Below, in pieces: positions 1 through 44,309 of a DNA stretch of 44,309 nt; positions within the stretch are counted from its first letter, which is position 1, and each line of letters begins with the position of its first letter. A program made the translations under genes and the position numbers. The notes below the pieces were generated by a model, which made no database searches, was not told where the DNA came from, and saw only the letters and a program-made list of their open reading frames with translations. The DNA is from Thalassobaculaceae bacterium. GTDB lineage: Bacteria > Pseudomonadota > Alphaproteobacteria > Thalassobaculales > Thalassobaculaceae. Location: NCBI GenBank assembly GCA_029212785.1, contig JARGOG010000019.1, forward strand, positions 5,519 to 49,827, given 5' to 3'.

Positions 1-2
1 AC

Positions 3-767
3 GCCTCCTTCAGCAGGACCACGGTTCAGTCTGTTTTGCAGATGGAGAACGCGAGGATCTCCGGCTCGTTAGTTGCCCAAAGTGCCGATATCCAGGGCCA
101 CGCTTATTTCACCGGTATTGCATTCGGTGTTCCGCCGGATCTGATCTCGACCGCATTTTCGCAGCCGCCCTCCTTTCTCGGGTCGACATTCGAGTATCCG
201 TGTTCCAACCGGTTCGTCGGGAAATGCAGCGTCGCGGACGGCGAGGCCCGGTTCCGACGCCTCAAGCAGCTCGCGGCCGATACCCACGACCATGAGCTGG
301 AGCTTTCGCTGTTCGCGTCCGAAGTCCGGGCGAAACGCTTTCATTCCCTGAAGCCCGACCGCGTCCGCGATCTGCCGCGCCTCGCCCTGAACTACATCTA
401 CGAATGGGTCTCCGATTTCGGACAGAGCTGGGTGCGGCCGCTTGGCTGGCTGATGTTGACCGTACTCTGTGCGCTCTATGCTTATGAGGCGATGCTGGGA
501 ACGCCGGACCTCCTGGCCAGAGGGTTTGTCGAATTCAGCAGCATCGGACGTGTCGCCTCCTTCGCGAACATCTTCCCCTTCGCGGGCCAAGCCGTCGTCG
601 GACGCGAGATCATGGTCACAGGTCTGTGCCCGATGCCGGAAACCGACCCGCAATATCTCGACTGTCTCACCCGGCTCTATACGATCAGTGCGGTTGAAGG
701 GGTGTTCGGACTGATCTTCCTGTTTCTCATCGGTCTCGGGCTGCGCAACCGGTTCCGCATCAAATAG
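3..767 (+). CDS. Pentapeptide/beta-helix membrane protein, C-terminal part (5' truncated)
   Basis: The frame is open to the left edge of the window, so the true start lies outside; the first in-frame ATG is at 36. The visible N-terminal 45 residues ([27 protein letters not shown]) have the short-repeat look of the end of a pentapeptide-type beta-helix. Next comes a charged helical stretch (RFRRLKQLA...[10 protein letters not shown]) and two hydrophobic segments, [19 protein letters not shown] and [15 protein letters not shown], ending in GLRNRFRIK. This arrangement (beta-helix, RFRRLK helix, membrane helices, LRNRFRIK end) is what I recall from pentapeptide-repeat membrane proteins of alphaproteobacteria. 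The function of the family is not known to me. The assignment rests on the C-terminal pattern, since most of the repeat region is missing. Confidence 0.65.
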
Positions 768-787
768 CGTCCGAGGAGACGGCGGGA

Positions 788-982
788 ATGGACGACAAGA
801 GCCCGCATCTGACCCCGACGCAGGTCCGGCAACTGGTCGACGAACTGGAGAGTGCGGAGGGACAGGCGCGGCGGGATCTGATGACCCGGCTCGCCTGGCG
901 GCCGGCCTGGGCGATCCGCAGCCGGCGACGGGCAGCAGGGGAAATCTGGGCGTGGGCGCGGGGGTGGCTCGGGCGGCGATAG
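788..982 (+). CDS. Small hypothetical protein, 64 aa
   Basis: A short frame starts 20 bp after the preceding gene and has a purine-rich ribosome binding site (GAGGAGACGGCGGGA) just ahead of the ATG. The product is charged: an acidic, helical N-terminal half ([23 protein letters not shown]) and an Arg/Trp-rich C-terminal half ([11 protein letters not shown]). I recognise no domain. The position and ribosome binding site suggest co-transcription with the membrane protein before it. It could also be a chance ORF in GC-rich DNA. Confidence 0.4.
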
Positions 983-1083
983 GAAAATCGCTCGTCCACA
1001 GCCCTAACCGACTTCCTGGCGAAAGCCAGGATCCACCCGATGCGCCGTATTCTGGGTCCGCGATGAGGTGGCGCGCCCCGACA

Positions 1084-1112
1084 CGAAAAAGGCCGACCCG
1101 AAGGCCGGCCTG
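1084..1112 (-). terminator. Intrinsic terminator of rho
   Basis: Read on the minus strand, 30 bp after the rho stop codon, AGGCCG pairs with CGGCCT around a 10-base loop and is followed directly by a T run (TTTTT). Hairpin plus U-tract is the standard intrinsic terminator form. Confidence 0.75.
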
Positions 1113-1142
1113 TTCCGGATATACGTCTGAAAGACCGACCCG

Positions 1143-2402
<1,260 letters not shown>

Positions 2403-2550
2403 CTGCTGTGAATTGCCTTCAGGGAAGGGACCGGACCATGCCCGATGCAAAGGGTTTTTCGCTTTACCCATAAGCCCACCCGAACGGGGGCCGTCTGCAA
2501 CACATGCAATGTTCCGGAGAAAAGCGGTCGCGCCCGGCGACCGGAAACAG

Positions 2551-2579
2551 GCCTTACCCGACCCACTCGGCAGTGTCAA
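2551..2579 (-). promoter_or_regulatory. Candidate promoter of rho
   Basis: On the minus strand a perfect TTGACA (-35, 2574-2579) is followed after 17 bp by TAAGGC (-10, 2551-2556). It would give a leader of about 140 nt before the rho start. A long leader would fit the known autoregulation of rho in other proteobacteria, but I see no specific attenuator. The -10 box is weak. Confidence 0.45.
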
Positions 2580-2602
2580 CGTCGTTAACCGTACCGTAGG
2601 TC

Positions 2603-3034
2603 TTAAAACGGCTTCGTGATCACCAGGAAGACCACCACGACCATCACTAAAGTGGGGATTTCGTTCGCGATTCGGTAGTAGCGGGCGGATTTATTGTTTT
2701 CATCGGCCGCGAAAGCCCGGCACCAGCGTCCCATCGCGTGATGCATGGCGGTCATCACCAGCACCAGAAACAACTTGGCATGCATCCAGCCGTCCTCGAG
2801 CCATCCGGGGACCAGCCAGAGCATCAGGATGCCGAAGATCCAGGTCGCCCCCATGGCCGGACTCATGATCGCCTTGTAGAGCCGGCGTTCCATCACTTTG
2901 AAGGTCTCGGAGGTCGCCGAGCCCGGGGGCTCGTCGGCGTGATAGACGAACAGCCGCGGCAAATAGAGCAGCCCGGCCATCCAGGCGATGACGCTGATCA
3001 CGTGCAGCGATTTGACGACCCCGTACCCGTCCAC
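2603..3034 (-). CDS. hemJ: Protoporphyrinogen IX oxidase HemJ
   Basis: Membrane enzyme that oxidises protoporphyrinogen IX to protoporphyrin IX, the penultimate step of haem synthesis. The 143-aa product has four hydrophobic segments and the HemJ/UPF0093 signatures: [24 protein letters not shown] near the N-terminus, with a conserved His in the first helix, then [22 protein letters not shown] and the C-terminal [22 protein letters not shown]. It begins 7 bp after the hemE stop, so hemE and hemJ form one operon and supply two late steps of the same pathway. Confidence 0.95.
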
Positions 3035-3041
3035 GACCCGG

Positions 3042-4064
3042 TCAGCCCCTGATCTGCTTCAGCAACGCCGTGACATGCTCCGGCGGGGTCTGCGGCACGA
3101 TGCCGTGGCCGAGATTGAAGATGAACGGCCCACCGGTCAGCGCCTCCAGGATCCTGTCCGTCTCCGCCGTCAACGCATCGCCGCCGGTGACGAGCGCGAT
3201 CGGATCGAGATTACCCTGCACCGGGATCTCGGCCTGCAGCGCACAGGCCATGGCGAGCGGGATGGAACTGTCGAGGGCCAACGCGTCGATCCCCGTGGCG
3301 GCGGCATAGCTCCGCGTCATGGCACCGGCGCCGCGGGCGAAACCGATGACCTTCACCGTCGGATGGCGCGCCTTCAGGCGGCGCACGATCTCGGCCGTCG
3401 GCTCGACCACCGCGCGCTGGAAGACCGTCTCCGGCGCGGCCCCGGCCCAACTGTCGAACAGTTTGACGACCTGCGCGCCCGCGCTCACCTGTCGGTCCAG
3501 ATATTCGACCGTGGCATCGACCAGGAGGTCCATCAGTCGGGCGAAGCCGGCCGGCCGACCATAGGCCCAGCCCTTGAGTTTGGCATAGTCCCGGCTGCTG
3601 CCGCCCTCGACCATGTAGGAGGCGACGGTCCAAGGGCTGCCGGCGAACCCGATCAGCGCGACCTCGGTTGGCAGGGCGGCGCGCAATCGGGCGACGGTCT
3701 CGTAGACATTGCCGATCCGGGCATGGAACGCATCGGCGTCGAACACCGGGATATCGGCCTCGCTCTCGATCGGATCGAGCACCGGGCCCCGGCCCTCCTG
3801 GAACTCCAGATGCTGGCCGACGCCGTAGGGCACCATCAGGATATCGGAGAACAGGATCGCCGCGTCGAACCCAAAGCGCCGGATCGGCTGCAGGGTCACT
3901 TCGCAGGCAAGTTCCGGATTGAGGCAGAGGTCGACGAAACCGCCGGCCAGCTTACGCGTTTCCTTGTATTCGGGCAGATAACGCCCGGCCTGACGCATCA
4001 GCCAAACCGGCGGCGGCGATCCGATCCGACCATTCAGCGTATCCAATAGCGGGACGCCCGACAT
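3042..4064 (-). CDS. hemE: Uroporphyrinogen decarboxylase HemE
   Basis: Cytosolic enzyme that removes four carboxyl groups from uroporphyrinogen III to make coproporphyrinogen III in haem synthesis. The 340-aa length is normal. The hallmark PVWLMRQAGRYLPEY (substrate-binding Arg) is near residue 20, followed by FDAAILFSDILMVPYGVG with the catalytic-site Asp, GFAGSPWTVASYMVEGG, and the C-terminal FNLGHGIVPQTPPEHV. A GAGGG ribosome binding site precedes the ATG. It is the first gene to the left of the putative origin and is transcribed away from it; the hemE-origin neighbourhood is conserved in Caulobacter and Rickettsia. Confidence 0.98.
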   Translation of the reverse strand: MSGVPLLDTLNGRIGSPPPVWLMRQAGRYLPEYKETRKLAGGFVDLCLNPELACEVTLQPIRRFGFDAAILFSDILMVPYGVGQHLEFQEGRGPVLDPIESEADIPVFDADAFHARIGNVYETVARLRAALPTEVALIGFAGSPWTVASYMVEGGSSRDYAKLKGWAYGRPAGFARLMDLLVDATVEYLDRQVSAGAQVVKLFDSWAGAAPETVFQRAVVEPTAEIVRRLKARHPTVKVIGFARGAGAMTRSYAAATGIDALALDSSIPLAMACALQAEIPVQGNLDPIALVTGGDALTAETDRILEALTGGPFIFNLGHGIVPQTPPEHVTALLKQIRG

Positions 4065-4505
4065 GCATTGCTCCCTCGCATTCTGGATAACCTCTCTACC
4101 CTAATATCTTTTTTAAAAGATAGGTAGGAGAGGTAGTTGGGGGGTGGAAACCCGGGGATCAAATCCCGTCCACCGGTCATCCACAGATCCGTCGATTTCC
4201 AGATTCAGCGGCACCGCCTGGGGAGCGAATCCCATGAGACCAGCTTGCAAGCCGCGCTGTGGCTCGCCGGATCTGCGGACTTGAATGACGGGGATAACGT
4301 GGACAGTCTCGCCAAGTGCATCGGCGATGACGTTATACCGCGGGGCCGGTAAAGTTGTTCACCCTCGGATAGGCGGGGGTAGTGAATCGAGGTGAGCGGT
4401 GAGCGTTTTCGACGGCGAGGTGAAGAAGCCGACTTATCCCGATCTCGACGGGAGTTCTCCCCAGGAAGCCGGTGGACAACCGGGTTCCGAGCAGAGGACT
4501 AGGGG
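4065..4505. other. Putative chromosomal replication origin (oriC)
   Basis: This is the 441-bp non-coding gap between divergent hemE and the DUF299 gene, the location of oriC in Caulobacter and Rickettsia. It contains an AT-rich core (4101-4122, 19 of 22 bases A/T) and 9-mers close to the DnaA box TTATCCACA. Two match 8/9: TTATCCAGA (minus, 4082-4090, beside the core) and TCATCCACA (plus, 4177-4185). Others match 7/9: TTGTTCACC (4355-4363), TTATCCCGA (4434-4442), TTGTCCACC (minus, 4471-4479) and a site around 4291. Three GANTC sites (4202, 4227, 4384) could serve the CcrM methylase. No full TTAA-N7-TTAA CtrA site is present. Genes on both sides point away from it. The only ORF inside (4137-4352) looks non-coding. 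Confidence 0.8.
4091..4133. repeat. Near-perfect inverted repeat with AT-rich centre, likely duplex unwinding element
   Basis: The left arm CCTCTC-TACC-CTAA-TATCTTTT (4091-4112) mirrors the right arm, whose complement reads CCTCTCCTACC-TATCTTTT (4115-4133), around two T residues. The arms differ by a 1-base and a 4-base indel. An 8/9 DnaA box abuts the left arm. The CTA/CTC-rich strands running from each side into the AT core loosely resemble DnaA-trio tracts, but that comparison is from memory. Confidence 0.65.
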
Positions 4506-5333
4506 ATGAGCGTCACTGACCTGTTGCACCTGCATCTTGTGTCCGACGCCACGGGCGAGACCAACCATCAGATAGCCCGGGCCTGCCTGGTCCAGTTCGA
4601 GGATGTGCGGGCCAAGGAGCATGTCTGGTCGCTGGTGCGAACCTCCAGCTACCTCGAGAAGGTGATCGCGGGCATCGAAACCAATCCGGGCCCGGTGCTG
4701 TTCACCCTGGTCGACCCGGAGCTGCGCCGGCGGCTTGAAGAGGCCTGCCGGCGGATCGAGGTTCCGGCCCTTCCGGTGCTGGATCCGATCGTGATGACGC
4801 TGGCTTCGTATATGGGCCGGGAATCCCATCCCCGGCCAGGTCGGCAGCACGAAATGGATGCGGCCTATTTCAATCGGATCGAAGCGATGGACTACACCCT
4901 CGCCCATGATGACGGGCAGCAGGTGCACGATCTTGAGGAGGCCGATATCGTCATCGTTGGCGTGTCGCGCACATCCAAGACCCCGACCTCGCTTTATCTG
5001 GCCAACCGAGGCTTCAAGACCGCGAATGTACCGATCGTGCCCGACGTGCCGCCGCCGGACGAGATCTTCACCCTGAAACATCCGTTGGTGGTGGCCTTCA
5101 CCACCGATCCGGCCCGCCTGATCCAGGTGCGGCGCAACCGGGTTCTGATGTTGAAGCAGCGTGAGGAGACGGACTATGTCGCGATGGAGCAGGTGCGCAA
5201 GGAGGTGGCGGAGGCCCGCCGCATGTTCACCAGGAACGGCTGGCCGGTGATCGACGTCACCCGCCGGTCGATCGAGGAGACCTCGGCCGCGGTCCTGCAG
5301 CATCTGGAAGAGCGCGAGGCGAACAATGGCTGA
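4506..5333 (+). CDS. ppsR: PPi-dependent kinase/phosphorylase regulator (DUF299, RP001 family)
   Basis: Bifunctional regulator of pyruvate phosphate dikinase or PEP synthase: it phosphorylates the dikinase with ADP and removes the phosphate with phosphate to release pyrophosphate. The 275-aa product opens with the family signature HLVSDATGETNHQIARA and has the P-loop GVSRTSKTP at 152-160, then YLANRGFKTANVPIVP. It is the first gene to the right of the putative origin and heads a tightly packed run: maf overlaps its 3' end by 8 nt. The symbol follows the E. coli protein and should not be confused with the photopigment repressor PpsR. Confidence 0.93.
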   Translation: MSVTDLLHLHLVSDATGETNHQIARACLVQFEDVRAKEHVWSLVRTSSYLEKVIAGIETNPGPVLFTLVDPELRRRLEEACRRIEVPALPVLDPIVMTLASYMGRESHPRPGRQHEMDAAYFNRIEAMDYTLAHDDGQQVHDLEEADIVIVGVSRTSKTPTSLYLANRGFKTANVPIVPDVPPPDEIFTLKHPLVVAFTTDPARLIQVRRNRVLMLKQREETDYVAMEQVRKEVAEARRMFTRNGWPVIDVTRRSIEETSAAVLQHLEEREANNG

Positions 5334-5970
5334 GAGAGAGGCGCCGGCGGTGCTGCTGGGGAACGGGGCGGCGACGGTGCCGGTCGTTCTCGCGTCGGGT
5401 AGCCGGTTCCGCGCGGAGATGCTGCGCAATGCCGGCGTTCCGTTCACGGTCGATGTGCCGGGTGTGGACGAGGGGTCGGTGCGGGAGTCGCTCCGGGCGG
5501 AGAACGCCGCGACCGAGGATGTCGCCACTGTCCTGGCCGAGCTCAAGGCGATGGCGATCTCCCGCCGACATCCCAACGCGCTGGTCATCGGTTCCGATCA
5601 GATGCTGGATTGCGGCGGTGTGTGGTTCGAGAAACCGGTTGATCGCGATCACGCCCATGCCACGCTGACAGCACTGTCCGGGAAAACCCATCGGCTGGTG
5701 ACCGCGGTCGTCGTCGCCCGCGCCGGGAGTCGGATCTGGCATGCCATGGACAGTGTGACCATGCGTATGCGGCCGCTCTCCGAGGCGTATATCGAGCGCT
5801 ATCTGGACGTGGTCGGTGACGAGGTCTGCGCGTCGGTCGGGGCTTATCAGCTTGAGGGGCTGGGGGCGCAGCTCTTCGCCGGGGTCGAGGGCGACTATTT
5901 TACCGTCCTCGGTCTGCCGCTGCTGCCGCTGCTCGAGTTTCTGCGGGCCCATGGTGTCCTGGCGCGATGA
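5326..5970 (+). CDS. maf: Maf family nucleoside triphosphate pyrophosphatase
   Basis: Maf proteins hydrolyse non-canonical or methylated NTPs to the monophosphate and are linked to septum control. The core signature VLASGSRFRAEMLRNAGVPF is at about 22-41, with VIGSDQMLDCGG (active-site Asp) and the later SEAYIERYLDVVGDEVCASVGAYQLEGLGAQLF, where the Y-Q-L-E-G loop is typical. At 214 aa it is slightly longer than usual because of a 20-residue N-terminal extension. The ATG lies within the end of the upstream gene with GAGG ahead of it, and the gene's own 3' end overlaps coaE by 4 nt, so translation is probably coupled through the operon. Confidence 0.93.
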   Translation: MAEREAPAVLLGNGAATVPVVLASGSRFRAEMLRNAGVPFTVDVPGVDEGSVRESLRAENAATEDVATVLAELKAMAISRRHPNALVIGSDQMLDCGGVWFEKPVDRDHAHATLTALSGKTHRLVTAVVVARAGSRIWHAMDSVTMRMRPLSEAYIERYLDVVGDEVCASVGAYQLEGLGAQLFAGVEGDYFTVLGLPLLPLLEFLRAHGVLAR

Positions 5971-6665
5971 TCGTCATCGGCCTGACCGGGTCCATCGGCA
6001 TGGGAAAGAGCACGACGGCGACCATGTTCCGCCGTCTCGGTGTCGCGGTGCATGATTCGGATGCGGCCATTCACGCGATGATGCGGCGCGGCGGCGCGGC
6101 TGTTGGTCCGGTCGGGGCGGCTTTTCCCGAGACGGTGCGGGACGGGGCGATCGACCGCCCGACCCTGGGCGCGCGGGTGTTCGGCGACCCGGACGCGTTG
6201 AAACTGCTGGAATCCATCGTCCATCCGCTGGTGGCCGTCCAGACCCGCGGGTTTCTCGCCGGATGCCGGTTGCAGCGTCGCCCGATCGTGGTGCTGGATG
6301 TGCCGCTGCTGCTCGAAGGGCGCAGCCACCGGCGCTGCGACCTGGTGGTCGTAGTCAGCGCTCCGGCCTTCATTCAACGTCAGCGGGTCATGGTCCGGTC
6401 CGGGATGACGGAAGCCCGCCTGGTGAGTATTCTGGCGAAGCAGATGCCAGATACCGAGAAGCGACGCCGGGCCGATCTGGTCATTCCCACCGGCCTCGGT
6501 CGCGCGGTCGCCATGCGGGCGGTGACGCGGCTGGTCACGGGGCTTCGGCGTGGCCTGAACCAGGGAAAGAGGACAGCATGCGCGAGATCGTGCTCGATAC
6601 GGAGACAACGGGCCTGGATCCCGAAACCGGCGACCGGGTCGTCGAAATCGGCTGTCTCGAGCTGA
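5967..6665 (+). CDS. coaE: Dephospho-CoA kinase with out-of-frame tail over dnaQ
   Basis: Last enzyme of coenzyme A synthesis: it phosphorylates the 3'-OH of dephospho-CoA using ATP. The P-loop GLTGSIGMGKST is at 5-16, followed by HDSDAAIHAMM, the VVLDVPLLLEG motif and RQRVMVRSGMTEARLVSILAKQMP. The ATG overlaps the maf stop (ATGA). The expected C-terminus is near residue 198 (VTRLVTGLRRGLN). Here the frame continues for a basic, low-homology tail (KRTACARSCSIRRQRAW...) that overlaps the first 88 nt of dnaQ in another frame. The normal stop seems to have been lost. The catalytic part looks intact. Confidence 0.92.
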   Translation: MIVIGLTGSIGMGKSTTATMFRRLGVAVHDSDAAIHAMMRRGGAAVGPVGAAFPETVRDGAIDRPTLGARVFGDPDALKLLESIVHPLVAVQTRGFLAGCRLQRRPIVVLDVPLLLEGRSHRRCDLVVVVSAPAFIQRQRVMVRSGMTEARLVSILAKQMPDTEKRRRADLVIPTGLGRAVAMRAVTRLVTGLRRGLNQGKRTACARSCSIRRQRAWIPKPATGSSKSAVSS

Positions 6666-7288
6666 TCAACCACGTGCCCACCGGGCGGACTCTGCACCAT
6701 TACTTCAATCCGGAACGGGACATGCCCGAGGAGGCCTTCCGGGTGCATGGCCTGTCGGCTGAGTTTCTCGCAGGTCATCCGGTCTTCGGGTCGCTGGTGG
6801 ACGAGGTTTTGGCGTTTCTCGGCGACGCGACGCTGGTGATCCACAACGCCAGTTTCGACATGCGCTTCCTCAACAAGGAATTGCAACTGCTGAACCGACC
6901 GCCGATCCCGATGGACCGGGCGTTGGACACCGTTGCCCTGGCGCGGCGCAAATACCCGGGCGCTCAGGTCAGTCTGGACGCACTGTGCCGCCGCTTTGAA
7001 ATCGACAACTCCAACCGCTCCCTGCATGGCGCGCTGATCGACGCCGATCTGCTGGCATCGGTCTATCTGGAACTCATTGGCGGACGGCAGCCGGATCTCA
7101 TGGCCCCGCCCTCCGACGAGAGCAAGACATCGCCGAGCTCCGGGGCGGGGGCGGAAACCATCGAGACGATCGAGCGGATCTATCGGACGCCGCGCGTGCA
7201 TGCACCGACCGAGGAGGAAGCGGCGGCCCATGCCGCTTTCCTAGAGAAACTGTCGAAACCGATCTGGAACAGCGACGCGGCCGAATGA
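6578..7288 (+). CDS. dnaQ: DNA polymerase III epsilon subunit
   Basis: 3'-5' proofreading exonuclease of the replicative polymerase. The 236-aa product begins MREIVLDTETTGLDPETGDRV (ExoI motif with DxE), has VIHNASFDMRFLNKEL (ExoII) and a C-terminal-side HGALIDADLLASVYLEL (ExoIII with the catalytic H and D). After about residue 175 comes a variable linker and a short C-terminal end with HAAFLEKLSKPIW, probably the polymerase contact. The frame is open further upstream inside coaE, but the exonuclease motif begins exactly at this ATG, which follows GGGAAAGAGGA. It faces secB across 19 bp. Confidence 0.96.
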   Translation: MREIVLDTETTGLDPETGDRVVEIGCLELINHVPTGRTLHHYFNPERDMPEEAFRVHGLSAEFLAGHPVFGSLVDEVLAFLGDATLVIHNASFDMRFLNKELQLLNRPPIPMDRALDTVALARRKYPGAQVSLDALCRRFEIDNSNRSLHGALIDADLLASVYLELIGGRQPDLMAPPSDESKTSPSSGAGAETIETIERIYRTPRVHAPTEEEAAAHAAFLEKLSKPIWNSDAAE

Positions 7289-7301
7289 CAGCGGCCGCGT
7301 C
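7274..7301. terminator. Hairpin at the dnaQ/secB convergent junction
   Basis: A perfect 10-bp inverted repeat, GACGCGGCCG and CGGCCGCGTC, is separated by 8 bases and spans the dnaQ stop codon. It has no T run on either strand. It could act as a bidirectional terminator or as a 3'-end stabilising structure. Confidence 0.5.
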
Positions 7302-7307
7302 GTCGGA

Positions 7308-7790
7308 TCAGACGGTCGCGATCGACGTCTCCTTGCTCTGGCGGTACATCGCGGCGAAATCCACCGGCTGGATCAGCAGCGGCGGGAAGCCGCCATCGCG
7401 GGTGGCGTCGGCCACGATCGCCCGGGCGAAGGGAAACAGCAGGCGCGGGCACTCGACCAGCAGGGTCGCGTGCAGGGCGTCCTCGTCCATGTTCTGCAGC
7501 ACGAACAGGCCCGCATAGGTTAGATCCGCCAGAAACAGCGGGTCGTTCTCCACCTTGCCGCTGGCGGTGATCTTCAGGACGACCTCGTAGAGCTCCTCGT
7601 CCTTGGAGACCTTGGCTGCCTGGACATCGACATTCACATCGATCCGCGGTTGCGAGCTCTGCGGACGCAGACTGGCCGGCGCGCGGGGATTCTCGAAGGA
7701 GAAATCCTTGATGTACTGCGCGTTGATCTGCAGCGGCATCGACGTCGCTTGCATCAGCTTCGGCTCGGCGGCGGGGGGGAGGTCGGACAT
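7308..7790 (-). CDS. secB: Protein-export chaperone SecB
   Basis: Tetrameric chaperone that holds precursor proteins unfolded and delivers them to SecA. At 160 aa it is normal for an alphaproteobacterial SecB. Signatures are INAQYIKDFSFENPRAP, VNVDVQAAKV, YEVVLKITA, LADLTYAGLF and the C-terminal-side ECPRLLFPFARAIVADATRDGGFPPLLIQPVDFAAMY. AGGAAC precedes the ATG. It sits between dnaQ and the fxsA operon, its usual neighbourhood near the origin. Confidence 0.97.
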   Translation of the reverse strand: MSDLPPAAEPKLMQATSMPLQINAQYIKDFSFENPRAPASLRPQSSQPRIDVNVDVQAAKVSKDEELYEVVLKITASGKVENDPLFLADLTYAGLFVLQNMDEDALHATLLVECPRLLFPFARAIVADATRDGGFPPLLIQPVDFAAMYRQSKETSIATV

Positions 7791-7844
7791 GAGAGTTCCT
7801 GGGTCAAAGGTCCAAGGTCGGACTGGAGAGTCGCAGCTTCGCTA

Positions 7845-8399
7845 TCACGACTGGGACGTGTGGACAATAGTGGCGGCCAGGCCCCGGTCGAGGGCGAGAA
7901 CGGTACCGTTCGGCACCGTCATGCCGGTCAGTCCGCGGATGAACGCCCAGTGGGAAACGAAGACCGTATCGTCCCAACTCGGGGCCGAGGTCAGCTTTTC
8001 ACGGAAGGCCGTGCACCGTATGCCGAGCGCGTCCTCGTTCTCGCCACCCTCGGGCCACCACTGCTCCGGAAGGTCGCCGAAGGAGATCCCGGGCCAATCT
8101 GAGCGCAGGCGCGATGTCGGCGTGCCGATATCGCAGACGAACCAGCACCGTTCTCGGACCAGGGGCTCGATCTCGATCCCGAGACCCAGACGGCCGGCCA
8201 CGATCTCGGCGGTCTGCAGGGCCCGGCGATAGGGGCTGGCGACGACCCGCCGGACAGCCCGATCCGCCAGATGTTCCGCGGCGGCGGCGGCCTGGGCCCG
8301 GCCGGTATCCGTCAGGCCCGGATCCTCGATCCCCGGATCGATGCGGGTCTTCGAGAAGTGGACGTTGAACTCGCTTTCGCCATGGCGCAGCAGAAACAT
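7845..8399 (-). CDS. Histidine phosphatase family protein
   Basis: Phosphatase of the phosphoglycerate mutase/SixA superfamily with a phosphohistidine intermediate. The 184-aa product begins MFLLRHGESEFNVHFSK with the RHG motif at residues 5-7, has the second-Arg region VVASPYRRALQTAEIV and the late catalytic His in FVSHWAFIRGLTG. The frame is open upstream inside fxsA, but the domain begins at the ATG at 8399, 5 bp after the fxsA stop, so the two form an operon. The substrate cannot be told from sequence. The central EPLVRERCWFVCDIGTP stretch resembles small-molecule phosphatases more than protein phosphatases. Confidence 0.88.
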   Translation of the reverse strand: MFLLRHGESEFNVHFSKTRIDPGIEDPGLTDTGRAQAAAAAEHLADRAVRRVVASPYRRALQTAEIVAGRLGLGIEIEPLVRERCWFVCDIGTPTSRLRSDWPGISFGDLPEQWWPEGGENEDALGIRCTAFREKLTSAPSWDDTVFVSHWAFIRGLTGMTVPNGTVLALDRGLAATIVHTSQS

Positions 8400-8404
8400 G
8401 GGCG

Positions 8405-8929
8405 TCAGTCCCTCGGTCGGTCGAGCGGCGGCGGCGGCGTGCCGGGGGTTGATTTGCCGTCGCTGGGAGGTTGATCGGAGAGATCCTCGAATTCGCCATC
8501 GATGATGTCGCCAGGCCCGCTGCCACCGGAGCCACGCCCGCCCCGCAGATCGACGAACACCGCGGAACCGCCCCGGGCGACGATATAGGCGATCAGCAAG
8601 CCAGCCAGCCATCGCCGCAGCGGCGGGACGAACAGCAGAAAGCCGAGTGCGTCGGTCGCGAAACCGGGAATGAGAAGCAGCAGGCCGGCAAACAGCAGTC
8701 CGAAACCCGACACCACTTCGGCGACCGGTGCCTCCTTTCGGGCGACATGCATGCGCAGCCGCTCGAGGGTGGCGAGGCCCTGGACCCGGAACAGCATCGT
8801 GCCGAGCACGGCCGTCAGGATGATCAGAGCGATCGTCGGCGCGGCTCCGATCTCGGTGCCGACCTCAATCAGCAGCCAGAGTTCGACGGCCGGAACGCCG
8901 ATCAGAATCAAAAGAACGACTAAGCCCAT
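8405..8929 (-). CDS. fxsA: FxsA family membrane protein
   Basis: Small inner-membrane protein; in E. coli its overproduction relieves exclusion of phage T7 by the F plasmid, and its physiological role is unclear. The product has 174 aa. Three to four hydrophobic segments lie in the first 120 residues (VVLLILIGVPAVELWLLIEV, TIALIILTAVLGTMLFRVQG, GLLFAGLLLLIPGFATDALG), with the FxsA-typical LIPGF.TD.LG.LL..P motif. A Gly/Pro/Asp-rich cytoplasmic tail of about 50 residues follows. Its neighbours, secB and the Tim44-type protein, are also membrane-traffic genes. Confidence 0.92.
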   Translation of the reverse strand: MGLVVLLILIGVPAVELWLLIEVGTEIGAAPTIALIILTAVLGTMLFRVQGLATLERLRMHVARKEAPVAEVVSGFGLLFAGLLLLIPGFATDALGFLLFVPPLRRWLAGLLIAYIVARGGSAVFVDLRGGRGSGGSGPGDIIDGEFEDLSDQPPSDGKSTPGTPPPPLDRPRD

Positions 8930-9117
8930 GCTTGCCCTTCGGATATCGAGGCCTTATCTACTCCAGAGGCGTCGGGATTAAGATCCGGATGCCCGTCGAA
9001 GCGATGCCCGCCACCATCTTGGTTGCACCGGCGCCGCGACCGCCGTGGCCACCGCTGTCCGGGGCGGGCACTCTAAACGGGAGGGTGCGGCTCGGTCCAC
9101 CCGGGGACGCAACACGC

Positions 9118-9795
9118 ATGGGAAGCAGTTTTCCACTCTTCGAAATCATCTTGTACGCAATGATCGCCGGCTTCCTCATCCTGAAGCTGCGTGGCGTACT
9201 CGGCCGACGTACTGGTGAGGAGAAACAGCGTCCGGATCCCTTCAGCGCTCCGGAAGCGGCAAACGAAAGCGAACAGGACAACGTCATCTCGCTGCCGGAC
9301 CGGGCGACGGTCGATGCGGCGGATATCGACGATCTCGATCCGCTGTCCGCCACTCTGATGCGCATCAAGCTCGCCGATCCCGACTTTGACGACAAGGAAT
9401 TCGCCGGTGGGGCGCGTGGCGCGTTCGAGATGATCGTCCAGGCTTTTGCCGCCGGCGACGTGGATACGCTGAAATCGCTGATTTCCGGCCCGCTCTATGG
9501 CGGCTTCGTCCAGGCCATCGAGGAACGGGAGCAGGCGAACGAGTCCCAGGAGACCACCATCGTCACGTTCCGGTCCGCCGATATCACCGAGGCGGAGTTG
9601 GACGGTCACGAGGCCCGGGTGACGGTCGAGTTCGTCACCGAGCAGGTGAAGGTGACGCGGGACGCCGATGGTAAAGTGGTCGATGGAGACCCCGACAAGA
9701 TCGAGGTTCTGACGGATATCTGGACCTTCGAGCGCGATGTCCGGTCCAGCGACCCGAATTGGGAGCTGGTCGCCGCTCGTGTTCCCGAGGAATAA
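9118..9795 (+). CDS. Tim44-domain inner membrane protein
   Basis: Bacterial relative of the mitochondrial import motor subunit Tim44. The 225-aa product has an N-terminal membrane anchor (FEIILYAMIAGFLILKLRGVLGRR), a charged linker, and a Tim44-like domain from about residue 80: FAGGARGAFEMIVQAFAAGD, LKSLISGPLYGGFVQAIEERE and the closing VLTDIWTFERDVRSSDPNWELVAAR. The frame is open upstream, but the membrane anchor begins at 9118. The pairing with mltA (overlapping start) is common in alphaproteobacteria and suggests a role in envelope organisation or protein export. Confidence 0.9.
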   Translation: MGSSFPLFEIILYAMIAGFLILKLRGVLGRRTGEEKQRPDPFSAPEAANESEQDNVISLPDRATVDAADIDDLDPLSATLMRIKLADPDFDDKEFAGGARGAFEMIVQAFAAGDVDTLKSLISGPLYGGFVQAIEEREQANESQETTIVTFRSADITEAELDGHEARVTVEFVTEQVKVTRDADGKVVDGDPDKIEVLTDIWTFERDVRSSDPNWELVAARVPEE

Positions 9796-10999
9796 GCCAG
9801 GATTCAGGTCTATCGCGGCCTTGTCGATCCTGGCCGCTGTCGCCGCATGTTCCCCAGAGCTGACAACCAGTGCCGATAAGGACACCTTGGTTCTGTCCGA
9901 GGCGGGCTTTGCCGACCTGCCGGGTTGGTCGGATGACGACGTCGCCGCGGCCCTGCCGGCCATGCGTCGGTCTTGTTCACGCATGCTCCGGGGCGACGAC
10001 GCGCGGATGATCGGTCCTGACAGCCGCTTCGGTACCGTTGCCGAATGGCGGCCGGTCTGCGAGGCGCTGGCGGTTGCGGTCGAGGGCGACACCCCAGCGG
10101 CGCGCGCCTTCTTCGAGAAGCGTTTCGCCGTCTGGACGGCGTCGGACGGTGCGTCGGATGACGATCTCTTCACCGGATACTACGAGCCCGAGCTGCGGGG
10201 CGCCCGACAGCCGGACGCGACCTACGACGTGCCGATCTATCCGCGGCCGAGCGACCTTGTGCTTGTCGATCTCGGAGATTTCCGCGAGAGCATGAAGGGC
10301 GAACGGATCGCCGGCCGGCTGGAGGGCTTCCGCCTCAAACCCTATGACAGCCGCGCCGATATCGAGGCCGGATCCCTGGTCGGCAAGGTCGAGCCGATCA
10401 TGTGGCTCGCCGATCCGATCGACTCGTTTTTCCTGCATATCCAAGGCTCCGGGCTGATCCGGCTGGCGGATGGCACCCGCACCCGTGTCGGCTATGACGG
10501 CCATAACGGCCATATCTATTTTCCCATCGGCCGCTATCTGATCGGGGCCGGCCATGTGCCGAAGGAAGAGATGTCGATGCAGGCGATCCGCGCTTGGCTT
10601 GACGCCAATCCGGATCAGATGGATGCGGTGATGAACCGCAATCCCTCCTATATCTTCTTCCGCGAACTTAAGGGCGATGGACCGATCGGCGCCCAGGGCG
10701 TGGCGCTGACCGCCGGGCGCTCGCTTGCCGTAGACCGCACCAAGCATGCGCTGGGAGTACCGATCTGGGTCGATATCGATTATGGCGAGGGTGGTCTCCG
10801 GCGCCTGATGGTGGCTCAGGACACTGGTGGCGCGATCCGTGGGCCGGTTCGGGGCGACTTCTTCTGGGGCTCGGGCGACGCGGCCGGCGAGAAGGCCGGT
10901 GCGATGGCGGCCAAGGGCAGGATGTGGTTGCTGTTGCCGGTCGGTGTGGACCCGAACGCCGTGCATCCGTCCTCCGAGCATCCGCCGCCATCCAGCTGA
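9779..10999 (+). CDS. mltA: Membrane-bound lytic murein transglycosylase A
   Basis: Outer-membrane lipoprotein that cleaves the MurNAc-GlcNAc bond of peptidoglycan. The GTG at 9779 gives a compact signal peptide ending in the lipobox AAVAAC; an in-frame ATG at 9737 would add 14 residues. MltA signatures follow: LFTGYYEPELRGARQPD, GRLEGFRLKPYDSRADIEAG, IMWLADPIDSFFLHIQGSG, GHNGHIYFPIGRYLI, NPSYIFFREL, and the C-terminal 3D domain with LMVAQDTGGAIRGPVRGDFFWGSGDAAGEKAGAMAAKGRMWLLLP, where the Asp residues include the catalytic one. It overlaps the Tim44 gene by 17 nt, so translation is likely coupled. Confidence 0.95.
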   Translation: MFPRNKPGFRSIAALSILAAVAACSPELTTSADKDTLVLSEAGFADLPGWSDDDVAAALPAMRRSCSRMLRGDDARMIGPDSRFGTVAEWRPVCEALAVAVEGDTPAARAFFEKRFAVWTASDGASDDDLFTGYYEPELRGARQPDATYDVPIYPRPSDLVLVDLGDFRESMKGERIAGRLEGFRLKPYDSRADIEAGSLVGKVEPIMWLADPIDSFFLHIQGSGLIRLADGTRTRVGYDGHNGHIYFPIGRYLIGAGHVPKEEMSMQAIRAWLDANPDQMDAVMNRNPSYIFFRELKGDGPIGAQGVALTAGRSLAVDRTKHALGVPIWVDIDYGEGGLRRLMVAQDTGGAIRGPVRGDFFWGSGDAAGEKAGAMAAKGRMWLLLPVGVDPNAVHPSSEHPPPSS

Positions 11000-11028
11000 A
11001 GCCGTCCAGCTGAAGAGGCCGGGCGAGC

Positions 11029-11412
11029 TCAGTCGGGCTGGTTCAGGCCAAGTTGTCGCTGAAGCTTCCGGGTCAGCCCCCGGGACACCAGACGATGGGA
11101 TTCCGCCACATAGGCCTGGAGATCGGCGTCACTCAGCCCCGGCGCGGCATAGTGCTGGATCCATTTCATCCCGCGCGATGCCAGATAGGGTGCCGGGCGC
11201 AGGCCGGGTTCTTCACGCAGCATTTCGTAGGCGACGGGCGAGACTTTGAAGGTGTAGCCGGGATGCTCACCGTCGCCCCATCCGGCGATGGCGAATACCT
11301 TGCTCTGCTCGGCGGTACCGACCTTCCAGACCGTTGCCCCACCCCACTGCACCACATGAAACGAGGCGGGCAGGCTTTGGCAAAAGGCGTTGAACGCGTC
11401 TCGGGTCATCAT
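11029..11412 (-). CDS. MmcQ/YjbR family DNA-binding-like protein
   Basis: The 127-aa product fits the MmcQ/YjbR family: MTRDAFNAFCQSLPAS, VVQWGGATVWKVG, VFAIAGWGDG, FKVSPVAYEMLREEPGLRPAPYLASRGMKWIQHYAAPGLSDADLQAYVAESHRLV. The family has a CyaY-like double-wing fold; a DNA-binding role has been suggested but its function is uncertain. The frame runs on upstream, but similarity begins at the MMTRD start. It converges on mltA. A methyltransferase remnant lies just upstream on the opposite strand. Confidence 0.88.
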   Translation of the reverse strand: MMTRDAFNAFCQSLPASFHVVQWGGATVWKVGTAEQSKVFAIAGWGDGEHPGYTFKVSPVAYEMLREEPGLRPAPYLASRGMKWIQHYAAPGLSDADLQAYVAESHRLVSRGLTRKLQRQLGLNQPD

Positions 11413-11437
11413 GGACGCAAGGCTATCGACATAGCGG

Positions 11438-11626
11438 GTGGGCTGCCACTGTTGCGATCGGTTAGACGATCGATCGCTGAACATGCCGATCGAGGTCGGC
11501 GACGCGCTCGACTTCACGGGTGCAGAATTCCGTGATTGGTGGCTGGAGGCGGGGGTCGCGCGGGTTGAACTCCTGCCCCTGACCGCCACCGCCAATGCGG
11601 CGGTGGCGTATAAGGGTGCAGGTTAA
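11438..11626 (+). pseudogene. C-terminal remnant of a SAM-dependent methyltransferase
   Basis: The 62-codon frame carries LDDRSLNMPIE, then DFTGAEFRDWWLEAGVARVELLPLTATANAAVAYKG. This matches the end of a common family of SAM-dependent O-methyltransferases, whose last 45 residues I recall as SLNMLIETPGGFDYTG.DF..W..EAGF..TEV.PL.GP.SAA.AYK. The SAM-binding domain that should precede it is missing: the upstream DNA is the 5' end of the YjbR gene on the other strand. The fragment cannot make an active enzyme. I read it as a decayed gene left after a deletion. It lies 16 bp before a parS site. Confidence 0.65.
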
Positions 11627-11641
11627 GTGCCTACGGCACCA

Positions 11642-11657
11642 TGTTTCACGTGAAACA
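11642..11657. other. parS site 1 (intergenic, perfect)
   Basis: TGTTTCACGTGAAACA matches the ParB-binding consensus at all 16 positions. The palindrome extends to 24 bp (11638-11661). It lies between the methyltransferase remnant and the end of the oxidoreductase gene, about 7.5 kb from the putative unwinding element. Confidence 0.95.
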
Positions 11658-11668
11658 TGGTTTGCTCA

Positions 11669-12643
11669 TTACGGTAGCAGAATGGTCGAGCCCGTGGTCT
11701 TGCGGCCTTCCAGGTCGATATGCGCCTGGACCGCATCGGCCAGGGCGTATTCCTGGTTGATCGACACACTGACCGCGCCCTTGCCGACCACGTCGAACAG
11801 GTCCGCCGCGGAAGCCGCGAGCAGGTCCTTGGTTGCCGTGTAGGTCATCAGGGTCGGCCGGGTGAACTTCAGCGACCCTTTGGCGGCGAAGATACCGAGA
11901 TCGACCGGCGCGATCGGGCCCGAGGCCTGGCCGAAGCTGACCATCAAGCCGGTGGGCGCGAGACAGTCGAGACTCATCGGCCAGGTGTCCTTGCCGATCG
12001 AGTCGTAGACCACAGGCACCTTCTTGCCGCCGGTGATCTCGATCACCCGCTCAACGAAGTTCTCACGGGTATAGATGATCGGGTGGTCGCAACCGTTCTT
12101 CTTGGCGAGCGCGGCCTTCTCGTCGGAACTGACGGTGCCGATCACCGTGGCGCCCAGGTGCTTCGCCCACTGGCAGAGGATCAGGCCGACGCCACCGGCG
12201 GCGGCGTGGATAAGAATCGTGTCGCCCGGGCCGACCTTGTAGATCTGACGGATCAGATACTGCACCGTCATGCCCTGGAGCATCATCGCGGCGGCGAGCT
12301 TGTCACTGACCGAGTCCGGAACCTTGACGACCTTGGTCGCTTCCAGATTCCGCGCCTCGGCGTAGGAGCCCGGAGGCGGGGCCGCATAGGCCACGCGGTC
12401 GCCCACGGCGAAGTCACTGACGCCGGCGCCGATCGCCTCGACCGTGCCCGCCGCTTCCATCCCGATGCCCGAGGGCAGGGGGAGGGGATAGAGGCCGGAG
12501 CGGTGATAGGTATCGATATAATTCAGACCGATTACCGAATGCTTGATCTGGACCTGCCCGGCGTCAGGCTTGGGCAGATCGACGTCCTCGAGCTTCATCA
12601 CCTCGGGGCCGCCTTGCTCGTGCATGCGTATGGCTTTGACCAT
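11669..12643 (-). CDS. NADPH:quinone oxidoreductase (zinc-less MDR family)
   Basis: Medium-chain dehydrogenase/reductase of the quinone oxidoreductase branch, using NADPH to reduce quinones. The 324-aa product begins MVKAIRMHEQGGPEVMKLED; GLNYIDTYHRSGLYPLPLPSGIGMEAAGTVEAIG is the QOR signature, and ILIHAAAGGVGLILCQWAKHLGATVIGTVSS is the nucleotide-binding Rossmann region. No structural zinc Cys cluster is present, as expected for QOR. The ATG has GGAGG seven bases ahead. The 3' end lies 11 bp from parS site 1. Confidence 0.93.
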   Translation of the reverse strand: MVKAIRMHEQGGPEVMKLEDVDLPKPDAGQVQIKHSVIGLNYIDTYHRSGLYPLPLPSGIGMEAAGTVEAIGAGVSDFAVGDRVAYAAPPPGSYAEARNLEATKVVKVPDSVSDKLAAAMMLQGMTVQYLIRQIYKVGPGDTILIHAAAGGVGLILCQWAKHLGATVIGTVSSDEKAALAKKNGCDHPIIYTRENFVERVIEITGGKKVPVVYDSIGKDTWPMSLDCLAPTGLMVSFGQASGPIAPVDLGIFAAKGSLKFTRPTLMTYTATKDLLAASAADLFDVVGKGAVSVSINQEYALADAVQAHIDLEGRKTTGSTILLP

Positions 12644-12782
12644 GGGATGTCCTCCCTTTCCCTGTTCTCGTTTCGCTTGGCTACGACAGGTTCGGTGAAG
12701 CGTGAACAGGCCTCGCGGGAACCACTGCCGTGCCGGTCTGCGCCTTGATACTTCCGTGCGTGGGGACGCTCGGGTCGTTGGA

Positions 12783-13478
12783 TCAGCCCAGATGGGCCTT
12801 GAAGAAGTCGGCGGTGCGGCCATTCGCGAGATCGGCCGATGCTTTGTCATAGTGCTCCCCGCCCACCCGGGCGAAGGCGTGGTCCTGTCCGTTGTAGACC
12901 TGGACCGTCGTGTGCGCATTGGCCGCGAGAACCGGGATGAAGGTGTCCTGGGCCTCTTTCGGCACGAACCCGTCGTTCTCGGCGACGTGGCAGAGATAGG
13001 GTTTGGCGATCTTTGCGGCCTCGCCGATCAGCGCATCCAAACCAACGCCGTAGAAGCTGACATTGGCGTCGGCGTCGGAGCGGGTCGCCATGAGATAGGC
13101 GAGCTTGCCGCCGAGACAGTAGCCGACCGTTCCCGCCTTGCCGTTGCAGCCGTCCATGCCCCGGACTTGGTTCAGGGTGGCGATCAGGTCCAGGACTCCG
13201 AGGTCGACGTCGAACTTGCCGAACAGATCGAACGCCTGCTGCCATTCGGCCTCGCTCTTATCCGTGATGTCGATGCCGGGCTCGATCCGCCAGAAAAGAT
13301 CCGGGCAGATGGCAAGGTAACCCTGGGCGGCGTAGGCGTCGGTCAGGTCGCGCATGACGGCGTTGACGCCGAAGATCTCCTGAATGACGACGACCGCGGC
13401 GGCCGGCTTGGCAGAGGGTTGGGCGACATAGGCGCTGAAACTACCGCCGTCGGCGGCGGAAATGGAAACGGTGGACAT
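12783..13478 (-). CDS. Dienelactone hydrolase family protein
   Basis: Alpha/beta hydrolase of the dienelactone hydrolase family, 231 aa. The nucleophile elbow GYCLGG has a Cys (C121) in place of Ser, as in true dienelactone hydrolases. D169 (AENDGFV) and H200 (GQDHAF) complete the triad. The N-terminal VVVIQEIFGVNAVMRDLTDAYAAQGYLAICPDLFW is typical. The start is set at MSTVSISAADGG, because the upstream extension of the frame overlaps the next gene. No catechol-pathway genes are nearby, so the substrate is open. Confidence 0.92.
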   Translation of the reverse strand: MSTVSISAADGGSFSAYVAQPSAKPAAAVVVIQEIFGVNAVMRDLTDAYAAQGYLAICPDLFWRIEPGIDITDKSEAEWQQAFDLFGKFDVDLGVLDLIATLNQVRGMDGCNGKAGTVGYCLGGKLAYLMATRSDADANVSFYGVGLDALIGEAAKIAKPYLCHVAENDGFVPKEAQDTFIPVLAANAHTTVQVYNGQDHAFARVGGEHYDKASADLANGRTADFFKAHLG

Positions 13479-13593
13479 AGGGCTCCCCTGTGGTTCGCGG
13501 GTGGATCCGGCTTGTATGGGCCGGACCGTAGCAAAGGCGCGGTTGCCTGAACAACGTGGACAGATTATCGGGGTGGCCGGCACTGTGCGCCGG

Positions 13594-14070
13594 TCAGAAC
13601 AGCGAGGCTTGGCCGCGTTCCAGATCGAGCAGCTGCCGCTTGCTTTCCACGCCCTCGCCACCGGAAAAGCCGACGAGACGACCGCTGGAGCCCACCACCC
13701 GGTGGCAGGGGACCACAACCGGGATCGGGTTCCGCCCGCAGGCGCCGCCGACGGCCCGGGCTACGCCGCCCACCCGATCCGCCAGATCGCCGTAGGTCCA
13801 GGTCTCGCCATATGGGATGGCGCGCATGCCCTCCCACACGCTGCGTTCGAAATCCGAGCCGCCGAGGAAGACGATCGGCAGATCAAAGGCGGTGAGGCGC
13901 CGGTGGAAATAAGCGTCGAGCTGCCGCACGGTTTCACGTGAAACGGCATCCTCCTGCTCTTCGCCGGGTGTCGTATCGCGCGCGCCGACCCAGGTGACGC
14001 GCACCAGGGTCTCACCGTCGCTGACGGCGCGCAGGCGTCCAACCGGGGTGTCGAGATCGCTGGCGGGCAT
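13594..14070 (-). CDS. ogt: Methylated-DNA--protein-cysteine methyltransferase
   Basis: Suicide DNA repair protein that takes the alkyl group from O6-alkylguanine onto a cysteine. The 158-aa product has the helix-turn-helix part FERSVWEGMRAIPYGETWTYGDLA at about 74-97 and the active-site VPCHRVVGSSG with C122. GRNPIPVVVPCHR is the full family signature. The frame continues far upstream, opposite mnmE, but homology starts at MPASDLDTPVGRL. A parS site (13930-13945) lies inside the frame and is translated as V-S-R-E-T at residues 43-47. The gene is divergent from mnmE, with 51 bp between them. Confidence 0.94.
   Translation of the reverse strand: MPASDLDTPVGRLRAVSDGETLVRVTWVGARDTTPGEEQEDAVSRETVRQLDAYFHRRLTAFDLPIVFLGGSDFERSVWEGMRAIPYGETWTYGDLADRVGGVARAVGGACGRNPIPVVVPCHRVVGSSGRLVGFSGGEGVESKRQLLDLERGQASLF
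13930..13945. other. parS site 2 (inside ogt)
   Basis: GGTTTCACGTGAAACG keeps the 14-bp palindromic core GTTTCACGTGAAAC of the parS consensus; only the two outermost bases differ. It lies within coding sequence. Confidence 0.85.
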
Positions 14071-14121
14071 GGCGGGGAGCCTGATAAGAGGGCGGAAGGA
14101 CCACAGATTAAGGCTGAGACG

Positions 14122-15450
14122 GTGGATCAGGATACCATCTTTGCCCCGGCGACGGCACCGGGCAGGGCGGCGTTGGCGATCGTCCGGATCTCCGGGGCGG
14201 CGGCCTTCGATGCGCTCCGCGATCTGGCGGGGGACGTCCCGCCGCCGCGACGTCTGTCCCGCCGTATCCTGCAGGATTCCGGCAATGGCGAAATGCTGGA
14301 CGAAGCCATGGTGGTGGCGTTTCCCGGACCGCGAACCGCGACCGGGGAGGATGTCGTCGAGTTGCATCTGCATGGCGGGCGGGCGGTTGTTTCGGCGATC
14401 TGCGACCGGCTGTCGGCGCGGGCCGGAACGCGGCTGGCGGAACCGGGTGAATTCACCCGGCGGGCATTTCTGAACGATCGCCTCGACCTGACCCGGGCGG
14501 AAGGCGTGCTGGATCTGGTCGACGCCGAAACGGAGGCACAGCGCCGTCAGGCGGTGCGCCAGGCGACCGGCGGGCTGACGGCGGCCCTGGATGATTGGCG
14601 CGACAGACTGGTCGGTGCCATGGCCCGGCTCGAAGCATTCATCGATTTTCCCGACGAGGATCTGCCGGGAGACCTTCAATCGCAGATCCGGGAAGACCTG
14701 TCCGCGGTGATCCGGGAGATGCGGACCGCCTTGGCGGACGGGCACCGCGCGGAACGGGTACGGGAAGGACTGCGGATCGCGATTGTGGGAGTGCCGAATG
14801 CAGGCAAGTCATCGCTCCTTAACTGGTTGGCAAAACGCGATGTTGCTATCGTGAATGCGGCCGCCGGCACGACCCGGGATGTCTTGGAGGTACACCTCGA
14901 TATCAATGGGTATGCCGCTACGGTAGCGGACACGGCGGGACTGCGTGAGACCCCCGATGAAGTGGAGGCGGAAGGCGTGCGCCGGGCCCTGGCCCGAGCC
15001 GAGGCGGCGGATCTCACCCTGGTTCTGGCCGACGCGAGTGCGGGCGCGGCAGGGCGCGCGGCCATGCGCCGGCATCTGGGGGAGAACGCCTTGGCGCTGG
15101 CGACCAAGGTCGATCTGATCGACGCGCCGGTTCCCGCTCCCTGGATCGGGTTGTCGACTCTGTCGGGGGCGGGTACCGACGTGTTTCTGGCGGCACTGGG
15201 GGCGGCAATGGCCGAACGCATGGACCGGGTCGGCGCCGTGGCGCTGACACGGGCGCGCCATCGCGCGGCAGTGGTGACGGCCGAGGCGGCCGTGGCGCGC
15301 TGCGTCTCCGGACTGGAGGGCGGGGAACCATTGGAGATTTCCGCGGAAGACCTGCGGGTGGCGGCCGGGTCTCTCGGTCGGATCCTGGGGAGGGTCGATG
15401 TGGAACAGATCCTCGATCGGATCTTCGGCGAATTCTGTCTCGGGAAATGA
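14122..15450 (+). CDS. mnmE: tRNA modification GTPase MnmE
   Basis: With MnmG it installs the carboxymethylaminomethyl group on wobble uridine 34 of certain tRNAs. The 442-aa product starts at GTG (DTIFAPATAPGRAALAIVRISG). The N-terminal tetrahydrofolate-binding domain carries FPGPRTATGEDVVELHLHGG and PGEFTRRAFLNDRLDLTRAEGV. The G domain has IVGVPNAGKSSLLN (G1, about 221-234), GTTRD (G2) and DTAGLRET (G3); KVDL stands in for G4 NKxD. The protein ends in FCLGK with the conserved Cys (C439). It is followed by a parS site and mnmG. Codons around 14915-14929 form a CCGCTAC/GTAGCGG inverted repeat. Confidence 0.97.
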   Translation: MDQDTIFAPATAPGRAALAIVRISGAAAFDALRDLAGDVPPPRRLSRRILQDSGNGEMLDEAMVVAFPGPRTATGEDVVELHLHGGRAVVSAICDRLSARAGTRLAEPGEFTRRAFLNDRLDLTRAEGVLDLVDAETEAQRRQAVRQATGGLTAALDDWRDRLVGAMARLEAFIDFPDEDLPGDLQSQIREDLSAVIREMRTALADGHRAERVREGLRIAIVGVPNAGKSSLLNWLAKRDVAIVNAAAGTTRDVLEVHLDINGYAATVADTAGLRETPDEVEAEGVRRALARAEAADLTLVLADASAGAAGRAAMRRHLGENALALATKVDLIDAPVPAPWIGLSTLSGAGTDVFLAALGAAMAERMDRVGAVALTRARHRAAVVTAEAAVARCVSGLEGGEPLEISAEDLRVAAGSLGRILGRVDVEQILDRIFGEFCLGK

Positions 15451-15468
15451 TCGGCCGGCGTTGCCCGT

Positions 15469-15484
15469 CGTTTCACGTGAAACG
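15469..15484. other. parS site 3 (mnmE-mnmG gap)
   Basis: CGTTTCACGTGAAACG keeps the 14-bp core and is palindromic over 16 bp. It lies 19 bp after the mnmE stop codon and 62 bp before the mnmG start. Confidence 0.9.
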
Positions 15485-15546
15485 CGATGGCGGCATCGGA
15501 CGGCGGAATCTTTGACAGGGGCGGTGCCTCTGCGTATCTCAGGATC

Positions 15547-17415
15547 ATGAGCTCCTTTGACATCATCATTGTGGGTGGTGGCCATGCCGGGTCGGAAGCG
15601 GCCGCGGCCGCCGCCCGCTTGGGCGCGCGCACCGCGCTGGTGACCCATCGCCGGGAGACCGTGGGGGTGATGTCGTGCAATCCCGCGATCGGCGGTCTTG
15701 GCAAGGGCCATCTGGTGCGGGAGATCGATGCCCTGGACGGCATCATGGGGCGGGCGATCGACCGCTCCGGTATCCAGTTCCGCATGCTCAACCGGTCCAA
15801 GGGACCGGCCGTGCGGGGCCCGCGGGCCCAAGCGGATCGCGCGCTATACCGTGCCGCCATCCAGGACATCCTGGGCGGGTACGAGTCCCTGGAGATCGTC
15901 GAGGCCGGTGTCGAGGATCTGATCCTGCGGGACGGACGCTGTGCCGGCGTGGTCCTGGGGGACGGACGGGCGTTGACCGCCGGGGCGGTGGTGCTGACGA
16001 CCGGCACGTTCCTGCGGGGCGAAATCCATCTCGGGGACGAACGGCGGCCGGCGGGGCGCGTTGGAGATGCGCCCGCCATCGGATTGGCCAGGACCCTGGA
16101 ACGGCTCGGCCTGCCCCTCGGGCGACTCAAGACCGGCACGCCCCCGAGGCTCGACGGTACGACAATCGACTGGAGCGGGCTCGAGGTCCAGCCCGGGGAC
16201 GATCCGCCGGAGCCGTTCTCGACCCTGACCGAACGTATCACCGTGCCGCAGATTCCCTGCCATATCACCTATACCAACGCGGCGACCCATGCGGCGATCC
16301 GCGACAATCTCGATCGCGCGCCGATCTATAGCGGCCAGATCGGCAGCACGGGCCCACGCTATTGTCCGTCGATCGAGGACAAGGTTGTGCGCTTTGCCGA
16401 CAAGGAGAGCCATCAGATCTTCTTGGAACCGGAAGGACTGGAGGATCCGACCATCTATCCGAACGGGATATCGACCTCGATGCCGCGCGATGTGCAGGAT
16501 CGGATCGTGGCCTCGATCCCTGGACTGGAACGCGCCCGGATCCAGCAATATGGCTATGCGATCGAATATGATTATGTGGACCCGCGAGCGCTCTCGAATA
16601 GCTTGGAGGTGAGGGCGTTGCCGGGGCTCTATCTGGCCGGTCAGATCAATGGAACCACCGGTTACGAGGAGGCCGCGGCCCAGGGTCTGGTGGCTGCTAC
16701 CAACGCTACCTTGGTAGCGGGCGGATCGGATGACTCACTATATATAGACAGAGCTACCGGGTATATGGGGGTGATGATCGACGATTTGGTGTCTCGGGGG
16801 GCCCCAGAGCCCTACCGGATGTTCACGTCCCGGGCGGAGTATCGACTGCGGTTGCGGGCCGACAATGCGGACCTTCGTCTCACCCCTCTGGGGCAGCGCG
16901 TGGGTCTGGTCGGATCGCGGCGGAGAGAGGCTTTCGCGACACGGAAGGCGTTGCTCGATGTTTCACGTGAAACACTGGGCGCCCTTGGCGGCTCTCCCCA
17001 GGCCCTCGCGAGGCTTGGATTCACGGTCAATCAGGATGGTCAGCGGCGATCGGCCCTTGATCTGCTGACCTATCCGGACATCCCGTGGGACCGGATTGTT
17101 GCCGCCTGGCCCGAGAAGCTCTCCGAAATCCCCGCGAGCGTGGTCGAACAGATCGCAACCGAGGCCCGATACGCCGGATATCTGGCGCGGCAGGAGGCGG
17201 ATATCCGCGCTTACCGTCGGGATGAGACGTTGGAGCTCCCGGAAGACCTGGATCCGGAAACGATCGGCTCGCTCTCGACTGAAATCCGCGCGCTGTTGCG
17301 TCGAGAGAAGCCTCGTACCCTGGGTCAGGCGAGCCGGTTACCCGGAATGACACCGGCAGCGGCCGTCGCCTTGCTGCGTCACGTGAAAAAAACCGATAAG
17401 AAGACGGCGGCGTGA
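15547..17415 (+). CDS. mnmG: tRNA U34 carboxymethylaminomethyl synthase MnmG (GidA)
   Basis: FAD/NADH-dependent partner of MnmE. From the ATG at 15547 the product is 622 aa with [16 protein letters not shown] (FAD dinucleotide fold, residues 4-18), [69 protein letters not shown] and the C-terminal helical domain with [20 protein letters not shown]. The frame opens 20 codons earlier, but the conserved start is here, after AGGA. parS site 4 is inside the gene (translated VSRET). Around 16690-16760 the codon choice changes: GCT, CTA, TAT, ATA and AGA replace the usual GC-ending codons. Confidence 0.97.
16959..16974. other. parS site 4 (inside mnmG, perfect)
   Basis: TGTTTCACGTGAAACA matches the consensus at 16 of 16 positions. 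The triplets GTT TCA CGT GAA ACA encode VSRET in the MnmG frame. Confidence 0.95.
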
Positions 17416-18017
17416 CCCCTCAGGACCTCCAGAACCGTCTGTCCCTCGACGCGGCGCAGCGCAAGGCACTCGAATCCTACGCGGAGCTGCTCCGGAAATG
17501 GCAGGCCAAGATCAATCTGGTCGCGCCGGCGACGCTTCCGGACCTTTGGTCGCGCCATTTTCTCGACTCCGCCCAGCTCCTGCCCCATCTGGAGGGCCTG
17601 CCGGGTCCGATTCTCGATTTCGGGTCGGGCGCCGGGTTCCCGGGCCTGATCCTGTCGATCCTGGGGCGGGATGACGTCATCATGGTCGAATCCGATCGGC
17701 GGAAAGTCGCTTTCCTTCAGGAAGTCGCCCGGGTGACCGGGGTCAAACCGGCCATCGAATGCTGTCGAATCGAATCACTACGCCCGATTCGCGCCGGTAT
17801 TATCACCGCAAGGGCACTTGCACCGGTCGAAAAGCTGTTGCGCTACGCCGAGCCATACGCCGGTCAGGCAACGGTCTTTCTGTTCCTGAAAGGGGAGCAG
17901 GTAGACGCCGAGTTGACTACCGCGCAAAAGACCTGGAAAATGGCTGTCACCAAGGCTCCCAGCATTTCTGACTCCCGGGGGGTCGTGCTGAAGCTGGAGG
18001 AGGTTAGCCGTGCTTGA
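17412..18017 (+). CDS. rsmG: 16S rRNA (guanine527-N7)-methyltransferase RsmG (GidB)
   Basis: Methylates G527 of 16S rRNA with SAM. At 201 aa it is normal in length. The SAM-binding motif [18 protein letters not shown] is at 67-84, preceded by [28 protein letters not shown] and followed by [17 protein letters not shown] and [13 protein letters not shown]. The GTG start overlaps the mnmG stop (GTGA), and its own 3' end overlaps parA by 8 nt. Codon use is less GC-biased than in its neighbours. The 606-bp frame carries eight GANTC sites. Confidence 0.96.
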
Positions 18018-18837
18018 CGGACAGACCAATCAGGTAGTGGCCCCGCGTATTCTGGCGATCGTGAACCAGAAGGGCGGCGTTGGTAAGACGACGACCGCAG
18101 TGAACCTGGCCACGGCCATGGCCGCCTGCAACAAGAAGGTCCTGGTGATCGATCTCGATCCCCAGGGCAACGCGTCGACCGGATTCGGAGTGCCGCGCAA
18201 GGGGCGGGACGCGGATTCCTATGCCGTGCTGATCGGCCAGGCGACGATCGCCGAGGCGGCGATCGAGACGCCGGTGCCGGGTCTGGAGGTCGTGCCGGCC
18301 TCCTCGGACCTGTCCGGCGCCGAGATCGAGCTGGTCGATATGGACCATCGTGAGTTCCGATTGCGCGAGGCCGTGGTGCGGCACGCGGCGACCTCGCCTT
18401 ACGATTACATCCTGATCGACTGCCCGCCGTCCCTCGGACTGCTGACGTTGAACGCCCTGGTCGCGGCCGATGCCGTCCTGGTGCCGCTGCAGTGCGAGTT
18501 CTATGCGCTGGAGGGTCTGTCGCAGCTGGTCCGCACCGTCGAGCGGGTGCGCAAGGCGTTGAACCCCGGCCTGGACATCCAGGGCGTGGTGCTGACCATG
18601 TTCGATCGCCGCAACAATCTGTCGGAACAGGTGGCGGCCGATGTGCGCGACTATTTCGGCGACACCGTGTACCGCACGGTGATTCCGCGCAACGTCCGGG
18701 TCTCCGAGGCGCCGTCCTACGGCAAGCCGGTGATTGTCTATGACATGGCATGCAGCGGGGCGAGGGCGTATATCTCTCTGGCCCGTGAGGTGCTGGCGCG
18801 CGAGTCCGCCCTGGCGGCGCGCCCGGTCGCGGCCTGA
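18010..18837 (+). CDS. parA: Chromosome partitioning ATPase ParA
   Basis: Nucleoid-bound ATPase whose gradient pulls ParB-parS complexes after replication. The 275-aa product has the deviant Walker A NQKGGVGKTTTAVNLA (KGGVGKTT at 21-28), VIDLDPQGNASTGFG (A' motif), YDYILIDCPPSLGLLTLNAL (Walker B) and VLTMFDRRNNLSEQV. No N-terminal DNA-binding extension is present, as usual for chromosomal ParA. It starts with GTG inside rsmG. The parB gene follows after 95 bp, and the cognate parS sites lie upstream between 11.6 and 17.0 kb. Confidence 0.97.
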   Translation: MLDGQTNQVVAPRILAIVNQKGGVGKTTTAVNLATAMAACNKKVLVIDLDPQGNASTGFGVPRKGRDADSYAVLIGQATIAEAAIETPVPGLEVVPASSDLSGAEIELVDMDHREFRLREAVVRHAATSPYDYILIDCPPSLGLLTLNALVAADAVLVPLQCEFYALEGLSQLVRTVERVRKALNPGLDIQGVVLTMFDRRNNLSEQVAADVRDYFGDTVYRTVIPRNVRVSEAPSYGKPVIVYDMACSGARAYISLAREVLARESALAARPVAA

Positions 18838-18932
18838 CCGTGGCGGTCTGAACCAACCTGGATCAGCGGGCGGCGCGCTGCCCGTTTCCGACCCCAGAAT
18901 CCCGACCCCGATCCCGGCCAGCCTGAGGTGTG

Positions 18933-20180
18933 ATGAGCGAAGAAACCGGTAAACGCCGCAGCAACAAGCTGGGACGCGGTCTGTCCGCGCTCCTCGGCGA
19001 AGACGAGAACGAGCAGGAGCAGCTCGAACGGTTGCGTCAGTCCCGCGCCCTGCCGGTCGAGCAGCTGACCCCGGGCCCGTTCCAGCCCCGCCGCCGCTTC
19101 GATCAGGAAGACCTGCGGGAACTGGCCGACAGTGTGCGCGAGCAGGGCGTCATCCAGCCGATCCTGGTGCGCCGGGACCCGGATGGTGACAAGTACCAGA
19201 TCATCGCCGGTGAGCGTCGGTGGCGGGCGGCCCAGCTGGCCCAGCTGCACGAGGTTCCGGTTCTCATTCGGGAATTCGACGACCAGACGGCGATGGAGAT
19301 CGCCCTGGTCGAGAACGTCCAGCGCCGGGATCTTACCGCGCTGGAGGAGGCCGAGGGCTATCGCCGGCTGATCGACGAATACAGCCACTCCCAGGACGAT
19401 ATCGCGCGGGCCGTCGGCAAGAGCCGGAGCCATGTCGCTAACACCCTGCGGCTGCTCAACCTGCCGGACGAGGTCCGGGTTCTGCTGGATGACGGGCAGC
19501 TCAGCGCAGGGCATGCGCGCGCGCTGCTGTCGGCGGAGGACCCCGCGGCCCTGGCCCGGGATGTGGTGACGCGGAAGCTGAACGTGCGCGACACCGAGCG
19601 CCTCGTGCAGCGTGAGAAGACGTCCACGCCATCACCGGCCGCAGCGAAACAGAAGGATGCGGACACCCGTATCTTGGAACAGGACCTGTCCGATCGGACA
19701 GGTCTAGTGGTAGCGATCAGCCATAACGCCACTTCCGGGGCTGGTAGCGTGACGCTTCGCTACCGCGATCTGGACCAGCTTGACCTTATTGTCGAGCGGC
19801 TTTCCGCCCATGCCAACCAGCGCCCGGACTCCTATCTGGCACCGGACGGCGACGAGGAGGCGGACTCCACGGGCGCGCCCGATGACGGCGACTGGTCAAC
19901 ATTCTCGGCAGTCGGCGACGAGGACGCAATCGCCGATGAGGAGGGATTGCCGCCGGCAATCGACCTTGATGAGGACAGCGAACCGATTGGTGGCATGGAC
20001 CCGGCCGGGCCGCTTGAGGGCTTGCCGATGACCGAGGACGCGCCGGAGCGCGATTTCATCGCCCCGATATCCGAGGACACCGATGCCGGGAGCGGCGCTG
20101 TCCCGGACGATCCGACGGAAACCCGGTGGGACTTCGACGATGACGATGAAGACGACGATCCCCTGGTCCCCAAGCTCTGA
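18933..20180 (+). CDS. parB: Chromosome partitioning protein ParB with long acidic tail
   Basis: CTP-dependent clamp that loads at parS and spreads. Numbered from the ATG at 18933 (GAGG ahead), the N-terminal KLGRGLSALLG motif is at 12-22. The CTP-binding domain has QPRRRF, GVIQPILVR, GERRWRAA (93-100) and ENVQRRDLTALEEAEGY. The helix-turn-helix region is DIARAVGKSRSHVANTLRLLNLP, and the C-terminal dimer domain ends with LRYRDLDQLDLIVERL at about 290. Most chromosomal ParB proteins stop near here. This one continues for about 120 residues rich in Asp, Glu, Pro and Gly, ending WDFDDDDEDDDPLVPKL. The coding DNA near residues 250-277 holds a perfect 22-bp palindrome and three GGTAGC/GCTACC copies. 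Confidence 0.97.
   Translation: MSEETGKRRSNKLGRGLSALLGEDENEQEQLERLRQSRALPVEQLTPGPFQPRRRFDQEDLRELADSVREQGVIQPILVRRDPDGDKYQIIAGERRWRAAQLAQLHEVPVLIREFDDQTAMEIALVENVQRRDLTALEEAEGYRRLIDEYSHSQDDIARAVGKSRSHVANTLRLLNLPDEVRVLLDDGQLSAGHARALLSAEDPAALARDVVTRKLNVRDTERLVQREKTSTPSPAAAKQKDADTRILEQDLSDRTGLVVAISHNATSGAGSVTLRYRDLDQLDLIVERLSAHANQRPDSYLAPDGDEEADSTGAPDDGDWSTFSAVGDEDAIADEEGLPPAIDLDEDSEPIGGMDPAGPLEGLPMTEDAPERDFIAPISEDTDAGSGAVPDDPTETRWDFDDDDEDDDPLVPKL
19683..19704. repeat. Perfect 22-bp palindrome inside parB
   Basis: The half site GACCTGTCCGA is followed directly by its exact reverse complement. It is read in frame as D-L-S-D-R-T-G plus the first base of the next Leu codon, using ACA, GGT and CTA, codons that are uncommon in this gene. 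A GGTAGC copy follows 5 bp later. Confidence 0.8.
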
Positions 20181-20236
20181 GCGTCGAACCGCGCCGCGGA
20201 AGATCCGCCAGCGGTCGACGGGCGGCGGGTTGACCG

Positions 20237-21427
20237 ATGAAGAATAGCACCGGATTTCCCGGGTCCGCGCTGCCCCGTCCGCATCACCCGCCGGCATCTG
20301 ATTTCCTGTATTGGCCGCCGCAGTTCCAGGCATATGGATATCGGATCATCGACCGCCTGTTCTTCTCGCGGCCGGTCGCCGCGAGCGGATCGGGGAGCCC
20401 GCTTCCCTATGGGCCGGAACTGCGGGTGCGGTACCGGAGCGCGGGGGTGGAGCGGTCCATCGACGCGTTCATGGACCATAACGTCGTCTCCGGCCTCCTG
20501 GTCGTGAAAGACGGTCGGATCGTCCTCGAACGCTACGGGCTCGGACTGACGCCGTCGGATCGCTGGAGCACCATGTCGACGGTGAAGTCGGTCACCGCCA
20601 TGCTTGTCGGCGCGGCGATCCAGGATGGGGCGATCGGCGGTATCGACGATCCGGCCGACCGCTATCTACCGCCCCTGGCGGGGTCCGGCTATGAAGGCGT
20701 GACGATCCGCCAGCTGCTCACCATGTCCTCGGGCATGGATTGGAGCGAGGTGTATTCCGATCCGGCTTCGAATGTGAACCAATATAGCCGCCACCTCGCC
20801 GCAGGCACGCCAGACGGTGTGATATCGATGTTATGTGGCCTTGATCGACGTTGGAACGCCGGCACGCGGTGGCATTACAACACCGGCGACACTTACCTTC
20901 TCGGTCGGGTCCTGGTCGCCGCGCTGGGGCGTCCCCTGGCGGGATATCTTTCGGACAAGATCTGGAAGCCCGCCGGCATGGAATTCGATGCGTTCTATAC
21001 GCTGGACGCGCCGGACGGACATGAGATCGGCGGCAGCCGGGCAGGCATGGCGCTCAGGGATTTCGGCCGCTTTGCCCAGGTCATCCTGGATGACGGGGTG
21101 ATCGGCGGTACCCGTATCCTGCCGGAGGGTTGGGTCGATGCAGCGCTGCGCCCCAGCTTCCTGTTCGGGTCGCAGGATCAGGATTTCGGATCGATCCGCA
21201 GCTCCCGGCTGAAGGGCTATGGTTACTCCTGGTGGATCGGTGAAGACGGCAGCGCCCAAGCCCATGGATTCGCCGGTCAGCGGATCTTTCTCGACCGCGG
21301 CGCGCACCTTGCGGTCATCACGTTATCGGCCTTTCCGCAGTTGCCGCATGTCCCTGAACCCCTCCCGGATCGCCATGGCGAACTCAGGCTGTTCACAGAG
21401 GCCGTTCGCGACGCTTTGACGGCGTGA
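20237..21427 (+). CDS. Serine hydrolase (class C beta-lactamase/6-aminohexanoate-dimer hydrolase fold)
   Basis: A 396-aa member of the beta-lactamase-type serine hydrolases closest to the NylB group. The catalytic SxxK is S114-T-V-K117 (MSTVKSVTAMLVGAAIQDG), the Tyr motif is at Y214 (HYNTGDTYLLG), and HGFAGQ near residue 357 replaces KTG. VTIRQLLTMSSGMDWSE is the usual family stretch. There is no clear signal peptide, so it is probably cytoplasmic. It could act on amides, esters or peptidoglycan fragments; the natural substrate cannot be told. It starts 56 bp after parB and converges on holA. Confidence 0.9.
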   Translation: MKNSTGFPGSALPRPHHPPASDFLYWPPQFQAYGYRIIDRLFFSRPVAASGSGSPLPYGPELRVRYRSAGVERSIDAFMDHNVVSGLLVVKDGRIVLERYGLGLTPSDRWSTMSTVKSVTAMLVGAAIQDGAIGGIDDPADRYLPPLAGSGYEGVTIRQLLTMSSGMDWSEVYSDPASNVNQYSRHLAAGTPDGVISMLCGLDRRWNAGTRWHYNTGDTYLLGRVLVAALGRPLAGYLSDKIWKPAGMEFDAFYTLDAPDGHEIGGSRAGMALRDFGRFAQVILDDGVIGGTRILPEGWVDAALRPSFLFGSQDQDFGSIRSSRLKGYGYSWWIGEDGSAQAHGFAGQRIFLDRGAHLAVITLSAFPQLPHVPEPLPDRHGELRLFTEAVRDALTA

Positions 21428-21436
21428 TCCCAGTTG

Positions 21437-21457
21437 GCGGCGGTGTTTCAGCGCCGC
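21437..21457. terminator. Hairpin at the hydrolase/holA convergent junction
   Basis: GCGGCG and CGCCGC pair around a 9-base loop between two convergent genes. The structure covers the holA stop codon. It has no T run, so terminator function is uncertain. Confidence 0.3.
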
Positions 21458-22503
21458 TGTGCCGCGCCGGCGCGACGTCCGGCCATCACCGCCATCCGGG
21501 CGACGTCGATCAGCGCCTGACCACACTCCGCCTCGTCCGGATAACCGGTGGTTTTACAGTGAATTTCCGCTTCTCCGAGCCGGGCGAGGGCCGAGGCGAG
21601 GCCACGGGTATTCCAGCGTGACACCTGGCGGGTCATCGCATCGGCCGTGCGGAAAAACGGCGGCGGGCGCAGGGACTTGACCGCATCGGCCGCATTCCGC
21701 CCGTCGCCGACCCGTGAACAGGCGAGATGAAGCCGCTGGAAATAGGTGATCGCGCCGCGGATGATCCGCACCGAAGCCTCACCTTGGCGGAATGCCCGAT
21801 CGAGCCCGGTCAGGATCGCGTCGGGACGACCGTCGGCGGCGGCGGAGATCAGGGCGTCGATGTCGAGCGCGGCGCTGTCGCCGATGGCTTCGACGACCAT
21901 GTCGAGATCCAAGGTCGATCCCGGTCCCGCCAAAAGGGCAAGCTTCTCGACCTCCATGCGGCTCGCCATGCGGTCGCCGCCGAGATGCTCGACCAAAAAC
22001 CGTTCCGCGTCGGCGTCGATGCGCACGGAACTGGTGGCAAGCGTCTCCCGCACCATCGTCGAGAGATCGCGGTCGCTGTCGGCATAGCAGGCGAGGGCGG
22101 CCAGATCCTCGCGTTTGGCCTCGAACAGTTTGCGCAGCCCGCCCGCCGGCTTCAGGTCGCCGCCTTCGACGATCAGCAAGGTATCTCCGGTATCCCCGTC
22201 CAGCGCGTTGGCGACCACTTCGGCACTGTTGTCCCGCGCGTTGCGCAGGCGGACCAGGCGCCGTCCGCCCATGAGGGAGCGGGCATGCATCTCGTCCGAC
22301 AGGCGGGCCGGGTCGCCGGCAGCGGCGTCCCCGTCGAGTTCGCAGACATTGAAAGGGTCGTCGAGATCTTCGACCGCCGTGCGGGCGAAACGTTTGGCGA
22401 ATTCCAGAACCTTTCCGGTATCCGGCCCATAGATCAGCGCGGCACGGACCCCCGGTGGCGGGTTCCCGATAAACCGCTCCACACCGTTGGCCGGCACTTT
22501 CAT
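21448..22503 (-). CDS. holA: DNA polymerase III delta subunit
   Basis: Clamp-loader subunit that opens the sliding clamp. The 351-aa product starts MKVPANGVERFIGNPPPGVRAALIYGPDTGKVLEFAKRF, with the pseudo-P-loop GPDTGKV. It continues with EMHARSLMGGRRLVRLRNARD, LKPAGGLRKLFEAKREDLAALACYADSDRDLSTMV and the helical collar region FFRTADAMTRQVSRWNTRGLASALARLGEAEIHCKTTG. It begins 7 bp after lptE in the leuS-lptE-holA operon, the order typical of proteobacteria. Confidence 0.93.
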   Translation of the reverse strand: MKVPANGVERFIGNPPPGVRAALIYGPDTGKVLEFAKRFARTAVEDLDDPFNVCELDGDAAAGDPARLSDEMHARSLMGGRRLVRLRNARDNSAEVVANALDGDTGDTLLIVEGGDLKPAGGLRKLFEAKREDLAALACYADSDRDLSTMVRETLATSSVRIDADAERFLVEHLGGDRMASRMEVEKLALLAGPGSTLDLDMVVEAIGDSAALDIDALISAAADGRPDAILTGLDRAFRQGEASVRIIRGAITYFQRLHLACSRVGDGRNAADAVKSLRPPPFFRTADAMTRQVSRWNTRGLASALARLGEAEIHCKTTGYPDEAECGQALIDVARMAVMAGRRAGAAQRR

Positions 22504-22510
22504 CGCCGCG

Positions 22511-23050
22511 TCACCCCGCCATGCGCTGAAAATACAGGGCCAGCCTAAGGCGGATGTCCTCCGCGAGCTCGGTCGCCGCACGCTGGCGCGCATCCTTCTC
22601 GGCCTGAAGAATGGCGTATTCGGACGAGCTGATCGAAAAGCTGGATGTACGCTGGTTGTTCCCGCGGGTCAGAACCTCGTTGGTCTCCCGGTCGACCAGT
22701 CGCCATTTCGCCTCGACGATGAACTTGGCGAAGGTGGCGGTCGAATCCCGCAGAATTACGATGTCCGAGCGGCGCTCCGCGGCCGAGACCTCAAGACGGT
22801 ACAGGGGCGACCGGGCAACACCGCGCGGGTTGATCCGGTCGAGCAGTTCGTTGTGCAGGATCTGGCCGAGCCGGTCGTTGATCGGCGCGACATCGACCAG
22901 GGGAAAGCCCTGATTGTAGACCGTGCTCTCCGTCGTCCGCTTGGCATAGAGCGGCTGAAAACCGCAGCCCGACAGGGTTCCGCCGGCCAGGAGCACCGCC
23001 AGTACGGCGCTTCGGATCACCGATTTCCGGACGGCCCGGCCCACGCTCAC
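22511..23050 (-). CDS. lptE: LPS assembly lipoprotein LptE
   Basis: Outer-membrane lipoprotein that plugs LptD in the LPS translocon. The 179-aa product has a signal peptide ([19 protein letters not shown]) whose lipobox LSGC gives a lipidated Cys followed by GFQPLYA, the LptE hallmark. The middle [19 protein letters not shown] and the C-terminal [30 protein letters not shown] are also typical. It overlaps leuS by 4 nt (ATGA). Confidence 0.94.
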
Positions 23051-25614
23051 GCCACCACGTTGACGATCTTGTTGGGCACGGCGATGACTTTGCGTGGATC
23101 CCTGCCATCCAGCAGCTTGAGCACGTTCGGCTGGGTCAACGCCTGTTCGATCATCGCATCCTTGGAACTGTCCTTCGCCATTTCGATCGTGGCGCGCAGC
23201 TTACCATTGACCTGAATAGCGATGGTGACGGTCTCGTCCTCGGCCAGGCTGGCATCGGCGTCTGGCCAGGATGCCGTCGCCAGCATCGTGTCCTGGCCGA
23301 GATGGCGCCACAGCTCCTCGCAGATATGCGGGGTCATCGGTGCGAGGAGTTGAACCAGGGTCTCGAAGCCGAAGCGCAGGGCCCAATCCTCGCCGGCGCC
23401 CTTGCCCGACAATGCGAAGATCTGGTTCGACAATTCGCGCACTTGGGCCACGGCGCTGTTGAAACGGAACCGCTCGATACTGTCGGCGACCGACAGAACC
23501 GTCTTGTGGCAGGCCCGGTACACGGCCTCGGCCTCGGTGGAGAGGGAGGCCGGTTTCGGTGTGCCCCGCGGGGGCAGAGCGGTCGCGCATTCGGTGATCT
23601 CGCGCCAGACCCGGTTGATATAGCGCCAGGCGCCGTCGACGCCGGACTCCGTCCATTCGAGATCGCGTTCCGGCGGGCTGTCGGACAGCATGAAAAGGCG
23701 GGCGGTGTCGGCGCCGTAGCTGTCGATGATGTTGGCCGGGTCCACCGTATTGCGCTTGGACTTCGACATCTTCTCGACGCGGCCCACGGTCACCGGCGCG
23801 CCGCCGTCCACCATGACCCAGTCGCCGCCGTCTACCCGGGTTATCTCGTCCGGATAGAGCCAGCGGCCGTCGGGACTCTTATAGGTCTCGTGACAGACCA
23901 TGCCCTGGGTCACCAGACCGTCGAACGGCTCGGCGATCGACAGATAGCCGCAGTCGCGCAGGGCGCGGGTGAAGAAGCGGGAATAGAGCAGGTGCAGCAC
24001 CGCGTGCTCGACGCCGCCGATGTACTGATCGACCGGCAGCCAGTAATCGACACTGGCTCGGTCGAAGGCGGTGTCGCCCTTGGGATCGGTGTACCGCGCG
24101 AAGTACCAGGAAGACTCGAAGAACGTGTCGAACGTGTCGGTCTCCCGCGTCGCCTTGGCGCCGCAGTTCGGGCAGGTGGTGTGTTTCCAGGTCGGGTGGC
24201 GGTCCAGCGGATTGCCCGGCGAGTCGAATTCCACATCCTCGGGCAGGGTGACCGGAAGCTGATCGTCCGGCACCGGCACGACACCGCAGCTGGCGCAATG
24301 GATCATCGGAACCGGGCAGCCCCAGTACCGCTGGCGCGACACGCCCCAGTCGCGCAGGCGCCAGGTGGTCGTGCTCTCGCCGCGGCCGATCTCTCCAAGG
24401 CGCTTGGCCACGGCCGATTTCGCCGCCTCGATCTCCATCCCGTCGAGGAACTCAGAATTATAAATCTTGCCGGGCCCGACATAGGCCTCGGTGCCGATTT
24501 CGAAGCGCGCGGCATCGGCGTCCGCGGGCAGGACGACGGGGACGACCGGCAGATCGTATTTGCGGGCGAAGTCCAGGTCGCGCTGATCATGGGCGGGACA
24601 GCCGAAGATCGCGCCGGTTCCGTATTCCATCAGCACGAAATTGGCGACATAGACCGGCAGGGTCTTGCCCGGAACGAACGGGTGCTCGACCTCCAGCGCG
24701 GTGCGATATCCACGCTTCTCGGCGGTCTCGATGTCGGCTTCGCTGGTACCCATGCGGTTGCATTCGGCGATGAAGGCCTGCAGCTCCGCATTGCCTTCGG
24801 CCATCTCCGCGGCGAGCGGGTGGTTGGCCGACACCGCACAGAAGCTGGCGCCAAAGAGCGTGTCCGGGCGGGTGGTGAACACCTCCAGCGTGTCATCGCG
24901 TCCGACCAACTGAAAGCGAACCCGCGCGCCTTCGGAACGACCGATCCAGTTGTGCTGCATCAGCCGGACCTTGTCCGGCCATTTGCCTTCCAGACCCGCC
25001 AGTGCGCCGAGCAGATCCTCGGCATACTGGGTGATCTTCAGGAACCACTGATTCAACTTGCGCTTCTCGACGGGGGCGCCCGAGCGCCAGCCCTTGCCGT
25101 CGATCACCTGTTCGTTCGCCAGCACGGTGTTCTCGACCGGGTCCCAGTTGACCCAGCTCTCCTTGCGGTAGGCGAGCCCGGCCTTGACGAAATCCAGGAA
25201 CATCTTCTGTTCGTGCCGGTAGTAGCCCGGATCGCAGGTCGCGATCTCCCGACGCCAGTCGTAGCTCAGGCCCATGCCCTGGAGCTGGGTGCGCATCGCG
25301 TCGATATTCTCGTGCGTCCACTTGTGCGGATGGACCCGACGCTCGATCGCCGCATTCTCCGCCGGCAGACCAAAAGCGTCCCATCCCATCGGATGCAGGA
25401 CATTGAACCCGCGCGCCGTCTTGTACCGGGCAACCACGTCGCCGAGCGTGTAGTTGCGCACGTGGCCCATATGGATCCGGCCGGACGGATACGGAAACAT
25501 CTCCAGGACATAGTATTTCGGTCGCGAGGGATCGGCCTCGACCTCGAAGCACCCATCCTGCGCCCAGCGGGACTGCCACCGGGCCTCGGTCTCCTTGACG
25601 TTGTAGCGCGCCAT
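23047..25614 (-). CDS. leuS: Leucyl-tRNA synthetase
   Basis: Class I aminoacyl-tRNA synthetase that charges tRNA-Leu. The 855-aa length is normal. The HIGH motif appears as HMGH at 48-51 ([19 protein letters not shown]), the editing domain lies around 220-410, a zinc-type CPNC region follows ([28 protein letters not shown]), and KMSKSKRNT is near 614. The C-terminal anticodon domain ends [13 protein letters not shown]. It is the first gene of the leftward leuS-lptE-holA operon. A 776-codon frame on the opposite strand is only a composition shadow. Confidence 0.98.
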
Positions 25615-25696
25615 AACGTGCTGCTCTCTTAGTGACGGCGGTGGGTCGCGGCTCCGGGCGGCGCCTTTAACGGCATTGCCTTGTGCGGCGCCCTAT

Positions 25697-26257
25697 CTAC
25701 TGCGACGCCTGTTGAATGCGGATCTGACGGGCACGGGTGAGGATCGTGTTCTCGAGATCCTTGCCAAGCCCCTCATCGACCGCCGCGTCGCGCCACTCGC
25801 CGGCCGAGCCGCGGGTCTGGCGGAAGACATTCGCCCGGATCCCGTCGGAGCGCAGCGCGCGGTCGAGAATGTAGACGGTTATCTTGAACCGCTCATTCGG
25901 ACTTTCCGGCGGATTGTACCAGTCGGTGATGATCACACCGCCGAACGGATCGGCCGAGGCCAGCGGCAGGAAGGAAAGCGTATCCAGCGATGCGCGCCAG
26001 AGGAACGCGTTGACGGCCACGCCGCCACCGCCGCTCTGGCCCTCGTTCCCGCTCTTGCCGAGCGAAAACAGGTCGAGTCCGCTTGGCCCCGCCAGGCTTT
26101 CCGGCTTTTTGTAGGTCGGCAGGCCGTCGGCACCCTTGGTCGGGTACTCGTACTCTACCGGCACATCAGAGCCGCAGGCCGTCAGCGCCAGAAGGCTGAA
26201 AACGCTTGCCGCCACACCATTCGTCAAGATCGATCGAAAACCGGCCATCACCATCAT
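25697..26257 (-). CDS. DUF3576 family lipoprotein
   Basis: A 186-aa secreted lipoprotein with signal peptide SILTNGVAASVFSLLALTAC, the Cys of LTAC being the lipidation site. The mature part fits the alphaproteobacterial DUF3576 family: VNAFLWRASLDTLSFLPLASADPFGGVIITDWYNPPESPNERFKITVYILDRALRSDGIRANVFRQ. Its position just before leuS is also typical. The function is not known. Three close ATG codons (26257, 26254, 26248) make the exact start uncertain. It is divergent from the porin gene across 295 bp. Confidence 0.9.
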   Translation of the reverse strand: MMVMAGFRSILTNGVAASVFSLLALTACGSDVPVEYEYPTKGADGLPTYKKPESLAGPSGLDLFSLGKSGNEGQSGGGGVAVNAFLWRASLDTLSFLPLASADPFGGVIITDWYNPPESPNERFKITVYILDRALRSDGIRANVFRQTRGSAGEWRDAAVDEGLGKDLENTILTRARQIRIQQASQ

Positions 26258-26296
26258 ATCCAAAGGTCGCCGCCACCTCTTTACCGATGCTGGAGC

Positions 26297-26342
26297 CCGG
26301 GCGCAATGATCCGGGCGCAATGTCAGGCACAGCAATGATCCG
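26297..26342. repeat. Short direct repeats in the DUF3576/porin intergenic region
   Basis: CCGGGCGCAATG occurs at 26297-26308 and 26311-26322, and GCAATGATCCG at 26303-26313 and 26332-26342, giving an interlaced array. A separate dyad, TTGTG-N10-CACAA, lies at 26377-26396. These could be regulator sites for the divergent genes. Apart from these and the candidate promoter, the 295-bp region shows nothing clear. Confidence 0.45.
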
Positions 26343-26432
26343 ATGGCCCTCCGGCTGTATGATCGCTGTGTCCATGTTGTGACAATTTCGCCACAATGAG
26401 ACAGTTTTGCACTCCCCACAGCGTCAGCCGAG

Positions 26433-26462
26433 TTGACGGTGGTCCGTCGTCGCCTGTAGCAA
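26433..26462 (+). promoter_or_regulatory. Candidate porin promoter
   Basis: TTGACG (26433-26438) is followed after 18 bp by TAGCAA (26457-26462), which would leave a leader of about 80 nt before the porin ATG. The -35 is good and the -10 poor. Confidence 0.3.
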
Positions 26463-26552
26463 TTGGCCATCGGTCAGGGATGGCGAGCGTGCTGTTTCGC
26501 TTTTTCCAGATGGACCGAGGACCCAAAACACCTCGAACTCGGGAGATGGGGA

Positions 26553-27626
26553 ATGAAGAAGGTTCTTCTCGGCTCGACGGCCCTCGTTGCCGCCGGCCTG
26601 ATCGCTGCCCCCTCCGCCATGGCCGCTGAGCGGATCCAGGTGGGGGTTGGTGGTTACATGGAGCAGTGGTTCGGTTACTCGTCGGTTGACGAAGATAACA
26701 GCACCCGCGACGTGGACGGCCTGGACGTCAAGTCCGACTCCGAAATTCACTTCAAGGGCTCGACGACCCTGGACAACGGCATCGAGTTCGGTGTCAACGT
26801 TCAGCTCGAAGCCAACAGCAACTCCGGCGACCAGATCGACGAGTCGTATCTGATCGTCAAGGGCTCGTTCGGTGAGATCAATCTCGGTTCCGAAAACTCG
26901 GCAATGTACAAGATGCATTACGCGCCGAGCGACTTCGGTATCGGCATCAACTCCGGTGACCAGGGTGACTGGGCTGCCATCTCCGGCAGCAGCGTCTCCA
27001 GCTCGGGCTACTTCCGCGGCGTTCTGGGTTCGACCTATGTCGAGCCGAACCGTGCGAACGACTCCGAGAAGCTGACCTACTACACCCCGCGTTTCGCGGG
27101 CTTCCAGATCGGTGCGTCCTACTCGCCGGACACCAACCAGGACAGCAATGCCCCGGTTGATCGCGACACCGGTGTCTCCGATATGGTCGCTTTCGGCGCC
27201 AACTACTCGGGCGACTTCGGTGGCGCTTCCCTGGGCGTGTCCCTGGGTTACGGCACCTTCCTGGAGTCCGCTTCGGGCACCAACGAGCCGGAGGCCTACA
27301 GCGCCGGCATCACCGTCGGTATCGGCGGCTTCGGCATCGGCGCTTCCTATGCCGGTGCTGACGACAGCAACGCGGACGGCAACGCCTACAACCTGGGCGT
27401 CTCCTACGAGACCGGCCCGTTCGGCGTGAGCCTGAGCTACTTCCACGGCGAAGTTGAGAACAGCTCCGAGCAGGACACTGTGCACCTGTCGGGCAAGTAT
27501 GCTCTCGGCCCGGGCGTGTCCGCCAATGCGACCATCGGTTATGCCAACTTTGCCGACGAAGGCACTGCTGGTTCCGACGAAGTCGAGGCGACCTATGTCG
27601 TCACCGGTATCCGTCTGTCCTTCTAA
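26553..27626 (+). CDS. Alphaproteobacterial general porin
   Basis: Outer-membrane 16-strand type beta-barrel for diffusion of small solutes. The 357-aa product has a signal peptide MKKVLLGSTALVAAGLIAAPSAMA cleaved before AERIQVGVGGYMEQWFGY. The porin pattern follows: FKGSTTLDNGIEFGVNVQLEA, DESYLIVKGSFGEINLGSEN and alternating Gly/aromatic strands ending VEATYVVTGIRLSF with the C-terminal Phe needed for BAM recognition. Codons are strongly biased to GGT, GGC, TCC, AAC and ATC, as in a highly expressed gene. GGAG precedes the ATG and a strong terminator follows. It stands alone as a single-gene transcript. Confidence 0.94.
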   Translation: MKKVLLGSTALVAAGLIAAPSAMAAERIQVGVGGYMEQWFGYSSVDEDNSTRDVDGLDVKSDSEIHFKGSTTLDNGIEFGVNVQLEANSNSGDQIDESYLIVKGSFGEINLGSENSAMYKMHYAPSDFGIGINSGDQGDWAAISGSSVSSSGYFRGVLGSTYVEPNRANDSEKLTYYTPRFAGFQIGASYSPDTNQDSNAPVDRDTGVSDMVAFGANYSGDFGGASLGVSLGYGTFLESASGTNEPEAYSAGITVGIGGFGIGASYAGADDSNADGNAYNLGVSYETGPFGVSLSYFHGEVENSSEQDTVHLSGKYALGPGVSANATIGYANFADEGTAGSDEVEATYVVTGIRLSF

Positions 27627-27651
27627 TCCAGAACGACAGTCTGAAATCGGG

Positions 27652-27684
27652 GGGAGCCGCCTTTGGGCGGCTCCCTTCTTTTTT
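27652..27684 (+). terminator. Strong intrinsic terminator of the porin gene
   Basis: GGGAGCCGCC and GGCGGCTCCC form a perfect 10-bp stem with a TTTG loop, followed by TTCTTTTTT. It starts 25 bp after the porin stop codon. Confidence 0.93.
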
Positions 27685-27747
27685 GCGTTCGAATAGGTTA
27701 TCGGTGGGCCCGCCACCTCTGATCCCGTGACCAAGACCAGGGCTCCC

Positions 27748-28944
27748 ATGACCGACGTCACCTTCGATCGGCTTTTCCGCGGGATCGACCGCGAGCGCTT
27801 CCTCAGCCAGTATTTTGACAGCGCCCCATATTTCGAAGCGGGCGCGGTGACCGACGTCCAGGGATTGTTCTCCTGGTCACGGATGAACGATCTGCTGGAG
27901 CGCCCGAAACTCTGGGATGCCTCGACAATCGAGATGGCACTCGACGGCAGAGTGCTGCCGCCGGCGCAATATTGCCGTGCGGGTCATGACCGCAAAGGCC
28001 AGCAGGGCATGCGGCCGGACCGCGGTAAGGTCACCGCGCTGCTGCAGAAGGGCGCCACCTTCGTCCTCGATTTTCTTGAAGGCGTCGATCCCGAGGTTTC
28101 GGCGGTCGCACGGACGCTGGAGCGGCTGACCGGTGCGAACACCTCCTGCAATGCCTATTGCTCCTGGAAGGCGGTGCGCGGATACGCGTCGCATTTCGAC
28201 TGCATGGATGTCTTCGCCCTGCAGATCGAGGGCGAGAAGACCTGGAACCTCTATGAAGGCCGGTTTCCGGAGGCCGCCTTCGTGCCCGGCAGCCGGCCAA
28301 GCGATTTCACCACCGAGCAGCATGACCGCATGAAGGGCAAGCTGGCCCAGCAGGTCACCGCACGCCCGGGCGACATCCTGTATCTGCCGCGGGGCCTCTA
28401 CCATGATGCGATGGCGACGGACACGGCGTCGCTGCACCTGTCCTTTGGCTCCACCCCCGCGGTCGGTGTCGCCGTGCTGGAGATGCTCGCCCGGGAGATG
28501 CAGGGCCAGGAGTATTTCCGCAAGCGTTTGCCGCATTTCGAGGATCGCGGCGATCTGGCGGCCTATCTCCAGGGCATCGGCCAGACCGTGACCAAGGTGC
28601 TGGCCGACCCGGCCTTCCACGAATTCGTCGCGACATTCCAGAAGGACCGCATCTTCGACAAGGTCAGCGACTACCGCTTTCCGGAGCGTGATGCCGACGG
28701 GTATTTCTTCGTCTCCCGCCATGGTCCGGAAATTCAGGAGACGCCGGCCGGTCTGGCGGTCACCCATCGCGGTGCGAGTTTCCAACTCGCCGCCGCTGAC
28801 CGCGAGATGCTCGCCTGGATCCTCGACCGGGAGGATTTCTGGCTTTCCCAACTTTCCGAGGCCCACGGCCAGCGCGGCGAAGCGGGTCGTCAGCTCATCC
28901 AGACCCTGATCCAGCATCGGGTCATCTTCCCGGTCCAGGTGTAA
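27748..28944 (+). CDS. JmjC/cupin_4-type Fe(II)/2-oxoglutarate oxygenase
   Basis: Member of the cupin_4 group that includes the ribosomal oxygenases (RoxA/YcfD, MINA53), which hydroxylate Arg or His of ribosomal proteins. The iron site is H149-F-D151 in SHFDCMDVFALQIEGEKTWNLYEG and H219 in RPGDILYLPRGLYHDAMA. A C-terminal winged-helix-like part of about 150 residues follows, as in ribosomal oxygenases. The ATG at 27748 has AGGG six bases ahead; a GTG at 27727 would add 7 residues. It is the first gene of a tight set: the sulfotransferase starts 3 bp after its stop. The substrate is unknown. Confidence 0.85.
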   Translation: MTDVTFDRLFRGIDRERFLSQYFDSAPYFEAGAVTDVQGLFSWSRMNDLLERPKLWDASTIEMALDGRVLPPAQYCRAGHDRKGQQGMRPDRGKVTALLQKGATFVLDFLEGVDPEVSAVARTLERLTGANTSCNAYCSWKAVRGYASHFDCMDVFALQIEGEKTWNLYEGRFPEAAFVPGSRPSDFTTEQHDRMKGKLAQQVTARPGDILYLPRGLYHDAMATDTASLHLSFGSTPAVGVAVLEMLAREMQGQEYFRKRLPHFEDRGDLAAYLQGIGQTVTKVLADPAFHEFVATFQKDRIFDKVSDYRFPERDADGYFFVSRHGPEIQETPAGLAVTHRGASFQLAAADREMLAWILDREDFWLSQLSEAHGQRGEAGRQLIQTLIQHRVIFPVQV

Positions 28945-28947
28945 GCA

Positions 28948-29796
28948 ATGGCCGGTGGCATCCTGTGGCTCGCCTCCTATCCGAAGTCCGGCAATACCTG
29001 GGTCCGGATCTTTCTGGAGAACCTGTTCCGCAACGGAACCGAGCCGGTGTCGATCAACGAGCTCAACGTGGTCTCTTTCGGCGACGCCCAGCGCCACCTC
29101 TACCAGACCCTCACCGACCGGCCGGTTGACGCGCTGTCGGATCTCGACCTCCAGAGGCTGAGGCCGGCCCTGCAACGGAAACTGGCGAGCCGAAACGAGA
29201 CCTCGATCGTCAAGACCCATAACCGCATCGGCTTTGTCGACGACATCCCGATCATCAGCCTCGACCATACGATGGGCGCGATCTATGTCGTGCGGAACGT
29301 GTTCGACGTCGCCGTATCCTTCGCCGCCCATTACAACGGTACTATGGAACAGGTCGTCGACGGACTGTGCCGGGAGTCGATGCACACGCCGACGACGCAG
29401 GCGGCGATCGTCCAGTATCTCGGGCCTTGGGGCGAACATTACCGGGGCTGGACCAGCGTCCCGGGGTTTCAGCCGTTGGTTCTGCGCTACGAGGACCTGC
29501 GAGCGCGGCCATTCAAGGAATTCTCCCGTGTCGTCAAGTTCCTGAACCTCCCCCAGAACCCGGAACGGGTCAAAAAAGCGATCCGGTTCAGTAATTTCGA
29601 CGAAGTGTCCCGCCAGGAGAAGCAGGGCGGATTCCGCGAACGGGTCCGGACGGACCAGACATTTTTCCGCGAGGGAAAGGTCGGCGGTTGGCGCAAGCAG
29701 CTCTCGGCCGACCACATCGCCCGGCTGATCGAGGCCCATGGCGATGTTCTGCGGGAGCTGCGCTACATCGACAAGCACGGCAAACCGACGGTCTAG
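28948..29796 (+). CDS. PAPS-dependent sulfotransferase
   Basis: Cytosolic sulfotransferase fold, 282 aa. The 5'-phosphosulfate loop is YPKSGNTWVRIFLENL (from residue 11), the 3'-phosphate site is YVVRNVFDVAVSF (about 113-125), and the C-terminal FREGKVGGWRKQLS matches the RxGxxGxWRxxL PAPS motif. It should transfer sulfate to a hydroxyl or amine acceptor, which cannot be named. It lies 3 bp after the JmjC oxygenase and 5 bp before a second sulfotransferase, so all three are probably co-expressed. Confidence 0.92.
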   Translation: MAGGILWLASYPKSGNTWVRIFLENLFRNGTEPVSINELNVVSFGDAQRHLYQTLTDRPVDALSDLDLQRLRPALQRKLASRNETSIVKTHNRIGFVDDIPIISLDHTMGAIYVVRNVFDVAVSFAAHYNGTMEQVVDGLCRESMHTPTTQAAIVQYLGPWGEHYRGWTSVPGFQPLVLRYEDLRARPFKEFSRVVKFLNLPQNPERVKKAIRFSNFDEVSRQEKQGGFRERVRTDQTFFREGKVGGWRKQLSADHIARLIEAHGDVLRELRYIDKHGKPTV

Positions 29797-29801
29797 AGAC
29801 G

Positions 29802-31712
29802 ATGGCCGGACCGCTTCCGCCCAAGGTCAGAGGGGCGCTGGAGACCGCGCTCAAATCCGGCAACCCCGCGGGCGCCCGCCGGTTTCACGAGATCCTGGCC
29901 AAAAGCCCGTCGGTGCCGGCAGCGGCGTTGTTTCGCCTGGCGATGCTGGAAGCGGGGGCTGGCGGATTTCCGGCCGCCGACCGACTGCTCGCCGCGGCGT
30001 CCAGGAAAGCCCCGGACGACCCGCGGATCCTGGTGAACCACGCCCAGGTCCGTCTGGCGCTGGACGACTCGCCGGGCGCGCTTCGTCTACTCGACCGGTT
30101 ACCGGAGCAGGTCAGGTCGAACCCGTCTGTCGCTCGCCTGATCGGCGACGCGGCGCTTTCCACCGACCGGCTGGAAGATGCGGTGGCGGCCTATGACCGG
30201 CTGGCGGCGGCTGATGGCGCCGGCGATCCCGCCATGCTGACCAATCACGGCACCGCATTGCGGCGCCTGGGCCGGTTCGAGGCGGCGGCGGCCAAGTTCG
30301 CGCAGGCGGTCCAGCGCGGGGCCGGACGGGAAGCGGTGATCGGCCTTGCCGGGCTGTACGGCCAGCTGAACCGACACGATCGGGCGGTCGACCTGTTGTA
30401 TGCACAGCTTCAGCGGACGCCGGACGACAGTGCGCTTCTGCGCCAGTTGGCATCCACCCATCGCGCGGCGGGCGACGGTGGGGCGGCACAGCAGGTGATC
30501 CGGCGTGCGGTTCTTGTCGCTCCGCAGGACGCATCGGCTCTGACGCTTGCCGCCGAGCTGGCGGAGAATGCGGCCGATCTCGTCAGCGCCGATCTTTGGG
30601 CACGGCGGGCCCTGACCGCGGCGCCGGATACCGCCGGCGCGGGCCTCGTGCGGGCGGCGGTCGCCCGGCGTCGCGGCGATCCCGCGGCCGGGCTCGCGTT
30701 GGTCGCGGCCTGGATCGACCGGGCGCCCGTGTCCGTCCACCATCTGCTGCTGTTCGAGCATGCCCGATGCCTGGAGGCGGAGAAGCGCACCGACGAGGCC
30801 TTTGCCGCGTTTGCCGGCGCCAATGCCCAACAGGTGGCGGCCGCCCGTCCGCGCCGGGATCCCGGGCGCGCCCTGGCTCAGCTCGACGCGCTGATCGCGC
30901 TGCATCGGGCCGGTCCGCCGGTCGGCGACGGCGATGACGGGGCCGATCTGCTCTTCGTCGTCGGGTTTCCGCGCTCCGGCACCACGCTGCTCGACCAGGT
31001 GCTCGATGCCCATCCAGAGATCGAGGTGATTGAGGAGCGGCCGCTGATTGCCGCGATGATCGCCGACATCACCACATCCGGGAAACGCTACCCGGAAGAT
31101 CTGGCGATGCTGACCGCGGCTGAGATCGGTGATCTGAGCCGGCACTACCGTGAGCGGATATCGGATCATACCAAGCGGAATGGGGTACGGTATACCGTCG
31201 ATAAGATGCCCTTGAACATGGTTCATGCGGCGTTGATCCGCCGGGTCTTCCCGGGCGCCCGGTTCATCCTGGCGCTGCGCCATCCCTGCGATGTGGTGCT
31301 GTCCTGCTTCATGCAGAACTTCGTACTCAACGACTGGATGGCGGCGTTCGCCACCCTGGAGGGGGCGGCGGAAATGTACGGCGCCGCCTTCGCCGCCTGG
31401 GAAAGCTATGTGGCAACGGTGCCGACGCCGGCCCTCACCGTGCGCTACGAGGATGTGGTGGCCGATCTTGAGCGTGAAGCGCGGCGGATCACCGATTTTC
31501 TCGATCTGCCCTTCGATCCGACGATGCTGGCCTTCCACGAACATGCGCGGACCCGCGGCGTGCTGGCCACACCCAGCGCGTCCCAGGTGACCCAGCCAAT
31601 CTATCGCACCGCCCTCGCCCGCTGGCGGCGCTATAATGGGGTGATGGCGCCGATCGCCGCGCGGTTGTCGGCGGAAATTCAACGCTATGGGTATGCGGAG
31701 GAGCAGGAATGA
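29802..31712 (+). CDS. TPR-repeat sulfotransferase
   Basis: The 636-aa product has about 350 residues of tetratricopeptide-like helices (ARRFHEILAKSP, AALFRLAMLEAGAG, ALRRLGRFEAAAAKFAQAV) followed by a sulfotransferase domain. In the latter FVVGFPRSGTTLLDQVLDAHPEI (about 383) is the 5'-phosphosulfate loop and FILALRHPCDVVLSCFMQNF (about 489) the 3'-phosphate site. The family resembles protein-tyrosine sulfotransferases in its catalytic part, and the TPR arm suggests a protein or large acceptor; that is inference. The start is set at MAGPLPPKVRG, because the upstream frame overlaps the previous gene. Its stop overlaps yggS (ATGA). Confidence 0.92.
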   Translation: MAGPLPPKVRGALETALKSGNPAGARRFHEILAKSPSVPAAALFRLAMLEAGAGGFPAADRLLAAASRKAPDDPRILVNHAQVRLALDDSPGALRLLDRLPEQVRSNPSVARLIGDAALSTDRLEDAVAAYDRLAAADGAGDPAMLTNHGTALRRLGRFEAAAAKFAQAVQRGAGREAVIGLAGLYGQLNRHDRAVDLLYAQLQRTPDDSALLRQLASTHRAAGDGGAAQQVIRRAVLVAPQDASALTLAAELAENAADLVSADLWARRALTAAPDTAGAGLVRAAVARRRGDPAAGLALVAAWIDRAPVSVHHLLLFEHARCLEAEKRTDEAFAAFAGANAQQVAAARPRRDPGRALAQLDALIALHRAGPPVGDGDDGADLLFVVGFPRSGTTLLDQVLDAHPEIEVIEERPLIAAMIADITTSGKRYPEDLAMLTAAEIGDLSRHYRERISDHTKRNGVRYTVDKMPLNMVHAALIRRVFPGARFILALRHPCDVVLSCFMQNFVLNDWMAAFATLEGAAEMYGAAFAAWESYVATVPTPALTVRYEDVVADLEREARRITDFLDLPFDPTMLAFHEHARTRGVLATPSASQVTQPIYRTALARWRRYNGVMAPIAARLSAEIQRYGYAEEQE

Positions 31713-32446
31713 GCACGGCCCCGGGTGAAAGCAGCGCGACCAGCGCCGATCCGATCGAGGTCGACCCGTATCTCGCGCGACAGGTCGCGGACAATATTGA
31801 GTCCGTCCGCCGGTCGATCGCCCGGGCCGCCGGCGCCGCCGAGCGCGGCCCCGACGATGTGACGCTGATCGCCGTCGGCAAGGTTCAGCCGCTGGAGCGG
31901 GTCGAGGCCGCGCTGCTGGCGGGGCAGAGGGTGTTCGGCGAGAACCGCGTGCAGGAGGCCCACGGCAAGTGGCCGAACTTCCGCTCCCGGTATTCCGATG
32001 TCGAGCTGCACCTGATCGGTCCGCTGCAGACCAACAAGGTGCGAGAGGCGGTGGAGCTGTTCGACGTGATCCAAACGGTCGATCGCCCGAAACTCGCCCG
32101 GGAACTCGCCAAGGAGATGGAGAAGCAGGGCCGCCGCCTCGAGTGCTATATCCAGATCAATACCGGCGAAGAAGAACAGAAGGCCGGAGCGGCGCCCGCC
32201 GAGGCGGATGCTTTCATCGCCGAATGCCGGGATGATCTCGGCCTGCCGGTGGTCGGGCTGATGTGCATTCCGCCGGTGGACGACAATCCCGCCCTGCATT
32301 TCGCCATGCTGCGCGAGATCGCCAAGCGCAACGGTCTCGAGAAGCTGTCGATGGGCATGAGCGGCGATTACGAGACCGCCGTCGAACTCGGCGCCACCCA
32401 TGTGCGGGTGGGCACCGCCATCTTCGGCGCTCGCGACTACGGCTGA
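31709..32446 (+). CDS. yggS: Pyridoxal phosphate homeostasis protein YggS
   Basis: PLP-binding TIM-barrel protein that keeps free PLP and amino-acid pools in balance, with no known catalytic activity. The PLP lysine is K58 in LIAVGKVQP. Further signatures are GENRVQEAHGKWP, LHLIGPLQTNKVREAVELFDVIQTVDR, YIQINTGEEEQKAG, GLMCIPP and LSMGMSGDYETAVELGATHVRVGTAIFG. The 245-aa length includes a 20-residue extra N-terminus. It is the last gene of the oxygenase-sulfotransferase operon (4-nt overlap). Confidence 0.94.
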   Translation: MSTAPGESSATSADPIEVDPYLARQVADNIESVRRSIARAAGAAERGPDDVTLIAVGKVQPLERVEAALLAGQRVFGENRVQEAHGKWPNFRSRYSDVELHLIGPLQTNKVREAVELFDVIQTVDRPKLARELAKEMEKQGRRLECYIQINTGEEEQKAGAAPAEADAFIAECRDDLGLPVVGLMCIPPVDDNPALHFAMLREIAKRNGLEKLSMGMSGDYETAVELGATHVRVGTAIFGARDYG

Positions 32447-32472
32447 GGGCGATCGTCCGCGGGTCGGGATTT

Positions 32473-33339
32473 CTAGGACTGCTCGTGGGACTTCATGGTC
32501 TCGTAACGGTCGAGGGCGCGCATCATCCAGTTCGCCACATCCGTATTGCCGTCGGTTGCCAGTTTCAGCGGGGCCGCACTTTCCGCCTGCGGGGCCTTGG
32601 CGACGGCCTGTTCCGCTGGAGGCTGCGCCGGCTTGAGCGCGGTGGCGGAGGCCGTCATTCCTGGGTTGGGGCGGCTGACGGCCAGCCCCTGGGCCGGACC
32701 GCGCGCCGGAGCCAGGGCCGGTGTGCGCACGGCATTCGCACTCTGAATGAAGGCATCGAGGCGGCTGGCGGCCGACCCGGAGAATTCCTGCGACTGAGCG
32801 GATCCCTGCGGCGCGGCGGCGATCATGCCGGGAGCGGTCGAAACGGACGTGACGGCGGGCTCGGCGGCGGCAAATCGGGCAATGGCGTCGGATGGCGGGC
32901 CCAGCAGCGACGCCGGGTCACTGCCGCTGCCCTGCGGCGCTGGCGCCGCCGCCATCACCGTTGCGTCCTGCAGCGGATCACCGGACCCGGTGTCGTCGCC
33001 CTGGACGTAGGCCAGCGCGGTGGCGCCGATGTCGGCGCCGGTCTCGCGCTCGGTGATGGTGTTGGCCAGGGCGCCGATCAATCCGGCCGGCCCGCCCCAA
33101 AGGGCGCCCCCGGTCATGCGGGCGGTCTCCGAGATCGTGTCGCCGGTCAGTTCGCGGTACAGGGTGCTTACGACCGGGATGTGCTGCAGCGGGTTGAGCA
33201 CGTCCAGAAGATCGCCGAAACCGAACGAGTCGTCCGAGCCACCGGTATCGGCGCTGGCCGGGTCGGCCTCGCCGCTCGGGCCCGCTGACTGCCCCCACCA
33301 ACTGGGGTTCGCCTGGGTTGTGGCTTCCGTCACGCTCAT
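32473..33339 (-). CDS. Protein of unknown function under sigma-54 control
   Basis: The 288-aa product starts MSVTEATTQANPSWWG, with AAGGAG seven bases ahead of the ATG. Residues 40-105 form a compact segment, FGDLLDVLNPLQHIPVV / STLYRELTGDTISETAR / MTGGALWGGPAGLIGALANTI, which I believe recurs in hypothetical proteins of Rhodospirillales. Residues 115-255 are an Ala/Pro/Ser/Gln-rich, probably disordered linker. The last 25 residues (VANWMMRALDRYETMKSHEQS) look helical. There is no signal peptide; the Gly/Ala-rich 76-95 stretch might contact a membrane. A consensus sigma-54 promoter lies 30 bp upstream, which points to a regulated role such as motility or nitrogen response. It converges on yggS. 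Confidence 0.8.
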   Translation of the reverse strand: MSVTEATTQANPSWWGQSAGPSGEADPASADTGGSDDSFGFGDLLDVLNPLQHIPVVSTLYRELTGDTISETARMTGGALWGGPAGLIGALANTITERETGADIGATALAYVQGDDTGSGDPLQDATVMAAAPAPQGSGSDPASLLGPPSDAIARFAAAEPAVTSVSTAPGMIAAAPQGSAQSQEFSGSAASRLDAFIQSANAVRTPALAPARGPAQGLAVSRPNPGMTASATALKPAQPPAEQAVAKAPQAESAAPLKLATDGNTDVANWMMRALDRYETMKSHEQS

Positions 33340-33368
33340 CGCACACTCCTTCGTCGCAGAAGGAAGAA

Positions 33369-33383
33369 GCAAGCACCGTGCCA
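33369..33383 (-). promoter_or_regulatory. Sigma-54 (RpoN) promoter, perfect -24/-12 match
   Basis: On the minus strand TGGCACGGTGCTTGC carries the invariant GG and GC with exactly 10 bases between them, and matches TGGCAC-N5-TTGC at every fixed position. Transcription would start near 33358, giving an 18-20 nt leader that contains the AAGGAG ribosome binding site (33346-33351). An imperfect dyad, CGGCGGAATCTTTCGCCG (33518-33535), lies 135-150 bp upstream, a usual enhancer distance, but it is also next to the ribA stop codon. Confidence 0.85.
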
Positions 33384-33539
33384 GCGGTGGAATGGGGCCG
33401 ACAGGGAATAAACCCCAGGAAACCCGGTCATTCCCCCGAAACTACGGTGGCTGATTCTGCCGCCCCGTGCGCCACCCCGACGATCTCGCGGGTGTCGTCG
33501 GCAGAGACTGCCGGGCGCGGCGGAATCTTTCGCCGTGGG

Positions 33540-34733
33540 CTAGATCATGTGGCCGGACCGGGCGGCTTTAGTGGCCAGGTACCGTTCGTTGTGTCGGTTC
33601 GAGGCGAATACATGGGCTACCCGCTCCGCGACTTCGACGCCGCAGGCCGCGAGCTGGTCGATCTTGGCGGGATTGTTGGTCATCAGCCGCACCCGATCGA
33701 TCCCGAGCTGGCGCAGCATCTCGGCGGCCGGGAAATACACCCGCTCATCGTCGTCGAAGCCGAGTGTCGTGTTGGCGTCCACGGTGTCGGCGCCCAGATC
33801 CTGCAACGAATAGGCCCGCAGCTTGTTGATCAGGCCGATATCCCGGCCCTCCTGCGCCAGATACAGCAGCACGCCACCGCCGGCCGCGGCGATCTCCCGG
33901 ATTGCGCCGCGCAGCTGGTCGCCGCAATCGCAGCGCAGGCTGCCCAGAAGGTCGCCGGTCAGGCAGGCCGAATGGATGCGGATCAGCACGGGGCCGGCAC
34001 TGGAATCCGGCTCGCCAATGCGGATCGCCACATGCTCGGTCCCGCCATCCATCGGCCGGAAGGCGGTCAGTTCGCAGAGTTCGGCATCGGCCAGGGGCAC
34101 TTTCGCCGAGGCAGCGCGAATCAGGCGGTGGGCACTGGTCTCGGCATAGCGCTCAATCTCGCCGGCCTCGACCACGAGCAGAGCCCGCTCGCGCGCCCAG
34201 GCGGTGATCGTCGACGCCGAAATACCGTGCACCGAGGCGACCAGCGCGCTCGGCAACAGCCGGGCGAGCTTGACCAGGCGCACGGCGGCGACGGCGGGGG
34301 TGTCCTCGCGCTCCGGCAGAGCGGTCAGGCCGGTCGGGGTTTCCGCCCCGCGGGTCGGATCCGAGAGATCCAGCACCGCGTCCACGTCCAGCGTCCTGGC
34401 CAACGCGATGGAGATCGCCGGGGCCGCCGTACCGGACCCGAGAACCGCGGCCCGGTTGCGGGTCACGACCAGCCGCGGCTCGGAGCCGGCGATCGCCGAC
34501 ATCTGACCCATAAGCTCGCGTGTCGCCATCTCGCTTCCGGCGGCGACGGCCAGTCGGTCGAGGTCGCGTCCGGCCCGAATCGCGATCAGCCCGCCGCGCC
34601 GTAACTCGGCGATGGCGCGGTCGACGGCAAGCTGGCCGGTGGCGCGGACGAAGGGGCGGGCAGCCGGAGGGGCGGCGGAGGCCGTATCCCGAGCCTCTGC
34701 TGAGGGGTCGCGGTCGTTGGGCATGGCGGGCAT
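33540..34733 (-). CDS. ribA: GTP cyclohydrolase II with N-terminal RibB-like domain
   Basis: Opens GTP to 2,5-diamino-6-ribosylamino-pyrimidinone phosphate, the first step of riboflavin synthesis. The C-terminal 200 residues hold the zinc cysteines in HSACLTGDLLGSLRCDCGDQL, the catalytic YLAQEGRDIGLINKLRAYSLQDLGADTVDAN and the C-terminal RLMTNNPAKIDQLAACGVEV. The N-terminal 190 residues (RPFVRATGQLAVDRAIAELRRGGL, LDLSDPTRGAETP) resemble a degenerate DHBP-synthase fold that lacks its catalytic acidic cluster. This is a known layout of alphaproteobacterial RibA. Two starts are possible (34733, or 34724 for MPNDRD); neither has a good ribosome binding site. Confidence 0.9.
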   Translation of the reverse strand: MPAMPNDRDPSAEARDTASAAPPAARPFVRATGQLAVDRAIAELRRGGLIAIRAGRDLDRLAVAAGSEMATRELMGQMSAIAGSEPRLVVTRNRAAVLGSGTAAPAISIALARTLDVDAVLDLSDPTRGAETPTGLTALPEREDTPAVAAVRLVKLARLLPSALVASVHGISASTITAWARERALLVVEAGEIERYAETSAHRLIRAASAKVPLADAELCELTAFRPMDGGTEHVAIRIGEPDSSAGPVLIRIHSACLTGDLLGSLRCDCGDQLRGAIREIAAAGGGVLLYLAQEGRDIGLINKLRAYSLQDLGADTVDANTTLGFDDDERVYFPAAEMLRQLGIDRVRLMTNNPAKIDQLAACGVEVAERVAHVFASNRHNERYLATKAARSGHMI

Positions 34734-34838
34734 ATTGATCGCCGCGCCCGCGAGGTCAAGCCGATAGGGTGCGGCGACGTCGGAACAGCGGGATGATAGA
34801 ACCGCCCGGCGAGGCGGAAACAAGCCGGGGAGGCAGGC

Positions 34839-35705
34839 ATGACGGTGTTCGGACCCTACGATCAGGCGGCGCTGGACGCCCAGTACAACAATCAGGCCAA
34901 GGTCGCGGATGTCGCCGCCATCGCCCAGCGCTGGCTGGCCAGGGGCGAGGAAGCACGCAATCAGCTGTCCTGCGACCTGGACCTGGCCTATGGTCCGCAT
35001 GAGCGCCACCGGCTGGACGTGTTCCCGGCCGCCCGGCCCGACGCGCCGATCCTGGCCTTCATCCATGGCGGCTACTGGCACTCCCGGGACAAGACCCTGG
35101 GCCACTACCTGGCGCCGACCTATGTCGCCGCCGACGTGACCTTCGTGTCGGTCGGCTACCGGCTCTGCCCCGAGGTCACCATCGCCGATGTGGTGGCGGA
35201 CGTGACCGCGGCGATCGACTGGATACACGCCAATTCCGAGCGGGTTGGCGGCCGGGCCGACAAGCTGCATGTGGCCGGCCATTCCGCCGGCGGACATCTG
35301 GCGGCGATGCTCTGTGGTCCGGGTGGCCGGCCCGGTCTTCTGAAGGGCGGCTGCTCGGTCTCCGGCCTGCACGATCTGGAGCCGATCCGGCTCTGCTACC
35401 TCAATCAGCATCTGCATCTGCGGCCGGGCGACGTCGCGCCGCTCAGCCCCATCGCGCGGGCCCGTGGTCTGAAGAAGGGTGGCGACCGGCTGCCGCCGCT
35501 GATCGCCACGGTCGGCCTGGACGAGGGCCCCGAGTACCTGCGCCAGCGCGACGACCTGGTCGCCGCCCTGCACGCCGCAGGTCAGCCCGCCCTGTCGATC
35601 GATGTCGCCGCAGGCAATCACTTCACCGCCCTGGAGGCGCTCGGCGATCCGCATCACGACCTCTGCCTCGCCATGCTACGGCAGATGCTGTCGCCGGGCT
35701 TCTGA
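34839..35705 (+). CDS. Alpha/beta hydrolase, kynurenine formamidase (AFMID)-like
   Basis: A 288-aa hydrolase with the oxyanion motif HGGYW (76-80), the nucleophile elbow GHSAGGHL (S149) and a late His (GNHFTALEAL). HGGYW together with GHSAGG is the signature of the animal-type kynurenine formamidase/carboxylesterase group, as is the N-terminal YDQAALDAQYNNQAKVAD. The enzyme could hydrolyse N-formylkynurenine or another aryl formamide or ester. No other kynurenine-pathway gene is in the window, so the substrate is unproven. GGGGAGG precedes the ATG. Confidence 0.87.
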   Translation: MTVFGPYDQAALDAQYNNQAKVADVAAIAQRWLARGEEARNQLSCDLDLAYGPHERHRLDVFPAARPDAPILAFIHGGYWHSRDKTLGHYLAPTYVAADVTFVSVGYRLCPEVTIADVVADVTAAIDWIHANSERVGGRADKLHVAGHSAGGHLAAMLCGPGGRPGLLKGGCSVSGLHDLEPIRLCYLNQHLHLRPGDVAPLSPIARARGLKKGGDRLPPLIATVGLDEGPEYLRQRDDLVAALHAAGQPALSIDVAAGNHFTALEALGDPHHDLCLAMLRQMLSPGF

Positions 35706-35745
35706 TCCGGCCCGCTCGAGGTCACGCACCGCTCACGGAGATCTG

Positions 35746-36051
35746 ATGCCGACTGCAACGTTCAATGGCGTAGTCATCGCCGAGGCCGATGAGGTCATCT
35801 CCATCGAGAGCGTGGCGTATTTCCCGCCCGAGAGTGTGCGCCTCGACTTGCTGGAGGAGACCGCGACCCGCACCGGCTGCCCGTGGCGCGGGATGGCGAC
35901 CTACTACACGGTCCGGGCGGGAGACCGGGAGGAACGGGACGCCGCCTGGCGCTATCTGGAGCCGAAGCGTAAGGCGCGGCGGATCGCCGGATGGGTGGCG
36001 TTCTGGAAGGGTGTGGAGGTGGACGGGGTCGAAGACGGCCCGGTTGAGTGA
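35746..36051 (+). CDS. DUF427 domain protein
   Basis: A 101-aa single-domain protein of the DUF427 family: FNGVVIAEADEVISIESVAYFPPESVRLDLLEETATRTGCPWRGMATYYTV, then the C-terminal AAWRYLEPKRKARRIAGWVAFWKGVEV. The family is a small Trp-rich beta-fold with no established activity. GGAG precedes the ATG at 35746. It follows the AFMID-like hydrolase after 40 bp and may share its transcript. Confidence 0.9.
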   Translation: MPTATFNGVVIAEADEVISIESVAYFPPESVRLDLLEETATRTGCPWRGMATYYTVRAGDREERDAAWRYLEPKRKARRIAGWVAFWKGVEVDGVEDGPVE

Positions 36052-36104
36052 GAAATGAGGTAACCTGTTGCTTCGCCGCAGCATTGGCGTCGCAGGAAAA
36101 CCGG

Positions 36105-36806
36105 ATGGGAACGACGATGACGACGGGACGCAAGGTTCTTCTGGTGGACGACGACGAGGCGCTGCGCACCACGCTCGCCGAGCAACTCCAGCTTCACGAG
36201 GAGTTCGACACCAGCGAGGCGGGCGACGGGGCCGGGGGTCTGGAGGCGGTGAAGGCCGCAACCTTCGATCTGATCCTGCTGGATGTCGGTCTGCCGGACA
36301 TGGATGGCCGCGACCTGTGCCGCCTGATGCGCAAGGCCGGGGTTAAGTCGCCGGTCATCATGCTCACCGCCCAGGACAGCGACGCCGACACCATTCTCGG
36401 CCTCGATGCCGGCGCCAACGACTACGTCACCAAGCCATTCAAGGTGGCGGTCCTGCTCGCCCGCATGCGCGCCCAGCTGCGCCAGCACGAGCAGAGCGAC
36501 GATGCGGTGTTCTCCATTGGCCCCTATGCCTTCAAGCCGGCCGCCAAGCTGATGGTCGACGAGACCAAGAACCGCAAGATCCGCTTGACCGAGAAGGAGA
36601 CGGCGATCCTGAAATACCTCTACCGGGCCGGCGACCGCATGGTGAAGCGCGAGACCCTGCTGAACGAGGTCTGGGGCTACAACGCCGGGGTGACGACCCA
36701 CACGCTGGAGACCCATGTCTACCGGTTGCGCCAGAAGATCGAGCCGGACCCGTCGCGGGCCGAGATCCTGGTGACCGATACCGGCGGTTACCGGCTGGTG
36801 CCGTAA
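36105..36806 (+). CDS. OmpR-family response regulator (CenR-like)
   Basis: Two-component DNA-binding regulator, 233 aa. The receiver domain (8-122) has D15/D16, the phospho-acceptor D60 (LILLDVGLPDMDG) and K110 (YVTKPF). The C-terminal winged helix is KIRLTEKETAILKYLYRAGDRMVKRETLLNEVWGYNAGVTTHTLETHVYRLRQKIE. The sequence SDADTILGLDAGANDYVTKPF with VWGYNAGVTTHTLETH is what I recall of CenR, the essential envelope regulator of alphaproteobacteria; I am moderately sure. No histidine kinase gene is nearby, as for orphan CenR. AGGA lies nine bases before the ATG. Confidence 0.9.
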   Translation: MGTTMTTGRKVLLVDDDEALRTTLAEQLQLHEEFDTSEAGDGAGGLEAVKAATFDLILLDVGLPDMDGRDLCRLMRKAGVKSPVIMLTAQDSDADTILGLDAGANDYVTKPFKVAVLLARMRAQLRQHEQSDDAVFSIGPYAFKPAAKLMVDETKNRKIRLTEKETAILKYLYRAGDRMVKRETLLNEVWGYNAGVTTHTLETHVYRLRQKIEPDPSRAEILVTDTGGYRLVP

Positions 36807-36818
36807 CCGCGACGGCGC

Positions 36819-36843
36819 CGGTCGGATCGGCTCAATCCGGCCG
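36819..36843. terminator. Hairpin at the regulator/MFS convergent junction
   Basis: CGGTCGGAT pairs with ATCCGGCCG (one G-T) around a 7-base loop. It spans the stop codon of the MFS gene and lies 13 bp after the regulator gene. No T run is seen. Confidence 0.4.
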
Positions 36844-38049
36844 ATACCGGCCCATCCGCGCGAGACCGAGACCGAGCAGCAGGGCGCCGAAGGCGCACAG
36901 CGTGGTCAGTGCGGCGAAGACCCAGGTCACGTCGGCCCAGACCTGCATCACCAGCAGGATCTGCGGCAACAGGATCGGGCCGATCAGCACCCCGAGATTG
37001 CGCCCGGTCATCAGCACCGCGAAGGCCCCCGGCCCTGACCGCGACGAGCCGAGAATGGTGCTCGGCAGGGCGAATAGGCAGACCGGTGTCACACCGATCC
37101 CGAGCCCGTAGGCGACCAGCGAGATGATGCCCGTCGTCAGGGTCGTGGTGTAGGGGATGGTCCACCACACGATGCTCTGCAGGATGATCGAGCCGACGAA
37201 CATCGGCGCCAGCGGCAGGCCGCGCCGGATCGCGATCGAGGTCAGCAGGCCGACGACGATCAGAATGACCACCGGTACCGAATAGCCGACCGTCGCCCAG
37301 TCCTCGGACAGGCCATGGGCTTCGACCAGAAACTGCGGCAACCAGGTCATGTAGGCGAAATACTGGGTCGACCAGAGCGTGAAGATCAGGGCCGCGAGGG
37401 ACAGCGCCCAGCGCTCATCGCCGGTCAGCGGAGCATGCGGCGTCCCGACTGGTCGGCGCAGATCGAGATCGGCCGAACCGCGCAGGCGGATGGTGATCAT
37501 CCATACCGCCAGCAGCAGCGTCGCCAGGGCGGTCGCCAGCCAGGACAGCCGCCACCCGCCCCACGCCCAGGCCTCGAAGGCGTGGCCGAGCGGTACGAGG
37601 AGATTGGCGGAGATCTGGCCGAGCGGAATCCAGATCGCCGAGAGCGCGATCGCCAGCGGCAGATGGGACGGGCCGGCGCTGCGGTTGGTGTAGACCGGCC
37701 CGGCGATGGCGAAGACGGCGAAGGCCAGACCCTCCAGCCCGCGGGCGGTCAGCATGATCATCGCGCTCTCCGGCTGGAACAGGGCGAGCACGTTGCCGCT
37801 TATCGCCGTCGCGAACGCGGCCAGCAGGATCGGCACCGTGCCCAGGCGCTGCAGCATCCAGCCGAGGCCGAAGGATACCGCGAGGCCGACCACGGCGTAG
37901 ACCGACATGAAGGCGCCGGCCATCACCTTGGGATAGGCGAACTCGGCCAGCAGCGCCGGCAGCAGCGGCGGCAGCTTGAACTGCTGGAAGGCGGCCAGGG
38001 TCGCCAGCAGGAAGCCGAACAGAATGCCGGTCCAGTTCGTCGGTTTCAT
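36832..38049 (-). CDS. MFS transporter
   Basis: A 405-aa integral membrane protein with 12 predicted helices. It begins MKPTNWTGILFGFLLATLAAFQQFKLPPLLPALLAEF. The loop after helix 2 (GLGWMLQRLGTVPILLAAF) is the place of MFS motif A. A long cytoplasmic loop in the middle (RLRGSADLDLRRPVGTPHAPLTGDERW) splits two six-helix halves. The family resembles uncharacterised CynX/NimT-like exporters, but the substrate cannot be assigned. It is divergent from the MBL hydrolase across 212 bp, in which I see no firm regulatory site. Confidence 0.88.
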   Translation of the reverse strand: MKPTNWTGILFGFLLATLAAFQQFKLPPLLPALLAEFAYPKVMAGAFMSVYAVVGLAVSFGLGWMLQRLGTVPILLAAFATAISGNVLALFQPESAMIMLTARGLEGLAFAVFAIAGPVYTNRSAGPSHLPLAIALSAIWIPLGQISANLLVPLGHAFEAWAWGGWRLSWLATALATLLLAVWMITIRLRGSADLDLRRPVGTPHAPLTGDERWALSLAALIFTLWSTQYFAYMTWLPQFLVEAHGLSEDWATVGYSVPVVILIVVGLLTSIAIRRGLPLAPMFVGSIILQSIVWWTIPYTTTLTTGIISLVAYGLGIGVTPVCLFALPSTILGSSRSGPGAFAVLMTGRNLGVLIGPILLPQILLVMQVWADVTWVFAALTTLCAFGALLLGLGLARMGRYRPD

Positions 38050-38261
38050 GTCGTGTCGGACCAGGGGCCGGTGTGGTTGCGGTAAGCGGGCGGGTGGGTT
38101 GGCGGTCGGAAGGGTTGCCAATGTGAGCCATCGGCGCCCGGGCGACAACCGCACACGTTCCAGTGTTCCACACCACGTTTTTCCGGCACCATGACTGTGC
38201 TATGGGAGTCGGGTGAGCCGAAGCGGCAGGGTATCCGAGACAGCGGGACGGGAGACGTCGG

Positions 38262-39092
38262 TTGGCGGATGACGCGATGGTCGTCAAGGTCTGGGGAGCA
38301 CGCGGGAGCGTGCCGTGCCCTGGGCCGCGGACCGTGCAGTACGGCGGCAATACGTCGTGTATCGAGGTGCGCTGCGGCGGGCATCGGATCGTTCTGGACG
38401 GCGGAACCGGCATCCGTGAGCTGGGCCACGCCATGGCGGACGAACCGCCGAGCGCCGTCGATGTGCTGCTGACCCATTTCCACCTGGATCACATCGCCGG
38501 CCTGCCGTTCTGGGGCCCGGCCTATACGCCCGGCAACTCCATCGTGTTCCGCGCCGCCCGCCTGCAGCAGACCTTCGGGCTGCGCGAAATCCTGCATAAG
38601 ATGATGTCGCCGCCGCTGTTCCCGATCCCGCTGGACGAGTTCCGCGCCGATGTGCGCTTCGAGGATTTCGCCTGCGGCGCGACGTTCGAACCGGTTCCGG
38701 GCGTGCTAGTGGAAACCCGCGCGCTGAACCATCCGGGCGGGGCCTGCGGCTATCGGATCAGCCATGCCGGACGGTGCGTTGCCTATGTCACCGACACCGA
38801 GCATGCGGCAGGGCAGGACGACGGTAACGTTCTCGACCTGATGCGGGGTGCCGATCTGGTTTTCTACGACGCGACCTATACCGAAGAGGAACTCCCGGCC
38901 CATATCGGCTGGGGGCATTCGACCTGGGAGGAGGCGGTGCGTCTGGCGGACATCGCCGGCGTGTCGACCCTGGTGCTGTTCCATCATGACCCCAAGCATG
39001 AGGATGCGGCACTGGACCGGATCGGGGTCCTGGCCGCGAAGGCGCGCCCGGGAACCGTCGTCGCCCGGGAAGGCAGTGAATTCCATTTGTGA
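38262..39092 (+). CDS. Metallo-beta-lactamase-fold hydrolase
   Basis: The 276-aa product has the metal motif THFHLDHIAGLPFWGP (H72, H74, D76, H77), the start motif VKVWGARGSVPCPGPRTVQYGGNTSCIEV, a later YVTDTEH Asp and a final LVFYDATYTEEE...GWGHSTWEEAV, LFHHDPKHED. This pattern matches MBL hydrolases related to the class II cyclic-nucleotide phosphodiesterase/RNase Z fold. The TTG at 38262 has GGAG ahead; the ATG at 38277 starts exactly at the domain but lacks a ribosome binding site. A class III cyclase lies two genes downstream, so a phosphodiesterase role is conceivable but unproven. Confidence 0.88.
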   Translation: MADDAMVVKVWGARGSVPCPGPRTVQYGGNTSCIEVRCGGHRIVLDGGTGIRELGHAMADEPPSAVDVLLTHFHLDHIAGLPFWGPAYTPGNSIVFRAARLQQTFGLREILHKMMSPPLFPIPLDEFRADVRFEDFACGATFEPVPGVLVETRALNHPGGACGYRISHAGRCVAYVTDTEHAAGQDDGNVLDLMRGADLVFYDATYTEEELPAHIGWGHSTWEEAVRLADIAGVSTLVLFHHDPKHEDAALDRIGVLAAKARPGTVVAREGSEFHL

Positions 39093-39982
39093 TCTTCCCC
39101 TCGGTAGTGAGGTTTAACTTATTGAAAAAACGCTTGATAGCGATTGCTACGACCCTTGGTATTGCCGAGGGCGGCGTGTTTGTTCCGCACCGGTATGCCG
39201 CGTCGCTACGCCCACCGACCGGCTATCCGGTCTTGGAGCCGCTGTTTGCCGCGGCCCGACCGGCGATGGCCGAGGTCCTCTCCGCGATCGACCGTTATTC
39301 CGATATCGTCGAGCGTTTCGACGGCGCCGCGCCGCCGATGCCGCGCTGGGGACAGGACTGGTTTCCCGGTCTGGACGGGGCGGCGGCCTATGCGATCGTG
39401 CGGGCCGGCCGGCCGGGCCGGATCCTGGAGATCGGATCCGGTCACTCGACCCGGTTCATGGCCCAGGCCGTGGCGGATGGCGACCTCGACACGGAGATCC
39501 ATTGCATCGATCCGGCGCCGCGGGCCGACATCTCGGCGCTGAAGGTGCGGTTGCGGCGCAAAACCCTGCAGGATATCGACCTGACCAGCCTGCCGGATCT
39601 GGTCCCGGGCGACGTGCTGTTCATCGATTCCAGTCACCTCGCCCTGCCGGGTTCCGACGTGGATCTGCTGTTCTCCGAGATCATCCCGGGGCTCGAACCC
39701 GGCGTGCTGATCCATATTCATGACGTGCTGCTGCCGGACGGCTACCCGAAGGCCTGGGCCTGGCGGGCCTATTCGGAGCATCAGGTCGTCGCCGCCTGGC
39801 TTGCCGCGGGTGGGCTGGAACCGCTGTTCTCCAGCCATTTCGCCCGAACCCGTCTGGCCGGGCCGGTGGCGCAGTCGGCGGCGGGCCGGATCCCGGTTTC
39901 TCCCGGCGCGTTCGAGACGTCGCTGTGGTGCGTGAAACGCTCGCCGAAACGCGGACCGTTTAGCGCGCCGCCGGCCGGGTGA
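39089..39982 (+). CDS. Class I SAM-dependent methyltransferase
   Basis: The 297-aa product starts with GTG overlapping the preceding stop (GTGA). The SAM motif I is GRILEIGSGHSTRFMAQAV, followed by EIHCIDPAPRADI, VPGDVLFIDSSHLALPGSDVDLLFSEIIPGLEPGVLIHIHDVLLPDGYP. That is the Methyltransf_24-type pattern with the D-S-S-H and H-D motifs, common in enzymes acting on sugars or small molecules. Codons near the start are AT-rich (GTTTAACTTATTGAAAAAACG) compared with the rest. It is probably co-transcribed with the MBL hydrolase and the cyclase. Confidence 0.87.
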   Translation: MIFPSVVRFNLLKKRLIAIATTLGIAEGGVFVPHRYAASLRPPTGYPVLEPLFAAARPAMAEVLSAIDRYSDIVERFDGAAPPMPRWGQDWFPGLDGAAAYAIVRAGRPGRILEIGSGHSTRFMAQAVADGDLDTEIHCIDPAPRADISALKVRLRRKTLQDIDLTSLPDLVPGDVLFIDSSHLALPGSDVDLLFSEIIPGLEPGVLIHIHDVLLPDGYPKAWAWRAYSEHQVVAAWLAAGGLEPLFSSHFARTRLAGPVAQSAAGRIPVSPGAFETSLWCVKRSPKRGPFSAPPAG

Positions 39983-39992
39983 GGGCGGTGCC

Positions 39993-41429
39993 GTGATCGG
40001 GACCCCGTCGCCCCCTTCTCCGCCGCCCCCTTCTCCGCCGGCCCCGCCCGAGGCGATACCGGAAGCGGAAAGACGTCACCAGACCAAGGCACAGAACCCG
40101 GCGGCTCACCTGGTGCCCCACGCCGTTGTCCTGCCGGCCCCGGTGCGCGCGGCGATGGCGGAACAGCAGGAATCCAGCGAGATCCTGATCGGCTGGATCC
40201 AGCTCGCGGTGGTCGTCGGCTTCGGATCGCTCTACGCCCTGTCGCCGAAGACCTTCCCGCCTGAGGCCACGCTCCATCCGATCCCCTGGGTGCTGGGGGC
40301 CTACACCGTCTTCACCCTGCTGCGGCTGTATCTGGCCTACCGCCGACAGCTCGCCAACTGGTTTCTCGGCCTTTCCGTCGTCGCCGACATGATGCTGCTG
40401 CTCGGCACGATCTGGAGCTTCCACGTGCAGTACATGCAGCCGGCCGCCTTCTATCTGAAGGCGCCGACGCTCCTGTACCTCTTCATCTTCATCGCCATCC
40501 GCACCTTGCGCTTCGAGCCGCGCTACGTGATCCTGTCGGGAGTGGCGGCGGCGCTTGGCTGGGTCGCCATGGTGGTCTATGCGGTGTTCCTTGATGGCAT
40601 GCATTCGCCGATCACCCGCGATTACGTGCAGTACCTGACCACCAACGCGATCCTGATCGGCGCGGAGTTCGACAAGATCGTCTCCATTCTGGTCGTTACC
40701 GCGATCCTGGCGATCGCCATCGTGCGGGCGCGTCGACTGCTCGTCCAGTCGGTGCGGGAAAGCCTGGCCGCGCGGGAGCTGTCGCGGTTCTTCGCCCGCG
40801 ACGTGGCCGATCGGATCACCGACCTCGATCATGCGGTCCGGGCGGGCGGCGGCGAGATCCGGGATGCGGCGATCCTGTATGTCGATATCCGCGGGTTCTC
40901 GCAGGTCGCGACCGAAATCCCACCGGATGAGCTCCTGTCCCTGCTGTCGGAATACCAGCACCTCGTCGTCCCGCTGATCCAGCACCACGGCGGCAGCATC
41001 GACAAGTTTCTCGGCGACGGGATCATGGCTACCTTCGGGGCGACGCGGGTCAGCCCGACCGCGGAGGCGGATGCGCTTCGCGCCGTCGATGCCGTCATGC
41101 AGGCAACCGCCGATTGGCGGGAGGTCCGGCGGGCCAAGGGGATGCCGGCGCCGGTGGTCGGCGCGGCGGTTGCCGCCGGGCCGGTGGTGTTCGGCGCGGT
41201 CGGTGACGACACCCGCCTCGAATACACGGTGATCGGCGCCGCGGTGAACCTCGCGGCGAAGCTGGAGAAGCACACCAAGATCGAAGGCGTTCGGGCCCTC
41301 ACCGACCAGGCCAGCTTCGAGCGGGCCGGTGATCAGGGCTACACAAGCAATCCGGGGCAGAAAGCACGCAACGGTCGGCAGGTGATGGGGCTGGAGCAAC
41401 CGGTGGATCTGGTCATCCTCGCCCCCTGA
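39993..41429 (+). CDS. Membrane-anchored class III adenylate/guanylate cyclase
   Basis: The 478-aa product starts with GTG after GAGGG. It has a Pro-rich N-terminus, six hydrophobic segments between about 62 and 250 (ILIGWIQLAVVVGFGSLYAL to IVSILVVTAILAIAIV), a short helix (ARELSRFFARDVADRI) and a class III cyclase domain. Metal Asp residues are in AILYVDIRGFSQVA and DKFLGDGIMATFG; the substrate loop is LEYTVIGAAVNLAAKLEK, where the more usual GDAVNLAARLE has A and K. It makes cAMP or possibly cGMP at the inner membrane. A 15-bp unit is repeated twice in the DNA (40009-40038), coding the PPSPP stretch. It follows the methyltransferase after 10 bp. Confidence 0.92.
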   Translation: MIGTPSPPSPPPPSPPAPPEAIPEAERRHQTKAQNPAAHLVPHAVVLPAPVRAAMAEQQESSEILIGWIQLAVVVGFGSLYALSPKTFPPEATLHPIPWVLGAYTVFTLLRLYLAYRRQLANWFLGLSVVADMMLLLGTIWSFHVQYMQPAAFYLKAPTLLYLFIFIAIRTLRFEPRYVILSGVAAALGWVAMVVYAVFLDGMHSPITRDYVQYLTTNAILIGAEFDKIVSILVVTAILAIAIVRARRLLVQSVRESLAARELSRFFARDVADRITDLDHAVRAGGGEIRDAAILYVDIRGFSQVATEIPPDELLSLLSEYQHLVVPLIQHHGGSIDKFLGDGIMATFGATRVSPTAEADALRAVDAVMQATADWREVRRAKGMPAPVVGAAVAAGPVVFGAVGDDTRLEYTVIGAAVNLAAKLEKHTKIEGVRALTDQASFERAGDQGYTSNPGQKARNGRQVMGLEQPVDLVILAP

Positions 41430-41449
41430 GAGCGAACCGGTCTCGTGCC

Positions 41450-41524
41450 TGGCTGGGGCGGCAGGGATCGAACCTGCGAATGGCGGTACCAAAAACCGCT
41501 GCCTTACCACTTGGCTACGCCCCA
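41450..41524 (-). tRNA. tRNA-Gln (UUG), CCA encoded
   Basis: On the minus strand, TGGGGCG at the 5' end pairs with CGCCCCA near the 3' end, followed by the discriminator G and an encoded CCA. The D-arm region is TAGCCAAGTGGTAAGGCA, the anticodon loop is TTTTGGT with anticodon TTG, and the T-arm is GCAGGTTCGAACCCTGC. The gene is 75 nt with CCA. Confidence 0.97.
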
Positions 41525-41618
41525 GACGAGCCGGACCATACGCAACTCACGCCATTTCAAGCAAGGGCCAGGTTGCGATATCATGGCGTCAGCGTCCGCC
41601 CCTAGCCGGAGACTGCCC

Positions 41619-42023
41619 GTGGCTTCGCGAAGCAAGGCCAAACTGCCCTGGAGTGTCAAAGGCGTGACCGCCGAATCGCGGGATCTCGCTAAATCCGCCG
41701 CCGCCGACCATGAAGCGACCATGGGCGAATGGTTGAGCCATGTCATCCGTCGCGTCGGGGCGGCGGAGGCCTCAGGTCGACCGTTGCAGCCGGCCGATAC
41801 TCTGAGGAGCGATGGAGCGGGAAGTGCTCTCGTCGCCAGTGGCGGAGAGGACGAGGTGGTTGAGGATGCGGCGCTGATCGCCGGCGTGCACCAGCGCCTT
41901 GAGCGCAGCGAGACCCGCCTGCTGGATGTGTTGGACGGTCTGGAGGATGTGGTCGAGAAACTGGCGGATCGCATCGGCCGCCTCGAGCGCCGCGGCAACC
42001 ATTCCGGCGAACGCGGGGACTGA
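41619..42023 (+). CDS. WSVKG-module protein 1 (short coiled coil)
   Basis: The product (134 aa from the GTG with GGAG six bases ahead; an ATG at 41583 would add 12) opens with LPWSVKGVTAESRDLAK...GEWLSHVIRRV. The same module heads the next two genes. The middle is Gly/Ala/Asp-rich. The C-terminal LERSETRLLDVLDGLEDVVEKLADRIGRLERR is a clear heptad coiled coil. No membrane segment is present. I recall this WSVKGI...A...GEWLN module at the N-terminus of polar proteins such as PodJ, where it precedes coiled coils. The function here is unknown. Confidence 0.8.
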   Translation: MASRSKAKLPWSVKGVTAESRDLAKSAAADHEATMGEWLSHVIRRVGAAEASGRPLQPADTLRSDGAGSALVASGGEDEVVEDAALIAGVHQRLERSETRLLDVLDGLEDVVEKLADRIGRLERRGNHSGERGD

Positions 42024-42101
42024 CGTCGGAGGCGACCGCCGACGACCGCGGTAGGTCGGTGTGTCCTACGCCAATTCTATGCCATTTTCCGCCGAATTCT
42101 G

Positions 42102-42182
42102 TATACTGAAGACCAAAGTCGTACCGGGTAGTAGTCCCGGTACCGGGCCGTGAGGGATCGGCCGATAGGGGGACGACGGCCG
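42102..42182 (+). promoter_or_regulatory. Structured leader of WSVKG gene 2
   Basis: A TATACT box (42102-42107, no good -35) is followed by the perfect stem GTACCGGG/CCCGGTAC with a TAGTAGT loop (42121-42143). A second pair of CGGCCG elements (42159-42164 and 42177-42182) then holds the AGGGGG ribosome binding site in its 12-base loop, directly before the ATG. Confidence 0.4.
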
Positions 42183-42920
42183 ATGTCCGGATCTTCACCG
42201 TGGAGCATCAAGGGGGTTTCGCGACAGGATCGCGAGATTGCCAAGGAAGAGGCCCGTAAGAGCGGCGAGCCGATCGGGGTGTGGTTGTCGCGGCGGATTC
42301 GGGATGCATCGGCCGATGATCCCGCCGGCGCTGATCGCAGGATCGAGGATCGCAGGGCGGTGCCGGCGGTTCATTCCGGCGGTGAGCCGGCGTCGGGCAT
42401 TCCCGCCGAAGGCGACCGCCGCCAGGTCGTGCGCGGCATGGGGCGACGGACGACCGATCATCCGGATTTCGGCTTTGGACCTGGCAACTGGCGCCAGGCG
42501 CGGGAGACCATCCTGGCCCGCGAGGATTCCCGATTTTCGGAAGGGGTCGCGGCGCTGCGCGATCGGGTGCGGACGGTGGAGAACCGGCTGGCCGCGCGCC
42601 CGGACGCAATGGCCGAGGTCGAGGAGCGGATCCGCACGCTGACAGGCCGGATCGCCGAGATGGCCGGCCGGCTGGAGACGCTGGAAACCGATCGCGGTGT
42701 GATAACGGTGGAACGCAAGCTCGACCGGCTTGAGACCGATGTTATGGAGCTCGACCGGTTTGCCCGAAATCTGCCGGGCGAGACCTCCGAATTGATGGAC
42801 GGGCTGGAGCGGCGCATCGAGCAGCTGCTGGACCGGATGCGGGTGGTCGAGGAATTCGTGCTGCCGGGACGTCGCAAGGGTGGATTCTTCCGGCGGATGT
42901 TCGGACGGAAATCCCGCTAA
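42183..42920 (+). CDS. WSVKG-module protein 2 (coiled coil with cationic tail)
   Basis: The 245-aa product starts MSGSSPWSIKGVSRQDREIAKEEARKSGEPIGVWLSRRIRDA, the shared module. A variable linker follows to about residue 110, then long heptad coiled coils (EERIRTLTGRIAEMAGRLETLE, RKLDRLETDVMELDRFARN, LERRIEQLLDRMRVVEEFV). The last 17 residues, GRRKGGFFRRMFGRKSR, are strongly basic and aromatic and could bind membrane phospholipid or nucleic acid. The protein has no transmembrane segment. It lies between two relatives with the same N-terminus, probably from duplication. Confidence 0.85.
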   Translation: MSGSSPWSIKGVSRQDREIAKEEARKSGEPIGVWLSRRIRDASADDPAGADRRIEDRRAVPAVHSGGEPASGIPAEGDRRQVVRGMGRRTTDHPDFGFGPGNWRQARETILAREDSRFSEGVAALRDRVRTVENRLAARPDAMAEVEERIRTLTGRIAEMAGRLETLETDRGVITVERKLDRLETDVMELDRFARNLPGETSELMDGLERRIEQLLDRMRVVEEFVLPGRRKGGFFRRMFGRKSR

Positions 42921-42971
42921 TCCCTTATTGTTTCTGGTTGCTTTCAAGATCATCGCTACCAAGTTATGATG

Positions 42972-42985
42972 CGGTATTGATACCG
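42972..42985. promoter_or_regulatory. Candidate operator before WSVKG gene 3
   Basis: CGGTAT and ATACCG form an inverted repeat around TG, 14 bp before the GTG start. The flanking TACCGGTAGT resembles TACCGGGTAGT in the leader of gene 2, so a common regulator is possible. Confidence 0.35.
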
Positions 42986-42999
42986 GTAGTGAGGGTAAG

Positions 43000-44309
43000 G
43001 TGTCCCGAGACACCACGGCGTGGAGCGTAAAGGGAATCGACCAGGCGACGCGCGACATCGCGCGCCGGGCCGCTGCGTCTTCCGGGATGACGATCGGCGA
43101 ATGGATCGATCACGCGATCAAGTCCGATTCCGCCAATCGAGGCGTGCCGGTTCCCCTCGATCCTGGCGATCGTGGTGGCGGTCCGGGCGCCGCCCCGCGC
43201 CGCCGGGTCGATGGAATCAGCGCGGACACCGTCGAAGCGATCTTCAGCCGCATCTCCGACGGCGAAAGGCTGTTCGAAGCCCGCCTGCGGCCGATCGGCT
43301 ATGCCCTGAAGGATGTCGCGGAGCGGGTCGTCGCCCTGGAACGGGGCGCCGAACAGTTACCGCCGCCGGGTCGGCAGGGCATTGACGTCGAGCCCCGGCA
43401 GCCGGAACCGCCGGTCCGTACGCCGATCCCGTTCCGTCCAATCGCTCAGGCGCCGACCCAACAGTCTTCGGATCGCGAACCAGAGGACGACATCTGGTCC
43501 AGTGACCCGCCGACTCCGGCGTCGGAACCCCGGGGTGACCGACCGACGCCGACACCGATCACTTTCCGTCCTATTGCATCTCCCGAACCAGAACTTGCAG
43601 ATAAAAAAGAAGATTTCGGTCCGGTATCCCAATCAGAGGATCCACAGCCGACCGCGCCGAACGGACCTCCGGAGGCCTGGAAGCCCGAGATCGACATCGA
43701 TCGAGCGGCACTGAGCAGGGCGGCGGCGGATATCGGCACAACGCCCGAGGAACCGGGATATCCGGAACCGGTAGGGCCCGGTATGGAACCTGTCCAGGCG
43801 GCAGATGAGGCTGAAATCGCCGATGCCGAACCGGACGAGATCCCTCCGGCACCGGCCCAGCGTCTCGACGGGGCGCGACGTCCCGAAATTGATGACGATC
43901 CGACGACATTGCGCGAACGGCCGGAGGCGATCCCGCCCACGGCCGATTTTCCGGCAGATCCGATTGACACCCGGTCGCTGGGACTTTCCGGCGAGCCGAT
44001 CCCCACGGCCTTGCCGCCTCGCCGCCTCGCCGGCGCCGGCCGGCTCGCGATTGCGGCGTCGGTCGTGCTGGCCCTGGTCGCCGGGGCGGCCTGGACAATT
44101 CACCGCGAAGGCGTCGTCAGCCTCGGCGCCATCGGTGATCGCCTGACCCAGGCGGAGAATGCCGTTCATATCGCATTGGTTGAAACGACCGATTGGGTCG
44201 TGCACCTGGTGGCAACGACGGAACACGCGCGGGAAGACACCGAGTCTCCGCATGGCGATCCCGGGACGACAGCCCCGTCGGGGACGCTGGCGTCGGCCGA
44301 CCCGACCCA
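43000..44309 (+). CDS. WSVKG-module protein 3, membrane-spanning scaffold (3' truncated)
   Basis: The frame starts with GTG (GAGGG ahead) and is open to the window end, 436 codons. The module AWSVKGIDQATRDIARRAA...GMTIGEWIDHAIKSD is followed by a helical stretch (VEAIFSRISDGERLFEARLRP, ALKDVAERVVALERG). About 230 residues of acidic, Pro-rich disordered sequence come next, with an internal near-repeat (RTPIPFRPIA, TPITFRPIA). A single membrane helix, LAIAASVVLALVAGAAWTI, is at about 347-365, then a periplasmic part. N-terminal module, coiled coil, disordered region, one membrane helix and periplasmic end is the layout of PodJ-type polar scaffolds; the C-terminal domain that would prove it is outside the window. 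Confidence 0.82.
   Translation, partial: MSRDTTAWSVKGIDQATRDIARRAAASSGMTIGEWIDHAIKSDSANRGVPVPLDPGDRGGGPGAAPRRRVDGISADTVEAIFSRISDGERLFEARLRPIGYALKDVAERVVALERGAEQLPPPGRQGIDVEPRQPEPPVRTPIPFRPIAQAPTQQSSDREPEDDIWSSDPPTPASEPRGDRPTPTPITFRPIASPEPELADKKEDFGPVSQSEDPQPTAPNGPPEAWKPEIDIDRAALSRAAADIGTTPEEPGYPEPVGPGMEPVQAADEAEIADAEPDEIPPAPAQRLDGARRPEIDDDPTTLRERPEAIPPTADFPADPIDTRSLGLSGEPIPTALPPRRLAGAGRLAIAASVVLALVAGAAWTIHREGVVSLGAIGDRLTQAENAVHIALVETTDWVVHLVATTEHAREDTESPHGDPGTTAPSGTLASADPT

Follow-up and report, generated by a model that had tools for sequence, protein, structure and literature searches.

Three adjacent genes at the end of a 44,309-nucleotide stretch of Thalassobaculaceae DNA (hereafter, the window) share an N-terminal module of approximately 40 residues, WSVKG...GEWL, which structural models support as a ribbon-helix-helix (RHH)-like fold, and continue into a soluble, a putatively membrane-touching and a membrane-spanning body. 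Whether RHH dimerisation joins these soluble, membrane-touching and wall-anchored scaffolds into a PodJ-type polar, perhaps centromere-linked, complex is, in our judgement, an evenly balanced question. The first-pass annotation of this DNA had described the module, the diverging bodies and a likeness to PodJ; it did not mention the RHH-like fold, how old the module classes are, the MinD-like appearance of one C-terminal tail, ParB fusions in other lineages or the nearness of parAB.

Three tandem genes share one N-terminal module

Gene 1 (41583–42023, plus strand, 146 aa) consists of the module (PWSVKGVTAESRDLAK...TMGEWLSHVIRR; 41646–41753), a linker and a short C-terminal stretch that reads helical, without a transmembrane (TM) segment by hydropathy. 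A longer reading frame from a GTG at 41445 was rejected because it would run into a tRNA-Gln encoded on the opposite strand; an Rfam scan of 41000–44309 returned nothing besides this tRNA. Gene 2 (42183–42920, plus strand, 245 aa, or 256 aa from an alternative GTG at 42150) carries the module (PWSIKGVSRQDREIAK...PIGVWLSRRIRD; 42198–42305), long, coiled-coil-like helices and a C-terminal tail resembling a membrane-targeting sequence. The 5′ part of gene 3 (43000–44309, plus strand) comprises the module (AWSVKGIDQATRDIAR...TIGEWIDHAIKS; 43018–43125), a linker that reads disordered and a predicted TM segment, and stops at a scaffold gap. A promoter-like site was also seen at 42079–42107.

Over 36 aligned columns, the three modules have nine invariant positions (W5, S6, K8, G9, R15, A18, A22, G30 and W32). 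A search of the source genome with the gene 3 module hit three places, all at this locus: besides the query there were the module of gene 1, at 50% and E = 2.2e-7, and that of gene 2, at 41% and E = 7.9e-5. These values are far beyond chance, so that a fortuitous similarity was rejected, and they confirm the shared module described earlier at the head of three tandem genes; a profile built from the three modules scores them at 3–5e-21, by construction. The modules of genes 1 and 2 were recovered by alignment, own-genome search and profile, that of gene 2 also by a confident structural model, and that of gene 3 by alignment, own-genome search, an AlphaFold2 (AF2) model and RHH matches. The bodies diverge as first described, with a short helical-reading end in gene 1, helices spanning residues 102–226 and a cationic tail in gene 2, and a hydrophobic segment at residue 349 in gene 3.

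Pfam and NCBIfam scans placed neither gene 1 nor gene 3 in a family and gave weak, mostly coiled-coil-type matches for gene 2; the modules of two scanned PodJ-type proteins (loci L061 and L062) likewise fell into no Pfam or NCBIfam family. The module profile matched no PDB sequence up to E = 10 and nothing in a phage collection. Viral contigs yielded one module locus, where a PodJ-type gene lies close to one end of a sequence classified as viral, and no relatives of a module protein from an Acetobacter plasmid. In the literature, the letters WSVKG turned up only in two papers with unrelated titles.

Gene 3 and the PodJ architecture

The gene 3 product has one hydropathy maximum (2.25 over 19 residues; residues 349–367, 44044–44100), that is, a single predicted TM segment between a cytoplasmic and a periplasmic part. 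The window ends exactly at a gap of 100 N. The first-pass annotation had suggested looking beyond position 44309 for Sel1 or peptidoglycan (PG)-binding repeats, and across the gap (L008, 4930–5817) we found both Sel1 repeats (7e-25) and a PG_binding_1 domain (1.5e-15) by Pfam. Because these are encoded there, gene 3 very probably has the published PodJ architecture, its two parts being known from either side of the gap; uncut orthologues at loci L044–L046 (779–799 aa) hold the full architecture in one frame. Published descriptions of PodJ list coiled coils, a disordered region, a TM segment, periplasmic repeats and a PG-binding domain (PMC8980812, PMC9926476), with six coiled coils in the Caulobacter crescentus protein (PMC8980812). 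Gene 3 is like PodJ in its single TM segment, in Sel1 and PG-binding sequences beyond the gap and, through Brevundimonas relatives, in its N-terminal module; it differs in a cytoplasmic part that reads by eye as proline-rich and mostly disordered rather than as six coiled coils.

The first-pass suggestion that the module opens PodJ-type proteins was borne out in Brevundimonas and other Caulobacteraceae relatives, with which the comparison was made. Two named Brevundimonas proteins viewed in full contain the module, a long helical region, a hydrophobic segment and Sel1-like repeats and, by reading, appear to have no PG domain at their C-terminus. A wider scan took the best 80 of 579 relatives as named loci, of which 65 are titled Brevundimonas and nine Caulobacteraceae or Caulobacterales; since the ranking followed similarity to a Brevundimonas module, they are uninformative on spread, and since they were found via the module, its presence there is by construction. 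The complete set of TM, Sel1 and PG domains was found in none of the 70 uncut named loci, as judged with a single-sequence PG profile and our own TM cut-off. Each of the best 80 of 579 relatives has one module gene per locus, whereas the window adds two partner genes sharing the module. Of 76 matching genomes, 50 likewise have a single module; a PodJ-type protein therefore does not depend on the trio.

The available parts of the published PodJ accounts speak of coiled coils and do not describe the module. Caulobacter PodJ without residues 1–249 showed no polar accumulation and required about twice the concentration for phase separation (PMC8980812); the authors credit polar accumulation to coiled coils 1–3 and cite an independent route via the periplasmic domain (PMC8980812).

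A MinD-like tail on gene 2

In the AF2 model, gene 2 forms helices at residues 102–136, 140–166, 173–195 and 201–226, followed by a short, low-confidence tail helix at 235–240. The tail itself (KGGFFRRMFGRKSR; 42876–42917) resembles the membrane-targeting sequence of MinD in being a short C-terminal motif of aromatic or hydrophobic and basic residues (G-F-F-x-R-L-F-x-R). It differs in following a coiled coil instead of an ATPase and in a hydrophobic moment that is not above that of its own shuffles. The MinD tail acts as an amphipathic membrane helix (PMC13246001), and by analogy the gene 2 tail may bind the membrane. A strict tail pattern, written, like the longer variant list used for labels, after seeing the tails, occurred in 24 of 87 non-TM module proteins versus 0 of 43 TM ones (window gene 3 left out of the latter). 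Of the 29 loci that have at least three module genes, 20 carry this pattern in an internal gene. At the level of general plan, gene 2 and its plasmid cousins also recall TubY of type III plasmid partition, described as a DNA-binding-type domain, a coiled coil and a lysine-rich C-terminal amphipathic membrane-binding tail (PMC7762940); TubY, however, has a MerR-type helix-turn-helix where gene 2 has the RHH-like module.

The module is modelled as a ribbon-helix-helix fold

Two AF2 models place helices 14–27 and 31–45 behind an extended segment, with RHH size and spacing. Mean pLDDT was 71 for the first module model, and the block means over residues 11–40 of the gene 2 model were 91, 97 and 95; DSSP assigned no strand in these monomer models, which cover single chains; RHH dimers pair through an intermolecular antiparallel β-ribbon. 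When the module was compared with the PDB by Foldseek, RHH proteins, judged by title, made up 47 of the 50 rows listed (79 found). The best, 1myl (Arc), had a probability of 0.97 and 1.2 Å over 37 columns at E = 0.44; many RHH rows among the matches listed had an rmsd of about 1 Å, and none of the matches listed was below E = 0.001. The top VIA rows were RHH as well, with Z up to 4.9. With the whole gene 2 model, RHH proteins took 5 of the 50 Foldseek rows listed, including the first, the rest being mostly helical proteins.

Sequence comparisons pointed the same way. Weak Pfam matches of 48 modules fell into seven families, five of them RHH, versus none of five for 48 shuffled modules; E-values were 0.001 or weaker and reached no curated cut-off of an RHH family, for which reason we assign the module to none of the named Pfam families. 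In hhalign, none of 150 column shuffles scored as high as the module against RHH_1 or a merged RHH set, and one of 150 did so against a TacA1 set; under a different option, an earlier run had given a probability below 1%. Four RHH/TacA loci at contig ends (L188, L186, L192 and L203) were left out. Together, the models support an RHH-like (strand-helix-helix) fold, akin in predicted layout and profile similarity to Arc, CopG, ParG, TacA, NikA and MatP. Unlike RHH repressors and antitoxins, the module sits on coiled-coil, membrane and ParB proteins, and below every curated Pfam cut-off seen.

Gene order is conserved and the modules form three old classes

Architecture, tails, module tree and fusions were analysed at loci from 83 genomes, chosen as matching rather than at random and including 67 of the 76 matching genomes. 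The side-by-side arrangement of a soluble, a membrane-associated and a TM member, pointed out at the outset, recurs as a fixed order in several alphaproteobacterial families. Wherever three module genes of a window-family locus passed our cut-off (14 loci, counting L058, whose last gene is cut by its contig), a gene without TM or tail, a tail gene and a TM gene follow one another, and the same order with the strict tail is found in families f118, f98 and f74. Of 25 window-family genomes, 14 retain genes 1 and 2 next to gene 3 in this arrangement. Loci L053–L055 have no tail gene passing; L055 gave three genome-search matches, but its middle module lay below the later cut-off. The module search found none in two family genomes of genus g10 (G014 and G023), the former of which has ParB.

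On a module tree, the three position classes cost 9 changes versus 54.6 for shuffled labels. This tree leaves out identical modules, short or X-bearing modules, those whose E exceeded 1e-9, and everything from loci L060 and L231; the TM label was assigned manually to a single protein at each of loci L058, L213 and L230. The modules are three old positional classes, which rules out a recent duplication in this species. Concerted change of strand residues within clusters, viewed by eye, was not consistent and is not claimed.

ParB fusions and nearness to parAB

In six genomes from five families, all other than the window's, the module is fused to ParB, and in five of the six the fusion heads a cluster ending in a module-TM-Sel1 gene. 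Four fusions scanned with Pfam show the module followed by ParB_N and HTH_ParB, with ParB_C in two; five of the six genomes also encode a separate, better-scoring ParB elsewhere. The fusions share ParB_N and HTH_ParB with chromosome-partition ParB, whereas the window's own ParB (18930–20180, plus strand; ParB_N E = 5.3e-37) has no module by own-genome search. Together with parA (18010–18837, plus strand; identified by reading its frame), it lies about 21–22 kb upstream of the module genes on the same strand. Two families offered 13 cases with the cluster and parB on the same contig, and in 12 of these the cluster lies 16–23 kb downstream of parB; same-contig distances in G010, G278, G190, G033 and G286 run from 48 kb to over 1 Mb. 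Three genomes with the module (G015, G020 and G027) had no ParB_N match at E = 1e-20. The nearness may be merely conserved gene order.

A candidate polar scaffold and its alternatives

The evenly balanced reading with which we opened would have the module serve a PodJ-type polar scaffold mainly as its dimerisation or oligomerisation unit. The gene 1 product would present the module free in the cytoplasm, the long coiled coil and MinD-like tail of the gene 2 product would hold it at the membrane, and the TM segment, Sel1 repeats and PG-binding domain of gene 3 would anchor it through the membrane to peptidoglycan. Mixed RHH dimers among the three co-encoded proteins could then unite them in a single scaffold that is bound to the membrane and probably polar. 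The earlier suggestion that the parts meet through the module is strengthened by the modelled RHH fold, which is dimeric in known members. As the head member carries ParB in some lineages, one task of this assembly is perhaps to hold the centromere region, ParB-parS, or to position it. The tethering of ParB-parS is disturbed when podJ is lost, an effect that the authors see as running through PopZ (PMC10127582). PopZ is how the connection between pole and centromere in Caulobacter has so far been explained; the tandem partners, together with the ParB fusions, suggest that a direct route from a wall-anchored pole scaffold to the centromere is possible. An RHH-like domain in PodJ, a model scaffold that localises to the pole and binds PleC and PopZ, would, if true, offer a concrete dimerisation surface to mutate.

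A bolder version, less likely than not, sees in Alphaproteobacteria a polar centromere anchor built from an RHH-type dimerisation code, in which co-encoded proteins with one repressor-like module join ParB-parS (through fusion in some lineages), inner membrane (through the MinD-like tail) and wall (through TM, Sel1 and PG-binding parts), with Caulobacter PodJ as a reduced single-gene remnant and the plasmid module-helix-tail proteins of Alphaproteobacteria and Bacteroidota as tethers of the same design. These readings and the following ones are not exclusive of each other, and their likelihoods should be taken in that sense.

Alternatively, the three proteins could be independent scaffolds, their modules only homodimerising or seeding their own coiled coil, and their adjacency a product of old tandem duplication and co-regulation. 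Distinct module classes would be expected from diverged dimer specificity, and lone tail-type and lone TM-type genes exist; yet adjacency and order persist over several families and ParB fusions occupy the same kind of cluster, and we regard this account as rather unlikely.

Still less probably, the module binds DNA like classical RHH repressors, such that the membrane- or wall-anchored proteins tether a chromosomal site and the plasmid cousins tether plasmids. The RHH matches include the DNA-binding Arc, CopG, ParG and MatP, and module position 5, K or R in 112 of 128 non-ParB modules, aligns (from VIA ranges) with Arc R13, a contact residue of Arc. Module-helix-tail proteins also occur on small plasmids, several near rep genes and some with a GGRPRK stretch before the module, a basic stretch that the window proteins, however, do not have. 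Net charge is not against DNA binding: the module classes average +1.4, +2.5 and +0.7, and a charge argument is weak because 15 RHH_1 reference sequences, at -0.1, are no more basic. Against it, the mean charge of the four ParB-fused modules that were measured is -1.0 and none of them is basic at position 5, and some cluster members have E, D or P in place of K.

Least probable of all is the ordinary account of gene 3 as simply a PodJ orthologue, in keeping with its PodJ layout and the many genomes with a single module gene, beside two minor hypothetical proteins without special role, since genes 1 and 2 are retained in order next to it in those 14 of the 25 window-family genomes and tail-type proteins stand alone at loci L233–L235 and L238.

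A shared module opens three tandem genes

Three neighboring plus-strand genes (gene 1, 41583-42023; gene 2, 42183-42920; gene 3, 43000 to the window end) each start with the same module, as the first-pass annotation had proposed, and a search of the genome itself returned these three places only. The window, positions 5519-49827 of its contig, stops exactly where a 100-N scaffold gap starts. The suggestion to look beyond 44309 for Sel1 or peptidoglycan-binding repeats was borne out, as both Sel1 repeats (7e-25) and PG_binding_1 (1.5e-15) are encoded after the gap. Because gap-free orthologues (L044-L046, 779-799 aa) hold module, transmembrane (TM) segment, Sel1 repeats and peptidoglycan-binding domain in a single frame, gene 3 most likely has this layout as well. 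Full reading of two of the named-genome loci described below (L101, L117) revealed module, long helical region, hydrophobic segment and Sel1-like repeats, supporting the earlier suggestion that the module opens PodJ-type proteins. Just upstream of gene 1 lie tRNA-Gln(TTG) (41450-41524, minus strand) and, by reading, a membrane adenylate-cyclase-like gene (39993-41429, plus strand).

The module is predicted to resemble ribbon-helix-helix proteins

AF2 modeling of the gene 3 module (44 rows; mean pLDDT 71) placed helices at residues 14-27 and 31-45, and the gene 2 model showed the same helices, with pLDDT block means of 91-97 across residues 11-40. Judged by title, 47 of the 50 rows listed, out of 79 Foldseek matches, were ribbon-helix-helix (RHH) proteins (best E 0.44), with Arc, CopG, MazE, TacA2, ParG, NikA, MatP, AtaR, VapB and others among the matches listed; re-ranking of these same matches by VIA-align 2 gave Z up to 4.9, middling by the tool's own note. 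Weak Pfam matches of 48 modules fell on TacA1 (8), PSK_trans_fac (3), NikA-like (3) and HicB (2), all of which we take to be RHH families, on FitA-like RHH (1) and, outside RHH, on RuvA_C (3) and StiP (1). Shuffled modules matched five Pfam families with one member each, none of them RHH. With one option set, hhalign probabilities stayed below 1%; default settings yielded 26-40% for RHH_1 (15 sequences), 3-4% for TacA1 (6) and 51-67% for the merged set, scores that column shuffles reached in 0/150, 1/150 and 0/150 cases, respectively. The module very probably adopts an RHH-like fold, without our assigning it to any named RHH family.

In RHH proteins, two chains form a dimer around a two-strand ribbon that they share. 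One such module on co-encoded soluble, membrane-touching and wall-anchored proteins would offer a simple way to mix them, and natural single-chain pairs of modules (L065:5159-5944; L231:4170-5153, the latter protein also carrying ParB) would fit a dimeric module. DNA binding by the module is a less probable alternative; net charge does not set the module apart from RHH reference sequences. C. crescentus PodJ presumably carries the module, which would place it within residues 1-249. According to PMC8980812, PodJ without these residues did not accumulate at the poles and required about twice the concentration for phase separation; its authors hold coiled coils 1-3 responsible for the polar accumulation. 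Among open-licence papers, PodJ and ribbon-helix-helix occur together in one, on MatP (PMC12756933), whose relevant passages do not link them. The string WSVKG appeared in two such papers, both with unrelated titles, and none of the papers retrieved described the module in its title or the start of its abstract; as the check covered open-licence papers only, the module may have been described in print elsewhere.

Gene order and C-terminal tails recur across clusters

Three or more module genes were present in 29 of 63 loci examined, and in 27 of these the last gene carried the TM segment, the exceptions being L058 (cut by the contig) and L213. The strict MinD-like tail pattern of gene 2 was found on an internal gene in 20 of the 29, including all 14 such loci of the window family; reading revealed tail variants (for example RLARLFNLP, VMSRFFGRR, GGWWRRNRD) in eight of the other nine and none in L212. 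Three further family loci (L053-L055) had only short and TM members above the cut-off. The middle gene at L055:6410-7162 retains PWSVKGI and has lost the remaining module, by frameshift, decay or sequencing error. Outside the family we observed pairs that lack a tail gene (L223-L226), and other pairs (L227-L229) in which the TM gene is followed by a gene ending in GLGKLFGN.

Overall, 24 of 87 non-TM versus 0 of 43 TM module proteins carried the strict pattern; shuffling the 24 tails retained it in 0.25 on average and 3 at most. By amphipathic moment alone, tails were not separable from shuffles (0.74 versus 0.66; window gene 2, p 0.41). On a tree of 115 modules (38 columns; 64 of 112 inner branches unresolved), the soluble, tail-bearing and TM classes required 9 changes, a figure favored by near-copies, versus 54.6 in label shuffles, of which 0/200 were equally low.

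A possible link between module genes and chromosome segregation

A ParB scan of 83 loci returned six ParB-bearing frames, every one with a module: L065 (G040, f17), L221 (G122, f99), L222 (G209, f99), L231 (G075, f52), L253 (G090, f67) and L254 (G031, f8). Pfam found ParB_N (7e-16 to 1.5e-30) and HTH_ParB in all of the first four and ParB_C in two of them, and the ParB_N profile scored 3e-9 and 1e-12 on L253 and L254. In five of six loci the fusion heads a cluster ending in a module-TM-Sel1 gene, directly adjacent in L253 and L254 and separated by one or two more module genes in L221, L222 and L065; in L231 no further module gene was detected. Five of the six genomes encode a separate, better-scoring ParB elsewhere, and in G040 (93% complete) only the fused one was detected.

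In the window, mnmE, mnmG, rsmG, parA and parB (named by reading) occupy 14122-20180. Where parB and the cluster share a contig, the cluster is on the same strand as parB and 16-23 kb downstream of it in 12 of 13 cases (families f1 9/10, f118 3/3; exception G010); the two are on separate contigs in G002, G009 and G013. This nearness may be hitch-hiking, since in the other families examined the two are far apart or on different contigs.

Distribution and plasmid relatives

The module is present in 23 of 41 genomes, the window's own included. Of 25 window-family genomes, 15 hold three copies, two hold two, one holds one (at a contig end) and seven hold none (G001, G005, G014, G016, G021, G022, G023). 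G001 and G005, 1.5-Mb genomes of the window's genus at 99% completeness, lack both the module and ParB_N (at E 1e-20) and are suspected reduced symbionts. In a sample of 289 genomes drawn evenly from the class (completeness of 90% or more requested), 76 had a match, with three or more in 17, two in 9 and one in 50 (counted from the table). In a scan of named genomes with a Brevundimonas-headed alignment, each of the best 80 of 579 relatives had a single module frame at its locus; 65 of them carried a Brevundimonas title, 9 that of Caulobacteraceae or Caulobacterales and 6 another. A Brevundimonas-like module gene on a contig titled Pseudanabaena biceps (L147) is probably contamination in a cyanobacterial assembly. 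On one contig classified as viral, a PodJ-type gene (L204:3700-4573) starts close to the contig end and, by reading, just downstream of an integrase-like coding sequence, perhaps marking an integration site beside podJ.

With a 46-residue query, module proteins were retrieved from small plasmids of Acetobacteraceae and from one plasmid of Palleronia. The protein from Palleronia, in which the module is followed by a short helix and the end FWRRIFGSRRR, matched Spirosoma and Hymenobacter plasmid proteins with 77-80% coverage (E-values down to 4e-7), and the four of these whose tails were read carry FWQRVFG, FFQRLFG or FWQRVFGK. Such genes (L068:3956-4246, L205:1979-2428, L206:3521-4003, L207:4816-5136; Palleronia, Spirosoma, Hymenobacter) encode module, short helix and FFxRxFG-type tail and share the plan of gene 2. 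A replication gene adjoins the module gene in L206 and L208, is near in L068 and L205 and lies about 3 kb off in L207; GGRPRK precedes the module in L205 and L206. Most Rhizobium-group plasmid matches of the same query (rows H33-H60) were to site-specific integrases, which align with 38-44 residues of the module at 35-41% (E-values between 0.002 and 0.7).
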